DNA of 64,000 bases from Selenomonadaceae bacterium (GTDB taxonomy: Bacteria > Bacillota > Negativicutes > Selenomonadales > Selenomonadaceae): contig JAFYNH010000032.1 of assembly GCA_017549815.1 (NCBI GenBank), forward strand, positions 62,001-126,000. The letters run 5' to 3'. The position numbers and the translations under genes were made by a program. This document shows positions 1-64,000 of this stretch, one piece after another. The notes under the pieces were generated by a model. That model did no database searches, was not told the origin of the DNA, and saw only the letters and a program-made list of their open reading frames with translations. Position 1 is the stretch's first letter; every line of letters starts with the position of its first letter.

Positions 1-132
1 TTTAGGCGGTTCTGGAGTTTTAGTAATTGGCGAAGGAGCCGGCGGCGGTGTTGGTTGTGGCGTCGGCGGTGGTGTTTTTTCTTGATGAGTTATTCCACCT
101 AATCTTTCGAGCAATGAGAGCGGTCTTGGCAT
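1..132 (-). CDS. Proline-rich N-terminus of a Tad-locus protein (partial, perhaps TadA/CpaF ATPase)
   Basis: The reading frame is open from an ATG at 132 to the window edge, so only 44 residues are visible. A GAGGAG Shine-Dalgarno site lies upstream. The protein opens with MPRPLSLLERLGG and then becomes a Pro/Thr-rich linker. It is the next gene after tadE on the same strand. The pilus ATPase TadA/CpaF has not appeared elsewhere in the locus, and Firmicute CpaF proteins often start with an SLLxRL segment followed by a low-complexity linker, so that is my best guess. It could instead be another pilus protein, because no Walker motif lies inside the window. Confidence 0.45.
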   Translation of the reverse strand, partial: MPRPLSLLERLGGITHQEKTPPPTPQPTPPPAPSPITKTPEPPK

Positions 133-160
133 TGGAAATTTCACTCCTCTATGATTTATT

Positions 161-523
161 TTAAGTCGTGCTTTCAAGCCTCATCGTATAAACTATGGCG
201 AATTCTTCGGGCATTATGAGAAAAGAATCGCCTCTTTTAAAATTGACTTTGACAGTTACATCTTCTTCGTCGGTGGTAACGTTAATCGACACTTTATAGA
301 TGCCGGCGTCGTCTGTATAGCCATTGTATCTTTCTACGACATCTTTTCTTTCCTCGCTCGTATTAGCCAAAGAAACTTCGCGGGCGATAGTGCGCGCTTG
401 ATTGTTGAAGTTCAGATAATCCATGAACATTATTCCGCCGTAAATCATGCCGAAAACTAGCATAAAAACAATCGGTGCCATGAGCGCGAATTCTACTGCG
501 GATTGACCTCTTTGTCTTATCAT
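161..523 (-). CDS. tadE: TadE-like pilus assembly (pseudopilin) protein
   Basis: A 120-residue protein with the TadE signature. A short basic N-terminus (MIRQRGQSAVEFAL, with the conserved Glu inside the hydrophobic start) is followed by one membrane segment at about residues 12-32 and a polar extracellular domain. TadE proteins are minor pseudopilins processed by the prepilin peptidase and needed for assembly of Flp pili. It lies in the minus-strand Tad locus, downstream of flp. A separate promoter-like sequence at 730-758 and the repeat-rich leader between them suggest independent transcription. The family call is secure; the exact role (TadE versus TadF) is less so. Confidence 0.8.
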   Translation of the reverse strand: MIRQRGQSAVEFALMAPIVFMLVFGMIYGGIMFMDYLNFNNQARTIAREVSLANTSEERKDVVERYNGYTDDAGIYKVSINVTTDEEDVTVKVNFKRGDSFLIMPEEFAIVYTMRLESTT

Positions 524-550
524 AAGAATCGGCGCGGCGTTTTATCAATT

Positions 551-690
551 AGGAATGCGTAATTAAGGGGTAAGGGAAAAGGTGTCGGGGTTAAAGGGTT
601 TTTCCCTGAACCCTAAATTCTGACCCCTAAATCCTTAACCCTAGTTCCTAGTTCCTAGACCCCAGTCCCTAATTCCTAATTGCTTTTCCG
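551..690. repeat. Dispersed heptad repeat array, locus 1
   Basis: Intergenic stretch built from short units such as CCCTAA, TTCCTAG and GTCCCTA with their complements on the left side. It lies in the 524-883 gap between tadE and flp, downstream of the tadE promoter, so it would be transcribed as a leader. This is the longest and most degenerate of 13 loci of this family in the window. Confidence 0.75.
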
Positions 691-729
691 CACCACTCAC
701 CTCTTTTCTGATTGAAATCATACCAAGAT

Positions 730-758
730 ATTGTAAAAGAAAATTTCAGCGTTTACAA
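730..758 (-). promoter_or_regulatory. Promoter for tadE
   Basis: On the minus strand a TTGTAA -35 (753-758) and TACAAT -10 (730-735) are separated by 17 bp. It lies just beyond the flp terminator and would give tadE a leader of roughly 200 nt containing repeat locus 1. Confidence 0.55.
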
Positions 759-772
759 GCCTTTTGACAAAG

Positions 773-800
773 AAAAAAGCCCCCAAAACAATTCGGAAGC
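773..800 (-). terminator. Terminator after flp pilin gene
   Basis: On the minus strand GCTTCC pairs with GGGGGC (with G-U pairs) around a 10-nt loop and is followed by a run of six T. It would end the abundant flp transcript while leaving tadE to its own promoter. Confidence 0.5.
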
Positions 801-883
801 TATTGAAATGAATTTGCGGTTAGATTAACCTGTCTTTCTGATTCTCGTCGATTGACAAGCGCAAGCCAAATTAGGCGTTGCTT

Positions 884-1099
884 TTACTTACCAATAGAAG
901 TGGCTGCCTCGTTAGCACCTTCAATCATAGTGCTTGCATTTTCAAATGCGCTACCGATAGCTCCGCCGAGACCGTCGTCGCTGAGAACAAAAATAGCAAT
1001 CGCCGCAACAAAAGCGATGATGAGTGCATACTCAACCATGCCCTGTCCCTTTTCAGAGGACTTAATTTTTTGGATTAATGCATTAATGTACTGTAACAA
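884..1099 (-). CDS. flp: Flp-type pilin (major pilus subunit)
   Basis: The protein is a 71-residue Flp prepilin. The leader ends in KG and is followed by QGMVEY, so the class III prepilin peptidase should cut after Gly18, leaving the usual Glu5-Tyr6 of mature Flp. A hydrophobic segment follows (about residues 24-40), then a small Ala/Gly-rich tail. I start at the TTG at 1099: the ATG at 1114 is itself part of the GGAGGAG Shine-Dalgarno sequence, which stands 6 nt before the TTG. A strong upstream promoter and a downstream terminator make this a single-gene transcript, as expected for the abundant pilin. It is the only pilin seen in this locus. Confidence 0.88.
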   Translation of the reverse strand: MLQYINALIQKIKSSEKGQGMVEYALIIAFVAAIAIFVLSDDGLGGAIGSAFENASTMIEGANEAATSIGK

Positions 1100-1120
1100 G
1101 AGAATCTCCTCCATCCTTAG

Positions 1121-1149
1121 ATTTAAAAAATAATTTATTCCCTTGACAA
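1121..1149 (-). promoter_or_regulatory. Promoter for flp
   Basis: Minus-strand TTGTCA (1144-1149) and TTAAAT (1121-1126) with 17 bp spacing, ending about 22 bp before the pilin start codon. Confidence 0.55.
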
Positions 1150-1190
1150 CTTAACCTGTCACGTTAGTTGGTTCAAAGCTAGTTTAAAGA

Positions 1191-2147
1191 TTAAACTTCA
1201 ATGTCAACAATCTTTTGGATTAAGACAAAACCGATAATTTCCATAGCGACCGCGAAAAGCACGGCATAACGCCCCGCTTCCTCCGTAACGAAGACTTGCA
1301 TTTGATCATGATTGAACATCCAGCAAAAGATCGCCATGAAAATTGGCAAGGCGACTAACACCCATGCGGAAAATCTTCCTTGCGCCGTCAGAGCGTTGAT
1401 TTCGCGTTTCATGCGAATACGCTCATTGATTGTTTCGCTGATTGTGTCAAGGATTTGGGCAAGGTTCCCGCCGACTTCGCGCTGAATTAAAACCGCCGTA
1501 ACAACTAGGTCAAAGTCAGCACTGCCAACGCGCCTGTTCATCTGCTCAAGTGCGCCTTCCAAAGATACGCCCATCGTAATATCTGTCATGACGCGCTCGA
1601 ATTCGGTACTTATCGGCGGCTCCATTTCCTTCGCGACTACGTCCATAGCTTGTTGGAAACTGTAGCCAGCTCGCAAAGCATTTGCAACGGTCGTTAAGCA
1701 ATCGCCGAGTTGTTCGGTAAAAGCCGTGCGCCGCCGACTTATCTTTATGGAAATCGCGCTCCACATTATTAAAGGAACCATAACACCTATTACTGGAGCA
1801 ATGAATATATTCATCGTTATTACATAGACTAGAAAAGTTGTGATAAGCGCGGTACCTATCGAAACAACAGCGTACTCTGCCCCGTAAAGCGGAATGCCTG
1901 CCTGCCTTAGTTTGAAATCCAAACTCCTAGAGGCTTCCCAAGCTGAAAAGGGTCGCGCCAGTAGTTTAATTAATTTGTAGAGACGCTGTATCAGAGGTTC
2001 CTTTTCCTTAGCCTTGACTTCAACGACATTGTGGCGGCGGAGTCGGTGAAAAACATTCACGCTTTGACTTCTTTTGATGAACAAAACTATCAATCCTACG
2101 ATTAGGAAAGTCAGTATCGCGCACAACGCCGCCAGAAATATCAGCAA
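1191..2147 (-). CDS. tadB: TadB/TadC-type inner-membrane pilus platform protein
   Basis: A 318-residue membrane protein with a T2SS-F domain. It has an N-terminal helix (about residues 3-25), a basic cytoplasmic stretch, a helix pair near 95-135, the cytoplasmic T2SS-F core (LRAGYSFQQAM through REVGGNLAQIL, about 160-225) and C-terminal helices. Such proteins form the inner-membrane platform on which the pilus ATPase acts. It begins 6 bp after the upstream cpaE-like gene, so the two are co-transcribed. Most Tad loci have both tadB and tadC; only one is present here, so its partner is probably beyond the left edge. TadB is favoured over TadC from its position, not from a diagnostic residue. 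Confidence 0.82.
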   Translation of the reverse strand: MLIFLAALCAILTFLIVGLIVLFIKRSQSVNVFHRLRRHNVVEVKAKEKEPLIQRLYKLIKLLARPFSAWEASRSLDFKLRQAGIPLYGAEYAVVSIGTALITTFLVYVITMNIFIAPVIGVMVPLIMWSAISIKISRRRTAFTEQLGDCLTTVANALRAGYSFQQAMDVVAKEMEPPISTEFERVMTDITMGVSLEGALEQMNRRVGSADFDLVVTAVLIQREVGGNLAQILDTISETINERIRMKREINALTAQGRFSAWVLVALPIFMAIFCWMFNHDQMQVFVTEEAGRYAVLFAVAMEIIGFVLIQKIVDIEV

Positions 2148-2152
2148 GCTCC

Positions 2153-3259
2153 CTACCTCCCTTCCGCAATAACCTTGTCAGCCATATCACTTATACTTTT
2201 CATTAACAGAGTATCTGCCGGCAAACCTTGCGACAGACGCCCACTGTTAGCAATGGAAATCATTCGGTATTCGTTGGGAATCATAACATCAACGGGATAA
2301 CCGAGATTGAGGGAAATTTTCAGGCGTTCTTCTTCGGTAAAAGGATTGACGCGGGTAAAAACCGTTTTGACGCTCCTTTTAAGGTCTTTTTGCGCCTCGA
2401 ACATTTCCATAGTTTTTTTGACGTGCTTAATCTCAAAGCCGCTGTTAATCATCGTAGTAACGAAAACCAAATCGGAAATTCGGCAAACGTTCAGCGACAA
2501 GGGATTGAAACCCGCCGGAAGGTCAATCAGCACGTAGCGGAAAATATTCCCCGTCATCATGACAACTTCAACGAGATTTTCGGGCGAAACTAATTCGGCG
2601 TATTCGGGGCGGTCGGGACTGCTAAGGAGTGAGACGCCCTTTTTTATTTCCGAAAAGTAAGGCGCGAAAGTCATTGGCGTCAGGAGTTTTACGTCCTGTG
2701 TGGCGTCAACAACGGTTCGTTTCGGGTCTAAGTCGAAAAAAATCGGTAAGTCGCCGAATTGCAAATCCGCATCGATTAAAGCTACGCGCTCTTTGGTTTT
2801 TTCGCCGATAAGCAAGGCGAGTAATGCCGCCAGCGTAGTTCGTCCCGAACGCCCTTTCGGACTGAAGAACGAGATTAATTTTGCGGGCTTACGTTTGCCT
2901 CGCATAGAATAAAGTTGGAGATATTCTAAAACCTCTTTTGCGGAGAACGGTTTTAAAATGCAACCCATTGCCCCGCCTTCCAGAGCTTCTTGGGCTTTGA
3001 GCGGATCCCATTGAATCATCGTGCCCAAAATATATGCCCCCGGAAACATATCGACAAAAGCCGGTAATGCATTAAGAGTTTCTTCATTATCGATATTTAT
3101 TAAAAACAAATTCGGGTTGAACATGGCGGCGGGACCTATAGCGGCGTTTGCAGTCTTATAGGTCGAGGAGACTTCAAAATCGGGTGATCTTCTCAACGTC
3201 ATTACCATATCTTCCATTAAATCTTGGTTGTCTTCAATTACAATCACTCGATAAGCCAA
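2153..3259 (-). CDS. cpaE: CpaE-like protein: pseudo-receiver plus ParA/MinD-type ATPase
   Basis: 368 residues. The N-terminus (1-125) has the fold signature of a response-regulator receiver (acidic pair E9-D10, KPF near 103), but the phospho-acceptor position reads Asn55 (LINID), so it is probably a pseudo-receiver that cannot be phosphorylated. Residues from about 130 form a MinD/ParA ATPase whose deviant Walker A reads SPKGRSGRTT, with Arg where most ATPases have the Lys of GKT. CpaE/TadZ proteins place the Tad machine at the cell pole. A second ATPase of the same superfamily lies immediately upstream, which is unusual. The start follows an AAGGAGG site. Confidence 0.82.
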   Translation of the reverse strand: MAYRVIVIEDNQDLMEDMVMTLRRSPDFEVSSTYKTANAAIGPAAMFNPNLFLINIDNEETLNALPAFVDMFPGAYILGTMIQWDPLKAQEALEGGAMGCILKPFSAKEVLEYLQLYSMRGKRKPAKLISFFSPKGRSGRTTLAALLALLIGEKTKERVALIDADLQFGDLPIFFDLDPKRTVVDATQDVKLLTPMTFAPYFSEIKKGVSLLSSPDRPEYAELVSPENLVEVVMMTGNIFRYVLIDLPAGFNPLSLNVCRISDLVFVTTMINSGFEIKHVKKTMEMFEAQKDLKRSVKTVFTRVNPFTEEERLKISLNLGYPVDVMIPNEYRMISIANSGRLSQGLPADTLLMKSISDMADKVIAEGR

Positions 3260-3293
3260 ATTATCAACCTCCTTGTGCTAAGATTTTTACTTA

Positions 3294-4139
3294 TTAAAAG
3301 CCCAAAAATCTTTTTATGGTGCTGAAAAAGCCGCGTCCTTCGGTTTTAATTTCTGGCGCGACTTTAGATTGTCTTTGCGTGTAGTTGCCGACCAAATCAT
3401 AAAAACTTTCCGTCAAGCGCGAATTAGGAGCCGCGAACATAAGCGGTTGTCCCGCATTAATCGACTTGTTGACGGCGGGGAAATCGTTCGGTAACTTGTG
3501 ATAAAAGGGTTCGCCCAAAAGTCTTTCAACGTCCTTGCCGTTAATCAATTTCTGCGAGTCGGCGCGGTTTTCGATAAGCCGAATTTTACTTTCCTCATAT
3601 TCAAAGCGGAGTAAAGTATCATAGCCGATTTTATAATTTTTAAGGGCGGGCAGAAAATCAATGACGCCGATATAATTTATTATGGTGCTTATGTCGAGCA
3701 TAGCCAAATTCAACGAACTGAACATTGAGTTAAGGTCGAGTATAACGAAGTCAAAATAATCCATGCGGTGAATAATGTTCGTAAGAATTTGCACGTCGGT
3801 CTGATAAGCGTCGTAAATGTAAAGCGGCGCGGGCAAGATTGAAAAATTAACATTGCCCTGCGAATATTCTATAAGGAAATCGTTAATTCTGAACCCTTCG
3901 GGATTGTCGAGCAAGGCGCGTTGGGCACCAGCAATAGTATTGGTGGAGGTAAGTTTCAGATAATTGAGCACATCTCCGAATTGTAAATCCAAATCGGCGA
4001 GGCAAACTTTATAGCCTTCATTAGCTAAACCTGCCGCCAAATTAATCGCCACGATAGTTTTTCCTATTCCGGGCGACGTGCTGAAAACGCTGATAATTAC
4101 GCTAGTTTTTTGAATTGAACTTTGTGCCATTGTTGCCAT
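3294..4139 (-). CDS. tadZ: TadZ-like ParA/MinD-family ATPase
   Basis: 281 residues from the ATG at 4139. I prefer this start to the ATG at 4154 because that codon overlaps the GGAGGGG ribosome-binding site, which is well spaced for 4139. The deviant Walker A reads STSPGIGKT, and the LADLDLQFGD and VILDLNS segments match the ParA/MinD core. There is no receiver domain at the N-terminus, in contrast to the adjacent CpaE-like gene. The C-terminal 30 residues are basic with an amphipathic FFSTIKRFLGF tail, which may bind membrane as in MinD (inference). It lies between cpaC and cpaE in one operon and probably helps localise the pilus machine. Confidence 0.78.
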   Translation of the reverse strand: MATMAQSSIQKTSVIISVFSTSPGIGKTIVAINLAAGLANEGYKVCLADLDLQFGDVLNYLKLTSTNTIAGAQRALLDNPEGFRINDFLIEYSQGNVNFSILPAPLYIYDAYQTDVQILTNIIHRMDYFDFVILDLNSMFSSLNLAMLDISTIINYIGVIDFLPALKNYKIGYDTLLRFEYEESKIRLIENRADSQKLINGKDVERLLGEPFYHKLPNDFPAVNKSINAGQPLMFAAPNSRLTESFYDLVGNYTQRQSKVAPEIKTEGRGFFSTIKRFLGF

Positions 4140-4164
4140 TTGAAACCCCTCCATTCTTCAAAAT

Positions 4165-5754
4165 TTATCTTTTATCAAACGGTCTTTCCGTTTCTGGTTC
4201 GTCAAGCGCGAACTCAACAATTTCGTCTTTAGATTTATTTCTTTTATCGGTCTCGGACTTTTTATTGGTCGTTGACCGCGTGTTATTCGGGTTGTTAATT
4301 CTTGAAGGCGGCAAGATTCTTGGCGGTGGCGGCGGAGGAGGTTCCTCAATTACTGGCTCCGTCGCTGTCTCTTTAAAGTCCTTTTTATCCATTGAATCTT
4401 TATATGCCTGTTCTTGATTATACCACTCTTGCATTGATTGCGACATATCGGCTTGCGAATTGTCTTCATTGTTGACAAGGTAAGGCGTCACGACGATTAT
4501 CAATTCGCGCTTATCCTTTGAACGGGACGTATGCTTGAAGAATTCGCCGAGAATCGGAATATCACCCAAAAGCGGGATTTTAGAAATGCGTTTACTCTCG
4601 GAGGAATCCATTAAGCCGCCAATTACAATCGGTGCGCCCGAATCAAGGTTTATAACGGAATCGGCACTGCGCGTTGTGATTAAGGGCAAGCCGTTATTCA
4701 TGTATTCGCCAATGTTGCTAACTTCCGCGTGAACCATAGAATTTATCCTATTCTGCGAGTCAACGACGGGTTTGAATTGAAGAATAATACCGTAGTTTTC
4801 AAATTGCGTGTTGGTCGAGCCGTTAGCATTTGTCGTAGTGTAGGGGACTTTACCGCCGATTTGGATAGTAGCCTGTTCGCCGCTTAAAGTCGTCACACTC
4901 GGTCGCGAAAGGACTTTAGCTTTGCCTTCGCTAACCAAAAGGCTAATCGTGGCGTTAATCGGTCCAATTCGATTACTGAGCCACTCAAAAGCTGGCTTAT
5001 CAAAAATTCTAATATTCGTATTAGCTGGCTTGTAATATTTACCGAAATAAAACTTACCGTCACTGCCGCTTTCGCCGTATTGGACGCCTAAATCTTTTGC
5101 GTTATTGGAATTAATTTCGATAATCTGCGCCTCAAGACGAATTTGCGTCGGGTGTAAAATTTGCAACATGTCAATGATCTTGCCCTTATTTTCGGACTTG
5201 CTCATTTCGAGATTGCCGCTCCTGCCGACATTGCTCGCCGAAGTCGTATTAAGGCTGGTATCAAAGCCGCTACCGACAAGAATACTGCTTTCGCTACTAC
5301 CGTCCATAAAGAGCCGCGCAGTTTGCAGGGCATAATTTTTTTCGTATTGATTTTCGACGGTGCCCGTTAGCAAAATTCTTTCGCCGACCATTCTGACATG
5401 AACGTTAGGCAAGCCGATAGCATTTTCAATCAACATAGCTTGTCCGGGGTCTTCGGGCGAAACGACGATTAAATATTCGTGGCGAACACCGTCAGCCGTC
5501 CAAACGAAAAGCGCGGTTGAACTGGGATTTTCTTTCGTAACTATCAAGAATTCACTCGCGGAACCCGGCAGTTGAACAATAGACGCCACACCGGGGTTGC
5601 CGACGGCGATTCTTGTAATTTGCTGTCCCATGTTCATATAGTGCGAAGTTTTAACACTAATACTAAGAGTTTCGGGCGCGGCATATGCGTTCGGCGTAAC
5701 GATTGCGAACGCCGCCGCTGTCAGAAAAAATTTTTTCAAAAAAGAATGGCTCAT
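4165..5754 (-). CDS. cpaC: Tad secretin CpaC/RcpA
   Basis: 529 residues with a signal peptide (KKFFLTAAAFAIVTPNAYA, cut near residue 25). An N-terminal pilus/BON-type region (about 28-190) is followed by the secretin core (about 210-440), with hallmark segments such as VLSRPSVTTLSGEQATIQIGG and IPLLGDIPILGEFFKH. The tail after about residue 450 carries a run of prolines and is highly charged and disordered. Secretins form the outer-membrane pore through which Flp pili exit, so the gene is direct evidence for a diderm envelope. It lies 18 bp after cpaB. Confidence 0.93.
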   Translation of the reverse strand: MSHSFLKKFFLTAAAFAIVTPNAYAAPETLSISVKTSHYMNMGQQITRIAVGNPGVASIVQLPGSASEFLIVTKENPSSTALFVWTADGVRHEYLIVVSPEDPGQAMLIENAIGLPNVHVRMVGERILLTGTVENQYEKNYALQTARLFMDGSSESSILVGSGFDTSLNTTSASNVGRSGNLEMSKSENKGKIIDMLQILHPTQIRLEAQIIEINSNNAKDLGVQYGESGSDGKFYFGKYYKPANTNIRIFDKPAFEWLSNRIGPINATISLLVSEGKAKVLSRPSVTTLSGEQATIQIGGKVPYTTTNANGSTNTQFENYGIILQFKPVVDSQNRINSMVHAEVSNIGEYMNNGLPLITTRSADSVINLDSGAPIVIGGLMDSSESKRISKIPLLGDIPILGEFFKHTSRSKDKRELIIVVTPYLVNNEDNSQADMSQSMQEWYNQEQAYKDSMDKKDFKETATEPVIEEPPPPPPPRILPPSRINNPNNTRSTTNKKSETDKRNKSKDEIVEFALDEPETERPFDKR

Positions 5755-5772
5755 GATTTATAATTCCTATAA

Positions 5773-6936
5773 TCATTGATTACCCGGAAAAGATTGGGCA
5801 ATGCGCGAATTCGATAAAGCGGTATCCGAGACTGGCTCAGCCACGACTGGGAAACTTGCGCGGGGATTATTGCTTCCGACACGTTGATTAGGTACTGGAG
5901 CTTCTACGCCCGACGGAATTACAGGCAGTGACGCTTTTGCTGGTGAAACTATAGTTTCTTCTGCCTTTTGCGTGATTTGGTCGCCCTGAATAATTTCTAT
6001 TTTCGGTGCTGGAGGTGTTGCAGGTATTGCAGGGGTCGTGGGTAGTTGCGGCAAAGGCATAACCGATGCTTGGTTTGAAGGAATAGCCGGCAAAGGATTT
6101 TCTATTGGTGCCGATGATTGAGACGACGGCGGCGGATATGTCGGTTCGGGTTCTGGCTCTGGTTGCGGGGCATTGACCGATTCGAGAGTATATTCCATCT
6201 CGGTTACGTACATATTGCGCGGCTTAGTCGGACGTAATGACATATAGATTTCTCCGAGCTTAGAGGCGGAAACCAATTTCAAAACGTCTTCGGGCTTGAG
6301 TGCGAAAGTTGCTATCGAAGGATTGCTGATAGCAGTTGTATTCGCAACGCCGTCGCCAACAGCATTTGTACCTGTCATGTCTTTATTTATGCTCAGGAGC
6401 TGAACATTTTGCAAGAGAACATTGGTCGTAACGCTGAACTGACTTTTTTCAACGAGGAGCAAATCGACGAAATCGCCGGGTTTAGCAAAGCCTGCGACGC
6501 CCGTAATATCGTTTACGCTTATTGAAATTGCTCGGCAATCTAGCGGGATAGTTGCGATAAAGCCTTCGTCATTTTTCTCCGCGAAAACTTTTTGGATTGT
6601 AAGAATATCGCCCGCAAAGATTGAGACTTTTACTTGAACGTCTAAAATATCTTTGAAACCAGTTATCGCACCTTCGGGCACCATTTCAACGGGCATTTCC
6701 TTTAGCTGCAACATATTTTCTTGAATTCTTGTGCGAGGCGGGATATTTGTTTTTGCGACGACAACTTGAGTTGTTGCGACGCGATTTTTTTCTTCATTTT
6801 TAGCGGCTTCTTCACCGCTTAGAAAACTCATTGCGGCATATACTGCTAAGAACATTAACAACGCCGCGCCTGCCGCCAACGTCAGCAACTGACGAGGTCG
6901 CAGGTCATTCAACTTATTTATTATTTTTTGGAACAT
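5773..6936 (-). CDS. cpaB: CpaB/RcpC pilus assembly protein (SAF domain)
   Basis: 387 residues, first gene of the Tad operon. A single N-terminal membrane anchor (about residues 18-40) is followed by a SAF/CpaB domain (VVAKTNIPPRTRIQ through VSIFAGDILT, about 58-115) and the RcpC-like periplasmic region. A Pro-rich low-complexity stretch begins near residue 255 (a PEPEPEP run, then many PAIP repeats). The family is thought to act as a periplasmic gate or stabiliser for the secretin. I use the ATG at 6936, 6 nt after AGAAGG, rather than the in-frame TTG two codons upstream. Confidence 0.87.
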   Translation of the reverse strand: MFQKIINKLNDLRPRQLLTLAAGAALLMFLAVYAAMSFLSGEEAAKNEEKNRVATTQVVVAKTNIPPRTRIQENMLQLKEMPVEMVPEGAITGFKDILDVQVKVSIFAGDILTIQKVFAEKNDEGFIATIPLDCRAISISVNDITGVAGFAKPGDFVDLLLVEKSQFSVTTNVLLQNVQLLSINKDMTGTNAVGDGVANTTAISNPSIATFALKPEDVLKLVSASKLGEIYMSLRPTKPRNMYVTEMEYTLESVNAPQPEPEPEPTYPPPSSQSSAPIENPLPAIPSNQASVMPLPQLPTTPAIPATPPAPKIEIIQGDQITQKAEETIVSPAKASLPVIPSGVEAPVPNQRVGSNNPRASFPVVAEPVSDTALSNSRIAQSFPGNQ

Positions 6937-6978
6937 GAGCAACCTTCTCTCGTCAAGGTTAATTTGTTGTTTTTCCGA

Positions 6979-7006
6979 ATTATACCTTTTTACTGCAGTT
7001 TGTCAA
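6979..7006 (-). promoter_or_regulatory. Strong promoter of the Tad operon
   Basis: Minus-strand TTGACA (7001-7006) and TATAAT (6979-6984), both exact consensus, with 16 bp spacing, 43 bp upstream of the cpaB ATG. The rest of the 6937-7200 gap is AT-rich; I see no operator with confidence. Confidence 0.75.
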
Positions 7007-7200
7007 ACGTCTAATCAAATTTTAAACTTAGATGATTGCATTTTTATACGCGATTTAATTCCTACTTCCAAAAATTCCCCCTTCCCAAAATTTTAAATTG
7101 AACTCTGATTATAAAGTATATTTTTCTCAAAGGATTTGTCAAGCAAAAGGCATGTGAAAGATTTATTTAATCATTTTAGCAAACTGCGCGTGCAACTTTG

Positions 7201-7229
7201 TTGACCGTATTGCGCGGCTGATTTAAAAT
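7201..7229 (+). promoter_or_regulatory. Promoter of the glucitol-type PTS operon
   Basis: TTGACC (7201-7206) and TAAAAT (7224-7229) with 17 bp spacing. It is divergent from the Tad promoter. The predicted start would fall almost on the AAAGGAGG site of the small upstream ORF, giving a very short leader for that ORF. No convincing cre site was found. Confidence 0.55.
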
Positions 7230-7253
7230 GCTGGCAAAGGAGGTTTTGACTTT

Positions 7254-7313
7254 ATGGAAAAAATATCGTACCTTTCTTGGTCGTCAATCTTAAATCGTGT
7301 TTCGGGCGAATAA
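7254..7313 (+). CDS. Possible 19-residue leader or small protein upstream of srlA
   Basis: An ATG 10 nt after a strong AAAGGAGG site opens a 19-codon frame (starting MEKISYLSWSSILNR) that ends in TAA at 7311-7313, 19 bp before srlA. The Shine-Dalgarno site is as good as those of the neighbouring genes, and the ORF lies between the PTS promoter and srlA. It could be a small protein, a regulatory leader peptide, or a decayed reading frame. I recognise no homologue and there is no run of codons typical of amino-acid attenuation. Confidence 0.4.
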   Translation: MEKISYLSWSSILNRVSGE

Positions 7314-7332
7314 ATTTTGAGGAGGATTTTTA

Positions 7333-7848
7333 ATGGAGGCAATCGCTTCGTTAGCAAATGGATTTATGGATTTATTCCGCGCAGGTTCGGAAACGTTCGT
7401 TGCGTGGGTGACGGGGATTATCCCGCTGGTAGTAATCATGATGACGGCGGTCAACTCACTGATAAAATTAATCGGCGAAGACAAAGTGAACGGCGTCGCA
7501 GAGTTCGCAACCAAGTATACAATCACCCGCTATACGATTTTACCGGTCTTGTCGGTTATCTTTCTTTGTAATCCTATGGCTTATACATTTGGGCGTTTCG
7601 TCGAGGAAAAACATAAAGCCGCTTTTTACGACGCGGCAGTTAGCTTTGTCCACCCTGTCACGGGATTATTTCCTCATGCGAACGGCGGCGAACTTTTCGT
7701 TTATATGGGCATAGCGGCGGGCATTACGCAACTTGGCTTGCCGTTGGGCGATTTGGCGGTCAGATATTTTATCGTCGGCGTCATTGTGATTTTGATTCGC
7801 GGGATTATCACTGACAGAATTTATGCGCATATGAGCGGCAAGAAATAA
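7333..7848 (+). CDS. srlA: PTS glucitol/sorbitol-type permease, EIIC component
   Basis: 171 residues with about four hydrophobic segments (roughly 25-45, 68-90, 122-138, 143-160), matching the GutA/SrlA EIIC family in length and in the LGLPLGDLAVRYFIVG segment. It forms the membrane channel of the phosphotransferase system that imports a polyol and phosphorylates it. GAGGAGG precedes the ATG. It is followed 12 bp later by srlE. The sugar is assumed to be glucitol or a similar polyol from family membership; the operon partners leave the true substrate open. Confidence 0.9.
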   Translation: MEAIASLANGFMDLFRAGSETFVAWVTGIIPLVVIMMTAVNSLIKLIGEDKVNGVAEFATKYTITRYTILPVLSVIFLCNPMAYTFGRFVEEKHKAAFYDAAVSFVHPVTGLFPHANGGELFVYMGIAAGITQLGLPLGDLAVRYFIVGVIVILIRGIITDRIYAHMSGKK

Positions 7849-7860
7849 GGAGGCGGCTGA

Positions 7861-8847
7861 ATGTATCAAGCAGTTACGATTAAGGCGGGCAAGGGCGGTT
7901 TCGGAGGACCTTTGACGCTGATACCGACTGAAATTAGAAATAAAGTTGTGAGCATAACGGGCGGCGGCATTCACCCGATAGCGGCGAAGATTGCCGAGAT
8001 GACGGGTTGTCCTGCGGTCGACGGCTTTTCTACGGGCGTTCCCGATAATGAAATTTTGGTTGCGATAGTCGATTGCGGCGGAACGGCTCGTTGCGGTGTC
8101 TATCCGAAGAAAAGAATTTTTACGGTTAATGTTTTGCCTGTTGGTCAGACTGGGCCGCTTGCGAAATTTATCACGCCCGATATTTACGTTTCGGCTGTCG
8201 ATGAAAGTTGCATAGAACTTGCGGAAGGAAATTTAGAAGTTAAAAAGGAAATTTCGAGTGCTCCGAAGACTAAGGAGCAAGCCAAAGCTGAAGTCGCTAA
8301 GATGAACGAGGGCAAGCCGAAAAATCTTGCGACGCGAATAGGAATTGCAATCGGCGGCGTTGTGAATAAATTTTATGCGGCGGGTCGCGAGACGATTGAC
8401 ATAACGATTAAAACGATTTTGCCGTTTATGGCGTTCGTCAGTATGATTTTGGGAATTATCAGCGCGTCGGGAGCCGGTGACGTTATCGCCAATACAATCA
8501 GCCCTATAGCAAGTACGTTGCCCGGTATGTTGATTGTCTCTTTTATCTGCGCGATACCGTTTATATCTCCTGTGCTCGGACCGGGCGCGGTTATAGCTCA
8601 AGTTGTCGGGACTTTGCTCGGCGTCCAAATCGGTTTGGGAAATATTCCGCCGCAATATGCGTTGCCTGCACTTTTCGCGATTGATGCGCAAGTCGGTTGT
8701 GATTTTATACCTGTAGGAATGAGTTTAGGCGAGGCTGAACCTGAAACTATCGAATTGGGCGTACCAGCGATACTTTATTCTCGCGTCATTACTGGACCGA
8801 TTGCCGTTCTTGTCGCTTATGTTTTCAGCATTGGACTTTATAGCTAG
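7861..8847 (+). CDS. srlE: PTS glucitol/sorbitol-type permease, EIIB-EIIC2 component
   Basis: 328 residues. The N-terminal EIIB domain carries DCGGTARCG (residues 71-79), the conserved cysteine motif that receives phosphate from EIIA. A charged linker (about 145-170, rich in Lys/Glu) leads to the membrane EIIC2 half (about 175-328) with conserved ISPVLGPGAVIAQVVG and CDFIPVGMSLGEAEPE segments. Length and order match SrlE. It sits between srlA and srlB; repeat locus 2 separates it from srlB. Confidence 0.92.
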   Translation: MYQAVTIKAGKGGFGGPLTLIPTEIRNKVVSITGGGIHPIAAKIAEMTGCPAVDGFSTGVPDNEILVAIVDCGGTARCGVYPKKRIFTVNVLPVGQTGPLAKFITPDIYVSAVDESCIELAEGNLEVKKEISSAPKTKEQAKAEVAKMNEGKPKNLATRIGIAIGGVVNKFYAAGRETIDITIKTILPFMAFVSMILGIISASGAGDVIANTISPIASTLPGMLIVSFICAIPFISPVLGPGAVIAQVVGTLLGVQIGLGNIPPQYALPALFAIDAQVGCDFIPVGMSLGEAEPETIELGVPAILYSRVITGPIAVLVAYVFSIGLYS

Positions 8848-8912
8848 GAATTAGGAGCGAGTTTCTAGGAACTAGTTCCTACCGGTTCCCAGTTCCTAAT
8901 TCCTAGTTCCTA
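8844..8912. repeat. Dispersed heptad repeat array, locus 2
   Basis: A palindromic array between srlE and srlB. The left side has TAGGAA/TTAGGAG units followed by GCGAGTTTC, and the right side has TTCCTA units. It starts right at the srlE stop codon and ends at the Shine-Dalgarno site of srlB, so it is transcribed inside the operon and could form an RNA hairpin there. Confidence 0.75.
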
Positions 8913-8926
8913 AGGAGGGATTAAGC

Positions 8927-9298
8927 GTGAAATATCATACGATAATAAAGGGCTGGGGCAATGCCGCCTTAGATTTTCTTGAAGACCCCGAATCAAATTT
9001 CGTAATTATCTTTAATGAAGACGCGCCGCCCGATTTGGCAGAAGTTTCGATATTGCATACTAAGGAACGACTTTTAGCGACACCAGAGGTGGGCGATACC
9101 GTCCTTATCGGCGAAAAAGTTTTTGATATAACAGCGGTCGGCGAAGAGGCTAAAAGTACTTTAAAAAATCTTGGACATTGCACCTTATGTTTTAAGGGCG
9201 GCAGTGTTCCTGAACGTCCCGGCTGTATAATGCTTGAAGGTGAGGAGCCGCTCTTGAAATCGGATATTCAAGTCGAAGTGCCCATAGAAATTTACTAA
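8927..9298 (+). CDS. srlB: PTS glucitol/sorbitol-type EIIA component
   Basis: 123 residues from a GTG start 8 nt after AAGGAGG. The family phosphorylation site is the His44 in SILHTKE, and GDTVLIGEKVFDITAVGEEA matches the GutB/SrlB fold. EIIA accepts phosphate from HPr and passes it to the EIIB cysteine of SrlE. It completes the three-part permease. A structured repeat separates it from the next gene. Confidence 0.9.
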   Translation: MKYHTIIKGWGNAALDFLEDPESNFVIIFNEDAPPDLAEVSILHTKERLLATPEVGDTVLIGEKVFDITAVGEEAKSTLKNLGHCTLCFKGGSVPERPGCIMLEGEEPLLKSDIQVEVPIEIY

Positions 9299-9320
9299 TC
9301 AATTCAAAACACAGCAGTCA

Positions 9321-9452
9321 GGTGAAACCCGGTCGCACAGGAAGTGCGACCGCCGCGACTATTTCGCGTGATGCGAAATACAGCGGACGAACGCCCTTTC
9401 TTTTGCATACTTTTCTTTGGGCGCAGCAAAGAAAAGTATGTTCAATAAAAAA
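9321..9452 (+). repeat. Three-hairpin dispersed repeat, copy A
   Basis: This copy has three successive inverted repeats. The first is GTCGCAC/GTGCGAC (9332-9350), the second TATTTCGC/GCGAAATA (9360-9380) and the third CATACTTTTCTTTG/CAAAGAAAAGTATG (9406-9440). The order and spacers match the copies at 40161-40287 (inverted) and 53750-53880, but the stems differ with pairing kept. It lies between srlB and the oxidoreductase gene. It codes for nothing recognisable. Confidence 0.85.
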
Positions 9453-9508
9453 AAGTATATTAATCGACTCAATCGAAATTGAAAACACTTTTGAAAGGAG
9501 AATTATCA

Positions 9509-10834
9509 ATGCTGAACATGGACAAGAAACTTGCTCAACGCGAAGCGGAAGGCAAAATCATTCGGACGGGACTTGTCGGCGCAGGACAAATGGGACGCGG
9601 TATGGTCAGCCAAATGGTCGGCATGAAAGGCATTATGCCCGCAATCGTCGCCGATATTAAAATCGAAAACGTCATTAACGCATTTCACTACGCGGGCATT
9701 GACGACGCAGATATTGTTAAAACCAATTCGCTCGCAGACGCTAACAAGTTCATGGAAATGGGTAAATACATTGCGACCGAAAACGCCGATTTAATTTCGA
9801 CGGCTAATCTTGTCGAATGCGCAATCGACGTGACGGGCGTCCCCGAAGTCGGCGTTCGCATTGCAACCGACGCCCTTAACAATAAAAAACATGTCGTCAT
9901 GATGGACGTTGAAACCGACGTTGTTATCGGCTCGTGGCTTAAAAAACTCGGTGATAAAAACGGCGTCATCTATACAGGCTCGGCGGGCGACGAACCGGGC
10001 GCAGTTATGGAGCTTTACTGTTTCGCTAAGGCAATGGGCTTTCAAGTCAAAGTCATGGGCAAAGGCAAAAATAATAAGCTCGATTACGATTGCAACCCCG
10101 ATACCGTCCTTGAAGAGGCGACGCGCCGTAAAATGAGCCCGCGTATGCTTTGCTCGTTCAAAGACGGTACAAAAACTATGGTTGAAATGACGGCTATGTC
10201 AAACGCAACGGGCTTGGTTCCCGACGTTATCGGCGGACACGGCGTCGCGACTAAACCCGGTACCGAAGGCGTTAAGGAATTGAATACGCTCTTCAAACTT
10301 AAAAAGGACGGCGGCATTTTAAATAAACATGGCGTCGTTGAATACGTCAACGGAATTGCGCCGGGCGTCTTCGTAACTGTTGCGACCGATAATGAAGAAA
10401 TCGCCTATCAAATGCAATATCACAGCATGGGCGCAGGTTCGCTCTGGACACTTTACCGCCCGTATCACCTTTGCAATCTCGAAACGCCGCTCACCGTCGC
10501 CAAAATCGTTATCGATAAAGAGCCGACAATTATTCCGCTCGGTGCTCCCGTCAGCGAATGCATTACCGTTGCCAAAATCGACCTCAAGGCTGGACAGACG
10601 ATTGACGGTATCGGCGGCTACACAACTTACGGCTCAATCGCCACCGCCGAAGAAACTTACAAGAAAGGCTACGTCATTTACGGGCTTGTCAATAAAAAGG
10701 CGAAGATGATTCGCGACGTTAAGAAGGGGCAACTCCTCACGCTTGAAGATGTGGAGCTTGACACTTCGACGCAACTTTACAAAACTCGCAAAGAGCAAGA
10801 CGCTATGTATAATACTGGTTACGCGCTCAAGTAA
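9509..10834 (+). CDS. NAD(P)-dependent oxidoreductase, homoserine-dehydrogenase-like with C-terminal SAF domain
   Basis: 441 residues, starting at the ATG 9 nt after AAAGGAG. A Rossmann NAD(P) motif (TGLVGAGQMGRGM, about residues 19-31) begins a homoserine-dehydrogenase-like core, and the last ~100 residues form a SAF domain (PLGAPVSECITVAKIDLKAG through VKKGQLLTLEDVEL). Proteins of this architecture occur in carbohydrate and polyol catabolic clusters and are often annotated only as oxidoreductases. Here it stands between the PTS genes and transketolase where srlD (sorbitol-6-phosphate dehydrogenase) would be expected. I infer that it oxidises or rearranges the imported polyol phosphate, but the reaction is not shown. 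Confidence 0.75.
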   Translation: MLNMDKKLAQREAEGKIIRTGLVGAGQMGRGMVSQMVGMKGIMPAIVADIKIENVINAFHYAGIDDADIVKTNSLADANKFMEMGKYIATENADLISTANLVECAIDVTGVPEVGVRIATDALNNKKHVVMMDVETDVVIGSWLKKLGDKNGVIYTGSAGDEPGAVMELYCFAKAMGFQVKVMGKGKNNKLDYDCNPDTVLEEATRRKMSPRMLCSFKDGTKTMVEMTAMSNATGLVPDVIGGHGVATKPGTEGVKELNTLFKLKKDGGILNKHGVVEYVNGIAPGVFVTVATDNEEIAYQMQYHSMGAGSLWTLYRPYHLCNLETPLTVAKIVIDKEPTIIPLGAPVSECITVAKIDLKAGQTIDGIGGYTTYGSIATAEETYKKGYVIYGLVNKKAKMIRDVKKGQLLTLEDVELDTSTQLYKTRKEQDAMYNTGYALK

Positions 10835-10854
10835 AAAATGAAGGAGAAATTTTT

Positions 10855-12837
10855 ATGATTAGTATGGAAAAGAAATGCATTAACGCGATTAGGGTTTTAT
10901 CGGCGGACATGATTCAAAAGGCGAAGTCGGGACATCCCGGAATGCCGCTCGGTGCCGCGCCGACAGCTTACGAACTTTGGGCGCATCATATGAATCACAA
11001 TCCGAAAAATCCTAAGTGGATTAATCGCGACAGGTTTATTTTGTCGAGCGGTCATGCGTCGGCAATGCTTTATTCGCTGTTGCACTTTTACGGCTACGGA
11101 CTTACGCTTGACGACATAAAAGATTTTCGGCAGGAAGGTTCATTGACGCCGGGGCACCCCGAATACGGACGTACAGCGGGCGTTGAGTCTACGACAGGAC
11201 CTCTCGGCGCGGGAATTGGAATGGGCGTTGGCATGGCTATGGCTGAGGCTCATTTGGCGGCGACTTTCAATAAGCCCGACTTCCCGATTGTCGATCATTA
11301 TACTTTTGTACTTTGCGGCGACGGTTGCTTAATGGAGGGCATTTCGTCGGAGGCGTTGTCGTTTGCGGGGAATTTGGGGCTTAGCAAGCTGATTGTCATT
11401 TACGACAGCAATAGAATTTCAATCGAGGGCAGTACCGACTTGACTTTTACTGAAAACGTTGCGCAGAGGGTTGCGGCGTTTGGCTTCCAAACTTTAACGG
11501 TTGAAGACGGCAATAATCTTGAAGAAATTGCAAAGGCGATTGAGGCGGCGAAGGCTGATAAAACTCGCCCGTCGTTCATAACTGTCAAAACTGAAATTGG
11601 TTATGGCAGTCCTAAGCAAGGTTCAGCGTCGTCGCACGGGGAGCCGCTCGGCGAAGAAAATGTTCTTGCGCTTAAGAAAACTCTCGGCTGGGATAAGCCC
11701 GAAGAAACTTTTTATATCCCCGATGACGTTTATGAACATTATCGCGAACTTGCCGCTAAGGGCGCACAGGTCGAGGCGCAATGGAATAAACTTTTTGCCG
11801 AATACGCTGAGAAATTCCCTGACGCTAAAAAGTTGTGGGATAAATATCATGCGCCGATTGATGACGAAGCCCTTTTAAACGACGAAGAATTTTGGCGCGT
11901 TGACGATAAGCCCCAAGCTACTCGCGCAAGTTCTGGCAACATTTTAAATCATCTTAAAGACCTCTTGCCGAATTTAATGGGCGGCAGTGCTGACTTAGGA
12001 CCTTCAAACAAGACTATCTTGAAGGGCGCGGGCGATTTCAACAAAAATAATTACGGCGGGCGCAACATTCACTTTGGCGTTCGCGAAATGGCAATGGCGG
12101 CGGCTTGCAACGGCTTATTCCTGCACGGCGGCATTACCCCTTACTGCGCGACGTTCTTTGTCTTCAGCGATTATCTTAAACCTATGGTTCGTCTTGCGTC
12201 GCTTATGAAAATCCCAATGATTTATATTTTCTCGCACGATTCGATAGGCGTTGGCGAAGATGGTCCGACGCACGAGCCGATTGAACAACTTGCAATGTTC
12301 CGTTCGCAACCGAATTTGAACGTTTTCAGAGCGGCGGACGCAGTCGAGACGGCGGCGGGTTGGTATTTGGCACTCACGAGCAAAAAGACGCCGACGGCTT
12401 TAATCTTGACGCGGCAAAATCTCCCGCAGGTTGTCGGCTCAAGCAGAGAGGCTTTGAAAGGCGCGTATGTCATTTCGGAGGCGGCGGGCGAGTTGCAAGG
12501 GATTTTGATAGCGACAGGCTCGGAAGTCGTGACGGCTCTTGAGGCTCAAGTCGAACTTGCCAAAGAAAATATTTTCGTTCGGGTAGTTTCAATGCCCTGC
12601 CAAGAAATTTTCGAGCAACAATCGGACGAGTATAAAGAAAAAATTTTACCGAAGAAAATTCGTGCGCGAGTTGCGATTGAGGCGGCGGCAAATTACGGCT
12701 GGGGCAGTTACGTCGGATTAGACGGCGCGACCGTCACCATGAGCGGATTTGGCGCATCGGCTCCCGCGCAGGTTCTCTTTAAAAAATTCGGATTCACTGC
12801 CGCTAATGTCGTAGCCACTTTCAAAAGCATTCTTTAA
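10855..12837 (+). CDS. tkt: Transketolase
   Basis: 660 residues, full length for the family. It has the thiamine-diphosphate motif beginning at GDG (LCGDGCLMEG, ~155) and ending at DSNRIS, the substrate His of SSGHASAM, the catalytic Glu region IHFGVREMAM, and the pyrimidine and C-terminal domains. It transfers two-carbon ketol units in the pentose-phosphate pathway. AAGGAG lies 7 nt before the ATG, and the gene is 20 bp behind the oxidoreductase with no promoter between, so it belongs to the PTS operon. That suggests the imported polyol enters metabolism as a ketose phosphate usable by transketolase. Confidence 0.95.
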   Translation: MISMEKKCINAIRVLSADMIQKAKSGHPGMPLGAAPTAYELWAHHMNHNPKNPKWINRDRFILSSGHASAMLYSLLHFYGYGLTLDDIKDFRQEGSLTPGHPEYGRTAGVESTTGPLGAGIGMGVGMAMAEAHLAATFNKPDFPIVDHYTFVLCGDGCLMEGISSEALSFAGNLGLSKLIVIYDSNRISIEGSTDLTFTENVAQRVAAFGFQTLTVEDGNNLEEIAKAIEAAKADKTRPSFITVKTEIGYGSPKQGSASSHGEPLGEENVLALKKTLGWDKPEETFYIPDDVYEHYRELAAKGAQVEAQWNKLFAEYAEKFPDAKKLWDKYHAPIDDEALLNDEEFWRVDDKPQATRASSGNILNHLKDLLPNLMGGSADLGPSNKTILKGAGDFNKNNYGGRNIHFGVREMAMAAACNGLFLHGGITPYCATFFVFSDYLKPMVRLASLMKIPMIYIFSHDSIGVGEDGPTHEPIEQLAMFRSQPNLNVFRAADAVETAAGWYLALTSKKTPTALILTRQNLPQVVGSSREALKGAYVISEAAGELQGILIATGSEVVTALEAQVELAKENIFVRVVSMPCQEIFEQQSDEYKEKILPKKIRARVAIEAAANYGWGSYVGLDGATVTMSGFGASAPAQVLFKKFGFTAANVVATFKSIL

Positions 12838-12857
12838 CGTTTAACGATAAAAAACTT

Positions 12858-12892
12858 AAGCCGAACTCTCAGACGAGGGCTTCGGCTTTTTT
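12858..12892 (+). terminator. Rho-independent terminator of the PTS-tkt operon
   Basis: AAGCCGAA (12858-12865) pairs with TTCGGCTT (12881-12888) and runs into a T stretch. It ends the srl-tkt transcript. Confidence 0.85.
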
Positions 12893-12893
12893 C

Positions 12894-12922
12894 TTGACTT
12901 TATCGGCGATTTACATTAACCT
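12894..12922 (+). promoter_or_regulatory. Possible folE2 promoter
   Basis: TTGACT (12894-12899) and TAACCT (12917-12922) with 17 bp spacing, directly after the tkt terminator and 31 bp before the folE2 ATG. The -10 match is poor. Confidence 0.35.
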
Positions 12923-12952
12923 TGAAAAAAATTCTACACGCGGAGATAAAAT

Positions 12953-13726
12953 ATGACAGACGTACAAAATCAGCCCGACCTGCGCGGGATAAAAATACAA
13001 AAAACAGGCGTCACAAAAGTACACCTGCCGTTTTTAATTTCGGACGGCGATAAAATTCAACAGGTCGCCGCGCAGATTCGATTCGCAGTATCGTTGGCAG
13101 AAAATCTGCGCGGGACGCATATGAGCCGCTTAACGGAAATTTTAACCGATTGGACGAGCCGCCCGATTAGAATTCCCGACGTTGAAAAAATTTTGCTTGA
13201 GGCGATTGATAAACTTTCTACCGACTTCGCCGCCATAACGATTGCTTTTAAATTTTTTATGGAAAAATTTTCGCCCGTGTCCGAAAAAATTTCTCTGTCG
13301 GTTGTTGACTGCGAATTTATCGGCGAACTCAAGCGCGGCGATCGCATGAAATTTACTTTGGGCTTGGTCGTGCCATTTACTTCGCTTTGTCCGTGCAGTA
13401 AGGAGATTTCTGATTTTGGAGCGCATAATCAACGCTCAGTCTGCCGTGCTAAATTGACTTTCAAGGATTTTGAAAACGTCTCGATAGAAAAATTTGTTCG
13501 GCTTATTGAGGCGCAAGGCTCGGCAGAAATTTTCCCGTTGCTTAAGCGCGAAGATGAAAAATTTGTTACCGAAACCGCCTATCAAAATCCCAAGTTCGTC
13601 GAAGATATTTTGCGCGACGTGGTGATTGCTCTGCGCGGCGAGGAAAATTTATCGGCGTTCGCGGTCGAGTGCGAGAACTTTGAATCAATTCATAATCACA
13701 ACGCCTTTGCTGCTCACGAAGAATAA
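12953..13726 (+). CDS. folE2: GTP cyclohydrolase IB (FolE2 type)
   Basis: 257 residues with the FolE2/MptA signatures RGTHMSRL, SLCPCSKEISD, GAHNQRS and HNHNAFA. The enzyme converts GTP to dihydroneopterin triphosphate, the first step of folate (and often queuosine) synthesis, and is known in other bacteria as the zinc-independent alternative to FolE. It stands alone, bracketed by terminators, with no other folate gene beside it, and faces rpmE. Confidence 0.95.
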   Translation: MTDVQNQPDLRGIKIQKTGVTKVHLPFLISDGDKIQQVAAQIRFAVSLAENLRGTHMSRLTEILTDWTSRPIRIPDVEKILLEAIDKLSTDFAAITIAFKFFMEKFSPVSEKISLSVVDCEFIGELKRGDRMKFTLGLVVPFTSLCPCSKEISDFGAHNQRSVCRAKLTFKDFENVSIEKFVRLIEAQGSAEIFPLLKREDEKFVTETAYQNPKFVEDILRDVVIALRGEENLSAFAVECENFESIHNHNAFAAHEE

Positions 13727-13729
13727 AAT

Positions 13730-13756
13730 AAGCAGGGTAGATCGTTTACCCTGCTT
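13730..13756 (-). terminator. Terminator between convergent folE2 and rpmE
   Basis: A perfect 10-bp stem, AAGCAGGGTA/TACCCTGCTT. On the minus strand it is followed by TTATTTTATT and therefore best serves rpmE, though it may also stop folE2 transcription. Confidence 0.75.
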
Positions 13757-13768
13757 AAAAATTTTGAC

Positions 13769-13969
13769 TCAACTCTTTTTATAGCGTTTGTTGAATTTCT
13801 CAATGCGACCGCCCGCTTTAACGTCGCGCTGACGCCCCGTAAAGAACGGATGACATTTCGAGCAAACGTCGACGCGCAATTCTTTTTTCGTAGAGCCGGT
13901 TTTAAAAGTATTGCCGCAACCGCAAGTAACAGTTGCCTCGAAGTATTGCGGATGAATTTTTTCCTTCAT
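13769..13969 (-). CDS. rpmE: 50S ribosomal protein L31, zinc-binding type
   Basis: 66 residues, starting at the ATG 6 nt behind GAGGAGGT. The four zinc ligands are present: C16 and C18 (TCGCG) and C36 and C39 (CSKCH), so this is the C+ form, not the zinc-free paralogue. The C-terminus ([14 protein letters not shown]) is typical. It is monocistronic with its own promoter, which overlaps the divergent clpX promoter. Confidence 0.96.
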
Positions 13970-13997
13970 ATTAGCACCTCCTCTGAAACTAAAACAG

Positions 13998-14027
13998 TTG
14001 ACGCAAAAACTGCGCAAGGTGTATTAT
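13998..14027 (+). promoter_or_regulatory. Promoter for clpX operon
   Basis: TTGACG (13998-14003) and TATTAT (14022-14027) with 18 bp spacing. Its -10 occupies almost the same bases as the -10 of the opposite rpmE promoter, so the two cannot be bound at once. Confidence 0.55.
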
Positions 14028-14050
14028 ACGCGCTGTAATTTTTTTTGCAA
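14023..14050 (-). promoter_or_regulatory. Promoter for rpmE
   Basis: Minus-strand TTGCAA (14045-14050) and TATAAT (14023-14028), 16 bp apart. It overlaps the clpX promoter on the other strand. Confidence 0.65.
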
Positions 14051-14059
14051 GTTTTTTTA

Positions 14060-14094
14060 TTAGGAACTAGGAACTGGTTGTTAGGAACTGGGAG
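14060..14094. repeat. Dispersed heptad repeat, locus 3 (short)
   Basis: About 35 bp of TAGGAACTAGGAACT-type units between the rpmE/clpX promoters and the clpX ribosome-binding site. It is a half-array without the inverted arm. Confidence 0.65.
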
Positions 14095-14107
14095 GAATTT
14101 TTTTCAA

Positions 14108-15418
14108 ATGGCATATGAAAGTTATCATTGCAATGTTTGCGGTCGGCGTATCAGAATTCAGAATCGCTACGACATGCCCGTTCTCGACCCCAATACGGGT
14201 TTCGGCATTTGCAAAAGCTGTATCAAAAATATTTATCACTTTATCGAAGAAGAGGAAGGATACCAAGCGCACACCAACAAGAAAAATTTTAATAACGCGC
14301 TCGGCGAACTTTTGTCGAAGAATAAACCGCACGTCATAAAAAAATATCTCGACGAATTTATCATCTTGCAGGAGCGGGCGAAAAAAATTTTGTCGGTGGC
14401 GGCGTACAATCACTATAAGCGCATGAAATACGACTTGGATAATACGGGCGGCGACGAGGAAATTGACAAGTCTAACGTAATAATTATCGGACCGACGGGT
14501 TGCGGCAAAACGGCTATGCTTAGTCATCTGTCGAAACTTTTAGATATACCGTTCGCCGTGACGGACGCCTCAAGCTTGACGGAAGCGGGTTTTGTCGGCG
14601 CGGACGTTGAAGTTGCCGTAAGAAATCTTTACTACGCGGCGGGTATGGATATTGAAAAAACCGAACACGGAATTATTTATCTTGATGAGTTTGATAAAAT
14701 TGCTCGCAAATCGGGCGCGAATAATTCGATAACTGCCGACCCCGGTCATGAAGGCGTTCAGCAAGGGCTTTTGAAAATGTTGGAAGGTAGCGTTGTCGAA
14801 TTCACTGAGCGCGGGCAACGTAAGCACCCCGAAGCCCCGACGATTAAAGTTGACACGAAAAATATTTTGTTTATCGTCGGTGGCGCGTTCGTCGGCATTG
14901 AAAAGCTTGTTGAGAAACGTTTAAAAAAGGGCGAATCGCCTATAGGTTTCGGCTCCGAAGTTCCGTCCAAAGAGGATACCGATAAAAAATTCAACGAGCT
15001 GATTCATCAAGTGCGCCCCGAAGATTTAATGAAGTACGGCATTATCCCGGAAATTATCGGTCGCTTGCCCGTCATCTGTACGCTTGAAACTTTGGACGAA
15101 GACGCGCTGTTAAGAATTTTAACCGAGCCGAAAAATGCTCCCGTTAAGCAGTACGAAAAACTTTTGGCAATGGATAACGTTAAGCTGGAGTTTGAAGAGG
15201 CGGCACTTAGACACGTCGCGAAATTGGCAATCGAACGCAAGACAGGAGCGCGTTCACTCAAAGGGATTATTGAAGACGTAATGTTAGATGTCATGTTTGA
15301 AATCCCGAAGTCAAACAAGCCGCGCAGAATTGTCATAAACGAGGCTTGCATAAAGGGCGAAGAACAACCAAAAATTTTGCCGCTCGAAGAAGTCAAGTTG
15401 GCTAAGGAATCAGCATGA
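14108..15418 (+). CDS. clpX: ATP-dependent Clp protease ATP-binding subunit ClpX
   Basis: 436 residues. An N-terminal zinc domain (C8, C11, C35, C38) is followed by a AAA+ core with Walker A GPTGCGKT, Walker B IIYLDEFDKI, the pore loop GFVG (GYVG in most ClpX), the RKH loop (RGQRKHP) and an IGF-type ClpP-binding loop (PIGFGSE). It should unfold tagged substrates for ClpP. I start at the ATG at 14108 after GGGAGGAA; an in-frame extension to 14045 reads repeat DNA. Neither clpP, tig nor lon is adjacent, and it is translationally coupled to an MTAP-like gene, so it could be a second ClpX copy. Confidence 0.9.
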   Translation: MAYESYHCNVCGRRIRIQNRYDMPVLDPNTGFGICKSCIKNIYHFIEEEEGYQAHTNKKNFNNALGELLSKNKPHVIKKYLDEFIILQERAKKILSVAAYNHYKRMKYDLDNTGGDEEIDKSNVIIIGPTGCGKTAMLSHLSKLLDIPFAVTDASSLTEAGFVGADVEVAVRNLYYAAGMDIEKTEHGIIYLDEFDKIARKSGANNSITADPGHEGVQQGLLKMLEGSVVEFTERGQRKHPEAPTIKVDTKNILFIVGGAFVGIEKLVEKRLKKGESPIGFGSEVPSKEDTDKKFNELIHQVRPEDLMKYGIIPEIIGRLPVICTLETLDEDALLRILTEPKNAPVKQYEKLLAMDNVKLEFEEAALRHVAKLAIERKTGARSLKGIIEDVMLDVMFEIPKSNKPRRIVINEACIKGEEQPKILPLEEVKLAKESA

Positions 15419-16227
15419 AAGTTGATTTTGCGATAATCGGCGGGTCGGGCACGCTTAGCAGTAACTTTCCTAAAAATTTTTCTGACGTAGAGATTTTGGA
15501 GGAGAATTTATTTTTCGAGACGCCTTACGGTAAAAGTCCCGCGTTCAGATTGTGCGAAGTCTGCGGTAAAAAATTCTTAACCTGTAAAATGCACGGCTGG
15601 CGGAGTGGCGTTACCCGCGCAGATTCTTCACGGCAGATTTTCTGGACGTTCAGAGAGGCGGGCGTTAAAAAAATTTTATCGGAGGGCGGCGTCGGCACGA
15701 TTAATCACTTGCTCAATCCCCGCGACTTGATGATTCCTGACGATTACCTTGACTTGTCGACGCGCAAGGACGTACAACTTGACGGAAAATATTTGCTGAT
15801 AATGCGCGAGGCACTTTGTCCAAATCTGCGCGGAAAACTTTTAGATTCGGCTAAAAAATTTTTTGACGGAAGAATTTTCGAGCGCGGGATTTACGCCGTA
15901 ACGGACGGCAGACACTTTGAAAGCCCTGCGGAAATTTCTATGCTCAAAGGACACGCTGATATTGTCGGGCAGAGTTTGGCTCCCGAAGTTTATTTGGCAA
16001 GAGAAATCGGCGCGTGTTATGCAAATTTGTCGTTCGTAGTGAATTACGGCGAGGGAATTCGCGTTTGGTCGCATGAAGTCATGAAGGATATTTTCTTCGA
16101 CGCCGCGCAGATGATTGGAAATATTTTACTCGACGTAATAAAAAATACCGACGCCGATAAAAGAAATTGTCAGTGTTTGGAACTGCGCAAGGAAACTCTG
16201 CTAAAAGAAATTTACGACGCCGAATAA
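15415..16227 (+). CDS. MTAP-family purine nucleoside phosphorylase
   Basis: 270 residues of the PNP/MTAP family: IIGGSG at the N-terminus for phosphate binding, KMHGWRSG, SEGGVGTIN and a typical C-terminal WSHEVM. Enzymes of this family cleave 5'-methylthioadenosine, methylthioinosine or 6-oxopurine nucleosides with phosphate; residues visible here do not settle which. The ATG overlaps the clpX stop by 4 bp (ATGA), so translation is coupled. A role in salvage of the by-product of polyamine or SAM metabolism is likely. Confidence 0.8.
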   Translation: MKVDFAIIGGSGTLSSNFPKNFSDVEILEENLFFETPYGKSPAFRLCEVCGKKFLTCKMHGWRSGVTRADSSRQIFWTFREAGVKKILSEGGVGTINHLLNPRDLMIPDDYLDLSTRKDVQLDGKYLLIMREALCPNLRGKLLDSAKKFFDGRIFERGIYAVTDGRHFESPAEISMLKGHADIVGQSLAPEVYLAREIGACYANLSFVVNYGEGIRVWSHEVMKDIFFDAAQMIGNILLDVIKNTDADKRNCQCLELRKETLLKEIYDAE

Positions 16228-16242
16228 AAGGAGCTTGATAAA

Positions 16243-17514
16243 TTGAAAAAAAGTTTTCTGGCAGGAATTTTGGCTGTAAGTTTGCTATTCACGGGTTGCA
16301 GTAAAGATGATGATTCAAATGCAGAAAGTAAATTGAAGACGCTCAACTTTCAAGTCAACGACACGAGCGGCTTTCAAAAGCAAGCAGTCAACTGCGAAGG
16401 CGAAAGTATCGAAGTTGAAAGTAAATCCGTCGTCAACAAATCCGCCATGAATAAAATCGATTGGAGCAGTGCGCCGCGTTTCAATAATCAGTCCGACTTT
16501 ATGCAATATCTTAACGAATGCCGCATAGATTTACAGGAAACGTTGCCAGTAGTTTTTACTAACGGTTTTAAGCCCGACATAAACGAGGCAATTAAAGTTG
16601 TGCCGACTTGGTATATGGAATGGACATACAGACAGCTCGACCCGAAGACGACCGCTTATCTCTTTGAAATCAGCGAATATCCCGGCGAGCGCGTCGCTTA
16701 TGCCTACCTAAATAACGATACGTCTTTCCTTGACGAAGAAGAAATGCAACTCTATGATTTTGCTGTCAAATTCGTCAACGAACTTAAAAACGTTACCGAT
16801 AACCTCCTGTGGCAGGAACTATTTATCCATACTTTGATAGCCGAAAATACTACTTATTACAACGAAAAACCTCAGCCGGCTCGTTCACGGTTCCAAACTG
16901 CTTTAGGCGCACTTATTGACGGCAAAGCGAATTGTCAAGGTTATACCGACGCTTTTTATATGCTTGGCAATATGTGCGGAATTAACGTCGGCAGAGTCAA
17001 CGGCTACGCCAATAACGAGTTGCATACTTGGAATACCGTCAATTTTAACGATGACAGGACTTATTTCACTGACGTAACTTGGGACGACGCCGCATTTAAA
17101 TTTGACGAGGTTGAATATCCTACATTTGCTTACTTCAACGCCTCAACCGATATTGTAGGTACAACTCATCAATGGTTTACCGATTATGCGCCGAAGAATT
17201 TACAACCGACGCCCGACGGTCGCGATTTCTATTTTACGCAGGAATATTTCAACTCGAATGAACAATATTTCGGCTATCATTTTGATTCGGCTCAAGCCGC
17301 GCTAGATTACATTGCCAAACGAGTTGCTAATGGTTGGAAAATTTCTTGGATGTGCGCTCCCTACGATGCGTATTACGCCGATTATAAAAATTCGCTCAAT
17401 TATTTATTGCAAGTCTTACCGAATCAATACGGTTGGAACGGCAACATTACAATTAACATAGTCAATCGCGGCAATAAATATTTATTCATTATGGTTGACG
17501 CTAAGCCCCATTAA
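16243..17514 (+). CDS. Lipoprotein with transglutaminase-like (cysteine protease fold) domain
   Basis: 423 residues from a TTG start behind AAGGAG. The signal peptide ends in the lipobox LLFTGC, with the lipidated Cys at about residue 20. A transglutaminase-like core shows the catalytic triad: Cys in GKANCQGYTDAFY (~225), His in NNELHTWN (~264) and Asp in FTDVTWDD (~280). Such domains act as proteases or amidases. It is 15 bp behind the MTAP-like gene and ends before a terminator. Substrate unknown. Confidence 0.8.
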   Translation: MKKSFLAGILAVSLLFTGCSKDDDSNAESKLKTLNFQVNDTSGFQKQAVNCEGESIEVESKSVVNKSAMNKIDWSSAPRFNNQSDFMQYLNECRIDLQETLPVVFTNGFKPDINEAIKVVPTWYMEWTYRQLDPKTTAYLFEISEYPGERVAYAYLNNDTSFLDEEEMQLYDFAVKFVNELKNVTDNLLWQELFIHTLIAENTTYYNEKPQPARSRFQTALGALIDGKANCQGYTDAFYMLGNMCGINVGRVNGYANNELHTWNTVNFNDDRTYFTDVTWDDAAFKFDEVEYPTFAYFNASTDIVGTTHQWFTDYAPKNLQPTPDGRDFYFTQEYFNSNEQYFGYHFDSAQAALDYIAKRVANGWKISWMCAPYDAYYADYKNSLNYLLQVLPNQYGWNGNITINIVNRGNKYLFIMVDAKPH

Positions 17515-17594
17515 ATTAAAAATCTTCGACTCCAAACTTCGAGGGCTGAAAATCTTATGCGTCGAATCATAAAATAAATTTCCAAGTCAGTACA

Positions 17595-17629
17595 AAAAAA
17601 TCCTTCTCGAACTAGGGAAGGATTTTTTA
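17595..17629. terminator. Bidirectional terminator between lipoprotein gene and polA
   Basis: AAAAAATCCTTC pairs with GAAGGATTTTTT around an 11-nt loop. A-run and T-run on both sides suit both convergent transcripts. Confidence 0.85.
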
Positions 17630-17657
17630 TAAACTAAACTTTATCGCTCAAAAATTT

Positions 17658-20174
17658 TTACTTTGCAAGTGACCAATTTGAACCGCTGTGAATGTCGACG
17701 ACCAACGGCACTGCAAGCTCCGCGACGTTCTCCATTGAATCGCGCAGAATTTTTTCGACTTCGTCAAGCTCGGAATTTTTAGCCTCAACAACAAGTTCAT
17801 CGTGCACTTGAATAATAATTCGACTGTCAAAACCGCGCAGATTTTCTTCCGCCTTAAGCATAGCCAATTTAATAATATCGGCGGCGGAGCCTTGAATCGG
17901 CGTGTTCATTGCCATACGCTCGGCATTTGAACGGATATTGAAATTCAAACTGTTAATCCCGAATAACGCCCTGCGCCGCCCAAACATTGTCATAACATAG
18001 CCGTTAAGATGAGCCTGCGCAACTGTCGCGTCCAAAAAATCCTTGACGCCGGGATAACGCTCGAAGTAGCGCACAATGTATTCGCCCGCCTCCTGTCGGC
18101 TGATATGTAAATCCTGCGCCAAGCCATAAACGCTAATGCCGTAAACAATGCCGAAATTAACCGCCTTAGCTTTGCGGCGAAGATCGGGCGTCACCTCGTC
18201 AATCTCTACGCCGAAAACTTCAGATGCCGTCCGCGCATGAATGTCCTGCCCTTTTTTAAAGGCGTCGATTAAATTTTCATCGCCTGACATATGTGCGAGC
18301 AATCGAAGTTCAATCTGCGAATAATCGGCAGATAAAATGCAGTCGTAGCCTTTGCCTGGTAAAAACATAGCGCGAATTTCTCTGCCCTCTTCGGTGCGCA
18401 CGGGGATATTTTGGAGATTCGGATAGGAGCTTGAAAGTCTGCCCGTCGCCGTTATCGTCTGATTAAAATTCGTGTGAACGCGCCCGTCCGATTTGATTAA
18501 TTTAATTAGCCCCTCAAGGTATGTCGACCTTAACTTAGACAGCATACGGAAATTTATAATTTTGGGAATAATCGGGTGACGATCTTTAAGCTCGTCCAAA
18601 ACTTCGGCGTCGGTCGAAAAGCCCGTTCTGTTCTTCTTGACGGGCGGCAACTTCAAGTTCACAAATAAAACTTCGGCGAGTTGCTTAGTTGAATTTATGT
18701 TGAATACGCCATCTGCCATCGTGTAGATATTTCTTTCAAGCAGGAAAATTCGTTCGGACATCTCGGCGGATTTCTTTTTAAGCAAATATCTATCGACGAA
18801 CACGCCGCGTTTCTCCATTCGCGCCAAAATTTCTGTCAGCGGCAATTCGACTTCGCGATAAAGTTTCATTAAGTTCGTGTCGATTAAAGTTTTCTCGTAT
18901 TGCGGCGCGAGCTTTTCAAATGTAATTAGCGTTGTCGCCAGTTCTCGCCCAATGTCCAAATCGCCGTCGCGAATCCCCTTGTCACGTTCGGGATAAATCA
19001 GATAAGCCGCCAAATCCATATCGAAAAACTTTTCAAGGTTGGTGATTTTGAAGAGGCGCATATAATTTTTTAAGTCGTTCAGAATAATTTGCCCCTTAAA
19101 TTCTTCGAGGATTTTCTGAACGTCGTTGTAATTCGCCTTAAGAATTTCTCCGCCGAAAATTTTTACCGCGAAGATATTCAAGTTGTGCTCGGCGATTATC
19201 AATTTATCCGCCGCAAAAATTTTTTTAAAGTCAATAGTCAGCTCGGAAGTTTCGTCGGTAGGGTCTTGAAAAACTGACTCTGGGGTATCGGGAGACATTG
19301 AAAAAAGCGAATCGACGCCGAAGAAATCATGAATTTTTTTGCCAGTAGTATTCAAGGCGTAGCGTCGGCAAAATTCGTCGGCGCGTTCGATGTCGGGCGT
19401 GATTTTAAAATCGTCCTCGTTGAAAATAATTTCGGGAACGTCGCAAATAATTTGCGCGAGTTTTTTACTCAAGATTGCGTCGTCGGCAAATTTTTCGAGC
19501 CCTTCACGAGCCTTTTTATTTTTAACTTCTGCGCGGTGTTCAAGAACATTTTCGAGCGAGCCATATTCTTGAATCAGCGACATTGCGGTTTTATCGCCAA
19601 TGCCCTTGACGCCGGGAATATTATCGGAGGGGTCGCCCCTAAGCCCTTTAAAGTCGACGAGCAACGACGGAGCAAAGCCGTAATTGTCCATAAATTTTTT
19701 CTCGTCGTAAATTTCGATTTTGGATTTTGCGTTCAGAATGACTTGGGTATTGGCGTTGATAAGCTGGAGTGAATCGCGGTCGCCCGTCAAAATTCTAACA
19801 GAGAAATTTTTGGAGGCTTGCGTCGCCAAAGTGCCGATAATATCGTCAGCCTCGTAGCCCTCCGCCGAGCAAGACTTTATCCCGATAACTTCGATAAATT
19901 CTTTAATCGCGGAGAGTTGCGCGGCAAGTTCGTCGGGCATAGGTGGGCGATTTGCCTTGTATTTTTTAAAAAGTTCATTGCGGAAAGTTTTTTTAGCAAC
20001 GTCGAAGGCAACCGCCACGAGTTCGGGAGATTGTTCGCGCATGATTTTCAAAAGGATATTCGCGAAACCGACAATCGCGCCCGTCGGCTCACCGCTCGGA
20101 GCAGTCAAATGCGTCATGGCGTAAAACGCTCTGTAGATAATGCTGTTGCCATCGACTATCAAAAATTTTTTCAT
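17658..20174 (-). CDS. polA: DNA polymerase I
   Basis: 838 residues. The N-terminal 5'-3' exonuclease (1-290) has FLIVDGNSIIYRAFYA, EADDIIGTLA and LRGDPSDNIPGVKGIG. The middle domain (about 310-470) lacks the DEDD residues of a proofreading exonuclease, as in many Firmicute Pol I enzymes. The polymerase shows motif A DYSQIELR, motif B RRKAKAVNFGIVYG and motif C IQVHDELV. It fills repair gaps and removes Okazaki primers. The start codon overlaps the stop of the upstream L,D-transpeptidase gene by 4 bp. Confidence 0.97.
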   Translation of the reverse strand: MKKFLIVDGNSIIYRAFYAMTHLTAPSGEPTGAIVGFANILLKIMREQSPELVAVAFDVAKKTFRNELFKKYKANRPPMPDELAAQLSAIKEFIEVIGIKSCSAEGYEADDIIGTLATQASKNFSVRILTGDRDSLQLINANTQVILNAKSKIEIYDEKKFMDNYGFAPSLLVDFKGLRGDPSDNIPGVKGIGDKTAMSLIQEYGSLENVLEHRAEVKNKKAREGLEKFADDAILSKKLAQIICDVPEIIFNEDDFKITPDIERADEFCRRYALNTTGKKIHDFFGVDSLFSMSPDTPESVFQDPTDETSELTIDFKKIFAADKLIIAEHNLNIFAVKIFGGEILKANYNDVQKILEEFKGQIILNDLKNYMRLFKITNLEKFFDMDLAAYLIYPERDKGIRDGDLDIGRELATTLITFEKLAPQYEKTLIDTNLMKLYREVELPLTEILARMEKRGVFVDRYLLKKKSAEMSERIFLLERNIYTMADGVFNINSTKQLAEVLFVNLKLPPVKKNRTGFSTDAEVLDELKDRHPIIPKIINFRMLSKLRSTYLEGLIKLIKSDGRVHTNFNQTITATGRLSSSYPNLQNIPVRTEEGREIRAMFLPGKGYDCILSADYSQIELRLLAHMSGDENLIDAFKKGQDIHARTASEVFGVEIDEVTPDLRRKAKAVNFGIVYGISVYGLAQDLHISRQEAGEYIVRYFERYPGVKDFLDATVAQAHLNGYVMTMFGRRRALFGINSLNFNIRSNAERMAMNTPIQGSAADIIKLAMLKAEENLRGFDSRIIIQVHDELVVEAKNSELDEVEKILRDSMENVAELAVPLVVDIHSGSNWSLAK

Positions 20175-21397
20175 ACTTTCGCCTCCGCATCAATTTTAGG
20201 TTTAGATTCTTCTTCAGGTTTAGTCTCTTCGGGTTTAGTTTCTTCGGGTTTAGTTTCTTCGGGCTTAGTTTCTTCAGGTTTGGTTTTTTCGGGTTTAGTT
20301 TCTTCGGGTTTGGTTTCTTCGGGTTTAGATTCTTCAGGTTTAGTTTCTTCGGGCTTAGTTCCTTCAAAAGGCTCGGTTATATCGGTTTTGGGCTTATCGC
20401 GTTTCTTTTCTTCCTTAGGCTTATCGACGCGAGGAGCGGTCGGAATGGACTTGAAGCGGAAAATTTTCTTGCCGTCATTACCTGTCTGCAAGCCGCCTTC
20501 AATGTTGAATAAAATTATCGCGTCGTCGGCATTGCAATAAAGTTGTCCCTTGCGCTCGTAGCAAATGACCTTGCCGAATTTACTTTTGAGACTTGCCTCC
20601 GTCTTGTTCCATTCAAGCTTCATGCGTAAAATTTTAGCAATAGGCACGGCGGGCAGATAAGAAATTCCGTCGCGCAGAACAGCTTTGGCGAAATATCTGT
20701 TATTATTAGCGTCGGTAGGTTGCGCGAGTTCGCCGTTGACTTCGACGTTGTAAGGCTTGCCGATAAAAGTTGGTTCGCCGTCGGACGCCTCGATTTTCTG
20801 GGAAATGTTGTATTCGCTCTCGAAGGGCAACACGCCAAAAGGTTCAAGCCATTTAGTCACGTCGGCAACTGTAACGTTTTGTATGCCGTAGCCGTCGGGG
20901 TAAATGTAATAAACAACGTCATCATCGATATTTTTCTCAACGACGACGCGATTATAAGTTATCTCGACGGGCGTCCCGACTTCAACAACGTCAAAGAGTT
21001 CCTCAACGTCGCGTTCATTCATGCGTATGCAACCATTGGAAACGTAGTGCCCGATACTGTCTGGGCGATTGGTGCCGTGAATTCCGTAGTTGCCATAAAT
21101 CTGCATCCAGCGATAGCCAAGCGGATTATCCGGGCCAGAAGGAATTTCATATTCGGGGTCGGCGGGGTCTATCCATGAGGGATTAATCGCCTTCTCGGTA
21201 ATTTTGAAATAGCCAGAGGGAGTCGGCGTACTGACTTTGCCCAAGCCGAGATGATACATAGCGAGTCGGGTATTGCCGTCGTAAAGGAGCATAAGACGAC
21301 TTGCCGAATTGATAAAAATTCTTTTCTCCGCCTGCGCGGGCGTGATTAGCAAGCCTAAAATAAAAATAATTGCCGTGAAAAATTTCAACGCGCTCAT
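20171..21397 (-). CDS. Secreted L,D-transpeptidase (YkuD) with TKPEE-repeat tail
   Basis: 408 residues. A signal peptide (cut near ITPAQA, ~23) leads into the YkuD domain (about 25-150), with the catalytic motif HGTNRPD and SNGCIRMN supplying His and Cys. Residues ~230-310 resemble a copper-amine-oxidase N-terminal-like domain (FAKAVLRDGISYLPA). From ~345 the tail is about ten imperfect TKPEE pentapeptide repeats. Such enzymes make 3-3 peptidoglycan cross-links or attach proteins to the wall. The repeat tail may span or bind the wall (inference). Linked to polA only by the 4-bp overlap. Confidence 0.88.
   Translation of the reverse strand: MSALKFFTAIIFILGLLITPAQAEKRIFINSASRLMLLYDGNTRLAMYHLGLGKVSTPTPSGYFKITEKAINPSWIDPADPEYEIPSGPDNPLGYRWMQIYGNYGIHGTNRPDSIGHYVSNGCIRMNERDVEELFDVVEVGTPVEITYNRVVVEKNIDDDVVYYIYPDGYGIQNVTVADVTKWLEPFGVLPFESEYNISQKIEASDGEPTFIGKPYNVEVNGELAQPTDANNNRYFAKAVLRDGISYLPAVPIAKILRMKLEWNKTEASLKSKFGKVICYERKGQLYCNADDAIILFNIEGGLQTGNDGKKIFRFKSIPTAPRVDKPKEEKKRDKPKTDITEPFEGTKPEETKPEESKPEETKPEETKPEKTKPEETKPEETKPEETKPEETKPEEESKPKIDAEAKV
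20185..20360 (-). repeat. 15-bp coding repeats (TKPEE) in the L,D-transpeptidase tail
   Basis: About ten tandem 15-bp units encoding variants of TKPEE (also SKPEE and TKPEK). The near-identical DNA units make this a candidate for copy-number change between strains. Confidence 0.85.
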
Positions 21398-21466
21398 CTT
21401 GAAACTTCCTTTCCAAAAATATTCTTAGCCAATATATCAAGCAATTATGAAAAACTTTTGAAGCCC

Positions 21467-21495
21467 TTCACAAAGCCGCGCAGATTCGCTAAAAT
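21467..21495 (+). promoter_or_regulatory. Promoter of the rpn-like gene
   Basis: TTCACA (21467-21472) and TAAAAT (21490-21495) with 17 bp spacing, 39 bp before the ATG. Confidence 0.5.
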
Positions 21496-21533
21496 ATTAT
21501 CGAAAAATTTTAAGCAAGTTTTGGAGTGATTTA

Positions 21534-22436
21534 ATGTCAGAGGATTTATGGAAAAAGCATTGCGCCCGAATTCAAGAGTATTGTTTTATGGACGATATAT
21601 TTTTTAGCGTTTGCTTTGACGGGAACAAAAAATGCGTGCAGTATATTTTGCGCATAATCCTTGACAAGGAGGATTTGATTGTTGAGGAAGTTCACAGTCA
21701 GCAAACTATCGAAATTGTTTACGGGCGGTCAGTTAGACTTGACGTTTTCGCCAAAGACAGTTCGGGTAAACTTTACGACATTGAGATTCAGCGCACAGAC
21801 AAGGGAGCGATTCCTCAACGTGCCCGCTATAACAGCTCAATGCTCGATTATCACAGTCTCAACAAGGGCACTAGTTATACCGAGTTGCCTGAGACTTACG
21901 TAATTTTCATTACGGAAAACGACGTACTTAAAGACGGCGAGCAAATTTATTTTATTGACCGCACGATTCGCAAGAGCGGCAAACTTTTTAATGACGGCTC
22001 GCACATAATTTACGTCAATGGCAGTATTCGTGCTGGGAGTCCGCTCGGCGATTTAATGCATGATTTTTTCTGCAGAACGCCTTCGCAGATGAAACATGAG
22101 ACATTGGCGGATTGTTCAGAATTTTTCAAGAACCCTGACAGAGGAGGTTATATTATGTCAAGTGCTACAGAAGAACTGATTGCTGAAGGCAGGCACGAAG
22201 GCGAGGCTATCGGTTTTGCCAAAGGCGAGGCTGTCGGGCTTGTCAAAGGCGAGGCTATCGGTCTTACTAAAGGCGAGGCTATCGGTCTTACTAAAGGCGA
22301 GGCTATCGGCACACGCAAAACTTTGCTCGAAAATGTTCGCCACTTGATGAATAATTTTCGTTTAACGGCGGAGGCGGCAATGAATGCACTCGGCATCTCG
22401 CCCGAAACGCAAAAAGAACTTGCGCCACTCATTTGA
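21534..22436 (+). CDS. Rpn-family recombination-promoting nuclease/putative transposase (PD-(D/E)XK)
   Basis: 300 residues. The nuclease core (about 15-200) carries the PD-(D/E)XK signature: RLDVFAKDSSG followed by LYDIEIQ, giving the Asp and the Glu-x-Gln of the active site. The C-terminal part (208-300) has about five imperfect octapeptide repeats (KGEAIGLT type) and a helical end (LLENVRHLMNNFRL). Rpn proteins were described as RecA-independent recombination nucleases and, in E. coli, as toxic antiphage proteins. An internal start at 22155 (separate entry) lies inside this gene, and its 3' third is repeated just downstream. Confidence 0.85.
   Translation: MSEDLWKKHCARIQEYCFMDDIFFSVCFDGNKKCVQYILRIILDKEDLIVEEVHSQQTIEIVYGRSVRLDVFAKDSSGKLYDIEIQRTDKGAIPQRARYNSSMLDYHSLNKGTSYTELPETYVIFITENDVLKDGEQIYFIDRTIRKSGKLFNDGSHIIYVNGSIRAGSPLGDLMHDFFCRTPSQMKHETLADCSEFFKNPDRGGYIMSSATEELIAEGRHEGEAIGFAKGEAVGLVKGEAIGLTKGEAIGLTKGEAIGTRKTLLENVRHLMNNFRLTAEAAMNALGISPETQKELAPLI
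22155..22436 (+). CDS. Probable intragenic small protein from an internal start in the rpn-like gene
   Basis: In frame with the nuclease gene, an ATG at 22155 stands 7 nt behind a full GAGGAGG site, better than that of the parent gene. It would yield a 93-residue protein (MSSATEELIAEG...) made of the octapeptide repeats and C-terminal helices. In E. coli rpn genes, a small protein from an internal start is known to block the toxicity of the full-length nuclease. The arrangement here matches. That the same start and RBS recur in the duplicated gene at 22450 supports real use. Expression itself is inferred. Confidence 0.65.
   Translation: MSSATEELIAEGRHEGEAIGFAKGEAVGLVKGEAIGLTKGEAIGLTKGEAIGTRKTLLENVRHLMNNFRLTAEAAMNALGISPETQKELAPLI
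22197..22316 (+). repeat. 24-bp tandem coding repeats, first copy
   Basis: Five imperfect 24-bp units encoding (K)GEAIGxxK octapeptides inside the rpn-like gene. The second gene copy has six more uniform units, so unit number differs between the paralogous tracts. Confidence 0.85.
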
Positions 22437-22449
22437 AGGAAGTTATATT

Positions 22450-22782
22450 ATGTCAAGTGCTACAGAAGAATTACTTGCTGAAGGCAGGCACGAAGGCGAG
22501 GCTATCGGTCTTGCCAAAGGCGAAGCTATCGGTCTTGCCAAAGGCGAAGCTATCGGTCTTGCCAAAGGCGAAGCTATCGGTCTTGCCAAAGGTGAAGCTA
22601 TCGGTCTTACTAAAGGCGAGGCTATCGGCACACGCAAAACATTGCTCGAAAATGTTCGTCACTTGATGATTAATTTTCGTTTAACAGCAGAGGCGGCAAT
22701 GAATGCACTCGGCATCTCGCCCGAAATGCAAAAAGAACTTGCGCCGATTATTAACGAAAAAAATTTGGAGGTAAAAACATGA
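22450..22782 (+). CDS. Stand-alone copy of the Rpn C-terminal small protein
   Basis: 110 residues from an ATG 7 nt behind GAAGGAAG. Residues 1-~98 repeat the intragenic small protein of the preceding gene almost exactly, with six instead of five octapeptide units, and end in a new tail (IINEKNLEVKT). No nuclease domain precedes it: the upstream bases are the end of the rpn-like gene. It therefore looks like a partial tandem duplication that turned the internal product into its own gene. If the internal product is an antitoxin, this is a second dose of it. It is translationally coupled to ridA (ATGA overlap). Confidence 0.75.
   Translation: MSSATEELLAEGRHEGEAIGLAKGEAIGLAKGEAIGLAKGEAIGLAKGEAIGLTKGEAIGTRKTLLENVRHLMINFRLTAEAAMNALGISPEMQKELAPIINEKNLEVKT
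22493..22636 (+). repeat. 24-bp tandem coding repeats, second copy
   Basis: Six 24-bp units encoding GEAIGLAK-type octapeptides. The first four are almost identical, suggesting recent expansion by slippage or unequal recombination. Confidence 0.85.
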
Positions 22783-23150
22783 AAATTATTCATACGGACA
22801 AAGCTCCCGCCGCTGTTGGACCTTACAGTCAGGCGATTAAGGTAAACGGGCTTTTGTACACGTCGGGGCAAATCGCTATCGACCCTGTTGTCGGCAAAAT
22901 CGTCGCGACGAATATTGAAGGGCAAGCCGCGCAGTGTTGCAAGAATTTAGGCGCGATATTGGAGGCGGCGGGCTACGACTTCAGCGAAGTTTTCAAGACG
23001 ACGTGTTTCCTCGCCGACATCGCCGATTTTAAAGCGTTCAATGCGGTTTACGAAAAATATTTTATCAGCAAACCTGCGCGGAGTTGCGTAGCGGTTAAGG
23101 ACTTGCCGGCGGGCGCACTCTGCGAAATTGAATTAATCGCCGCCAAATGA
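22779..23150 (+). CDS. ridA: RidA family reactive intermediate deaminase
   Basis: 123 residues, full length. The family active-site Arg lies in ARSCVAVKDLPAGA and the conserved Glu in CEIELIA. RidA hydrolyses toxic enamine/imine intermediates formed by PLP enzymes. GGAGG precedes the ATG, which overlaps the previous stop; its own stop overlaps the ecfA1 start. The overlap chain places rpn C-terminal copy, ridA, ecfA1 and ecfA2 in one transcription unit. Confidence 0.93.
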   Translation: MKIIHTDKAPAAVGPYSQAIKVNGLLYTSGQIAIDPVVGKIVATNIEGQAAQCCKNLGAILEAAGYDFSEVFKTTCFLADIADFKAFNAVYEKYFISKPARSCVAVKDLPAGALCEIELIAAK

Positions 23151-23959
23151 TTCGCGCTGAAAATCTGCGTTACGTCTATAAAAGTTCTTCGGGCGATAAA
23201 GTTGCGCTTGACGATATAAATTTTTCGATTGACGACGGGGAATTTGTAGCGATAATCGGCACGAACGGTAGCGGTAAATCGACACTCGCCAAACAGTTTA
23301 ACGCGCTTTTAATTCCGACAGACGGGAAAATTTTTATTGACGGCTTGGACACTTCCGACGAAAAAAATCTTTGGCACGTTAGAGAAAAAGTCGGCATGGT
23401 TTTTCAAAATCCAGACAGTGAAATTGTCGCGGCGATTGTCGAGGACGACGTTGCCTTTGGCTTAGAAAATTTGGGCATTGAACCAGATAAAATCCGTGAG
23501 CGCGTCGACTTAGCTTTAGATTCTGTCAACATGAGCGATTATAAAAAATTTGCTCCGAGTAAACTCAGCGGCGGACAAAAACAGCGAATCGCGATTGCGG
23601 GCGTGATTGCTATGAACACGAAAATTATTGTCTTCGACGAGCCGACCGCTATGCTTGACCCAATGGGGCGGCGAGAAATTTTATCGCTGGTAAAAAAACT
23701 TCACACACAAGGCAAGACGATAATTTACATAACGCACTTTATGGAAGAGGCGACGGCAGCGCAAAGAGTTTTCGTTATGGAAGGTGGACGAATAATCCTA
23801 GACGAAACGCCGCGAGAAATTTTTACGAACGTCAAGGAAATGCGGCGGCTCGGCTTTGACGCTCCTGTTGCCGTCGAACTAGCCGAACGTCTTAGAAAAA
23901 AATTCAAACTCCCGCCGAAAATTTTAACCGCAGATGAATTGGCAGAGGCATTGAAATGA
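23147..23959 (+). CDS. ecfA1: Energy-coupling factor transporter ATPase EcfA1
   Basis: 270 residues of ABC ATPase with Walker A GTNGSGKST, Q-loop VFQNPDSE, signature LSGGQKQR, Walker B KIIVFDEPTAMLDP and H-loop YITHFME. The NPDSE after the Q-loop is typical of EcfA1. It powers vitamin/metal ECF transporters together with EcfA2, the membrane protein EcfT and exchangeable S-components. It overlaps ridA and ecfA2 by 4 bp each. EcfT, which usually follows ecfA2, is absent here. Confidence 0.93.
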   Translation: MIRAENLRYVYKSSSGDKVALDDINFSIDDGEFVAIIGTNGSGKSTLAKQFNALLIPTDGKIFIDGLDTSDEKNLWHVREKVGMVFQNPDSEIVAAIVEDDVAFGLENLGIEPDKIRERVDLALDSVNMSDYKKFAPSKLSGGQKQRIAIAGVIAMNTKIIVFDEPTAMLDPMGRREILSLVKKLHTQGKTIIYITHFMEEATAAQRVFVMEGGRIILDETPREIFTNVKEMRRLGFDAPVAVELAERLRKKFKLPPKILTADELAEALK

Positions 23960-24786
23960 TTTCCGTTAAAAATGTCAGCTATACTTACATGAAGGGCACA
24001 CCTTTTGAAAAGACCGCGCTTGAAAATATTTCCTTTGACGTGGCAGAGAGTGAAGTTTTGGCGATAGCGGGGCATACGGGCAGCGGTAAATCGACGATGA
24101 TTCAAATTATGGCGGGCTTGATTAATTTACAAAGCGGCTCCGTTGAAATTGACGGCTTAAGCGTCGCTGATAAAAGAATTCGTCGGCTCGTGGGGATTGT
24201 CTTTCAATATCCCGAACAGCAACTTTTTGAGGAAACTGTTGAGCTTGATATTGGTTTCGCGCCTAAAAATTTTGGACTTAGCTACATTGAAATATCTGCG
24301 CGGGTCGAAGAGGCTATGCGGCAAGTCGGACTGCCTAACGATTTAAAAAAAGTTTCGCCGTTTGAATTATCGGGCGGACAAAAACGGCGCGTTGCAATCG
24401 CGGGGATACTTGCACTCAAGCCGAAATATTTAATCCTAGACGAACCGACAGCAGGGCTTGACCCGCTCGCCAAAGAAAATTTGCTAAAAGAAATTTTCGG
24501 AGCCGTTAAAAAATCTGGCGTCACGATAATTTTAGTTTCTCATAACATGGAAGACATTGCCCGCTTTGCAAATCGCGTAATCGTCTTGGCGCAAGGAAAA
24601 ATTTTATTCAACGGGACGCCGCGTGAACTTTTTGCGCAAGATAAAATTTTAGCCCGCGCAGGTTTGGAGCCGCCGCCGATAAATCAACTACTTCGCAAGC
24701 TAAACATTAACGAACAAGCCTTGACGCTCGACGAGGCTGAAAAAATTATCCTTAAAAATCTAAACAAAAAAGCCTGCCGCTTATGA
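23956..24786 (+). CDS. ecfA2: Energy-coupling factor transporter ATPase EcfA2
   Basis: 276 residues with Walker A GHTGSGKST, Q-loop FQYPEQQLFEETV (the EcfA2-type extension), signature LSGGQKRR, Walker B YLILDEPTAGLDP and H-loop LVSHNMED. It partners EcfA1. A terminator follows, so the module ends here without ecfT or truA; the membrane subunit must be encoded elsewhere. Confidence 0.93.
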   Translation: MISVKNVSYTYMKGTPFEKTALENISFDVAESEVLAIAGHTGSGKSTMIQIMAGLINLQSGSVEIDGLSVADKRIRRLVGIVFQYPEQQLFEETVELDIGFAPKNFGLSYIEISARVEEAMRQVGLPNDLKKVSPFELSGGQKRRVAIAGILALKPKYLILDEPTAGLDPLAKENLLKEIFGAVKKSGVTIILVSHNMEDIARFANRVIVLAQGKILFNGTPRELFAQDKILARAGLEPPPINQLLRKLNINEQALTLDEAEKIILKNLNKKACRL

Positions 24787-24800
24787 CAGGCAATTTTTTT
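24771..24800 (+). terminator. Terminator after ecfA2
   Basis: GCCTG/CAGGC stem with a 10-nt loop and a T7 run, lying between convergent ecfA2 and ald; an A-run on the left makes it partly bidirectional. Confidence 0.75.
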
Positions 24801-24817
24801 ATGTCAAGATTAATTTT

Positions 24818-25939
24818 TTACGCAAGGAATTTATTATAATCAACGAATTCGCGACCAAGTGCCTCCGCGACAGCTTTGTTAGTGAGTTTGCCGTCAATCG
24901 TGTTGAGACCTTTGGCAAGTCCAGCGTCTTCTTGGCAAGCCGACTTCCAACCTTTACCCGCAATTCTTAAGGCATAAGGCAATGTGGCGTTCGTAAGGGC
25001 AAGCGTCGACGTTCTGGAAACTGCGCCCGGGATATTCGCAACGGAATAATGAATGACGCCATGTTTAATAAAAGTCGGATCGCTGTGCGTCGTTACATGG
25101 TCGCAAGTGGCAATCGAGCCGCCCTGATCTATCGCAACGTCAATAATAACGGAGCCTTTCTTCATGTTCTTAACCATGTCTTCCGTAACGAGTTGCGGAG
25201 TCTTCGCGCCGGGCACCAATACCGCGCCAACGAGTAAGTCAGCTTGCTTCGTCCATTGAGCGATGTTATAAGAATTGCTCATAACCGTACAGACTTTGCC
25301 GCCGAAAATGTCATCAAGATAGCGGAGGCGGTCAATCGACAGGTCGATAATAGTAACGCGAGCACGCATACCGAGCGCGATTTTTGCCGCATTAGTTCCG
25401 ACAACGCCGCCGCCGATTATGACAACTTGACCCGCCGCAACGCCGCTGACGCCGCCAAGTAAAATGCCGCTCCCGCCGTATTGACTTTCAAGGAATTGTG
25501 CGCCGAGTTGAATAGACATGCGCCCCGCAATTTCACTCATCGGAGCAAGCAAGGGCAATGTTCTGCCGTCACGTCCGACGACCGTTTCATAGGCAATGCC
25601 CGTAACTTTTTTGTCAAGCAATGCCTTTGTAAGCGACGGTTCGGGCGCAAGGTGCAAATACGTAAAGAGAATTTGCCCTTCGTGGAAAAGGTCGTATTCG
25701 GGTTCGAGCGGCTCCTTAACCTTGATAATCATTTCGGATTCGTCGAAGATTTTTTTCTTGTCCGCGACGATTTCCGCGCCAACTGCCGAATAATTTTCGT
25801 CCTCAAAACCAGAGCCGATACCCGCGCCCTTTTCGATAAGGACTTTATGACCCGCCTTGACAAGTGCGTCCGCGCCCGCCGGTGTCAAGCCTACGCGGTT
25901 TTCGTTATTCTTAATTTCCTTCGATACGCCGATAATCAT
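24818..25939 (-). CDS. ald: Alanine dehydrogenase
   Basis: 373 residues from the ATG at 25939, 7 nt behind GGAGGT; the longer in-frame start at 25996 falls in the promoter. Landmarks are [29 protein letters not shown] with the catalytic His, and the NAD site [10 protein letters not shown]. The enzyme interconverts L-alanine and pyruvate plus ammonia with NAD. It is monocistronic and divergent from the DUF47 gene, the two promoters lying back to back. Confidence 0.96.
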
Positions 25940-25967
25940 ATTGTTTACCTCCGTAAAATTTTTATAA

Positions 25968-25996
25968 AAAATAATACAGCCGCCAAAAAATGTCAA
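25968..25996 (-). promoter_or_regulatory. Promoter for ald
   Basis: Minus-strand TTGACA (25991-25996, exact consensus) and TATTTT (25968-25973), 17 bp apart. Confidence 0.6.
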
Positions 25997-26011
25997 CGAT
26001 TTTTTATCCGC

Positions 26012-26040
26012 TTTACATAGTGCGTTTGCTTTTGTATCAT
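26012..26040 (+). promoter_or_regulatory. Promoter for the DUF47 gene
   Basis: TTTACA (26012-26017) and TATCAT (26035-26040) with 17 bp spacing, pointing away from the ald promoter. Confidence 0.55.
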
Positions 26041-26053
26041 AGGTAGGAAAGGA

Positions 26054-26719
26054 ATGATGTATATGTTTAATTTCTCTCGCAAGGACACGGAGTTTTTCGA
26101 TTTATTTTTGGAGAACGCGAAGTTTTTTCATTTGGGCGCGGTACTTTTGGACGAAGTGATTAAAGACCCTAATGAGGCACTCGAACGCATTGAGGATATT
26201 TTGGGCTTGGAATCTGCCGCCGACGAAGTAAACGAAAAAATTATCAACAAGCTGAACTTGAGTTTTATAACGCCCATTGACCGTGAGGACATTTATTCTA
26301 TCGCAAATGAACTTGCCAACGGTGTCGATATGATGCAGGGTGCTTTGCAAAGAATAATTATGTATCACGCGGGGCACGCCACCAAACGCAGTCACGCTTT
26401 GACGAAATTTTTAGTTGAAAATACAGATGAATTGGTTAAGGCGTTCAAACTGCTAAACGACGTTAAAAAGAATCAGCGCGATATTCTCGACGCCGTTCAC
26501 AGAATTTCCGATAATGAAAGTCGCGGCGATTTGATTTATCGTTCGGATATTGGCATTCTTTTTGATGAGGCTGTCGAGGCTTCTAAGGAACACGGGGCAA
26601 GCCGCGCAGTTATTCATCTTATTAAATGGAAAGATATTTTGGAGGACGTGGAAGAGGCACTTGACCATACTAAAAAAGTTGGCGACATGATTCGCGGCGT
26701 CGTCATGAAATACGCTTAA
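26054..26719 (+). CDS. PhoU-like DUF47 family protein
   Basis: 221 residues, all-helical, with the PhoU/DUF47 metal-binding-type repeats ([31 protein letters not shown]). DUF47 proteins usually accompany a Pit-type phosphate transporter and tune its activity; no pit gene is adjacent, so the transporter must be elsewhere. Three in-frame ATGs stand at 26054, 26057 and 26063, behind GGAAAGG. The second or third has the better spacing, so the first few residues are uncertain. Confidence 0.85.
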
Positions 26720-26790
26720 CTAGGGACTAGGGACTAGGAGTTAGGGACTAGTAGGGATTAGAGACTAGTTCCTAGTTCCTAACAACTAAT
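26717..26790. repeat. Dispersed heptad repeat array, locus 4
   Basis: GGGACTA/GGAGTTA units on the left and GTTCCTA units on the right, forming an imperfect palindrome between the convergent DUF47 and lactate/malate dehydrogenase genes. It overlaps the last bases of the DUF47 stop. Confidence 0.75.
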
Positions 26791-26798
26791 CAACAATC

Positions 26799-26830
26799 GA
26801 AAAAAGCCCAACCAATTTTGGAAGGGCTTT
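26799..26830 (-). terminator. Terminator after the lactate/malate dehydrogenase gene
   Basis: Minus-strand AAAGCCC/GGGCTTT stem with a 14-nt loop and a run of six T. Confidence 0.75.
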
Positions 26831-26869
26831 CTTCTTAAAAGGATTTGTTTTTTATGAAGGAGATGATTT

Positions 26870-27838
26870 TTACTTAATTCCTGCACCGTCAAGAGCCGAG
26901 CGGACAGATTTAGCCGCCGCATACATCTTTTCGAGTTCTTCGTCGGTGAGCGCAACTTCAAAGACGCGCATAATGCCATCGGCGCAAAGCATACGAGGCA
27001 TAGAAAGAGCAACGTCTTTAATTCCGTATTCGCCTTCCATAATAGCCGAGCAGGGTAGAATCGTATGTTCATCGTAAAGGATTGACTTAACGAAACGAAC
27101 AGCCGCCATAGCAATACCAGTGTTGGTGTAGCCTTTGCGGTTGATAACGTCGTAAGCAACTTGGATAAGCTCTTGCTCAACAGCTTTCTTATCAAGCGGT
27201 TCGGTGTGACGGAAATATTCGTCGAGTTTTTCGAGCGGGAAACCTGCGCAACCAGTGGTTGACCAAGCAACGAATGCCGCATTGCCGTGTTCGCCGAGTA
27301 CATAGCCGTTAATGTTCTTCGGGTCGACTTCGTACTTGTTAGCGAGGACGCGACGGAAACGATAAGTTTCAAGCATAGTGCCCGTGCCGAGAATCAAATT
27401 ACGCGGATAGCCGATTTCATCAGCGATTTTGCTGACGACGTAGGTAGCAACGTCAAGCGGGTTGGTGATGAGGATAATGACGGATTCTTTGGTGTGTTCG
27501 GCGACGGAGCGGAAGACCGAATTCATAATCTTCGCGTTGGTGCCAGCGAGTTTCAATCTGTCGGGAGTTTCACCGGGACGAATCGAAGGACCCGCGCAGA
27601 TGATGATGATATTAGCCCCCGCGCAAGCACTGTAGTCACTGGTGGCACGGAATTTAATGTTGGTGCTGTAAACGCAAGCGGTTGCGTGGCTGGAGTCGGT
27701 TGCCTCGCCCCATGCCTTGTCCTGATTGAGGTCGATTAAAACGAGTTCGGACGCAAGTTGGAAATCGGCGATTTTGTTGACGACTGCCGAGCCGACGTTT
27801 GAAGTTCCGATGACAACGATTTTCCTGCGATTATTCAT
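26870..27838 (-). CDS. ldh: L-lactate/malate dehydrogenase family enzyme
   Basis: 322 residues with NAD motif VVIGTSNVGSAV, the active-site loop GPSIRPGET (83-91), NPLD with the catalytic Asp and GEHGNAAFVAWS with the catalytic His. In the specificity position of the loop (Gln in lactate, Arg in malate dehydrogenases) the residue is Ile86, followed by Arg87. The substrate therefore cannot be assigned; lactate is most likely for a fermentative Firmicute, but a branched 2-hydroxyacid is possible. It is divergent from codY with a CodY-box-like site between. Confidence 0.82.
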   Translation of the reverse strand: MNNRRKIVVIGTSNVGSAVVNKIADFQLASELVLIDLNQDKAWGEATDSSHATACVYSTNIKFRATSDYSACAGANIIIICAGPSIRPGETPDRLKLAGTNAKIMNSVFRSVAEHTKESVIILITNPLDVATYVVSKIADEIGYPRNLILGTGTMLETYRFRRVLANKYEVDPKNINGYVLGEHGNAAFVAWSTTGCAGFPLEKLDEYFRHTEPLDKKAVEQELIQVAYDVINRKGYTNTGIAMAAVRFVKSILYDEHTILPCSAIMEGEYGIKDVALSMPRMLCADGIMRVFEVALTDEELEKMYAAAKSVRSALDGAGIK

Positions 27839-27900
27839 TTAACATTCCTCCCTTTGATTGACGAAAAACCTTCTCGGAGCGTTTGCCCCCTGTTGTGGAA

Positions 27901-27929
27901 AGTTTACAACTTTTAATGCCCGCCGTCAA
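27901..27929 (-). promoter_or_regulatory. Promoter for the lactate/malate dehydrogenase gene
   Basis: Minus-strand TTGACG (27924-27929) and TAAACT (27901-27906) with 17 bp spacing. Confidence 0.5.
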
Positions 27930-27942
27930 GCTAGTTGGGCAA

Positions 27943-27957
27943 AAAATTCTGAAAACT
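27943..27957. promoter_or_regulatory. CodY-box-like operator between ldh and codY
   Basis: AAAATTCTGAAAACT matches the CodY consensus AATTTTCWGAAAATT at 12 of 15 positions. It lies 4 bp upstream of the codY -35 and 14 bp upstream of the ldh -35, a position from which CodY could repress both genes. Confidence 0.5.
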
Positions 27958-27960
27958 TAT

Positions 27961-27988
27961 TTGACATTATCAAATTTCGTGCTAGTAT
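27961..27988 (+). promoter_or_regulatory. Promoter for codY
   Basis: Exact TTGACA (27961-27966) followed at 16 bp by TAGTAT (27983-27988), with an alternative TATAAA 3 bp further on. Confidence 0.55.
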
Positions 27989-28013
27989 AAACGTAGGATA
28001 TTGAGCAAGAAAA

Positions 28014-28096
28014 TTCAGGGATTAGGATTAAGGAGTCAGGGAGTAGGGGGAAAATTTTTCCCTAAATCCTAAATCCTGTATCCTAAATCCTAAAAA
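28014..28096. repeat. Dispersed heptad repeat array, locus 5
   Basis: GGATTA/GGAGTCA units followed by complementary TAAATCC units, placed in the codY leader RNA between its promoter and ribosome-binding site. The palindrome could fold in the mRNA. Confidence 0.75.
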
Positions 28097-28109
28097 AGGA
28101 GAGTTATGT

Positions 28110-28853
28110 ATGACAACACTTTTGGAGAAAACAAGGAAAATTAACAAGCTGCTCCAGCGTTCCGAGAATGTGGAGTACAACGGCATTTCAAAGGTTTTGA
28201 GAAACGTCCTCGACGCGAGCATCTACATTGTCAACAAGAAGGGCGATATTTACGGTTACTCGCTTATCGACGAGGACGACACTTCCGCCGCGAATGACAC
28301 CCTTCGCAAGGGCAAGTTCCCCGAAGCCTACACCAAGTGGCTGAATCGTTTCGACGACACGCAAGCCAACCCGAAGAATTACGTTTCGCCCGTCGCGGGA
28401 AAACACTTCACGATTGTTCCGATTTACGGCGTGGGTCGTAGAATCGGTACGTTGATAATTGCTCGTCTCGAAGAAAATTTCACTGACGACGATTTGTTGT
28501 TGGCGGAATACGGCGCGACAGTCGTGGGCATGGAAATGTTGCGCGACCATACTGAAAAAGTTGAGATTGAGGCTCGCAAGAAGGCGACAGTTCAAATCGC
28601 GTTGGCAACTCTTAGTTATTCAGAGGCTGAGGCGGCGATAAATATTTTGGGCGAACTTAACGGCAGTGAAGGCTTGCTTGTCGCCTCTAAGATTGCCGAT
28701 CGCGTCGGGATTACTCGTTCGGTTATCGTCAATGCTCTGCGCAAGTTTGAATCGGCGGGCGTTATCGAGTCGAAGTCGCTCGGCATGAAGGGCACCTACA
28801 TTAAAATTAAAAACGAATACCTTATGGAAGAAGTCCAAAAGCTTCATCATTAA
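28110..28853 (+). CDS. codY: GTP-sensing transcriptional repressor CodY
   Basis: 247 residues. An N-terminal GAF domain (1-~150; VLDASIYIVNKKGDIYGYSL) senses branched-chain amino acids in characterised CodY proteins. A C-terminal winged helix (SKIADRVGITRSVIVNALRKFESAGVIES) binds DNA. It is a Firmicute-specific global nutritional regulator that represses amino-acid and adaptation genes when GTP and branched-chain amino acids are plentiful. AAAGGAGAG precedes the ATG. It is not in the usual xerC-hslVU-codY cluster, and a probable CodY box suggests autoregulation. Confidence 0.95.
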   Translation: MTTLLEKTRKINKLLQRSENVEYNGISKVLRNVLDASIYIVNKKGDIYGYSLIDEDDTSAANDTLRKGKFPEAYTKWLNRFDDTQANPKNYVSPVAGKHFTIVPIYGVGRRIGTLIIARLEENFTDDDLLLAEYGATVVGMEMLRDHTEKVEIEARKKATVQIALATLSYSEAEAAINILGELNGSEGLLVASKIADRVGITRSVIVNALRKFESAGVIESKSLGMKGTYIKIKNEYLMEEVQKLHH

Positions 28854-28855
28854 AA

Positions 28856-28922
28856 TTTAGGGACTAGGGACTGGTAGGGATTAGGGGACTAGTTCCTAGC
28901 AACTCGCCCCTTGTTCCTAGCC
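28856..28922. repeat. Dispersed heptad repeat array, locus 6
   Basis: GGGACTA/GGGATTA units then GTTCCTA units between the codY stop and its terminator. Confidence 0.75.
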
Positions 28923-28967
28923 AAAAAAAAATCCGCTCTCAAATTTCGAGGGCGGTTAATTTTTTTA
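28923..28967. terminator. Bidirectional terminator between codY and mscL
   Basis: CCGCTCTC/GAGGGCGG stem (28933-28955) flanked by an A-run on the left and a T-run on the right. Confidence 0.8.
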
Positions 28968-28978
28968 TGTCAATAAAG

Positions 28979-29416
28979 TTATTTGCCTTTGATGTCGGAG
29001 GCGCAATGCGGACACTTCGTCGCGTCGTCTGCTACAACTTCACGGCAGAACGGGCACTTGCGCGGATCGGGTGCCGGAGGCGGCGGTGCAGGCATAAATC
29101 TATTTACTTGTTTAATGAGTATAAAAATTGCCGTCGCAACGATCACGAAATCGAGGCAAACGTTCAGAAATGCGCCGTAAGCAATGACAGGTGCTCCAGC
29201 CTCTTTAGCGGCGGCAAAGGTTTCATACTCGACGCCTGACAAATTTATGTAAAAATTTGAAAAATCTACCTTGCCGAGCAACAAGCCCAGAGGCGGCATA
29301 AGAATATCCGACGTGAATGAGGAAACAATTTTTCCGAACGCCGCGCCTATCACAACGCCTGTCGCCATATCGATGACATTTCCGCGCAATAAAAACTTTT
29401 TCCATTCGTCTAACAA
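28979..29416 (-). CDS. mscL: Large-conductance mechanosensitive channel MscL with C-terminal zinc ribbon
   Basis: 145 residues from a TTG start behind AAGGAGTG. The N-terminal helix and first membrane segment (WKKFLLRGNVIDMATGVVIGAA) and the second segment (about 82-105) are standard MscL. After a PAPPPPAPDP linker the C-terminus carries CPFC...CPHC (about 120-140), a zinc-ribbon motif absent from classical MscL. The channel opens under membrane tension to release solutes on hypo-osmotic shock. Confidence 0.93.
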   Translation of the reverse strand: MLDEWKKFLLRGNVIDMATGVVIGAAFGKIVSSFTSDILMPPLGLLLGKVDFSNFYINLSGVEYETFAAAKEAGAPVIAYGAFLNVCLDFVIVATAIFILIKQVNRFMPAPPPPAPDPRKCPFCREVVADDATKCPHCASDIKGK

Positions 29417-29439
29417 AATATTTCACTCCTTAATAAAAC

Positions 29440-29469
29440 TTGACAATAATTTAGCCCTTCTGCTAAAAT
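29440..29469 (+). promoter_or_regulatory. Promoter of the GIY-YIG gene with flanking inverted repeat
   Basis: TTGACA (29440-29445) and TAAAAT (29464-29469), 18 bp apart. The -10 is flanked by CCCTTCTG (29455-29462) and its exact complement CAGAAGGG (29493-29500); the right arm contains the ribosome-binding site. This could be an operator. Confidence 0.55.
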
Positions 29470-29511
29470 GAGTCTGTACCAACTTACATCAACAGAAGGG
29501 AGATTCTAAGC

Positions 29512-30399
29512 ATGAATGATAACAAAAGCGGCGAAGATTGTCAAACGTTGTCTTTCGCGGTTTACGTCATCTGGTGCCGGCTAACCAATATGTATTACGT
29601 CGGTGTAACGCGACAGCAGGTCACAACGCGCATTCGTCAGCACAAGAAGGGCAAGCAACAATTCGTCGACCGTGAAATCAAACGTCTCGGCTGGGACAGC
29701 AATTGGGACTGGTGGATTGTCGAGGAGCACGTCCCGGCTGATCAAATCAGCGACTGCGAGCAAAAATGGGTCAGTATCTTCGATTGCGTTTTCCCAAAAG
29801 GCTACAACAAGACGTGCGGCGGCATCAGCAAACTTACCGTCTCCGATGATACTTGCGAGCTAATTCGTCAAAATGCACTTGCCAGAAATATGAGCGGTGA
29901 AAATAATCCCATGTATGGCAAGCATCACACAGACGAGGCAAAAGCCGCAATGTCTGCTAAACTTAGCGGAGAAAACGCTCCAAATTACGGTAAGCATCTC
30001 AGCGACGACACGTGCGCAAAAATTGCTATCGCCCTTAGTGGCGAAAAAAATCCCAATTATGGCAAGCCCAGCCCGTTTAAAGGCAAAAAGCACACTGATG
30101 AAACACTCGCGAAAATGTCTGTCGCACATAGTGGCGAGAAAAATGGTTTCTTCGGGAAAAAGCACACGGAAGAGGCAAAAGCTCAAATGCGTCAATCACA
30201 TCTTGGCAAAAAGCACACGGAAGAAACTAAAGCCTTAATGCGCGAGAAATCCCTTGCCAGACACGCCGCGAAAAGAGCCGTCAAAGCCGTCGCTGAAGAA
30301 AATCTTGCCGCTGCCAATACTGCGCCGACAAACCTAACGAATTTACTTGACGCTGTAATACTTAAGCAAGGCTTGCGTTCCGAGATTGCCATTGCCTGA
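29512..30399 (+). CDS. GIY-YIG endonuclease with NUMOD3 repeats (homing-endonuclease-like)
   Basis: 295 residues. The N-terminal GIY-YIG domain (about 16-105) shows VYVIWC and YYVGVT in the two signature positions, an Arg in TRIRQH and a Glu in CEQKW. From ~125 come about five NUMOD3-type DNA-binding repeats (SGENNPMYGKHHTDEAKAAM and variants). This is the architecture of free-standing phage homing endonucleases such as the Seg family. Its last 57 bp overlap the 3' end of the opposite GarR-like gene, so its C-terminus is probably not ancestral. A selfish gene is the simplest reading. Confidence 0.8.
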   Translation: MNDNKSGEDCQTLSFAVYVIWCRLTNMYYVGVTRQQVTTRIRQHKKGKQQFVDREIKRLGWDSNWDWWIVEEHVPADQISDCEQKWVSIFDCVFPKGYNKTCGGISKLTVSDDTCELIRQNALARNMSGENNPMYGKHHTDEAKAAMSAKLSGENAPNYGKHLSDDTCAKIAIALSGEKNPNYGKPSPFKGKKHTDETLAKMSVAHSGEKNGFFGKKHTEEAKAQMRQSHLGKKHTEETKALMREKSLARHAAKRAVKAVAEENLAAANTAPTNLTNLLDAVILKQGLRSEIAIA

Positions 30400-31218
30400 T
30401 TCTTCGAGCTTGCGGACTTCGTGGAGCACCATAGCCAAAATCGGGAGCGACGTGCCGTAAGCAGTAGCGGTTTCGTTGCCAATAGCTAAGTCCTTGCCAA
30501 AATGTTTCAGCATAAAACCGGGGCTAAAATCGCCGTCAAGCCCTTTGCGAGCGACACCCGTCATTTGAAATGAACCAGCCGCGCCCGTCGCTATAGCTTG
30601 GTAAACTTTTTCAACGTCAAGCCCCGACGCTTTAGCATAGGCAAAAGCCTCGCAGACGCCCGCCAAAGTTCCCGCTATCGCGATTTGGTTGCAAGCCTTA
30701 GTTTTCTGCCCCGCGCCCGCCGAGCCTTCGTAAACAATATTTTTGCCCATAGCTTTAAAGACAGGTTGCAAGGCGTTAAAAGATTCTTCGTCGCCGCCGA
30801 CCAAAATAGTAAGCGTCGCATTCTTCGCGCCGACATCGCCGCCCGTAACAGGAGCGTCGACTGCGCGGAGATTTTTTTTCTTAGCCGCCGCAAATATTTT
30901 CTCGGCAAGTATCGGCGAGGAAGTCGTCATGTCGACAAGATAAGCTCCCGCCCGCGCAGATTCGATAATGCCGCCCGCGCCTAAATAAATTTGCTCAACG
31001 TCTTTAGGATAGCCGACGATAGTTATCACGACATCTTGATTAGCCGCGCAAGCTCCAACAGTCTCGCACCATTTCGCGCCGCGTTCAATCAGATTTTGCG
31101 CCTTCGACTTCGTGCGGTTGTAAACGCTGACCTCAAAGCCCGCGTCCATTAAATGCCCCGCCATTGCCGAGCCCATTATCCCAGTCCCGATAAAGCCGAT
31201 TTTCTTCAAAGCCGTCAT
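30343..31218 (-). CDS. Beta-hydroxyacid dehydrogenase (GarR / 3-hydroxyisobutyrate dehydrogenase family)
   Basis: 291 residues. NAD(P) motif GFIGTGIMGSAMAGHL, substrate motif DAPVTGGDVGAKNATL, and catalytic Lys in GAGQKTKACNQ are all present. Family members reduce tartronate semialdehyde or oxidise 3-hydroxyisobutyrate; the exact substrate is not shown by the sequence. I start at the ATG at 31218 behind GAAGGTG rather than at the GTG at 31239. Monocistronic. Confidence 0.87.
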   Translation of the reverse strand: MTALKKIGFIGTGIMGSAMAGHLMDAGFEVSVYNRTKSKAQNLIERGAKWCETVGACAANQDVVITIVGYPKDVEQIYLGAGGIIESARAGAYLVDMTTSSPILAEKIFAAAKKKNLRAVDAPVTGGDVGAKNATLTILVGGDEESFNALQPVFKAMGKNIVYEGSAGAGQKTKACNQIAIAGTLAGVCEAFAYAKASGLDVEKVYQAIATGAAGSFQMTGVARKGLDGDFSPGFMLKHFGKDLAIGNETATAYGTSLPILAMVLHEVRKLEESGNGNLGTQALLKYYSVK

Positions 31219-31246
31219 TCTGAATTCACCTTCTTTCACGCGGCGA

Positions 31247-31275
31247 AGTATATCACCCTTTTTTCAGTTTTTCAA
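31247..31275 (-). promoter_or_regulatory. Promoter for the GarR-like gene
   Basis: Minus-strand TTGAAA (31270-31275) and TATACT (31247-31252), 17 bp apart. Confidence 0.6.
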
Positions 31276-31325
31276 TATCCTGTTTCAGCTTTTAATTTTC
31301 AGGAAAAATTTTTTCGCGCCAAATA

Positions 31326-31354
31326 TTGATTTAAATAATCAAAGTCTTTATAAT
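31326..31354 (+). promoter_or_regulatory. Promoter for the giant repeat protein
   Basis: TTGATT (31326-31331) and exact TATAAT (31349-31354), 17 bp apart, 56 bp upstream of the ATG. Confidence 0.65.
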
Positions 31355-31410
31355 ACAAAATATCACAAGGAAGTTTTTCTGGGTTTTTTAAGGAATGGAG
31401 GAGATAACTC

Positions 31411-34400
31411 ATGGCTAACTGGTACGGAATCACAAAAGGGAGTTGGTCGCTTAGCGGTACAACGGCAACCTACAAGGTTGAAATCAATGGCGTGTTAATT
31501 GACGTGGCTAAGCTCACGGGGCTTGCAAGCGGTCTCTCGGAAGAGGCTCTGAACAACGAAACAACGGGCATTCAAGTTACGGAACCCATAGCCAATGACG
31601 CAGACAACATCACGACGGCGGGAATTATCACACTGCCCGGCGAATTGCTCGGCACGTCTAAAGTCACGCTCACACTGAGCAACGGCAGTAATTACAGAAT
31701 TGTTGCCGCCGACGCCGACAAATCGACAATCAGCAATGTTTCGGCAACCGTCGCTGGAACTAAGGTGACCGTCAAAGGCAACATTAGTGCTGGGTGGTTT
31801 CAAACCAACGACAAGACGCTTACCAAAATCGCTGAGGCAAAAACTGGCGTGACGCTTGCGACAGTCAGCGGCACCAAGTCGGCAACAACCGCCGAAGTCG
31901 TCACCAATGCAACGCCAGGAGAGGCTACCGCTAACGTCGTTGTCAATTCAGACAATGGAACAATCACGATTAAGAAGGACGCGCTCGATACTACGAAGGT
32001 TTCGCTTTCGACAAGTTACGGCTACAAGCTCGATATGGGCGCAGACGTTACAAAGTCGGCAATCAGCAACTTGACGAAAACCGCTTCGGGAACTAAGGTG
32101 ACCGTCAAAGGTGACATCGGAGTCGGCTGGATTCAAACCAATGACAAGACGCTCACCTACACCTCAGCGGCGAAAACCAATCAAACTTTGGCGACAGTCA
32201 GCGGCACAACAGCAGTAACAAGCGGCGATTCAAGCAACAAAACTGCAATCGAGAACGCCGTTGTCGTCAGCAATAAAGGCATCACGATTGGTGAAGCCGC
32301 GCTCGGCACCTCGAAAATTTCTCTTTCGACAAGTTACGGCTACGAACTTGCTATCAACGGAGAAGATGACGGCGTTAAAGGTCTCGTATTGAATGCTCCT
32401 GTTTGGTCTGTCAGCGGCACCACTGCAACTTACAAATACGATACCGACGCAGGTTACATGCTCGCCGATGACAAAAAGAGCATTACCTACACAAAGAAAA
32501 CTACTACAACTATCGCAACGCTTAAAGGTCTTACTAAAGGTCTCGCAAACGGCACGAGCACAAATGCAGGCAAAATCGTTACCGTTAAAGATAACGTCGA
32601 AACTCTTGCGGGTATCACTGTCGTTCCTGCTACACCAGCAGTTGCAGCAGATCCCGACAACAACATTGAAGCTAAAGACGCAGAAAATGCCAAAATTAAG
32701 CTTTCTAAGGACGTGCTCACCAATACGAATGTGACGCTTACCCCCTCCACCGCTTATAAGGGCAAATACACACTCGCAGTCGACGCAATCACTGAAGACG
32801 AAGATAATCCCGGCACTTTCGTTGGCACCGTTCCTACCAAATCTGAGGAGAAAAATATTTGGTCTATCAGCGGCAACACCGCAACTTACAAGACAGTTTT
32901 AACCGAATATTATTCAGCCAACGGTAACACCATAACTTATGTGAAAGAAACTGTAAAGACTACTCTCGCCAAAATCAGCGGCATTAAGACAGGGCTTGTT
33001 GTCAAAGCTGACGGCATTTATTCTGCGGACGGCAGTACAAAAGTTATCGAAACAACCCAAGATTATGTCGCGCCTGTTGAAGGAAAAGAAGCTGTTGCGG
33101 CAAGCACAGATCCTGAAACTGGTGAAGAAATTCCAGCTCAAGATGCTGTTGAAGATGTAGTGGAACAAATCGGTACAATCAAGATTTATAACGGCGCACT
33201 CGACAGCAAGAACGTCACTGTTACAGACTTGAACGGCAATAAATATGAACTCGACCTCGACTCGGAGGTTACTGCTTCGGGCGGCACTGAACAAACTTGG
33301 ACTGAAAACGGTAGCACCACTTACACTTACAAAGGCAAAGTCACAGCTGGTTACGATTTGGACAGCACGAAAAAGAAAATCGTTTATACCAAACCAGTTG
33401 ATACTCCGGCATCTATCGTTGCAATCAGCGGACTCGCTAAAGGTCTCGTGGTTAGCAAAGCCACCGACTTGGACGAAAGCACAGGTGAAGTTCTTGGCAA
33501 CGACGGCGCAGGCAAGCTTGGCATTAAGCAGAAAAAAGATTTCAGCGGCACAGAAAAAGAAGTTTTCGTTGAGCTTGTCAAATTCGGTGCAACGGACGAC
33601 CCATTAACTCCAGAAAACGAAACAAAGATTATCACCATTGATAAGGCAGCACTCGGCACTTCCAGCGTCACGGTCGGCAAAGGTTATACTCTCAAGCTCG
33701 GCGTAGATGAGAACAATGAAGAGTTTGGTAAAACAGAAGAACCTGCGGCAGATAATGCTTGGCGTATCAAAGGCTCGAATCTCTACTACAAGAGTATCAT
33801 ACCCGCTTATTACTCTTACGATTCGACTAACAACAAAATCATCTACCACGCCGAACAAGACAAGGGAACTCTCGTTACGATTACGGGCTTTAACGAAAAC
33901 ATTGTAGTCAGCGACGGCACGCAAAAAGACGCGAGCGACGTAGCTGTTACGGCTGGCAAGCTCGGTATCATTACTACAGTAGTGGATGATAGCGACCCTG
34001 AAAATCCTGTTACCAAAGAAAATGTCTTCGTTGAAGTTATCTCGTTCGGTAATCCTGCTACGGCGGCAGATCCTGAAGCTGACCCGCCAGTTGAAGCCGA
34101 GACGGGAACGATTAATATTCTCAGCAAAGACGCCCTTAGCAATACGCACCTCAGAATCACTCAAGGCGATTATGAATTCGAGCTTGGAGACGACTTAACC
34201 ACTGACGACATCAAGCCTGCAGTCGATGCCGAATCAACTAAATGGTATCTCAGCGGCACCACTGCGAATTTCAAGGGCGTAGTCCAAGCGGGTTATGAAT
34301 TAACAGAAAACGACAAAGGCAAGAATACGACAGTCACGTACATTCCCGCGAATACTAATTACACTATCGTTAAAATTGAAGGACTCGCCAAAGATCTCTA

Positions 34401-37400
34401 TGTCAGCAAAGGCACAGATAAAGTTGCAGTAGAGGACGGCGGGACTATCACTCTTGCGAATGCTACCGAAGGCAAGCTCGGTTATATCACGAAAGCAACC
34501 GTCGACGGGCAAGAAACAGATGTTTTCGAGGAACTCGTCACTTTCGGCACGGACAATGTTGATACTGAGGATATAGACGAATCGAAGATAATCACGTTGG
34601 CGGACAAAGCCATTGCGGGCACTACCGGAATTAAGATTGCGACGGGCGAAGGTTACGAACTCGCTATTAGCGAAGCTTCATTGACTACAGACGATGAGCT
34701 TGAAGAAAGCAAGAAAAATACTTGGGTTGATGGCACGACGGCAGGCAGTTACGATTATAAGATTTTCACGCCCGAACATTATTCTTACGACAAAAAAGAC
34801 AGCGGAGAAAAAGACGTTAACGATAAACCCATAATGGTAGACGATAAAACCAAAATCGTTTTCCACGAAGATGAGTATTCCGAGACGCCTATTTTTTCGA
34901 TAAGCGGTCTCAAAGAAGGTCTCGTGGTCTGCGACAGCGACAATATGAATCTTATCGATTATAACGTTAATGGTGCCGAAATCGAAGGCTCGACTCCAGC
35001 TAAAGGCAAAATCGGCTACACTAAGGAAATAGAAGTTGACGACGGCAATGGCAACACGACAACAAAGACTGTTTTCATTGAAGCTCTTGAAATTGACACG
35101 ACCTTTAACCAAATCACGGTTAATGAGGGCGCATTCAAAGCTAGTGAAGAAAATTATGAAGTCGTTCTCACCAACGGCAAAGATGGAGACGGCGAAGACA
35201 GCACATTCGTGTTGGTGCTCGGCAAAAAATTCGACGGTACTACTACCCTTGCACAATTAGAAACAGAGCCGAGAGTTTTCACCGAACAAACAACTAAAGA
35301 CGGCAAAACCACTACGACGCTTTTCATCAATAAAGCCAATACAACGGGCTACGAAATTATCGGAGAGAAAATCGTCTATACGCCTGACAGTGACGGCGAA
35401 CCTCTCGTTAAAGTCGAAGGACTCGCAAGCGGTTTAACATTTTGCGATAGCGACGATATAAATCTTATCGATTATAACAGTGATGGTGACGCAATTGAAG
35501 GCTCGACTCCAGCTAAAGGCTATATCGGCTACACTAAGGAAATAGAAGTTGACGACGACAATGGCGGCACGACAACAACGACTGTTTTCGTTGGTGTTGC
35601 CCAAGTTGACACCACACGGCAAGAAATTAACATCTTTTCGAGAGACGCGCTCACTGCTGGCAGTGTTACCATTACCGACCTTGACGCCGAAGACGATAAT
35701 GAAGATACAAATTATAATTACTCGCTGGTTCTTGACATTAGCAAGCATGCCACTTTTGAACCTGTAGATTCGGAGACAGCAGCTAATAACGATATATATC
35801 AAAAAGGTTGGAAAGTCGTCGGAAAGACTGCTTATCTCGTAGGTTACACTACAGCAGGTTATACGCTCCAAGATGATCCCAGTAAAGAAAATTATGGTAG
35901 CATTATTTACACAGAGCTTGAATTTGATGATATATCGACGGCTGTCGCGACAGTTACAGGTCTCAATTCAGATCTTGTTGCCGACGTAAACGGTCAGATC
36001 GAAGGTATCGAAATCACGGACAATGACTCGGACGGTTATGTTGTTACGCTTTCAAAAGAGGTGCTCGGCGACAACCCTATTGAGCTTATCCTTCCCGAAA
36101 ATGCAAGTAATTATACTCTTGATCTTGCGGACAATTGCGCGGCTACAAAATCCAATACATGGTCTGTGAAAGCGGCATCGGGAACAAAGACAGCGACTTA
36201 CACCGAGGCGATAACCAAAGGTTGGAAAGTTGAAGAAATTGCGCCCGAAGAAGACCCCGAAGAACCCAGCGGTAGCGACCCCGACGTTGTTACTAATCCC
36301 GACGGAGAACCTGCAAGCGAACCCGAACCCAATGTTGTCGGCAGAATTGAATTCACGCCGGAAAGCACAACTAAGACGGAAATCACTAACCTCAATTCAA
36401 CTGTTGATGTTGCCGAACTCACCGCCGACGAAGAAGCCGCGCAGGATTCCGACGACCCCGACGCCAATAAAATTAACGGCATAACGGTTACGACGGACGA
36501 AGACGGCAAGAAAATCTTTACGGTTACGAATACAGACGTCCTCACGAATAAAGACGCGACGCTCAAAAACGCAAGCGGCAAGGCGTACGAACTTAAACTC
36601 GAAGAAAATCTCCTTGCCGAGACGGAAGATCCTTATTGGGATAAAGCAAACAATAGTACTGTTGCAACTTACAAGCAAAAGACAAAAGCAGGTTACACGC
36701 AGACGGTTGGTAATAATCTAACTATATTCTATGCGAAAGATGATAAAGTTATCGACCTCGTTGCAATTAACGGCATTCAAAAGGCTATCGTTCCCGAAGA
36801 TGACGGCTCAATTATTGGTCTCGAAGTCACAACCGACGACGAAGGCAATCCTGTCGTTAAAGTCGATAAAGAAATTCTCGCTCAATCGAACGTGACAATC
36901 GACAAGACTAAATTCCCGTCTTACAATATCGCGCTCAACGGCGAGGCTGAAGATTTTGCCGTTCAAGAAGACGAGGCGCATTGGAATTACGACAAGCAGA
37001 ACGGCAAAGCAACGCTTATCAAGGGCAATACGGAAGGCTGGGCATTCAAGCAAACTGGAGGCGCAAATACTCCCGACAATGAAGAAGACGACGTATACGA
37101 CTATAAGACACTCGTCTACACGAAAGCGGCTCCCGTAACTCTCGCGACAGTCAGCGGCATTTCCAAAAAACTCACATGGAGCTCGGATTCTCCCGAAACG
37201 CTTGAAGGCGTCGAATTTGCAGAGGCAACTCCAGCAGAAAAAGACGCAGAAGGCAATGTAATTGTAGATGCTGTAGACGGAACAATCACTTTGTCTGATA
37301 AAGCCCTCGAAGGTACTACGAAAGTTACACTCGGCACCAGTGATAAATATGTACTCGACTTCGACGGTGATGTCAAAACGCCCGAAGATCAAGCAAACGT

Positions 37401-40017
37401 TTGGTCTGCCGACGGCAAAGGTAATGCCAAATATCAATACGATACTACGGCAGGTTGGGAGCTCACCAACACTAAGACGGCTTCTTGGGCAAAAGAGAAA
37501 ACTACAGTCCTTGCAACAGTCAGCGGTCTCACTAATGGCTGGAACACTTGGAAGAAAGAGACTGTAAACGGAAAATCCGTAAATGTCGACCATCCTGAAT
37601 ACACTAAGGACGGCATTGAAGTTTCTGATCATTCCCTTGACGAAGACGACAAGATCGTAGCGAATTCCGGAGCAATCACAATTACGGATGACGCTTTGCT
37701 CGCCAAGAAAGACGTTAAGATAACCAGCACGGCTTACACCTTAGAAATCGACGAGAACTTTAATAAACAAAACTTCGAGGAGCCGAAATGGTACGGTAGC
37801 GGTAATACTGTAACTCTCAAGAGCGGCGAGACGGAAGGCTACAACCCAGCTGCCGAAGAGAATAACAAGACGATTAAGTATTACAAAGAAAATCCGAATG
37901 ATACCCGCGCAACAATCAGCGGACTCGTCGGCGTCAAGATGAGTACCGCCACCGATATTGACGAGAATGGCAAACAGGTCGGCGCAGGCAAGCTCGGCGT
38001 CTATGAAACGAAAAAAATTGATAATGAAGATAAACAGGTCTTCGTTGAATGCATAACCTTTGAAGAAGGCGGCGACGGCGGCGGCACAATTACGCTGAAT
38101 AGCAAAGTTGTCGGCACGTCGGACGTTAAAATTGCTAACGGCTCGTATAAAGACGGAGCCGAAACTAAGAAATACACCTACGCATTCGACGAAACAAGTC
38201 TCGGCGCACCCGAAACCAACGATCCTGTTTGGAGCGGCGGTAGTGGAACGTTAAAGCTCAATCAGCGCACTTCGGCGGGCTTCACGCTCAGCGAAGACGG
38301 GACTACCTTCAAGTACAGCAAGGAACAAAATCCGATTGTCGCGACGATCAGCGGACTCAATACGAGCCTTAAAGTCAGCACAGCCACTGATAAAAACGCG
38401 GCAGGTGAACTTGTCGGCGCAGGCAAGATAGGTATCGTCAATAACAATGTCTTTACGGAAGTAGCGGATGCCATTTCTTATTCCGACACAGTTATCACCG
38501 TTAAAAAGGAAGCACTCGGCACGTCGAAAGTTGCGGTTTCAGGCAATTACGGCTATACGCTTGCGCTCGACAGTGAAATTCCCGAAGATCCCGAAGAAGT
38601 TACCGAATGGGTTACGAGTAGCACTACTGCCAATTACAAGACTTACGTGAAGGATTATTACACGCTTGCCAAAGACGAAAAATCTATTAGCTACAAGGCA
38701 CCGGAGACTAAGACAACTATCCTGACGGTTAAGGGCGTCGAAAAAGATTCTAATTTCAACGTCGACGGTCTTTTGGACACCGAAAACAAAGTTATCAAAT
38801 TGGGAAGTGCTCAGCTCGCTACTGATAAAGTCACACTCGACAAAGGCGACGGCTACAAGCTCTTGTTCAATGGTCTCACCGAAAACAAAACTAAAAATGC
38901 CGCGTCGGGCGATTATATTAGTACTGTGATTAGAGACGAGAGCTGGTCGGCGGTTTCCAGCGGCAATGCCACGCTGAAAGGCACCTTGACTAAAGGTTAC
39001 ACGCTCGCGGCAGATAACAAATCCATTACGTATCAAAAGGAAGATAAAGCAGGTCAGTTGGTCGCGAAAATTACTGGTCTCAATACGAACCTCAAAACAA
39101 TCAGCGATAGTTCTGGCGTCATAAATTTGGATACCGATCAGCTCACCACAAAGACAGTTACAGTCACGGGCGAAGGTTATACGCTTGGTCTCGATAGTAG
39201 CAAGAATCCGACAGTAACTTTGAGAGAAACTACTCCTGTTACTATTGCAAGCGGAACGGCTTCGGTTGTCGGTACAAGCACGGCAGGTCACGTGCTTTCT
39301 GTCGACAAGAAATCTGCTGTCTACAAGTCGGCGGTAACTAGTGCTAAAGCTCTCGCGACGATTAAGGGTGTTAAGGCGGACGCAGAGTTTACGGCTGAAG
39401 GCAACGATAAAAATGTTGATGCGGCTAACAAGAAAATCACTTTGTCTAATTCGCAACTTAATGACAAGGTTACGATTACGGGCGGCTTGTTCTCGTTCGA
39501 TTTCGCGAATGATTATGCTGAAGCGTCGATAACTGGTTCTGCAGACTCCGACAGTATCAAAGTTTCAGGCGCGAATGTCAGCGTCAATGCGGTCGGCGGC
39601 GACGACTATATTGACTTCGACGCAAACAATAATGAAACGACTACTTTCTTCTATGCTAGCGGCAACGGCAATGACGTTATCGCGAACTTTGGCGAGGAAG
39701 ACAAGATTAATCTCACTAACTCCACGATTACGGGAGATAACATTACAAAAGACGGAACCGACGCTATTATCAAAGTTGGTAGTAACACAATTAAGTTGCA
39801 GAACTGGGGTACTGATACAACTAAAGAGATTCACATCATCGACAAGAGCAAGAAAGAAACGGCTTATTCGTGGGTCGCTGCAAGAGAAGGTTTTGTCGGT
39901 GAACTCGTCGACAATTCTGCAGGCAACAGTTGCGTACTCGCTGACTTTGAGGCGACGGCAACGCCTGTTCTTGCCAAGCAAAATGCAATCGCTTACGGCG
40001 GCAAAGATAAGAAGTAA
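31411..40017 (+). CDS. Giant repetitive RTX-like surface or secreted protein
   Basis: 2868 residues behind a strong GGAGGAG site. I count about 20 degenerate modules of roughly 100-170 residues. Each opens with a W-x-(x)-SGTTATYK-like strand, has an AGY...D.K.I.YTK segment, a T(L/I)A.I.GL..GL segment and closes with (I)T(I)...ALGTS.V... .GY.L.L. There is no signal peptide. The last 150 residues change to an RTX-like Ca-binding region (VGGDDYIDF, ASGNGNDVIANF, a LQNWG turn) and an unstructured tail, as in type I-secreted proteins. I infer a secreted adhesin or surface-layer protein; no catalytic domain is visible. No type I transporter genes are adjacent. Confidence 0.85.
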   Translation: MANWYGITKGSWSLSGTTATYKVEINGVLIDVAKLTGLASGLSEEALNNETTGIQVTEPIANDADNITTAGIITLPGELLGTSKVTLTLSNGSNYRIVAADADKSTISNVSATVAGTKVTVKGNISAGWFQTNDKTLTKIAEAKTGVTLATVSGTKSATTAEVVTNATPGEATANVVVNSDNGTITIKKDALDTTKVSLSTSYGYKLDMGADVTKSAISNLTKTASGTKVTVKGDIGVGWIQTNDKTLTYTSAAKTNQTLATVSGTTAVTSGDSSNKTAIENAVVVSNKGITIGEAALGTSKISLSTSYGYELAINGEDDGVKGLVLNAPVWSVSGTTATYKYDTDAGYMLADDKKSITYTKKTTTTIATLKGLTKGLANGTSTNAGKIVTVKDNVETLAGITVVPATPAVAADPDNNIEAKDAENAKIKLSKDVLTNTNVTLTPSTAYKGKYTLAVDAITEDEDNPGTFVGTVPTKSEEKNIWSISGNTATYKTVLTEYYSANGNTITYVKETVKTTLAKISGIKTGLVVKADGIYSADGSTKVIETTQDYVAPVEGKEAVAASTDPETGEEIPAQDAVEDVVEQIGTIKIYNGALDSKNVTVTDLNGNKYELDLDSEVTASGGTEQTWTENGSTTYTYKGKVTAGYDLDSTKKKIVYTKPVDTPASIVAISGLAKGLVVSKATDLDESTGEVLGNDGAGKLGIKQKKDFSGTEKEVFVELVKFGATDDPLTPENETKIITIDKAALGTSSVTVGKGYTLKLGVDENNEEFGKTEEPAADNAWRIKGSNLYYKSIIPAYYSYDSTNNKIIYHAEQDKGTLVTITGFNENIVVSDGTQKDASDVAVTAGKLGIITTVVDDSDPENPVTKENVFVEVISFGNPATAADPEADPPVEAETGTINILSKDALSNTHLRITQGDYEFELGDDLTTDDIKPAVDAESTKWYLSGTTANFKGVVQAGYELTENDKGKNTTVTYIPANTNYTIVKIEGLAKDLYVSKGTDKVAVEDGGTITLANATEGKLGYITKATVDGQETDVFEELVTFGTDNVDTEDIDESKIITLADKAIAGTTGIKIATGEGYELAISEASLTTDDELEESKKNTWVDGTTAGSYDYKIFTPEHYSYDKKDSGEKDVNDKPIMVDDKTKIVFHEDEYSETPIFSISGLKEGLVVCDSDNMNLIDYNVNGAEIEGSTPAKGKIGYTKEIEVDDGNGNTTTKTVFIEALEIDTTFNQITVNEGAFKASEENYEVVLTNGKDGDGEDSTFVLVLGKKFDGTTTLAQLETEPRVFTEQTTKDGKTTTTLFINKANTTGYEIIGEKIVYTPDSDGEPLVKVEGLASGLTFCDSDDINLIDYNSDGDAIEGSTPAKGYIGYTKEIEVDDDNGGTTTTTVFVGVAQVDTTRQEINIFSRDALTAGSVTITDLDAEDDNEDTNYNYSLVLDISKHATFEPVDSETAANNDIYQKGWKVVGKTAYLVGYTTAGYTLQDDPSKENYGSIIYTELEFDDISTAVATVTGLNSDLVADVNGQIEGIEITDNDSDGYVVTLSKEVLGDNPIELILPENASNYTLDLADNCAATKSNTWSVKAASGTKTATYTEAITKGWKVEEIAPEEDPEEPSGSDPDVVTNPDGEPASEPEPNVVGRIEFTPESTTKTEITNLNSTVDVAELTADEEAAQDSDDPDANKINGITVTTDEDGKKIFTVTNTDVLTNKDATLKNASGKAYELKLEENLLAETEDPYWDKANNSTVATYKQKTKAGYTQTVGNNLTIFYAKDDKVIDLVAINGIQKAIVPEDDGSIIGLEVTTDDEGNPVVKVDKEILAQSNVTIDKTKFPSYNIALNGEAEDFAVQEDEAHWNYDKQNGKATLIKGNTEGWAFKQTGGANTPDNEEDDVYDYKTLVYTKAAPVTLATVSGISKKLTWSSDSPETLEGVEFAEATPAEKDAEGNVIVDAVDGTITLSDKALEGTTKVTLGTSDKYVLDFDGDVKTPEDQANVWSADGKGNAKYQYDTTAGWELTNTKTASWAKEKTTVLATVSGLTNGWNTWKKETVNGKSVNVDHPEYTKDGIEVSDHSLDEDDKIVANSGAITITDDALLAKKDVKITSTAYTLEIDENFNKQNFEEPKWYGSGNTVTLKSGETEGYNPAAEENNKTIKYYKENPNDTRATISGLVGVKMSTATDIDENGKQVGAGKLGVYETKKIDNEDKQVFVECITFEEGGDGGGTITLNSKVVGTSDVKIANGSYKDGAETKKYTYAFDETSLGAPETNDPVWSGGSGTLKLNQRTSAGFTLSEDGTTFKYSKEQNPIVATISGLNTSLKVSTATDKNAAGELVGAGKIGIVNNNVFTEVADAISYSDTVITVKKEALGTSKVAVSGNYGYTLALDSEIPEDPEEVTEWVTSSTTANYKTYVKDYYTLAKDEKSISYKAPETKTTILTVKGVEKDSNFNVDGLLDTENKVIKLGSAQLATDKVTLDKGDGYKLLFNGLTENKTKNAASGDYISTVIRDESWSAVSSGNATLKGTLTKGYTLAADNKSITYQKEDKAGQLVAKITGLNTNLKTISDSSGVINLDTDQLTTKTVTVTGEGYTLGLDSSKNPTVTLRETTPVTIASGTASVVGTSTAGHVLSVDKKSAVYKSAVTSAKALATIKGVKADAEFTAEGNDKNVDAANKKITLSNSQLNDKVTITGGLFSFDFANDYAEASITGSADSDSIKVSGANVSVNAVGGDDYIDFDANNNETTTFFYASGNGNDVIANFGEEDKINLTNSTITGDNITKDGTDAIIKVGSNTIKLQNWGTDTTKEIHIIDKSKKETAYSWVAAREGFVGELVDNSAGNSCVLADFEATATPVLAKQNAIAYGGKDKK
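34931..35076 (+). repeat. Recent internal duplication in the giant gene, copy 1
   Basis: A 146-bp stretch encoding CDSDNMNLIDYN...EGSTPAKG...GYTKEIEVDD. It is nearly identical to 35444-35589, while the surrounding modules have diverged much further. Confidence 0.85.
35444..35589 (+). repeat. Recent internal duplication in the giant gene, copy 2
   Basis: The 146-bp partner of 34931-35076, exactly 513 bp (171 codons) downstream, with the same reading frame and no indel. Confidence 0.85.
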
Positions 40018-40053
40018 TCAACAAGAAATTAATCAATGCTGAATAAATTTTTG

Positions 40054-40087
40054 GGCAGTCGGGAAGAAATTCTCGGCTGTCTTTTTT
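40054..40087 (+). terminator. Terminator of the giant repeat gene
   Basis: GGCAGTCGGGAA pairs with TTCTCGGCTGTC (some G-U) and is followed by T6, 36 bp after the stop codon. Confidence 0.85.
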
Positions 40088-40121
40088 ATCCCCTCTTTGC
40101 CAAAGAGTGGATTCGCAGAAC

Positions 40122-40155
40122 CAGCTAGTTCCTAGTCCCCAGTCCCTAGTCCCTA
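40122..40155. repeat. Dispersed heptad repeat, locus 7 (short)
   Basis: Half-array of TAGTTCCTAGTCCCCAGT-type units directly left of the inverted three-hairpin repeat; loci 7 and 8 flank that element on both sides. Confidence 0.65.
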
Positions 40156-40160
40156 TTTTA

Positions 40161-40287
40161 TATTTGAAAAACTTTTCTTTTGCTCGCCCAAAAGAAAAGT
40201 TACAAAAGAAAAGGGCGTCAGCCCGGCAAAGAAACATCCATGTTTCTATTGCCGGCGGCGCACGTCCATGTGCGCCGGGTTTCACCT
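40161..40287 (-). repeat. Three-hairpin dispersed repeat, copy C (inverted)
   Basis: Read on the minus strand it has the same order as copies A and B: GGCGCAC/GTGCGCC stem, then AGAAACAT/ATGTTTCT stem, then the AACTTTTCTTTTG/CAAAAGAAAAGTT stem. The second stem has an entirely different sequence from the other copies yet stays fully paired. Confidence 0.85.
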
Positions 40288-40357
40288 AATCTCTAATTCC
40301 TAACCCCTAACTACTAACCCCTACTAGTTCCTAATTCCTAGTCCCTAGTCCCTATTC
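40286..40357. repeat. Dispersed heptad repeat array, locus 8
   Basis: TAATTCCTAACCCCTAA-type units filling the space between copy C of the hairpin repeat and the pyrH promoter. With loci 7 and copy C it accounts for the whole 40088-40367 gap. Confidence 0.75.
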
Positions 40358-40367
40358 CTTAAAATCA

Positions 40368-40396
40368 TTGACAGAAAATGATTCAACTTGTAAAAT
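40368..40396 (+). promoter_or_regulatory. Promoter of the pyrH-frr operon
   Basis: TTGACA (40368-40373) and TAAAAT (40391-40396) with 17 bp spacing. Confidence 0.7.
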
Positions 40397-40424
40397 TGGC
40401 GGCGAACGGAGGCGGTCTGACTTT

Positions 40425-41132
40425 ATGAAATATAAACGTGTAATTCTGAAGTTAAGCGGCGAAGCTCTTGCTGGCGAAAAAGGATTCGGAATAAATCCGC
40501 CCGTCGTCGAGAACATTGCTCGGCAAATTAAAAAGATTCACGAGGCGGGCTTAGAAATTGCAATTGTCGTGGGCGGCGGAAATCTCTGGCGCGGTTTAGC
40601 GGGCGCGGCTAAAGGTATGGATAGAACGTCTGCCGATTATATGGGAATGTTGGCAACGGTTATGAATGCTCTCGCCTTACAGGACGCGCTTGAACAGCTT
40701 AAAGTTTTTACTCGCGTACAAACGGCGATTGAAATGCGCGAAGTCGCCGAGCCTTATATCAGACGCCGCGCAGTTCGTCACTTGGAAAAAGGTCGCGTAG
40801 TTATCTTCGGCGCGGGCACAGGCAATCCGTATTTTTCGACGGATACAACGGCGGCACTTCGAGCGGCAGAGGTTGAGGCGGACGTTATCTTAATGGCGAA
40901 AAAGGGCACCGACGGCATTTACGACAACGACCCAAATCGTTTCCCCGACGCTAAAAAGTTCGAGACAATTTCCTACATTGACATTCTGAATCTTGGTCTG
41001 CACGTTATGGATTCGACGGCAACCAGCCTTTGCATGGATAATCACATTCCGCTTGTTGTTTTCAACATTGACGATTACGAAAATATTTATCGCGCCGCAA
41101 TCGGCGAAAATATCGGCACGACGGTCAAATAA
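40425..41132 (+). CDS. pyrH: UMP kinase
   Basis: 235 residues starting at the ATG at 40425 ([17 protein letters not shown]), not at the upstream in-frame ATG inside the promoter. Conserved [10 protein letters not shown], the [13 protein letters not shown]-type helix and [11 protein letters not shown] are present. It phosphorylates UMP to UDP for nucleotide synthesis. It heads the widespread pyrH-frr-uppS-cdsA-rseP gene string. Confidence 0.97.
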
Positions 41133-41147
41133 GGGGGAAAATTTCAA

Positions 41148-41705
41148 ATGACTAAAGACGTTATCAAATCGGCGGAGGACAAGCTCAATAAAACTCTCGA
41201 AGGCTTGAAGAAAGATTATGGGACACTTCGCGCAGGACGCGCCGCACCAAGTTTGCTTGATAAAGTTACGGTTGATTATTATGGTGTTGCGACGCCCGTC
41301 AACCAAATCGCGAACGTCACCATTCCCGAACCGCGCATGATTATGATTAAGCCTTACGACAGGAATTCTCTCAAGGACATTGAACGCGCCATTCAGAAAT
41401 CGGATTTGGGATTGACGCCCAATAATGACGGCACGGCGATTCGTTTGGCTATTCCTCAGCCGACTCAAGAACGCAGGAAAGAACTCGTCAAAGTCGTCGC
41501 TAAAAAGGCGGAAGAAGCTAAGGTTGCGATGCGCAATATTCGCCGCGACGCCAATGAAGCGATTAAGAAGTTGGAAAAGGGCAAGGAAATTACGGAAGAC
41601 GACCGCAAAGACGCGCAGGAAGAAATGCAAAAGCTCCTTGATAAGTTCATTAAACTTGTTGATGGCGCGAAGACAACTAAAGAAAAGGAAGTTATGGAGG
41701 TTTAA
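41148..41705 (+). CDS. frr: Ribosome recycling factor
   Basis: 185 residues, full length, with GLKKDYGTLRAGRAAPSLLD at the N-terminus and the RRKELVKVVAKKAEEAKVAMRNIRRD helix region. With EF-G it splits post-termination ribosomes. It begins 15 bp after pyrH behind GGGGGA. Confidence 0.97.
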   Translation: MTKDVIKSAEDKLNKTLEGLKKDYGTLRAGRAAPSLLDKVTVDYYGVATPVNQIANVTIPEPRMIMIKPYDRNSLKDIERAIQKSDLGLTPNNDGTAIRLAIPQPTQERRKELVKVVAKKAEEAKVAMRNIRRDANEAIKKLEKGKEITEDDRKDAQEEMQKLLDKFIKLVDGAKTTKEKEVMEV

Positions 41706-41790
41706 AGGGACTATAAAATAGGAACTAGGAACGAGTTTTCAGGAACTATATTTTACTAGTCCCCAGTCCCTAGTTCCTAATCCCTAATAA
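41705..41790. repeat. Dispersed heptad repeat array, locus 9
   Basis: TAGGAACTAGGAACGAGTT on the left and TAGTCCCCAGTCCCTAGTTCC on the right, inside the frr-uppS gap. It leaves no room for a normal uppS ribosome-binding site. Confidence 0.75.
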
Positions 41791-41794
41791 AAAT

Positions 41795-42541
41795 ATGTGG
41801 GAGAGCGACGGCGGCTTGCTTGCGCGAGTCGATAAAACTAAAATGCCGCGTCATGTGGCGATAATAATGGACGGCAACGGACGTTGGGCAAATTGTCGCG
41901 GACTTTTAAGGAACGCGGGGCATGTCGCCGGCGTCAAGACCCTCAAAAATATTTTAAAAACGGCGGTCAATCTCAAGCTGGAGGCTTTGACTGTCTACGC
42001 ATTTTCTACGGAGAATTGGAAACGACCTCACACAGAGGTTGATTTTTTAATGCATTTATTTTCGGATTATCTTGAGCGTGAAAAGCAGGAAATGCACGAG
42101 AACAACGTCCGCATAAAATTTTTAGGACGGACTGAAGATTTTGCGCCCGCGTTGCAAAAGTTAATGCGCGAGTCGATTGAGCTTATGAAGAACAATACGG
42201 GCGTCAAATTCAACGTCGCGGCGGACTACGGTGGGCAAGATGAAATTATCCGCGCCGCGCAGAAACTGGCTTATCGCGTTAAGGCGGGCGAGCTTTTACC
42301 CGAAGATATTTCTACGCAACTTTTTGAAGACGAATTAGATACATTTGGTCAGCCGCCTGTTGATTTGCTGATAAGGACGGGTGGAGAGTTGCGCGTCAGC
42401 AATTTTTTATTATGGCAAGCCGCCTACGCCGAGTTTTGGTTTACCGATACGAATTGGCCCGAATTCACGCCCGAAGAATTTATCGACGCGCTTGTTGACT
42501 TCGGCAAGCGGAGCCGTCGTTTCGGCACTCTTAACAATTAA
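41795..42541 (+). CDS. uppS: Undecaprenyl (isoprenyl) diphosphate synthase
   Basis: 248 residues with the cis-prenyltransferase motifs HVAIIMDGNGRWA, YAFSTENWKRP and DLLIRTGGELRVSNFLLWQ. It makes the C55 carrier lipid for wall and LPS synthesis. The start codon has no obvious Shine-Dalgarno site because repeat locus 9 ends just upstream; translation may be weak or use another signal. The zone after the catalytic loop reads WANCRGLLRNAGH rather than the usual WAKKRGLPR. Confidence 0.95.
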   Translation: MWESDGGLLARVDKTKMPRHVAIIMDGNGRWANCRGLLRNAGHVAGVKTLKNILKTAVNLKLEALTVYAFSTENWKRPHTEVDFLMHLFSDYLEREKQEMHENNVRIKFLGRTEDFAPALQKLMRESIELMKNNTGVKFNVAADYGGQDEIIRAAQKLAYRVKAGELLPEDISTQLFEDELDTFGQPPVDLLIRTGGELRVSNFLLWQAAYAEFWFTDTNWPEFTPEEFIDALVDFGKRSRRFGTLNN

Positions 42542-42566
42542 AAAAACTAATGAGGAAGTGACGCCT

Positions 42567-43508
42567 TTGGCTTTAAGAATTATCACAGGGATTATCGGGA
42601 TTGCCATTGCGTCGTTCGTGATTCAATACGGCGGCGCACCTTTCGCGGGTTTCGCGATATTTTTATCCCTGTTGGCTTGGCACGAATATTCCAGCGCATT
42701 TCGTCGGGCGGGAGTCATTACGACTTACATTTTCGGCGCATTGGCTCTGGTTTTAATTTTATGTTGCGCGTGGCTCGGAAATGCCGAAGAACTTTTAGCG
42801 GTTTTAACGCTGAGCATGATGGCGATTTTCTTATTGACGGTAATTCTGCGCGGGAGCACAAGACCAACGGACGCCTGTGTTTCCGTCGCGGGGATAATGT
42901 ATATCGGGCTACCGTTCGCGCATTTGATTTTCCTACGTTTCTTGACGGATGAACCACAACCCGGCGAGTCTGTTACGACTGTTAAAGAAATCGCCACGAA
43001 TAATTCAACTATACTCGATAAATTTGACTTGTCGAAGTTTACCGACTTACTGCCGACGCTCGACTTGCACTTGAATTTGTCATTGAGTGTGAACGTTGAC
43101 GCGGGCTGTGCATTGGTTTGGGTGTTATTTGCGTGCACTTGGGCGAGTGACATTTTTGCCTACTTTATCGGCTCGGCGATTGGCTCTCACAGACTCGCCT
43201 CTTCGATAAGCCCGAATAAAACCGTTGAAGGATTTTTAGGGTCGATTTTCGGCACGATTTTAACGGCTATTGTCGTCGGCACGTTTATTTTCGGCTTGCC
43301 GCTGATTAAAATGGCAGTTGCGGGATTTATTTTGGCATTGGCGGCGACGTTCGGCGATTTAGTTGAATCAGTCTTGAAACGTTTCGCGAATATCAAAGAT
43401 TCGGGCTTTTTCCTGCCCGGTCATGGCGGCGCACTCGACAGATTTGACAGCATACTTTACACTGCACCGACCTTTTATTACTTTATCATTTTGTCAGGAA
43501 TAGCATAA
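42567..43508 (+). CDS. cdsA: Phosphatidate cytidylyltransferase
   Basis: 313 residues from a TTG start 8 nt behind GAGGAAG; longer in-frame starts would lie inside uppS. Multiple membrane helices and the C-terminal signature ESVLKRFANIKDSG...GGALDRFDS identify CdsA, which forms CDP-diacylglycerol. A hydrophilic stretch of about 50 residues (from DEPQPGES to LSLSVNV, ~132-180) separates two helices and is longer than I would expect. Confidence 0.93.
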   Translation: MALRIITGIIGIAIASFVIQYGGAPFAGFAIFLSLLAWHEYSSAFRRAGVITTYIFGALALVLILCCAWLGNAEELLAVLTLSMMAIFLLTVILRGSTRPTDACVSVAGIMYIGLPFAHLIFLRFLTDEPQPGESVTTVKEIATNNSTILDKFDLSKFTDLLPTLDLHLNLSLSVNVDAGCALVWVLFACTWASDIFAYFIGSAIGSHRLASSISPNKTVEGFLGSIFGTILTAIVVGTFIFGLPLIKMAVAGFILALAATFGDLVESVLKRFANIKDSGFFLPGHGGALDRFDSILYTAPTFYYFIILSGIA

Positions 43509-43509
43509 T

Positions 43510-43588
43510 GGAGGAACTAGGAGCGAGTTACTAGGAACTAGTTACCTAATCCCTACTAGTTCCTAACAACTAGTCCCTAGTTCCTAAA
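43510..43588. repeat. Dispersed heptad repeat array, locus 10
   Basis: GGAACTAGGAGCGAGTTAC then inverted TAATCCCTACTAGTTCCTA units in the cdsA-rseP gap. Nearly the same order of units occurs at locus 11, so these two are related copies, not independent arrays. Confidence 0.8.
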
Positions 43589-43608
43589 CAACGGGGTGAG
43601 TAATTTTG

Positions 43609-44646
43609 ATGTTGACGATAGCGGCAGTTGTCGCCGTCTTTGTCCCATTAGTTTTAGTTCACGAATTCGGACATTTCATTACGGCGAAAATGACGGGAAT
43701 GCGCGTCGACGAATTTGCAATCGGTTTTGGCCCAAAAATTGTCAGCAAAAAATATGGCGAAACCGTTTATTCTATTCGCTCAATACCGCTGGGCGGCTTT
43801 AACGATATTGCTGGCATGGACGCCGAAACTAATACGGCGGGCGAACGCGGTTTTTGTGCAAAGCCCGTGCTCTCCAGAATGATTGTGATTTTAGCGGGCG
43901 CGGCGATGAATTTTATCCTGCCGATATTTTTATTTTTTATTCTTTACGCGACGCTCGGCGAAGGACAACCTGCAACCGAACCGATTATCGGTAGCGTGAT
44001 AAAGGATATGCCGGCAGAAAAGGCGGGACTTAAAGAGGGCGACGAAATTTTAAGCGTGAACGGTCAAGCAGTCGTAACTTGGAAGGAATTCACCGATAAA
44101 ATCAAAGCCGTCGAGGCGGGACAAAATATTTTGCTCCAATATAAGCGCGGCGACGAAACGGGCGAAGTTACGGTTGCACCGACGTTTAACGAACAAGAAA
44201 AACGCACCTTAATCGGCGTGCATAGCTCCGTTGTCTACGAAGAAAAATCGTTACCCGAATCATTTACGCTGGCGGTCGAACGCACCAAAGAAATTACGTT
44301 GCTTATGCTTGATTCAATCGCGACGCTGTTCAAAGAGCCAGAACAAACGGAAAATCTCGCTGGACCTATAGGGATTGTACAAATGGCGGGACAAGTCGCC
44401 GAACGTGGCGTTATTCCGCTTATGAACTTTGCCGCGCTCCTTAGCATAAATCTTGGCATAATAAATTTGTTGCCCGTACCCGTGCTTGACGGCGGGCATT
44501 TCGTGAATTTATTTATCGAGGCAGTCAGAGGAAAACCGCTCGGCTCAAAGGCGGCGGCTTATACTCAACGTTTCGGCATTGCGCTTTTGCTGATGTTGAT
44601 GTTATTCGCGACGAAAAACGATCTCGTCCGCGTCTTCATGAAATGA
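43609..44646 (+). CDS. rseP: Site-2 protease RseP (regulated intramembrane proteolysis)
   Basis: 345 residues. Zinc site HEFGH in the first helix (~18-22), one PDZ domain (about 110-195; IGSVIKDMPAEKAGLKEGDEI) and the second active-site element NLLPVPVLDGGH near 285. It cleaves membrane-anchored regulators. The ATG at 43609 is preferred over the TTG one codon earlier. The usual neighbour dxr is missing between cdsA and rseP, and ispG does not follow. Confidence 0.94.
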   Translation: MLTIAAVVAVFVPLVLVHEFGHFITAKMTGMRVDEFAIGFGPKIVSKKYGETVYSIRSIPLGGFNDIAGMDAETNTAGERGFCAKPVLSRMIVILAGAAMNFILPIFLFFILYATLGEGQPATEPIIGSVIKDMPAEKAGLKEGDEILSVNGQAVVTWKEFTDKIKAVEAGQNILLQYKRGDETGEVTVAPTFNEQEKRTLIGVHSSVVYEEKSLPESFTLAVERTKEITLLMLDSIATLFKEPEQTENLAGPIGIVQMAGQVAERGVIPLMNFAALLSINLGIINLLPVPVLDGGHFVNLFIEAVRGKPLGSKAAAYTQRFGIALLLMLMLFATKNDLVRVFMK

Positions 44647-44655
44647 GGAATTGAC

Positions 44656-45099
44656 ATGCGCAAAATTTTTACAATCGGCTCGTCGCGGAAGACAGCAAAA
44701 GAATTTTTCGAGACACTCAAGGAAAATGGCGTTACAAAAATTATCGACGTGCGCCTTAACAACAATTTACAAATTCTGGGTTTCTCAAAGTATCCAGACA
44801 TTGAATATTTTACGGAAGAAATTTTGAAGGGCGAATATTTTTACGACAAGAAATTTGCTCCCTCCGAGAAAATTTTTGTTCGATATAAGAAGAACCAAAT
44901 TGACTGGGAAGGCTACGAAAAAGAATTCGCCGAGCTTATGGCTTATCGCGAGATTGACGTTTACATTGCTGATAAGTATGGCGACAAAGAAAATTATTGC
45001 TTGTTGTGCAGTGAGCCTTCGCCCGAAAATTGTCATAGGCGGCTTGTCGCAGAAAAAATCCGTGACGTGCTTGGCGACGTTGAAATTATTCATTTGTGA
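44656..45099 (+). CDS. DUF488 family protein
   Basis: 147 residues with the DUF488 landmarks TIGSSRKTAKEF, IIDVRLNN and the C-terminal CLLCSEPSPENCHRRLVAE. The family's biochemical role is not established. It starts 9 bp after rseP and is followed 10 bp later by a dual-OB-type gene, a partner often found next to DUF488 in genomes, suggesting a joint function. Confidence 0.85.
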   Translation: MRKIFTIGSSRKTAKEFFETLKENGVTKIIDVRLNNNLQILGFSKYPDIEYFTEEILKGEYFYDKKFAPSEKIFVRYKKNQIDWEGYEKEFAELMAYREIDVYIADKYGDKENYCLLCSEPSPENCHRRLVAEKIRDVLGDVEIIHL

Positions 45100-45109
45100 G
45101 GTCGCGCAG

Positions 45110-45766
45110 ATGTTCATTCGTAAGCTGATAATTCTTGCCGAGAGCGCGAAGTTTAATAATTATTGCGTGGCGGGCGTCGACATTGAAACGGGCGAGTGTA
45201 TTCGTCCGATTTCCGAAAAGCCCGAATTAGAAGACGCAGTTCCGATTGACGATTTAAAATATCCCGACGGCTCGCGAGTTGAACTGTTGGACATTGCAGA
45301 AATAAAATTTTCCGACCGAGCGGCGAACAATCCGATTCAGCCGGAAAATTTTTTTTATAACGAAAAATATTATTGGCAGAAAGTCGGGTGCGTGACGCTA
45401 CAGGAGCTTATTGACAAGCGCGGCTTTGACCAACGTGATAAAATTTTTTATAACAATGAACGTTCGATACTCGGCGCGAATGTCATAAAGTTTTCGGAGC
45501 GCGAATCGTTATTACTTTTGCCCGTCGAGAAGTTATTTATTTCGATTGAACAGGCGGAAGACCATAAAAAATTTTTTGGCGACTTTGTTTATCAAGGGAA
45601 AAATTTTTATAGGTTCAGCGTCGGAGATATTGCCGTCAGAAATCAATTCGCCGATAAGGACGCAGGAAAATATTTTTTCAAGGACAATGCGGTTGTCACT
45701 TTCAGCCTGACGAATCCTTTCCATTACAACGCCGAATGTTATAAAATGCTCGCGCAGATTTTTTAG
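45110..45766 (+). CDS. Dual OB-domain-like protein
   Basis: 218 residues starting at the ATG at 45110 just after the DUF488 gene. KLIILAESAKFNNYCVAGVDIETGECIRPIS and LLDIAEIKFSDRAANNPIQPENF match proteins called dual OB-containing; a nucleic-acid-binding role is supposed from the fold only. Its 3' end overlaps that of the convergent radical SAM gene by 4 bp. No helix-turn-helix or catalytic motif is apparent. Confidence 0.65.
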   Translation: MFIRKLIILAESAKFNNYCVAGVDIETGECIRPISEKPELEDAVPIDDLKYPDGSRVELLDIAEIKFSDRAANNPIQPENFFYNEKYYWQKVGCVTLQELIDKRGFDQRDKIFYNNERSILGANVIKFSERESLLLLPVEKLFISIEQAEDHKKFFGDFVYQGKNFYRFSVGDIAVRNQFADKDAGKYFFKDNAVVTFSLTNPFHYNAECYKMLAQIF

Positions 45767-46590
45767 CAATTCCCAGCATAGACGAAATTCAAATGACGCT
45801 TAGCGACTTCGACGAGTTCATAAATTTTATTGACGGGAGTCGGCGCAATGTTCGTGACTTTGTAGCGCGGGAAAAAGCGGCTTATATGCAACGGAATATC
45901 CTTCGAGATACTCGCAAGCCACGCCGCTTCTTTATCCATTGCGTCGGGCGAATCGTTCATTGTCGGCACGATTAAGCTTGTAACTTCGACGTGACAAGCC
46001 TGCGCGGAAATTTCAATCGTCTTGCGCACCGTCTCGAAGTCGCCGCCTAATATCGAATAAATTTCTTGGCTGAAACCCTTTAAATCAATGTTCATGGCGT
46101 CAATAAGCGGCAAAATTTTCTTTAACGCGGCGGGCGCAACCGTCCCATTAGTAACAAGGACGCTCTTCAAGCCGACAGCCTTCAGCAAATTTGAAGTGTC
46201 GCGAACAAATTCATAACCAATAAACGGCTCGTTGTAAGTGAACGCGACGCCGATATTTTTTTTCGGAACAAGCTCCTTTGCAATCTCAACAAGCTGTTCG
46301 GGAGTAATTTTGCGCGTCGGGAACGTCGAATCAGCCATAGAAATTTCGTAGTTTTGGCAGAACGGACAGTTCAAATTGCAACCGTAACTGCCGACCGATA
46401 AAATCCGACTGCCCGGAAAAAATTTATACAGCGGCTTTTTCTCAATCGGGTCAAGCGCAATCGAAGTTATTTCGCCGTAATTGAGCGCGGTAATTTTTTC
46501 GCCGTCATTAATTCGCGCCCGACATTTCCCGACCTCGCCGACCGCAAGTCGACAATGATGTGGACAAATCTCACAAACTTTTTTATCCAT
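45763..46590 (-). CDS. amrS: AmmeMemoRadiSam-system radical SAM protein AmrS (shortened C-terminus)
   Basis: 275 residues. An N-terminal CEICPHHCRLAVGEVGKC Cys motif precedes the radical SAM cluster site CNLNCPFCQ (residues ~71-79), then VAFTYNEPFIGYEF and DAMNIDLKGF. Longer AmrS proteins continue past YAGN into a Cys-rich C-terminal segment with additional CxxC motifs; here the protein stops at YAGNC, exactly where the convergent gene ends, so the end may be lost. The two partner genes of the system (AmmeMemoRadiSam A/B, MEMO1) are not adjacent. RBS AAGGAG is 12 nt upstream. Confidence 0.82.
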   Translation of the reverse strand: MDKKVCEICPHHCRLAVGEVGKCRARINDGEKITALNYGEITSIALDPIEKKPLYKFFPGSRILSVGSYGCNLNCPFCQNYEISMADSTFPTRKITPEQLVEIAKELVPKKNIGVAFTYNEPFIGYEFVRDTSNLLKAVGLKSVLVTNGTVAPAALKKILPLIDAMNIDLKGFSQEIYSILGGDFETVRKTIEISAQACHVEVTSLIVPTMNDSPDAMDKEAAWLASISKDIPLHISRFFPRYKVTNIAPTPVNKIYELVEVAKRHLNFVYAGNC

Positions 46591-46612
46591 AACGTCATTC
46601 TGCTCCTTAAAA

Positions 46613-46835
46613 CATGGTCACTCGTGGACAATCATCCGTTATGTCCATGTCAAGATGATTCGGATAGACCTCGCGGTTCTATCTTACTGCTTCCTCGTGT
46701 CCGTTCTCGGCGTACCTACTAACGTTTGTGCAACACTCCACAGTCGTAAATTCCCGGCGAGCCACCGGTATTAGCACTTCTTAAGCCGACTTGGTTTTCG
46801 TCGGTACGCACATTTTAGGACGTACTTTCACTTTT
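46613..46835 (-). mobile_element. Putative IS200/IS605-type relic (tnpB 3' end/omega-RNA-like) upstream of amrS
   Basis: No gene fits, but structure is dense. Read on the minus strand: a hairpin GTACG/CGTAC with a 12-nt loop near the left end (46804-46825), preceded by TTGAC, a typical IS605-family target. Then a frame (46811-46719) reads ...ANTGGSPGIYDCGVLHKR and stops, resembling a TnpB C-terminus. A long-range pair GCGTACC/GGTACGC (46803-46809 with 46710-46716), a GATAGA/TCTATC hairpin (46663-46683) and an AATCATC/GATGATT hairpin (46630-46660) follow. I read it as a decayed or non-autonomous IS605-type end. A structured amrS leader is the alternative. Confidence 0.45.
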
Positions 46836-46840
46836 GTCAA
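46812..46840 (-). promoter_or_regulatory. Promoter-like sequence upstream of amrS
   Basis: Minus-strand TTGACA (46835-46840) and TAAAAT (46812-46817), 17 bp apart. It would produce a transcript starting with the structured region and running about 205 nt before the amrS ATG. Confidence 0.6.
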
Positions 46841-46867
46841 TATTTTAATCTACTGTTGCCAGCTCCC

Positions 46868-48697
46868 TTAGGACTGGAGCCACAGGGCTTGATATTTTTC
46901 CATTTGCTCAAGCGCGTAATTCATAAAGGATACCGCAACCCCAGAGTTCGTCCGCAAAACTTCAGTCATAGTGGAACGTGGAATAAGTAAAAGCTCGGCT
47001 TGCTCGGTTAAGACTTCGGCGGAAAGTATAAGCCGCCTTTTCTCCAAAAGATAAGTCGGATTGACGAACGAATTCTTGTCGATAACGTTAATGGGATTAT
47101 ACCAGCCGTCGCCCGTGTCAACACTCTGCGCCAACTTGCCGCTGACGACAAAAATAAATTTATCGTTGAGCAAGTCACCTGAAAGCCTGTCGCCCTCAAA
47201 GCGCGTGACAAGCTCGGCATTGCTCCCAAGTAAATAGTCGATATTGCCTTCGTGATGTCCCCGCAAAATCGGCAACTGATGAATGAAGTCGCGAATGTTT
47301 TTCTTGTAATCCTCTTGCGAAAAAGAAAAAGTTTCCGTCTCCGTAAGGTTTCTGATTCGCTTTGAAAGATTCGCGTTGAACTCGGAAAATTTTGCATTCC
47401 TGTCTACAAGCATTTGTTGAAGAACCAATGTATAAAGCCGCGTCAACATAGAAACGCCGAATAAAAAATTGCTCTCGTCGTAAAGGAAAGTCAGCGACAA
47501 ATTTTTTTCGGAGTAGCGGAAATAGACGCCAAGTTTCATGCCCTGCGCGTCCCACGAATTACGCGAAATAATTTTGCCTTTTTTCTGCGCGGGCGTCTCG
47601 ACGTAATTTAATTCGCTCGCTTGGAATTCGGCAAAGCTCAAGAAGTGGTCGAATAATTTTTTCCTGCCGCCCGTTAAAGTCTCCAACCCTTCCCAATCAA
47701 AACAACTGTAAGGTTGCGAAATGACAAGCTGGCGGATTTGTTGCTTGATAATTTGTTCGATTGTTAAATTATTCTCGGTCGTCAAACGGACGGGGACGAT
47801 ATTCAGCGAAGAATTTTTATCGCTCTGCCCCGACGATAAAATTTGGCAGAAAAGACAATCGCGCTGTTTATTCGTCACTTGCAACATAAGCCCCCACGCA
47901 CTCTGTAAAATCGCAATCAGCATTGTCCTATTCGATTGAGCAAAGCCGCGCAGGTCGGAAAGAATATCGGCGGGAATTTTTGTACTGTAAGCCTTTTGAC
48001 GATATACGCTACTGAATTTTTTAGCAAAGGGCAAAAGCGCGGGCGGCGGCGAATGGTCAAGAATTTTAGCCCAGTACTCGCGAATCTGCTCCTTAGCTTT
48101 GGGCGATAAATCGTCGGAAGTTTTTTGGGTATTAATTTCGGAAGGCAAGTCGAAAAGTTCCGCGAAAAATTTTTCACTGTCGAAACTGTCAGCAATTAAT
48201 TGCGCCATAGTCACGAGTACAGCGAATTCTTCCGCGTCAGTCTTGTAAACGGAAAAACGAATCAGCGGATCATAACGAAGGTCGAAGTCGCGCCTCATAT
48301 CGGCTTCCAAAATTTTCCTGAATTCGTCGTTAAGCTCGTCCTTTTCGACGTTCGACAAGTTGCGGAAAATAATTTCGGGCTTAACTTCGCCCTTGATAAC
48401 CTTAATCGTGCGCTTGCCAACGTTGCAGAAATTGGCGCGAAGATTTTCCGATTTGCTAACCATGTTGTAGACGACACGATTAAAATTAATCGGGCTTATG
48501 ACGCCGTTGACTTTATAAAGCGTCTGGATAAAAAAGTGCGGCGATAAAAAGCCCGTAAAAAAACTTTTCTCCTGCGCGGACAAATCTTTAATCGATTCAA
48601 GCCCTTTCGGATTGTAGCCAACGCCGCTTATTTGCCGCCCGTAAATACTCTCCACAATTCTTTTCTCGTCAAGATTGAGTTGCAAAAATGTTCCCAT
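46868..48697 (-). CDS. Condensation-domain-like protein with C-terminal cyclic-nucleotide-binding-like domain, copy 2
   Basis: 609 residues, 24 bp behind its paralogue of equal length. Residues ~45-430 resemble a non-ribosomal peptide synthetase condensation domain (LRGFAQSNRTMLIAILQSAWGLML; NSSLNIVPVRL). The catalytic HHxxxDG is replaced by AQLIADS at 165-171, so the acyltransferase activity is probably lost. The last ~140 residues (YLLGSNAELVTRFEGDRLSGDLL ... ELLLIPRSTMTEVL) look like a Crp-type cNMP-binding fold without a helix-turn-helix. No signal peptide or carrier domain. Function unknown. Confidence 0.65.
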   Translation of the reverse strand: MGTFLQLNLDEKRIVESIYGRQISGVGYNPKGLESIKDLSAQEKSFFTGFLSPHFFIQTLYKVNGVISPINFNRVVYNMVSKSENLRANFCNVGKRTIKVIKGEVKPEIIFRNLSNVEKDELNDEFRKILEADMRRDFDLRYDPLIRFSVYKTDAEEFAVLVTMAQLIADSFDSEKFFAELFDLPSEINTQKTSDDLSPKAKEQIREYWAKILDHSPPPALLPFAKKFSSVYRQKAYSTKIPADILSDLRGFAQSNRTMLIAILQSAWGLMLQVTNKQRDCLFCQILSSGQSDKNSSLNIVPVRLTTENNLTIEQIIKQQIRQLVISQPYSCFDWEGLETLTGGRKKLFDHFLSFAEFQASELNYVETPAQKKGKIISRNSWDAQGMKLGVYFRYSEKNLSLTFLYDESNFLFGVSMLTRLYTLVLQQMLVDRNAKFSEFNANLSKRIRNLTETETFSFSQEDYKKNIRDFIHQLPILRGHHEGNIDYLLGSNAELVTRFEGDRLSGDLLNDKFIFVVSGKLAQSVDTGDGWYNPINVIDKNSFVNPTYLLEKRRLILSAEVLTEQAELLLIPRSTMTEVLRTNSGVAVSFMNYALEQMEKYQALWLQS

Positions 48698-48721
48698 AAT
48701 GCACCGCCTTTTAAAATTTTC

Positions 48722-50551
48722 TTAATATTGGAGCCACACGGCTTGATAACGTTCCATTTGCTGGATTGCGTAATTCAACACGGACAAAGTAACTTCCGAA
48801 TTTCTGCGGAGGATTTCGATAAACACGTCGTGCGGGATTAATAAAAGCTCCGCCTGTTCCGTTAAAACCGTCGCGGAAAGCGTAAACATTTGCTCTTCCA
48901 AAAGGCTCGTGGGATTTACAAAGCTGTTCTTCTCGACTATGTCAAGCGTGTTATACCAGCCGTCGCCCATGTCCGCGTTGCGAGCAAGTATGCCGTCCGC
49001 CACGAAAATAAAATTCTCTTTGAGCATTTCGCTTGAAAGTCTGTCGCCCTCGTAGTAAGTGGCAATCGTCGCCTGATTCTCGAACATTTCAATCGTTCCC
49101 TCGAAACGCCCCTGCAAAACAGGTATCTGCGAAAGGAAACTGCGGAGTTTTTTACGTTCGTCTTCGGGCGAAATTGTTTCCTCTTTAGGTTGCACTTCGA
49201 CGCGCTTTGTCAAGTGATTTGTGAACTCGGAAAATTTCTCGTTCCAATCAACCAGCATTTGCCGAAGAATAAGCAAATAAAATTCGTAAAGTTTCTCGAC
49301 GCCACCGTCTGAAAATTTGCCCGCGTCATAAATAAAATTCACAAATAAATCTTTCTCCGTGTGGCGGAAATAAAGCCCTAAACTCATGTCCTGCACGTTC
49401 CAAGAATCTTGATAGACAATCTTGCCGAATGGAGCGGCGGGCGTCTCCGTGTAGTTCGCGGCGTTTGATTCGTTCAACGTGAATTCCTTAAAGCAAAGGA
49501 AATGATTAAACAAATTTTCCAGAACCGTCAATTCGTCCAAAAGCGTCCAATCCGATAAGCCGTAAGACTGCGAGACGATAAGTTGACGGAATTGTTTACT
49601 GACGATTTGCCCGACCGTCAAATTGTCTTCACCGATTAAGCGGACGGGTATAACATTAAGCGAAGAATTTTCCGACGACGAAATTTGGCAAAAGAGACAA
49701 TCGCGCCGCTTATTGTTCAGCTGCAACATAAAGCCCCACGCGCTTTGCAGAATCGCCATAAGCATAGGACGATTTGATTGAGCGTGCCCGCGCAGGTCGG
49801 ATAAAATATCTGCGGGAATAGTCGTGCGGAAGGAACGTTGCCGATAAGCTCCCGCCTCTTTTTGTTCGTAAGGAAGGGTTGACGGCGGCGGAACTTTTTC
49901 AAAAATTCTTGCCCAGTATTCGCGAATCGCCTCTGGATTTTTCGGCGTCGAGTCGTCGGAATTTTTTTTCGGCTTAATCTCGACATGTATATCGGAGAGG
50001 TCGCTGAAAAATTTTTCGGCGTCGAAGTTCTCAGAAATTATCTGCGCCATTGTAACAAGTATCGCGAATTCTCTTTCGTTCGTCTTGTAAACGGCAAAAT
50101 TAATCAGCGGGTCGTGCTTAAGGTCGATTTTACGGCGTCCATCCGCCTCGAAAATTTTACGGAGTTCTTCGTCCAAAACGTCCCTTTTAATACGTACCAA
50201 GTTACGGAAAATAATTTCGGGCTTAATGAAAGTCGCGGGGCGAATAACCTTGACGGTGCGTGTACCGAGATCGCAGAAGTTGACGCGCAAATTTTCGTTG
50301 GTGGCAATCATTCGATTAACTGTAGAATGAAATTTAATCGGGCTTATTAATCCTTGAACTTTGTAGAGTTTGTGGATAAAAAAATGGGTCGCCACGAAAT
50401 TTTTACCCGTAAAGAATTTTTTCTCCTGCACGGACAAATCTTTAATCGCCTCAAGCCCGCGAGGATTATAGCTGACGCCTTTCAACTGCCGTCCGTAAAC
50501 ATTTTCCAAAACGCTTTTTTCATCATTTGTAAGTTGCAAGCCGATTTCCAT
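48722..50551 (-). CDS. Condensation-domain-like protein with C-terminal cyclic-nucleotide-binding-like domain, copy 1
   Basis: 609 residues and collinear with the following gene: SYNPRGLEAIKDLSVQEK, LRGHAQSNRPMLMAILQSAWGFML and NSSLNVIPVRL match it throughout. The active-site block reads AQIISEN, so both His residues and the Asp of HHxxxDG are gone. The C-terminal 140 residues again have a cNMP-binding-like outline (EGTIEMFENQATIATYYEGDRLSSEML). Both genes use GGCGGTGC ribosome sites and form one operon. I see no clear promoter. I infer a regulatory or structural role rather than peptide synthesis. Confidence 0.65.
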   Translation of the reverse strand: MEIGLQLTNDEKSVLENVYGRQLKGVSYNPRGLEAIKDLSVQEKKFFTGKNFVATHFFIHKLYKVQGLISPIKFHSTVNRMIATNENLRVNFCDLGTRTVKVIRPATFIKPEIIFRNLVRIKRDVLDEELRKIFEADGRRKIDLKHDPLINFAVYKTNEREFAILVTMAQIISENFDAEKFFSDLSDIHVEIKPKKNSDDSTPKNPEAIREYWARIFEKVPPPSTLPYEQKEAGAYRQRSFRTTIPADILSDLRGHAQSNRPMLMAILQSAWGFMLQLNNKRRDCLFCQISSSENSSLNVIPVRLIGEDNLTVGQIVSKQFRQLIVSQSYGLSDWTLLDELTVLENLFNHFLCFKEFTLNESNAANYTETPAAPFGKIVYQDSWNVQDMSLGLYFRHTEKDLFVNFIYDAGKFSDGGVEKLYEFYLLILRQMLVDWNEKFSEFTNHLTKRVEVQPKEETISPEDERKKLRSFLSQIPVLQGRFEGTIEMFENQATIATYYEGDRLSSEMLKENFIFVADGILARNADMGDGWYNTLDIVEKNSFVNPTSLLEEQMFTLSATVLTEQAELLLIPHDVFIEILRRNSEVTLSVLNYAIQQMERYQAVWLQY

Positions 50552-50666
50552 AGTGCACCGCCTTTGAAAGTTTCCTACATAATAACAAAAAAAATGCCCT
50601 GCGAAAAGTTTTAACGCTTTAAAAATATCAGAACAGATGTTGTGTCATGTCTTTTATTTATTCGGC

Positions 50667-50695
50667 TTGCCAATTCGGAAAGGCTCTTATAAAAT
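50667..50695 (+). promoter_or_regulatory. Promoter for hisZ
   Basis: TTGCCA (50667-50672) and TAAAAT (50690-50695), 17 bp apart. Confidence 0.55.
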
Positions 50696-50721
50696 ACAAA
50701 AAAATTTTCGGAGGTTTTTAA

Positions 50722-51873
50722 ATGACAGAATTGTTAGAGACGCCTTACGGCACGCAAGATTTTCTGCCCAAAGAGGCGGCGGCAAAACGAGCCATAGAAC
50801 AAAAAATTTTTAACCTGTTTGCTAGTTTCGGCTATGAAGAAGTCGTGACGCCGACAATGGAATATCTGGAGACGCTGACGACTTCGAGCGGGCGGGCGAT
50901 TGAGCCGCATTTATTTAAAATGTTCGACCGCAACAATCGGACTTTGGCATTGCGCCACGAGATGACGACGCCAATAGCGCGGTTGTCGGTCAGCCGATTA
51001 AAAGATTCGCCGCACCCGATAAAACTTTCCTACAATACGAACGTCTTCCGATTCCGCACGAATCAAACGGGGCGTCAATGCGAATTTTATCAAGCGGGCG
51101 TCGAGCTTTTGGGGATTTCAAATGCCTTTGCCGACGCTGAAGTTATTGCACTCGCCGCGCAGGCTTTAAAAGTTTCGGGACTTGCGGACTTCAAAATTTG
51201 TCTGGGGCAAGTCGAATTCGCGAGCGGCTTAATGGAGAAAAATAATTTATCGCACGAACTCCAAACCGAAATAAAAGCGGCGATTGAACGTCATGATATA
51301 GTTGCGCTTGAAAATTTGCCCGTCGCCGATTCGCTTAAAAAAGTTCCCAAACTTCAAGGCGGACGAGAAATTTTATCTGCGGCTGAATCAATCGCCGATA
51401 ATGAACGTTCGCGCAAAGCCCTTGACAACTTGACGGAAATTTATCGACTGCTTGAAATTTACGGCGTCGCTGATAAAATTACGTTCGACTTGGGCTTGAT
51501 TCGCGACTTTGAATATTATACGGGCATGGTTTTTGAAGCATATGCGGCGGGCGTCGGCTATTCATTGGCGGGCGGCGGGCGTTATGATAACATGCTTAAA
51601 GATTTTGGCGCGGCATGTCCCGCAACGGGATTTGCTCTGGGCATTGAGAGAATTTTATCTGCGCGAAAAATTCAAGGCGTCGAAGAAAATTTGCGAGCTA
51701 AAGATTTTTATCTGAGCTACGAAGCGGGCAAGGAAGACGCGGCGATTAAAAAGGCGGCTGAACTTCGGGCGGCTGGAAAAATCGTTGAAGTCTCTTTAAT
51801 ACCGCAAAATAAATCGGACGCCGAAAAATCTTGCGCGGAAAAAAATTGTAAGGAGTTAATTTACGTCGAATGA
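50722..51873 (+). CDS. hisZ: ATP phosphoribosyltransferase regulatory subunit HisZ
   Basis: 383 residues of histidyl-tRNA-synthetase-like fold with motif 2-like YNTNVFRFRTNQTGRQCEFYQ and motif 3-like GGGRYDNMLKDFG...GFALGIERI. It lacks the anticodon domain arrangement of true HisS and matches HisZ, which activates the short HisG. Synthesis of histidine is implied, but hisG and other his genes are not adjacent; the next gene is an HD hydrolase overlapping by 4 bp. Confidence 0.85.
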   Translation: MTELLETPYGTQDFLPKEAAAKRAIEQKIFNLFASFGYEEVVTPTMEYLETLTTSSGRAIEPHLFKMFDRNNRTLALRHEMTTPIARLSVSRLKDSPHPIKLSYNTNVFRFRTNQTGRQCEFYQAGVELLGISNAFADAEVIALAAQALKVSGLADFKICLGQVEFASGLMEKNNLSHELQTEIKAAIERHDIVALENLPVADSLKKVPKLQGGREILSAAESIADNERSRKALDNLTEIYRLLEIYGVADKITFDLGLIRDFEYYTGMVFEAYAAGVGYSLAGGGRYDNMLKDFGAACPATGFALGIERILSARKIQGVEENLRAKDFYLSYEAGKEDAAIKKAAELRAAGKIVEVSLIPQNKSDAEKSCAEKNCKELIYVE

Positions 51874-52379
51874 GTTGTTTCAGAAGGATTTTACAATTTA
51901 TTCGTGCAGTAACGGCGCGAGTTACGGTTGACGACGGAAAATATATTTCCACGCATCTCAACGCGGAGCAACAGAAACTTTTTTTCGCAATGAGTGTTGT
52001 CGACCAAGCACACAGTTTGCGGACGGCGTATAAGATTGAGCGGCTGATTATCGAAGACAAACGCGGCGTCGACCGAGAATTTTTAATCCGTTGTGCGCTC
52101 CTCCACGACGTGGGCAGAAAAGCGGGCGACTTGACGATTGCTGGGAAAATTTTCGTCGTGCTGATAACGAGCCTTGCGCCGAATTTCGCCGACAAAATGG
52201 AGATTAACGGCAATCGCGCCCTTTACGTCTATCATCATCATGCGGAGCTGGGCGCACAGGAAATTCAACGAATCGGGCTATTCAAAGAGGCGAAAATAAT
52301 TGCGAAACATCACGCGCCGCCAAAGCCCGACGATCCATTGGAATTGAAACTTTTGCGGATTGCGGATAACGGAAGTTAG
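51870..52379 (+). CDS. HD-domain hydrolase
   Basis: 169 residues with the HD motif LLHDVGRKAG (~76-85), upstream His in DQAHSLRTAYK (~48), and downstream YVYHHHAELGAQE and KHHAPP His clusters. Such small HD proteins are metal-dependent phosphohydrolases of unknown substrate. The ATG overlaps the hisZ stop (ATGA). Confidence 0.78.
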   Translation: MSCFRRILQFIRAVTARVTVDDGKYISTHLNAEQQKLFFAMSVVDQAHSLRTAYKIERLIIEDKRGVDREFLIRCALLHDVGRKAGDLTIAGKIFVVLITSLAPNFADKMEINGNRALYVYHHHAELGAQEIQRIGLFKEAKIIAKHHAPPKPDDPLELKLLRIADNGS

Positions 52380-52390
52380 AAAGAGGCGAC

Positions 52391-53737
52391 TTGAAAATTT
52401 TTAACGGCATTCATAAATTTAAGCAGGGCGACGATTATATTTTGCTGGACGTAAACAGCGGCACTGTTCATCTTATCGACGAGGCGACTTTTAAAATCCT
52501 TGACGACTTCGACGGCACAAACGACACGCAGATTTTAGAAAAATATCCCGACAGCGATACTGCCGAGATTTTGAGCGAACTTCACGAGCTGATTGACGCG
52601 GGCGAACTTTTTGCTCCCGATATTGACGTTCCGCCGACTTTTGCGGCTCGCGGCATTGTGAAAAGTCTTTGCCTTATGGTCGCGCAGGATTGCAATTTAC
52701 GTTGCAAATATTGTTTTGGAGACGGCGGCACTTTCGGGCACCGCGCAGTTATGACGGAAGAAGTAGGGCGGGCGGCTGTCGATTTCATCATTAAAAATTC
52801 GGGTATACGCAAACATTGCGAGATAGATTTTTTCGGTGGCGAGCCGTTGATAAATTTCCGAACAGTCAAAGCCGTTACGGAATATGTTCGCAAGCGCGAG
52901 AAGGAGACGGGCAAAATTTTTAAGCTGACATTGACGACTAACGGCATGTTGCTTGACGATAAAATTTCTGCGTGGCTGAACGAAAATAATATTTCGGTTG
53001 TGTTGAGTTTGGACGGACGCAAGGAGATTCATGACGCCATGAGACCCGACATTTCGGGGCGCGGTAGTTACGACCGTGTCTTGAAAAATTTTAAACGATT
53101 TATCGACAGTCGCGGCGGAGAAAATTATTATCTGCGCGGCACTTACACGAAAAAAAATCTTGACTTCACGACGGACGTATTGAGTATTCACGACGCGGGC
53201 TTTGATATTTTATCGGTCGAGCCGGTTGTTTTGAAAGATTCGCCGCTTGCTTTGACGGAAGAAGATTTGCCGAGAATTCGCGAAGAATACGACCGCTTGA
53301 CTGCGGCTTATTTGGAACGTCGGCGCGAAGGGCACGGATTTTTCTTCTTCCATTTCAATGTTGACTTAAATAACGGAGTTTGCGTGGCAAAAAGACTGGC
53401 GGGTTGCGGCGCGGGGCATGAATATTTTGCAGTGTCGGAGAACGGCGATCTATATCCGTGTCATCAATTCGTCGGGCGTGAAAAATATAAGCTGGGAAAT
53501 ATTTATGACGGCGTTGATAAATCTGCGCGGCATTGGTTGAAATATTTTCGTGAGTCGCACGTTTTGAATAAGCCTAAGTGTAAAAATTGTTGGGCGAAAT
53601 TTTTCTGTAGTGGCGGTTGTCATGCGAACGCGGATTTATTTCACGGCGATATTCGCGAGCCATATGAAATCGGTTGCGAGATTCAGAAAAATCGTTTGGA
53701 GTGCGCGATTTACATTCAAGCAAAACTTGCCGAATAG
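52391..53737 (+). CDS. Radical SAM/SPASM peptide maturase, SCIFF-maturase-like
   Basis: 448 residues from a TTG start behind AGAGGCG. The N-terminus IHKFKQGDDYILLDVNSGTVHLID resembles the peptide-recognition region of SCIFF maturases. The radical SAM cluster is CNLRCKYCF (~104-112), and the SPASM region supplies GCGAGHEYFAV, YPCHQF and CKNCWAKFFCSGGC. Such enzymes form thioether bonds in a Cys-rich precursor. No Cys-rich small ORF lies next to it; the flanks are an HD gene and a non-coding repeat. Confidence 0.8.
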   Translation: MKIFNGIHKFKQGDDYILLDVNSGTVHLIDEATFKILDDFDGTNDTQILEKYPDSDTAEILSELHELIDAGELFAPDIDVPPTFAARGIVKSLCLMVAQDCNLRCKYCFGDGGTFGHRAVMTEEVGRAAVDFIIKNSGIRKHCEIDFFGGEPLINFRTVKAVTEYVRKREKETGKIFKLTLTTNGMLLDDKISAWLNENNISVVLSLDGRKEIHDAMRPDISGRGSYDRVLKNFKRFIDSRGGENYYLRGTYTKKNLDFTTDVLSIHDAGFDILSVEPVVLKDSPLALTEEDLPRIREEYDRLTAAYLERRREGHGFFFFHFNVDLNNGVCVAKRLAGCGAGHEYFAVSENGDLYPCHQFVGREKYKLGNIYDGVDKSARHWLKYFRESHVLNKPKCKNCWAKFFCSGGCHANADLFHGDIREPYEIGCEIQKNRLECAIYIQAKLAE

Positions 53738-53749
53738 TAGCGGGGAGCG

Positions 53750-53880
53750 AAAACCCGGTCGCCCAAGGACGGGCGACCGCCGCGACTATTTCGCGTGATG
53801 CGAAATACAGCGGACAGACGCCTTTTTCTTTTGTAACTTTTCTTTTGGGCGAGCAAAAGAAAAGTTTTTCAAATAAATAA
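53750..53880 (+). repeat. Three-hairpin dispersed repeat, copy B
   Basis: GTCGCCC/GGGCGAC (53758-53777), TATTTCGC/GCGAAATA (53787-53807) and AACTTTTCTTTTG/CAAAAGAAAAGTT (53834-53865) in the order of copy A. Small open frames that cross it are not convincing genes. Confidence 0.85.
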
Positions 53881-53919
53881 AAGTTGTCTTTGAGTCCTTT
53901 TGCTTAACAAACGAAAGGG

Positions 53920-54801
53920 CTATTTCCCGCGTTTGGCTAAGCGTTGCAAATATTTTCCGTATTCGTTTTTGGCAAGCGGCTCGGCGAGTTTCAAAAGTTG
54001 CTCCTCGTCAATGTAGCCCATGCGATAAGAAATCTCCTCAATGCAGGAAATTTTCAAGCCCTGTCGCGTTTGAATCGTATGGACGAAAGCTCCCGCCTGT
54101 AAAAGTGATTCATGCGTTCCGGTATCGAGCCAAGCATAACCGCGACGCATTTTTTCAACACGCAAAGTCCCTTGCTCCAGATAAGTTTTATTCACGTCTG
54201 TAATTTCGAGTTCGCCGCGAGCCGACGGCTTAATTGACTTCGCAACATCGACAATATTTTTATCATAGAAATAAAGTCCCGTGACTGCATAATTCGAGCG
54301 CGGCTCTTTGGGTTTTTCTTCGAGGCTGACGGCTTGCCCCGTTTCGCGATTGAATTTGACAACGCCGTAATTTTGCGGGTCGTTGACATAGTAAGCGAAA
54401 ACCGTCGCGCCTTCGTCGTGAGCCGCCGCACGTTGCACAAGCTTTGCGAAATCCGAGCCGTAAAAAATATTATCGCCCAAAACCAATGCGCAACCTTCGC
54501 CGCCGATAAATTCTTCGCCGATTAAAAATGCCTGCGCGAGACCTTCGGGCTTGGGCTGAACGGCATAGGAAATTTGCAAGCCGAGTTGCGAACCGTCTTT
54601 TAACAGTGTTTGAAATAAATGACTGTCCTGCGGCGTCGTGATGATTAAAATTTCGCGAATGCCCGCGAGCATTAAAGCCGACAGCGGATAATAAATCATC
54701 GGCTTATCAAAGACCGGCATTAATTGTTTCGAGACGACTTCCGTCAACGGGTAGAGCCGCGTCCCAGAACCGCCCGCCAATATTATTCCTTTGGTTATCA
54801 T
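53920..54801 (-). CDS. rfbA: Glucose-1-phosphate thymidylyltransferase
   Basis: 293 residues. [17 protein letters not shown] with the nucleotide-binding signature, [26 protein letters not shown] and the [13 protein letters not shown] motif identify RfbA/RmlA, the first step of dTDP-L-rhamnose synthesis for surface polysaccharide. The other rml genes are not adjacent. Divergent from asd with separate promoters. Confidence 0.95.
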
Positions 54802-54827
54802 AAACTTTTTCCTCCTTTTTGAAAGAA

Positions 54828-54856
54828 ATTGTACAGCAAAATAATATTTGTTTCAA
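54828..54856 (-). promoter_or_regulatory. Promoter for rfbA
   Basis: Minus-strand TTGAAA (54851-54856) and TACAAT (54828-54833), 17 bp apart. Confidence 0.6.
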
Positions 54857-54865
54857 CCGCGCAGA

Positions 54866-54894
54866 TTGACCTTGAAAAATTAAATTGCTAGAAT
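54866..54894 (+). promoter_or_regulatory. Promoter for asd
   Basis: TTGACC (54866-54871) and TAGAAT (54889-54894), 17 bp apart, only 9 bp from the -35 of the rfbA promoter. Confidence 0.6.
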
Positions 54895-54925
54895 AATCAG
54901 CGCGAATTTAAAGGAGGAAATTTTA

Positions 54926-55957
54926 ATGAAGAAATTTAACACGGCAATAATCGGCGCAACGGGTGCAGTCGGACAGGAATTCTTGCGGCTCATCGAGGAG
55001 CGTAACTTTCCGTTCGGCGAATTGAAAATGTTGGCGTCGTCGCGCTCGGCAGGCAAGAAAATAAATTTCATGGGCAAAGAGTACACGGTCGAAGAGACTA
55101 CAGAAAAATCTTTTGACGGCGTGAAATTTGCATTGTTCGCGGGCGGCGCGGCGAGTAAACTTTTTGCACCGGCGGCAGTTAAAGCGGGCGCAGTTGTCAT
55201 TGATAATTCGTCTAACTTCAGAATGGATAAAAATGTCCCGCTCGTCGTTCCCGAAGTCAATCCGCAAGCAATTTCGCGGCACAAGGGAATAATCGCGAAC
55301 CCGAATTGTTCAACGATAATTATGGTTATGGCACTCAAGCCGCTTTATAATCTGTCGCGAATCAAGCGCGTTGTGGTGTCGACTTATCAAGCGGTATCGG
55401 GCGCGGGTCGCGAAGGCATGGACGAATTAAAATCACAACTTGAGGCATTGGCTCGCGGCGAAGAAATTCAAGCTAAAGTTTTGCCCGTCGCCAAGCTTGA
55501 CAAGCATTATCAAATCGCGTCGAATCTCCTGCCGCAAATCGATATTTTCATGGATAATCTTTACACTAAAGAGGAAATGAAAATGGTCGACGAGACCAAA
55601 AAAATTATGGAAGACGACGCCCTTAAAGTTACTGCGACAACCGTTCGCGTGCCCGTCTATCGCAGTCATGCCGAGTCAGTCAACATTGAGTTTGAAAGCG
55701 AAGTTTCCGTTGAAGACGCTCGCGCCGCGTTGGAAAAATTTCCGGGCGTTATCGTTCGCGACAATCCCGCCGAGATGATTTATCCCCAGCCGCTTGAAAC
55801 TTCGGGCAAAGACGCCGTTGAAGTCGGGCGTATTCGCAAAGATTTTTCTATCGAACACGGAATTAATCTCTGGGTATGCGGCGACCAAATTCGTAAGGGC
55901 GCGGCTCTCAACGCTCTGCAAATCGCCGAGTATATGATTGCGAATGATTTGGCGTAA
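54926..55957 (+). CDS. asd: Aspartate-semialdehyde dehydrogenase
   Basis: 343 residues with NADP motif IIGATGAVGQEF, catalytic Cys128 in ANPNCST, the GAGREGMDEL loop and the active His in RIRKDFSIEHG. It reduces aspartyl phosphate to the semialdehyde for lysine, diaminopimelate, methionine and threonine. GGAGG lies upstream. No lysine-riboswitch-sized leader is present. Confidence 0.96.
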   Translation: MKKFNTAIIGATGAVGQEFLRLIEERNFPFGELKMLASSRSAGKKINFMGKEYTVEETTEKSFDGVKFALFAGGAASKLFAPAAVKAGAVVIDNSSNFRMDKNVPLVVPEVNPQAISRHKGIIANPNCSTIIMVMALKPLYNLSRIKRVVVSTYQAVSGAGREGMDELKSQLEALARGEEIQAKVLPVAKLDKHYQIASNLLPQIDIFMDNLYTKEEMKMVDETKKIMEDDALKVTATTVRVPVYRSHAESVNIEFESEVSVEDARAALEKFPGVIVRDNPAEMIYPQPLETSGKDAVEVGRIRKDFSIEHGINLWVCGDQIRKGAALNALQIAEYMIANDLA

Positions 55958-56007
55958 TTGGTTTGAAAAATAAAGTTGCCTTGACATGAAAAAGGCGGTG
56001 TTGTAAA

Positions 56008-56469
56008 ATGCCGAAAGTGCAAACGGCAAGGGGCGACAAGGCTCCTTTCGAGTTCAGCGCGACGACAGAAAACTTATTCGGTGAAGATTTTTCGGCGGAA
56101 GGAATTACGGGCGACGTTAAAATTTTTGGCGAAGTTGAAGATGTCGGCAGATGTTTCGTCGTTCGCGGTCGTATTGAGTGCAAAAAAGATTTTGTCTGCG
56201 ATAGATGTTTAGCTCAAGCGACGGAAAATCAAGTTCACGATTTCGAGGAAGAGTTTGATAAGTCGGAGGCTATCGAAGATTTAATTGACGTGACTGAACT
56301 TTTGAGAGATGTTCTGCTTGCCGGACAGCCCATGAAGAATCTTTGTAGGGACGATTGTAAAGGTTTATGTCCCAAATGCGGCGCGAATTTGAACGACGGC
56401 GATTGTGGTTGCGATAAATTTATTGTCGATCCACGACTTGCAGCGTTAGAAGATTTGAAAATGGAATAA
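56008..56469 (+). CDS. yceD: DUF177/YceD family protein (large-subunit rRNA accumulation)
   Basis: 153 residues with the Cys pairs of the family: CDRC (~64-67) and CRDDCKGLCPKCGANLNDGDCGC (~112-134). YceD has been tied to 23S rRNA accumulation. Gene order yceD-rpmF-plsX, with spacing of 13 bp to rpmF, is the classic arrangement. Confidence 0.9.
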   Translation: MPKVQTARGDKAPFEFSATTENLFGEDFSAEGITGDVKIFGEVEDVGRCFVVRGRIECKKDFVCDRCLAQATENQVHDFEEEFDKSEAIEDLIDVTELLRDVLLAGQPMKNLCRDDCKGLCPKCGANLNDGDCGCDKFIVDPRLAALEDLKME

Positions 56470-56482
56470 GGAGGTGTGACTT

Positions 56483-56659
56483 TTGGCGGCACCTAAAAGA
56501 AAATTGAGCAAAAGCAGACGCGACAGGCGGCGTGCAAATTGGAAGTTGGAAACTCCGAACTACGTAAAATGTCCGAAATGCCATGAACCTAAACTCCCAC
56601 ACCATGTGTGCCTGGAATGCGGTTACTATGACGGCAAAGAAGTCATCGAAACGGCTTGA
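56483..56659 (+). CDS. rpmF: 50S ribosomal protein L32
   Basis: 58 residues from a TTG start 7 nt behind AAGGAGGTG. MAAPKRKLSKSRRDRRRANW is the typical L32 N-terminus and the zinc ribbon is CPKC (30-33) ... CLEC (43-46). It lies in the classic yceD-rpmF-plsX order. Confidence 0.95.
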   Translation: MAAPKRKLSKSRRDRRRANWKLETPNYVKCPKCHEPKLPHHVCLECGYYDGKEVIETA

Positions 56660-56679
56660 GGATAAGGAAATTATTTTGG

Positions 56680-56711
56680 GCAGGCATTGAAAACCTGCTT
56701 ATTTTTTTTAT
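56680..56711 (+). terminator. Terminator or attenuator after rpmF
   Basis: GCAGG/CCTGC stem with a 9-nt loop and a long T run, inside the otherwise co-directional rpmF-plsX string, allowing rpmF to be made in excess. Confidence 0.75.
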
Positions 56712-56785
56712 AGGAACTAGGAGCGAGTTTTTAGGAACTAGTTCCCTAATCCCTACTAGTTCCTACTTCCTAATAACTAATTCCT
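56712..56785. repeat. Dispersed heptad repeat array, locus 11
   Basis: GGAACTAGGAGCGAGTT ... TAATCCCTACTAGTTCCTA, almost the same unit order as locus 10, between the rpmF terminator and plsX. Confidence 0.8.
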
Positions 56786-56804
56786 AGAAAAGGAGCGTGG
56801 ATTT

Positions 56805-57791
56805 GTGAAAATAGCAGTCGACGCTATGGGCGGTGATAAAGCCCCAGAGGAAATTGTAAAGGGCGCAGTCCAAGCGGTTCAAAAATATTCTTGTGAGATA
56901 GTTTTAGTCGGCGACGCAGAAAAAATTCGTGAAGAACTCGACGCGGCGGGCGAAGAAAATTTGCCGATAACAATACGCCACGCGAGCGAAGTCATAAACA
57001 TGGGCGAACACCCCGCCGACGCCGTTCGCAGTAAAAAAAATTCGTCTATCGTCGTGGCAACTAAAATGGTTAAAGACGGCGAATGCGACGCAGTACTTTC
57101 GGCAGGTTCAACGGGTGCGGCAGTCGCGGCGGCTCAACTGATTTTGCGGAGAATTCACGGGATAGGTCGTCCTGCCATTGCAACGCCAATTCCGACTCCG
57201 AGAGGCACAACGCTTTTACTCGACAGCGGCGCGAACGTCGACAGTAAGCCCGAACATTTGGTTCAAAGCGGGATAATGGGTTCGCTTTACGCCGAACACG
57301 TTTTAGGAATAAAAAATCCTGCCGTCGCGCTGTTGAATATCGGCGAGGAAGAAACTAAGGGCAACGAACAGGCTAAGGAAACTTATCAACTGCTGAAAAA
57401 TTTGCAGACGATAAATTTTGCAGGCAACGCTGAAGGGCGCGATATTCCACGCGGGAAATTCGACGTTGTAATTTGCGACGGCTTTGTTGGCAATGTTGTC
57501 TTGAAATTCGGCGAAGGACTCGCAATGACGATAATGAATCTTTTAACGGAAGAATTGGTTGCTAACGGCGGCGCGAAACTTTTGGGCAGAAACTTAATCA
57601 CGCAGACTTTTAGAAATATGTATAAGCGGCTGGACGTTTCGGAAAATGGCGGCGCACCTCTTTTGGGTGTGAATGGCTACTGCGTTATAAGTCATGGCTC
57701 ATCGGACGCTAAGGCGATTTGTTCGGCTATCGGCGTCACGAAAAATTATGTCGACAGCAAAATTTTTGAACGCATTAAGGATTCGCTTTAA
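56805..57791 (+). CDS. plsX: Phosphate acyltransferase PlsX
   Basis: 328 residues from a GTG start behind AAAAGGAG. KIAVDAMGGDKAPEEIVKGA, SAGSTGAAVAAA and the CDGFVGNVVLKFGEG region match PlsX, which makes acyl-phosphate from acyl-ACP for phospholipid synthesis. Confidence 0.96.
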   Translation: MKIAVDAMGGDKAPEEIVKGAVQAVQKYSCEIVLVGDAEKIREELDAAGEENLPITIRHASEVINMGEHPADAVRSKKNSSIVVATKMVKDGECDAVLSAGSTGAAVAAAQLILRRIHGIGRPAIATPIPTPRGTTLLLDSGANVDSKPEHLVQSGIMGSLYAEHVLGIKNPAVALLNIGEEETKGNEQAKETYQLLKNLQTINFAGNAEGRDIPRGKFDVVICDGFVGNVVLKFGEGLAMTIMNLLTEELVANGGAKLLGRNLITQTFRNMYKRLDVSENGGAPLLGVNGYCVISHGSSDAKAICSAIGVTKNYVDSKIFERIKDSL

Positions 57792-57802
57792 CCTAATTTT
57801 AA

Positions 57803-57829
57803 TTGACAAAAGGCGCGGTTTCGTATAAT
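57803..57829 (+). promoter_or_regulatory. Promoter for fabK-fabD
   Basis: TTGACA (57803-57808) and TATAAT (57824-57829) are both exact but only 15 bp apart, which usually weakens a promoter and can make it depend on an activator. Confidence 0.55.
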
Positions 57830-57881
57830 TTAATGATAATGACAGGCTGCCGAGCGGCGCAACCGTTGAGGAGGAGATTAG

Positions 57882-58829
57882 ATGTTTGAAAATAACGCCA
57901 TCTGTAAGTTGCTGAAAATCAAGTATCCGATATTTCAAGGCGGCATGGCGTGGATAGGGACAGCGGAGCTAGCCTCAGCAGTATCGAATGCGGGCGGGCT
58001 TGGACTTATCGGCGCGGGACATATGCCACCCGACGTTTTGCACAAAGAAATTCAAAAGTGCAAAGCTTGGACGGATAAACCTTTCGGCGTGAACGTAATG
58101 TTGATGTCGCCGTTCGTCAAAGAGGTTATGCAACTCATGGTTGAAGAAAAAGTTCCCGTTGTGACGACGGGCGCGGGCAATCCCGGCGAATACGTTCCTG
58201 CGCTTAAAGAAATCGGCTCGAAAGTTATTCCGGTCGTGGCGAGTGTTGCATTGGCTAAAAGGCTCGTTAAAGGCGGCGCGGACGCGGTTATTGCGGAAGG
58301 TTGCGAATCGGGCGGACATATTGGCGAAATTTCTACAATGCCGCTTGTCCCGCAAGTCGTTGACGCCGTAGACGTTCCTGTAATCGCGGCGGGCGGCTTT
58401 GCTGATTCACGCGGAATTGTGGCGGCGTTTGCACTCGGAGCCAGCGCAATTCAAATGGGCACGCGCTTTGTTCTTAGTAAAGAATGCATTGCTCACCCGA
58501 ATTATAAAAATCTTGTGCTCAAGGCTAAGGACAGGTCGACGGTCGTTACGGGCAGGACGACGGGGCATCCCGTTCGCGTTTTGGGTAATAAATTAACTCG
58601 CACTTATCTTGAAATGGAAGCGGCGGGCGCGTCAGTTGAAGAACTTGAAAAACTCGGCGCGGGCGCATTGCATAAAGCGACACACGGCGGCGACGTTGAA
58701 AACGGCTCAGTTATGATTGGACAAATTTCGGGAATGCTCGACGACATCAAGACCGTCAAGGAAATTATCGACGACATAGTAAACGGCATAGGCGGCGTTG
58801 TCGGCGCGGTTCAAAATAAGTATGAATGA
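57882..58829 (+). CDS. fabK: Enoyl-ACP reductase II FabK
   Basis: 315 residues of FMN-dependent nitronate-monooxygenase-like fold with YPIFQGGMAWIG, GCESGGHIGE with the active His, IPVIAAGGFADSRG-like segment VDVPVIAAGGFADSRG and GASAIQMGTRFV. FabK reduces enoyl-ACP in organisms such as streptococci. It is paired with fabD, so the chain-elongation role is well supported. GAGGAG precedes the ATG. Confidence 0.93.
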   Translation: MFENNAICKLLKIKYPIFQGGMAWIGTAELASAVSNAGGLGLIGAGHMPPDVLHKEIQKCKAWTDKPFGVNVMLMSPFVKEVMQLMVEEKVPVVTTGAGNPGEYVPALKEIGSKVIPVVASVALAKRLVKGGADAVIAEGCESGGHIGEISTMPLVPQVVDAVDVPVIAAGGFADSRGIVAAFALGASAIQMGTRFVLSKECIAHPNYKNLVLKAKDRSTVVTGRTTGHPVRVLGNKLTRTYLEMEAAGASVEELEKLGAGALHKATHGGDVENGSVMIGQISGMLDDIKTVKEIIDDIVNGIGGVVGAVQNKYE

Positions 58830-58844
58830 AGGGCGGTTGACTTC

Positions 58845-59780
58845 ATGAAAAAGGCTTTTATCTTTCCGGGACAAGGCGCGCAAACGGTCGGCATGGGCAA
58901 AGATTTTTATGACAACTTCGACGTGGCGAAAAAACTTTTTGAAGAGGCTGATGACGCGCTGGGCTATTCGATAAAGAAAATGTGCTTTGAAGGCTCGGAA
59001 GACGATTTGAAGTTGACGGCGAACACGCAACCCGCGATTTTGGTTGTCAGCGTGATTGTCAACGAAATTTTAAAGTCGGAAGGAATAACGGCGGACATAG
59101 CGGGCGGACACAGCTTAGGCGAATATTCGGCGTTAGTCGCGGCGGGCACGTTAAAATTTTCGGACGCGGTAGTTTTAGTTCATAAGCGCGGGCAATTCAT
59201 GCAAGAGGCTGTTCCGGTCGGTGAAGGCTCAATGGCGGCGATAATCGGGCTTGACGACGCGACGATTATAAAAATCTGCGCGGAGGCGTCGGAGCTTGGC
59301 GAAGTTCAAGCGGTTAATTTTAACTGTCCGGGGCAAACGGTTATTGCGGGCAAAACTGCGGGCGTTGAATCTGCGGTAGAGAAATTAAAATCGGCGGGCG
59401 CGAAAAAGGCAGTTATCTTGCCCGTGAGTGCGCCTTTCCACAGTACGTTAATGGCTCCCGCCGCTAAGAAATTGGCGGTCGAATTGGACAAGGTCGAGCT
59501 TAAAGACGCGGCATTTCCAGTTGCGGCTAATGTCAACGGCGAACTTGAAACTTCGGCTTTGGAGATAAAAAATAATTTGGTCGCGCAGGCTGATAATCCC
59601 GTTAAGTGGATAGCTTGCGTCGAGGCAATGAAAAATTTCGGCGCGGAAACTTTTATCGAGTGCGGACCGGGCAAGACGCTTTGCGGATTCAACAGGCGCA
59701 TTGACAAGAAAATTAAAAGTCTCAACGTCGAGGACATGGACAGCTTGGAGAAAACTTTGGACGCTCTAAGAAATTCTTAA
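58845..59780 (+). CDS. fabD: Malonyl-CoA:ACP transacylase FabD
   Basis: 311 residues with FIFPGQGAQTVGMG at the start, active Ser90 in GHSLGEYSA, the QGQ-like loop and His in VSAPFHSTLM (~200). It loads malonyl units on acyl carrier protein. Sits 15 bp after fabK and before a terminator; fabG, acpP and fabF are not in view. Confidence 0.96.
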   Translation: MKKAFIFPGQGAQTVGMGKDFYDNFDVAKKLFEEADDALGYSIKKMCFEGSEDDLKLTANTQPAILVVSVIVNEILKSEGITADIAGGHSLGEYSALVAAGTLKFSDAVVLVHKRGQFMQEAVPVGEGSMAAIIGLDDATIIKICAEASELGEVQAVNFNCPGQTVIAGKTAGVESAVEKLKSAGAKKAVILPVSAPFHSTLMAPAAKKLAVELDKVELKDAAFPVAANVNGELETSALEIKNNLVAQADNPVKWIACVEAMKNFGAETFIECGPGKTLCGFNRRIDKKIKSLNVEDMDSLEKTLDALRNS

Positions 59781-59790
59781 CAAAAATTAA

Positions 59791-59822
59791 CCCTTGCCAA
59801 ATTGCGGCAGGGGATTTTTTTT
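59791..59822 (+). terminator. Terminator after fabD
   Basis: CCCTTGCC pairs with GGCAGGGG and is followed by T8. Confidence 0.85.
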
Positions 59823-59858
59823 GTTATCATTAAAAAAATTTTTAGGGAGGTTGTTAGC

Positions 59859-60761
59859 ATGAAAAAATTTTTAGCGGCGATGCTTGCGGCAGGAAGTTTA
59901 TTTCTAATGCCTACAGTCAACGCCGAGATTAAAACCTGCACGGGTACCGACGAATATATTATGAGCGAGTTCGAGACGATTGACATTGCCAAGCAACGCG
60001 CTAAGCAAAAGGCTGAACGTGTCGCGCAGGAACAAGCTGGCGTTTTCGTCGAATCGAATACCGAAGTTGTCAACATGATGGTTACTAAGGACGAAATACG
60101 AACGATAACTTGCGGCATTTTGAAAGTTACCGACGTTCAATATAAGTTGACGCCGCTTGATGACGGCAAAAGCTTAATCGTTCGGGCGACGGTCACGGCT
60201 GACGTTGATACTGACGACGTAAAGGGCTGGTTCAATCGAGATCAAGGCGAACGCTCCGACCTCGTCGAGAAAAATCTTGAACTCCAAAAGGCGATTGCCG
60301 AACAGGACGCGCAGATTGCCGAGCTTAAACGTCAACTCGCCGAAAAACCTCAAGACAGCGAAAAATTTTCTGCACAGTTTGCCGCCGAAGATAAAAATTT
60401 CCTATCGAATCAGAAGCTTGAAGAGGCTGTAAAATTTTATTCGTCGGGCGACATGAACAGCACGGTTTCTTTTTGCTCGCAGGCGATTGAGCTAAATCCG
60501 TCAAATGCAACGGCATATTCGATTCGCGGCGCGATTTTCTATTGGCAAAAGAATTTTAACAGTGCGCTTGCCGACTTCAACAAGGCGATTGAATTTAATC
60601 CTTCCGATTATAAAAATTTCTACAATCGCGGGCTGGCTTATGTCAAGTTGCAAAATTATCGTGCGGCGGCGGACGACTTCAACTCCGCTCTTCGACTCAA
60701 TCCCAATGACGGAGACAGCCGCTATAATCTTGAGCTGTGCTATCGTGCAATGAGGCGTTGA
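59859..60761 (+). CDS. Secreted TPR protein, family copy 1
   Basis: 300 residues from the ATG at 59859 behind GGGAGG. A signal peptide (KKFLAAMLAAGSLFLMPTVNA) leads to an N-terminal domain with KQRAKQKAERVAQEQAGVFVES and ITCGILKVTDVQYKL (about 25-140), resembling LPP20-like regions. A short coiled coil follows (~145-180) and then about three tetratricopeptide repeats. Probably periplasmic, a scaffold for an envelope complex. Next gene 1 bp after its stop is a paralogue. Confidence 0.8.
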   Translation: MKKFLAAMLAAGSLFLMPTVNAEIKTCTGTDEYIMSEFETIDIAKQRAKQKAERVAQEQAGVFVESNTEVVNMMVTKDEIRTITCGILKVTDVQYKLTPLDDGKSLIVRATVTADVDTDDVKGWFNRDQGERSDLVEKNLELQKAIAEQDAQIAELKRQLAEKPQDSEKFSAQFAAEDKNFLSNQKLEEAVKFYSSGDMNSTVSFCSQAIELNPSNATAYSIRGAIFYWQKNFNSALADFNKAIEFNPSDYKNFYNRGLAYVKLQNYRAAADDFNSALRLNPNDGDSRYNLELCYRAMRR

Positions 60762-60762
60762 T

Positions 60763-61842
60763 ATGAAAAAATTTTTAGCGGCGGCGATAATCGCGGGCAA
60801 TTTATTTTTCATGCCGACAAGTCACGCGGAGATAAAAACCTACGTGGGCACGGACGAATATATTATGAACGAATTCGAGACGATTGACATTGCTAAGCAA
60901 CGCGCCAAGCAAAAGGCTGAACGCAATGCGCAGGAACAAGCCGGCGTCTACATTAGCAGTTATTCCGAGACGCGGGATTTGGAGCTGGTTTCTGACGAAA
61001 TTATTTCAATCGTTTGCGGGATTCTTAGCGTCGTCGATGTTAAGTACGACGTGACACCGCTTGACGACGTAAACGGCTTTTCGATTCGGGCGACGGTTAA
61101 GGCGAACATTGAAACCGACGACGTTAATAAATGGCTAGAAAAAAGTTCTCGCGAAAAGTCTACGATTGTTCTTCAGAATAAGGAAATGCGCCAAGCAATA
61201 GCCAACCAAGACGCGACGATTAGTGAACTTAAAGAACAGATTAAGCGGCTTACGGCGGACGGCAAACTTAGCGGCAAACGTGAGCGCGATAAAATTACTC
61301 AAGAAGTCGCGGCGAACGATAAAACTTTTTTGGCTAGTCAAAAACTCGAAGAGGCGCAGAAAAATTTTTACAACCATAACTACGACGAAGCCATAAAACT
61401 TTGCGACGAATCCATTGCGCTTGAACCGACTGCGCGGGCTTATTGCGGACGCGGCGGAGCTTATGGCGTCTTAAAAAATTTTGAACAGACCATTGAAGAC
61501 TGCACGCAAGCAATAAAGCTCGACCCGAATTATGCAATGGCGTATAATAATCGCGGCGCGGCTTATATGAATTTAAATAATTATCAGCAGGCGATGACCG
61601 ACATAAACAAGGCAATTCAATGCGATTCGACGCTTGCCCTTGCCTATAACAATCGCGGCGCGTTATATCTTATGGCGGGCGATATTAATCAAGCCTTCCG
61701 CGACGCTAACAAGGCTATTGAACTCGACCCGAAATTGGATTTGCCGTATATGATTCGCGGCACGTGTTATCAAATGGCGGGCAATTTATACGGAGCGCAA
61801 TCCGACTTTGAAAAAGCTAAGGAACTCGGTTACAAAGGTTGA
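60763..61842 (+). CDS. Secreted TPR protein, family copy 2
   Basis: 359 residues, the same build as the preceding gene: signal peptide ending PTSHA, KQRAKQKAERNAQEQAGVYISS domain, coiled coil (~150-190), then four to five TPRs (e.g. AYNNRGAAYMNLNNYQQAMTDINKAI). Start and upstream stop are separated by 1 bp, so translation is coupled. Function unknown; the shared N-terminal domain suggests the same envelope site as copy 1. Confidence 0.8.
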   Translation: MKKFLAAAIIAGNLFFMPTSHAEIKTYVGTDEYIMNEFETIDIAKQRAKQKAERNAQEQAGVYISSYSETRDLELVSDEIISIVCGILSVVDVKYDVTPLDDVNGFSIRATVKANIETDDVNKWLEKSSREKSTIVLQNKEMRQAIANQDATISELKEQIKRLTADGKLSGKRERDKITQEVAANDKTFLASQKLEEAQKNFYNHNYDEAIKLCDESIALEPTARAYCGRGGAYGVLKNFEQTIEDCTQAIKLDPNYAMAYNNRGAAYMNLNNYQQAMTDINKAIQCDSTLALAYNNRGALYLMAGDINQAFRDANKAIELDPKLDLPYMIRGTCYQMAGNLYGAQSDFEKAKELGYKG

Positions 61843-61900
61843 GTTAAAAAATTTATGAAGGTGAATTTTTTGGATGTGACGAAACAACTTTTTGAACTCG

Positions 61901-62393
61901 GTGACAATCCCAACACCTAAAGGCGAGGGCTTCCGATTTTAAATTAAATGTTTTGGCACGACATTAACTGTCGCAAGGTCTTACGAACACTTGGTGCTTC
62001 GACATTTAACAAAATCAGCAACGCTGTCTAGGAATTAGGATTCAGGAATCAGCTAGTCCCCAGTTCCTAACAACTAGTCCCTAAACCAGTGGCTGGTGCC
62101 TCAGCTTCTACTACTTTGAGATTATCGCCGTAGATACTTCTATCTCTGAAAAAATTTTCACCTCCACTGATTGAAACTAGCCGGAGTCACGCTCTTTGAA
62201 ACCTTTTGCCTGCGGCACGTCGTATCGTACGGCTTTTCAATCTTTATTCGTGCTGATTCTTGCAGTTTTTCAATCCTAGACACTACTAGGCTAATTGTCT
62301 GCGGCAACCGCACTCGTTGCCTTAGGTACACCCCTTAGGGCGGTTGATCAACAATCTTTTACGCCACTTCATATCTTTCGTGGCGCGTTTCTG
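61901..62393 (-). mobile_element. Non-autonomous IS200/IS605-type element inserted in the TPR gene
   Basis: A 493-bp insertion whose left end (minus strand) follows TTAC (62394-62397 complement), a known IS200/IS605-family target, with no duplication. A left-end hairpin CGCCAC/GTGGCG with a 12-nt loop lies at 62362-62385. A subterminal imperfect hairpin lies near the right end (about 61911-61935), which finishes GTCAC. Inside are further hairpins, for example GGCAAC/GTTGCC (62303-62321). No transposase frame survives, so it is a short non-autonomous form, perhaps the 3' tnpB/omega-RNA part. Repeat locus 12 has entered it. Confidence 0.7.
62028..62087. repeat. Dispersed heptad repeat array, locus 12 (inside the IS605-type element)
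   Basis: TAGGAATTAGGATTCAGGAATCAG then CTAGTCCCCAGTTCCTAA, lying within the element at 61901-62393. Either the repeat moved into the element or it arose there, so the repeat family is the younger event. Confidence 0.75.
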
Positions 62394-63291
62394 GTAAAAA
62401 ATTTTTGGCAGATAAAAATCATTTTGAAGCCGCGCAATGTTTCAGCCGAGCGATAAGGTGCGACCAGAATTTTGCAGATGCCTATTTTCTGCGCGGAGAA
62501 ATTTATCTTATACGTTGGGATTGGGACGCTGAGAAACACGCTCTTTAAGATTTTACGAAGTTCACGGAGCTTGAACCTGATAATCCCGAAGGTTGGTTTA
62601 AACGCGGCGAAGCCTTTGCTCATTTTCACAGATTTAACCTTACCGACGAATTTAAGGAGCAAGCTTGCAAATATTTGACGCGGGCGATTGAACTCGAGCC
62701 CTATAATGTAAAATATTATTGCAAACGCGCTGATTTGAGCAAACCCGATGCGGCGATTGAAGATTATACAAAAGCTCTCGAACTTGCACCCGACAGCGAA
62801 AATATTTATCTTTGTAGGGGCGATGCATACGCCAAATTTGAGAAATTTTCGGAGGCTCTTGCTGATTTCAACAAAGCGATTGCGCTTGACGAAAATTATA
62901 CCAATGTTTATAAAAGGCGTGGCGAACTTTATCTTGAGCTAGAAAATTACGACGCGGCAATTGACGATTTTGTCAAGGTGATTGAGACTTCAAAAGCAAA
63001 TTTTTATAAAGTAGAATGCGGGCGTCTTTGGCGTCTCTGTAATAAGCTCGGCAAATACAACACCGAACTTCCCAAAAATCATACAAGTGCGATGGTTTAT
63101 TTTGCACGCGGTTTTACTTCGTCTTGGCGTGAAAAAAATCTTGACAAGGTTCGCGAAGACCTTACCAAAGCCATTGAATGCGATCCGAACTGCGCATTGC
63201 TTTACTTTCAGCGTGCAAAGTTTACTGTCGATAATACTGCGGCTCTTAACGATTATCAGCCGCGCCGTAAGAACCATAATTTTAGTTTTTA

Positions 63292-63971
63292 GAACGTGTG
63301 TTCACAGCAAAAAGTGATATAATGAGCTTATCATGAGAGAAAAATACGAAACAGATTTAACAGATGAGCAGTGGGAAGTTATTGCGCCTTCGTTCACCAA
63401 TATGCGTAAGTACAAATGGGAAAAGCGAGAACTGGTAAATGCAGTCCTGTACTTAGTTAAGACGGGTTGTCAGTGGCGGAATTTACCGCATGATTTTCCG
63501 CCGGTATTCACTGTGCATAGTTTTTATAGGCGAGCGCGGCTTAGCGGTCTTTGGGATAGGGTTCTCGCGCACCTTGTGAAGCTTACTCGGCAAAAAGCAG
63601 GTTTAGATGAAATGCCAACTCAAGCATTAATCGACTCTCAAAGCGTGAAAGCAACAGGTGCTAACGAGCAAAAAGGCTTTGATATGGGAAAAAAACAAAG
63701 GGAGTAAAACGTCAGATTGTCACTGATGAGCTTGGCAACTTTGTTTATGAGGCGTACAAATATTTCGGCTTGAGAGTAGAAATATCGAAGAAGTTGAAAC
63801 CACACTCTTGGCAAGTCCTACCCAAACGTTGGAGAGTAGAGAGAACTTTTGCTTGGCTCAATAATTCTCGCCGATTAAGCAAGGATTACGAGCTAACTGT
63901 TACTTCTGCTCAATCCTTGATTAAGATTTCCCATATTCACACTTTACTTAAACGTTTATGAACACACGTTC
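63292..63971 (+). mobile_element. Decayed IS5-family insertion sequence
   Basis: A 680-bp element with perfect 13-bp terminal inverted repeats, GAACGTGTGTTCA (63292-63304 and complement at 63959-63971), flanked by a TTA direct duplication (63289-63291, 63972-63974). The TNA-type 3-bp target fits the IS1031-like part of the IS5 family. It truncates the TPR gene, with a heptad repeat directly on its right. Confidence 0.85.
63333..63961 (+). pseudogene. IS5-family transposase, frameshifted and internally deleted
   Basis: The first frame (63333-63707) has DLTDEQWEVIAPSF and the first catalytic Asp in IDSQSVKAT. A run of seven A before CAAAGG (63684-63696) allows a -1 shift, as IS5 relatives use, into a second frame reading [21 protein letters not shown] and ending ...[20 protein letters not shown]. 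The stretch that should contain the second catalytic Asp is missing (about 40 codons), so the enzyme cannot be active. The shift may have been programmed. Confidence 0.85.
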
Positions 63972-64000
63972 TTAGGATTTAGGAATCAGGAACCAGTTCC
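63972..64000. repeat. Dispersed heptad repeat, locus 13 (runs off the window)
   Basis: TTAGGATTTAGGAATCAGGAACCAG directly after the IS5-type copy, starting in its target duplication. Its end is outside the window. Confidence 0.6.

Follow-up and report, generated by a model that had tools for sequence, protein, structure and literature searches.

A PF12784 rpn gene of a Selenomonadaceae bacterium with an internal start, followed by a stand-alone copy of its tail that differs in repeat number

The window analysed here is a 64,000-nucleotide stretch of DNA from a Selenomonadaceae bacterium, in which an rpn nuclease gene with an internal start precedes a separate open reading frame resembling its own C-terminal tail. 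The features are as follows (window positions):

21467-21495, plus strand: promoter-like element TTCACA-N17-TAAAAT before rpn, 10/12 consensus bases
21534-22436, plus strand: rpn gene (RpnL), 300 aa; PD-(D/E)XK nuclease domain at about residues 1-205, then a C-terminal repeat tail
22141-22147, plus strand: internal Shine-Dalgarno (SD) GAGGAGG, ending 7 nt before ATG 22155
22155-22436, plus strand: intragenic RpnS ORF, 93 aa; arm MSSATEEL, GEAxG octads, C-terminal helical domain
22198-22309, plus strand: tandem 24-bp repeats within the intragenic tail, 4.7 copies (Tandem Repeats Finder, TRF)
22435-22442, plus strand: weak SD-like GAAGGAAG of the free copy, ending 7 nt upstream of ATG 22450; -5.8 kcal/mol
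22450-22782, plus strand: stand-alone rpnS-like gene (the free copy), 110 aa; one octad longer than the intragenic tail, with nine extra C-terminal residues
22493-22628, plus strand: tandem 24-bp repeats within the free copy, 5.7 copies (TRF)
22779-23150, plus strand: ridA (RidA/YjgF), PF01042 at E 1.8e-39; own SD of -10.6; ATGA overlap with the free copy

The rpn product matched PF12784 (E 1.7e-13; 51.3 bits, cut-off 27.4) and TIGR01784 (E 1.1e-14; 55.0 bits, cut-off 52.1), and it carries the catalytic domain of the Rpn (COG5464/TIGR01784) nucleases. Residues D70, E84 and Q86 (E84-x-Q86) are invariant across 11 aligned proteins, the window protein among them, and we take them to be the PD-(D/E)XK catalytic residues of the window RpnL. 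The two E. coli proteins scanned, RpnE and RpnC, fall in PF04754 and the window protein in PF12784; the window rpn therefore belongs to a sister branch. Its closest named relatives come from uncultured Selenomonadales and a sheep-rumen Selenomonadaceae bacterium. A search of PDB sequences with the full-length protein returned chance matches only, PADLOC gave no match for the window rpn system, and one scan of viral contigs with six peptide patterns found no relative. FliH matches in NCBIfam, far under cut-off, were rejected and probably reflect repeat composition; a Yae1_N match of the tail, also under cut-off, was rejected as well.

The ATG at 22155 lies in frame with rpn, and its anti-SD duplex reaches -12.7 kcal/mol at a spacing of 5. 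The earlier note had described this ATG as an in-frame start 7 nt behind GAGGAGG with a 93-residue product, and direct reading bears this out. The other long ORFs of the window (45 of 150 aa or more, treated as coding sequences, longest first, the rpn ORF left out) contain 302 internal in-frame ATGs, none of which reached -10 kcal/mol, and the SD of rpn's own start is -5.9 kcal/mol. SD-like strings also arise in rpn without evident meaning, as at another ATG, 22380 (SD -9.5, spacing 4); both 22380 and 22384 follow a GGAGG inside the gene. A survey of 66 genus genomes and two genomes of another family of the class supplied 50 ORFs, that of the window among them, in which the catalytic domain is complete; thinning to <90% identity left 43. 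An SD start (-6 or better, spacing 4-11) was found 10-25 codons past the nuclease domain in 41 of these 43 representatives, the window gene among them (46 of 50 ORFs before thinning), the exceptions being L074 and L135; in 15 other intervals of equal size, only 0-3 of 41-43 representatives each had one. These results show that the internal start of rpn is under selection. A looser survey of the phylum, with PF12784 in 43 of 299 genomes and 50 loci read from the match list, found a C-terminal SD start of -6.4 or better in 47 of 48 rpn ORFs, counted over a wide region and without a sliding control. From its sequence, then, the window gene has the arrangement of a gene within a gene, with an SD-preceded internal start just ahead of a variable tail. 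The GEAxG octads begin at about residue 16, within the 8-20 residues past the RpnS start where variable repeats are looked for, and an octad, at 8 residues or 24 nt, corresponds to two of the four-residue units described for Rpn tails.

The tail had also been likened to an intragenic inhibitor of E. coli, and profile comparisons support the likeness. A 37-row profile of tails from the genus and near kin, compared with 177,635 PDB sequences, matched the crystal structure of E. coli RpnAS, 7TH0, at E 2.1e-6, PDB entry 8vd6 (called CAP REPEAT) scoring above it at E 1e-34; with this profile the tail is homologous to RpnAS. Alignment of genus tails with E. coli tails in hhalign gave a probability of 96.9 (E 2e-10). 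A seven-row profile of close tails reached 7TH0 at E 0.46, and hhalign of the seven close tails against the E. coli tails gave a probability of 52.9.

The ORF from ATG 22450 ends at TGA 22780-22782 and is, on direct reading, the separate 110-codon gene with its own ribosome binding site that had been reported, the site being weak (-5.8). It is a tail-like free ORF with its own start, as in stand-alone downstream RpnS genes of the ypaA type. The free copy and the intragenic tail share 85 of 93 residues at a net difference of +8, and counting GEAxG blocks gives six in the free copy and five in the tail, as the earlier note had it for the octapeptide repeats. An ATG at 22384, inside rpn and in the frame of the free copy, would yield a 132-aa form (SD -9.5, spacing 8) that the earlier note had passed over; the survey of downstream ORFs, in which the best-scoring start codon at spacing 4-11 was taken with no energy threshold, used 22384 as the start of the window free copy, and the later arm, tree and length analyses used 22450. 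The AlphaFold model of the free RpnS has a mean pLDDT of 49.9, and the C-terminal part alone is usable (helices 55-76, 80-86 and 91-106). The dN/dS of the window pair is 0.15, and a test against a neutral free copy with a frozen parent gave P 0.028 for all codons and P 0.072 outside the repeats, which lends modest support to purifying selection on the free copy.

A search of related genomes for the same tandem layout found a downstream tail-like ORF of at least 40 aa at 22 of 59 rpn genes that had a placed internal start and a closed end. The other 37 lack such an ORF; for 33 of these, the downstream sequence extends over 300 nt or more. Within the genus the count is 20 of 57 rpn genes, L026 and L027 lying outside it. 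On a tree of 21 pairs (L006 left out) the label intragenic or free needs 19 changes, at least 14 of which are forced by well-supported (starred) branches. Free copies mostly group with their own parent, the exceptions being L075/L117, L105/L111 and L025/L116, a pattern that points to repeated duplication or homogenisation. The layout is common in the window's genus and rare in the phylum sample, where three downstream calls were made: L225, an unambiguous free copy lying 651 nt downstream (net +4 by inspection), L216, a distant copy, and L248, rejected because its coordinates place it within a following rpn gene.

This distribution bears on whether the free copy is simply a recent, functionless tandem duplicate on its way to decay. 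We consider this unlikely: open, SD-preceded copies occur at about 50-65% identity to the parent tail (L105, L012, L111), and pN is 0.134 against a pS of 0.354 when pooled over 22 pairs, both the identity range and the pooled figures being biased by a detection that needed an open frame of at least 40 aa. Decay would nevertheless agree with the frameshifted copy of G014 at the same ridA locus, with the copy of G007 (L021), which departs from its parent at the C-terminus, and, in the window, with the weak SD of the free copy and the modest outcome of the selection test.

A second, YhgA-like nuclease family was seen in the genus (L035, L038 and L042, at G051:C1, G050:C31 and G057:C60; L004, at G000:C7). 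The three members scanned scored 19.5-23.3 bits with PF04754 (cut-off 21). Tails of this family resemble the window tail (60% identity for G000:C7), and its internal SD starts are strong (-8.8 to -13.0); in G050 and G057 there is also a downstream copy, shorter by eight residues. Different nuclease families thus seem to share their tails. Elsewhere (L101, G047:C26; L023, G040:C6; L150, G053:C5) the nuclease part is interrupted or truncated and the tail ORF is open, with a strong SD; an rpn gene with a broken nuclease part and an open tail ORF is another route to a stand-alone RpnS.

Upstream of rpn, the minus-strand ORF 20171-21397 (ldt), which we take to be an L,D-transpeptidase gene, ends C-terminally in a Lys-Pro-Glu-Glu-Thr array encoded by 15-bp tandem repeats (10.4 copies, 20210-20365). 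Telomere-like CCTAAAT/CCCTAA short tandem repeats occur at 605-679, 28061-28094 and 40285-40323 of the window. Downstream, ridA is present in 57 of 66 genus genomes, and the best 30 of these 57 loci were read. Among the 30, rpn lies between ldt and ridA in G000, G014, G051 and G047, and in nine ldt lies within about 160 nt of ridA with no rpn. In six of the loci without rpn, TTCACA-N17-TAAAAT or TAATAT stands 58-60 nt before ridA (L158, L160, L162, L165, L166 and L176), and the same kind of promoter-like element precedes rpn in G014 and G051; the 64-kb stretch holds five sites of that grade against 2.1 expected. We show in this way that the rpn unit lies between the ridA promoter element and ridA. 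At this locus G051 has rpn without a duplication, G014 a frameshifted tandem copy, and G047 an interrupted nuclease part with an open tail ORF and its SD.

The ATGA overlap of the free copy with ridA arises because the free copy, without the stop of the tail, reads nine codons into the ridA leader. It had been proposed that the free copy is translationally linked to ridA and the ECF ATPases. The overlap is real, but the ridA leader and SD are comparable in genomes without rpn, and the link looks incidental. A role of the free ORF as a translational leader to which ridA expression is coupled, as the overlap of its stop with the ridA start might suggest, is accordingly very improbable; we rejected it on the strong SD of ridA itself and the comparable leaders found where rpn is absent.

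The new and testable point is the repeat mismatch between free copies and their neighbours. Fifteen of 24 pairs aligned end to end (14 PF12784 pairs and one YhgA-like, L038), and they are partly dependent: L026 and L027, which show the same difference, belong to a pair of genomes from one other genus, and L105 and L111 occur together in a single genome. Thirteen of the 15 differ in net length, all by multiples of four residues (4 to 20 residues; 8 in the window pair). The two equal-length pairs are L019 in G053, whose free copy and tail are identical at 105 of 108 residues, and L145 in G020. The nine pairs left out have less regular net differences: six align in part (L117, 15/37 identical, net 0; L030, 24/47, net 0; L092, 33/71, net +16; L099, 20/36, net -3; L116, 21/34, net 0; L075, 29/40, net -3), L006 is a frameshifted copy (partial net -2), the L021 copy is not aligned to its end (partial net +4), and L042, of the second family, has a copy that runs on (partial net -8). 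The mismatch recurs in E. coli, where all 17 two-copy loci examined (12 rpnE, 5 rpnC) differ in the repeat segment. The 12 rpnE/ypaA loci, K-12 and others picked from a spread listing (24 of 5,371 records), show six length combinations in the 11 complete loci, one of them common to six loci; in the twelfth, L205, the locus ends within the free copy, whose repeat segment is already different. Seven rpnC loci were read, and all five with a downstream copy differ. Four of ten E. coli pairs in the net-length analysis differ by something other than a multiple of four.

In RpnC, adding a single four-residue repeat abolishes neutralisation, in both directions (Zhong et al. 2023, PMC10327210); the rule comes from one protein and one four-residue insertion, and an octad may behave differently. 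The repeat number of the window free copy differs from that of the adjacent RpnL (net +8), and if the RpnC rule carries over, most free copies would not neutralise their neighbour. The mismatch speaks against selection for matching. Slippage-prone repeats can drift into mismatch, so selection for mismatch is not implied. The rarity of a repeat match between free copy and neighbour is not stated in the main text of the Zhong et al. 2023 preprint (PMC10327210). The claim that an intragenic inhibitor was copied into a free gene stands as far as the duplication of the tail goes; that the product is the same inhibitor is doubtful, the repeats differing by one octad.

The same data weigh on a redundant-antitoxin reading, in which the free copy supplies further inhibitor of one and the same kind for the adjacent RpnL. 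Such a role would suit its 85/93 identity with the tail, its separate start and open ORF, the near-identical pair of equal length in G053 (L019), and the detection of tagged YpaA/RpnES as a protein (Zhong et al. 2023, PMC10327210). We nevertheless hold it to be rather unlikely, as the repeat segment differs in 13 of 15 spanning pairs and in all 17 E. coli loci, a mismatch of one repeat abolished RpnC neutralisation (PMC10327210), and a new weak start adds little beside an intragenic RpnS whose SD is far stronger.

Free RpnS copies downstream of rpn have been published before, and the window gene adds a member from the PF12784 branch. Zhong et al. 2023 (PMC10327210) described stand-alone downstream copies of independent origin, ypaA by rpnE and a copy by rpnC. 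Like the window gene, E. coli rpnE with ypaA (RpnES) and rpnC with its copy combine a nuclease gene containing an internal RpnS start, a stand-alone copy of the tail that has its own start and lies just downstream, and a variable number of four-residue repeats, their free copies being independently derived; in K-12 rpnE/ypaA the repeat number likewise differs, 56 versus 61 aa, with one repeat more. RefSeq labels K-12 RpnE inactive and ypaA a pseudogene (L196, NC_000913.3 2356904-2358001); tagged products of both were detected despite these labels (Zhong et al. 2023, PMC10327210). The window gene differs from the E. coli systems in its nuclease family (PF12784, not the PF04754 of RpnE and RpnC), in its repeat, an octad of two four-residue units, and in a free copy that extends into ridA; within its genus, free copies are common (20/57 genes). 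C. difficile Rpn shares with it an internal start in a Gram-positive rpn gene, there demonstrated by mutating the ribosome binding site and the start, whereas the main text of Zhong et al. 2023 (PMC10327210) describes no free copy beside it. The TAEL repeats of EcoR124I/EcoR124II resemble Rpn tails in that the number of a four-residue repeat alters specificity (cited in PMC10327210); they set DNA target spacing, whereas the window repeats are proposed to match protein to protein. A search of titles and abstracts, its coverage leaving out most subscription journals, found no other paper on RpnS among the matches listed.

Drawing on the homology, the selected internal start, the duplication, the repeat mismatch and the insertion site, all read from sequence, we think it probable that rpn is a gene-within-gene RpnL/RpnS toxin-antitoxin and the free copy an RpnS of alternative specificity. 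Full-length RpnL would be a PD-(D/E)XK DNA nuclease and putative toxin. The internal start would yield RpnS, which would pair with RpnL through the repeat helix and keep it inactive, and the 110-aa downstream gene would be a duplicate of the tail retained as a stand-alone RpnS. We infer that these products are translated from a common operon transcript, that RpnL is an active nuclease and that RpnS neutralises it; homology alone ties the PF12784 protein of the window to the tested PF04754 Rpns of E. coli. The unit is a candidate phage defence. The role of the free copy is the step of which we are least certain. Because its repeat helix is eight residues longer, the free copy probably pairs poorly with its own RpnL, and on balance we favour an RpnS of alternative specificity over a redundant antitoxin.

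The free copy can also be read as a spare cassette for the tail: through recombination at the 5' arms common to both, it would take the place of the intragenic tail, which would change the specificity of RpnL and RpnS in one step. We regard this as possible, if doubtful. The arms are more alike in their codons than the remainder: where a pair agrees at 9 or more of 12 arm residues (14 pairs), identical residues share their codon at 151 of 161 positions in the arm versus 532 of 643 outside it (P 2e-4), and in the five diverged pairs at 52 of 58 versus 114 of 149 (P 0.034), with the reservation that codons within a pair are not independent and that the arm includes the start codon. These figures supersede a comparison of four diverged pairs chosen after seeing the data (45/47 versus 86/113, P 0.003). 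Similar arm codons could also result from selection acting on the region of the start.

E. coli rpnE offers alleles that resemble the products of such an exchange, and they are widespread. The nine single-copy rpnE alleles bear the tail type of the free copy, and they do not form one clade among the 12 two-copy alleles on a tree from 700 nt of the catalytic part (21 loci; local supports of 0.85 at the two critical places). The single-copy L204 differs from L201 at 2 of 700 nt in the catalytic segment, and its tail has the length and repeat number of the L201 free copy, to which it is identical at 194 of 198 positions, against 170 of 195 for the L201 intragenic tail. The single-copy L262 differs from L270 at 0 of 700 nt, and its tail is identical at 172 of 174 positions to the L270 free copy and at 149 of 171 to the L270 intragenic tail. 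The repeat number of L262, however, is that of the L270 intragenic tail (none), and its C-terminus alone is of the free type; not every fusion, therefore, changes the repeat code. Both tails fit recombination or deletion between repeats that would have joined the free tail, whole or in part, to the nuclease. Across 5,426 E. coli genomes the yfaU-side tail is present in 5,364 and the intragenic-type tail with a second start in 3,101, so that about 2,263 appear single-copy, provided the smaller set lies within the larger. Such fusions are already reported, as loss of rpnS, in Zhong et al. 2023 (PMC10327210). The link that we infer between fusion and repeat switching is absent from the main text of that preprint. 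Against an evolved exchange it must be said that neighbouring repeats recombine without any function for recombination, that no switching event was seen in the window's genus, and that the E. coli sample is small (21 loci) with moderate branch support, alleles also recombining between strains.

The layout recurs in two nuclease families of the genus (PF12784 and YhgA-like) and in E. coli. As a general account, rather unlikely to hold, stand-alone RpnS genes would be non-matching spare cassettes and not backups: recombination at the arm would swap the tails of toxin and antitoxin together and never unmatch them, and the swap would in one step give an Rpn system a different repeat code and alter what senses or evades it. 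These considerations bear on why Rpn tails vary fast and why cells keep a second RpnS. If the free copy fails on its neighbour, stand-alone RpnS copies would have another job, and if the cassette account is true, switching the specificity of toxin and antitoxin in one step would give such a defence a new means of keeping pace with phages.
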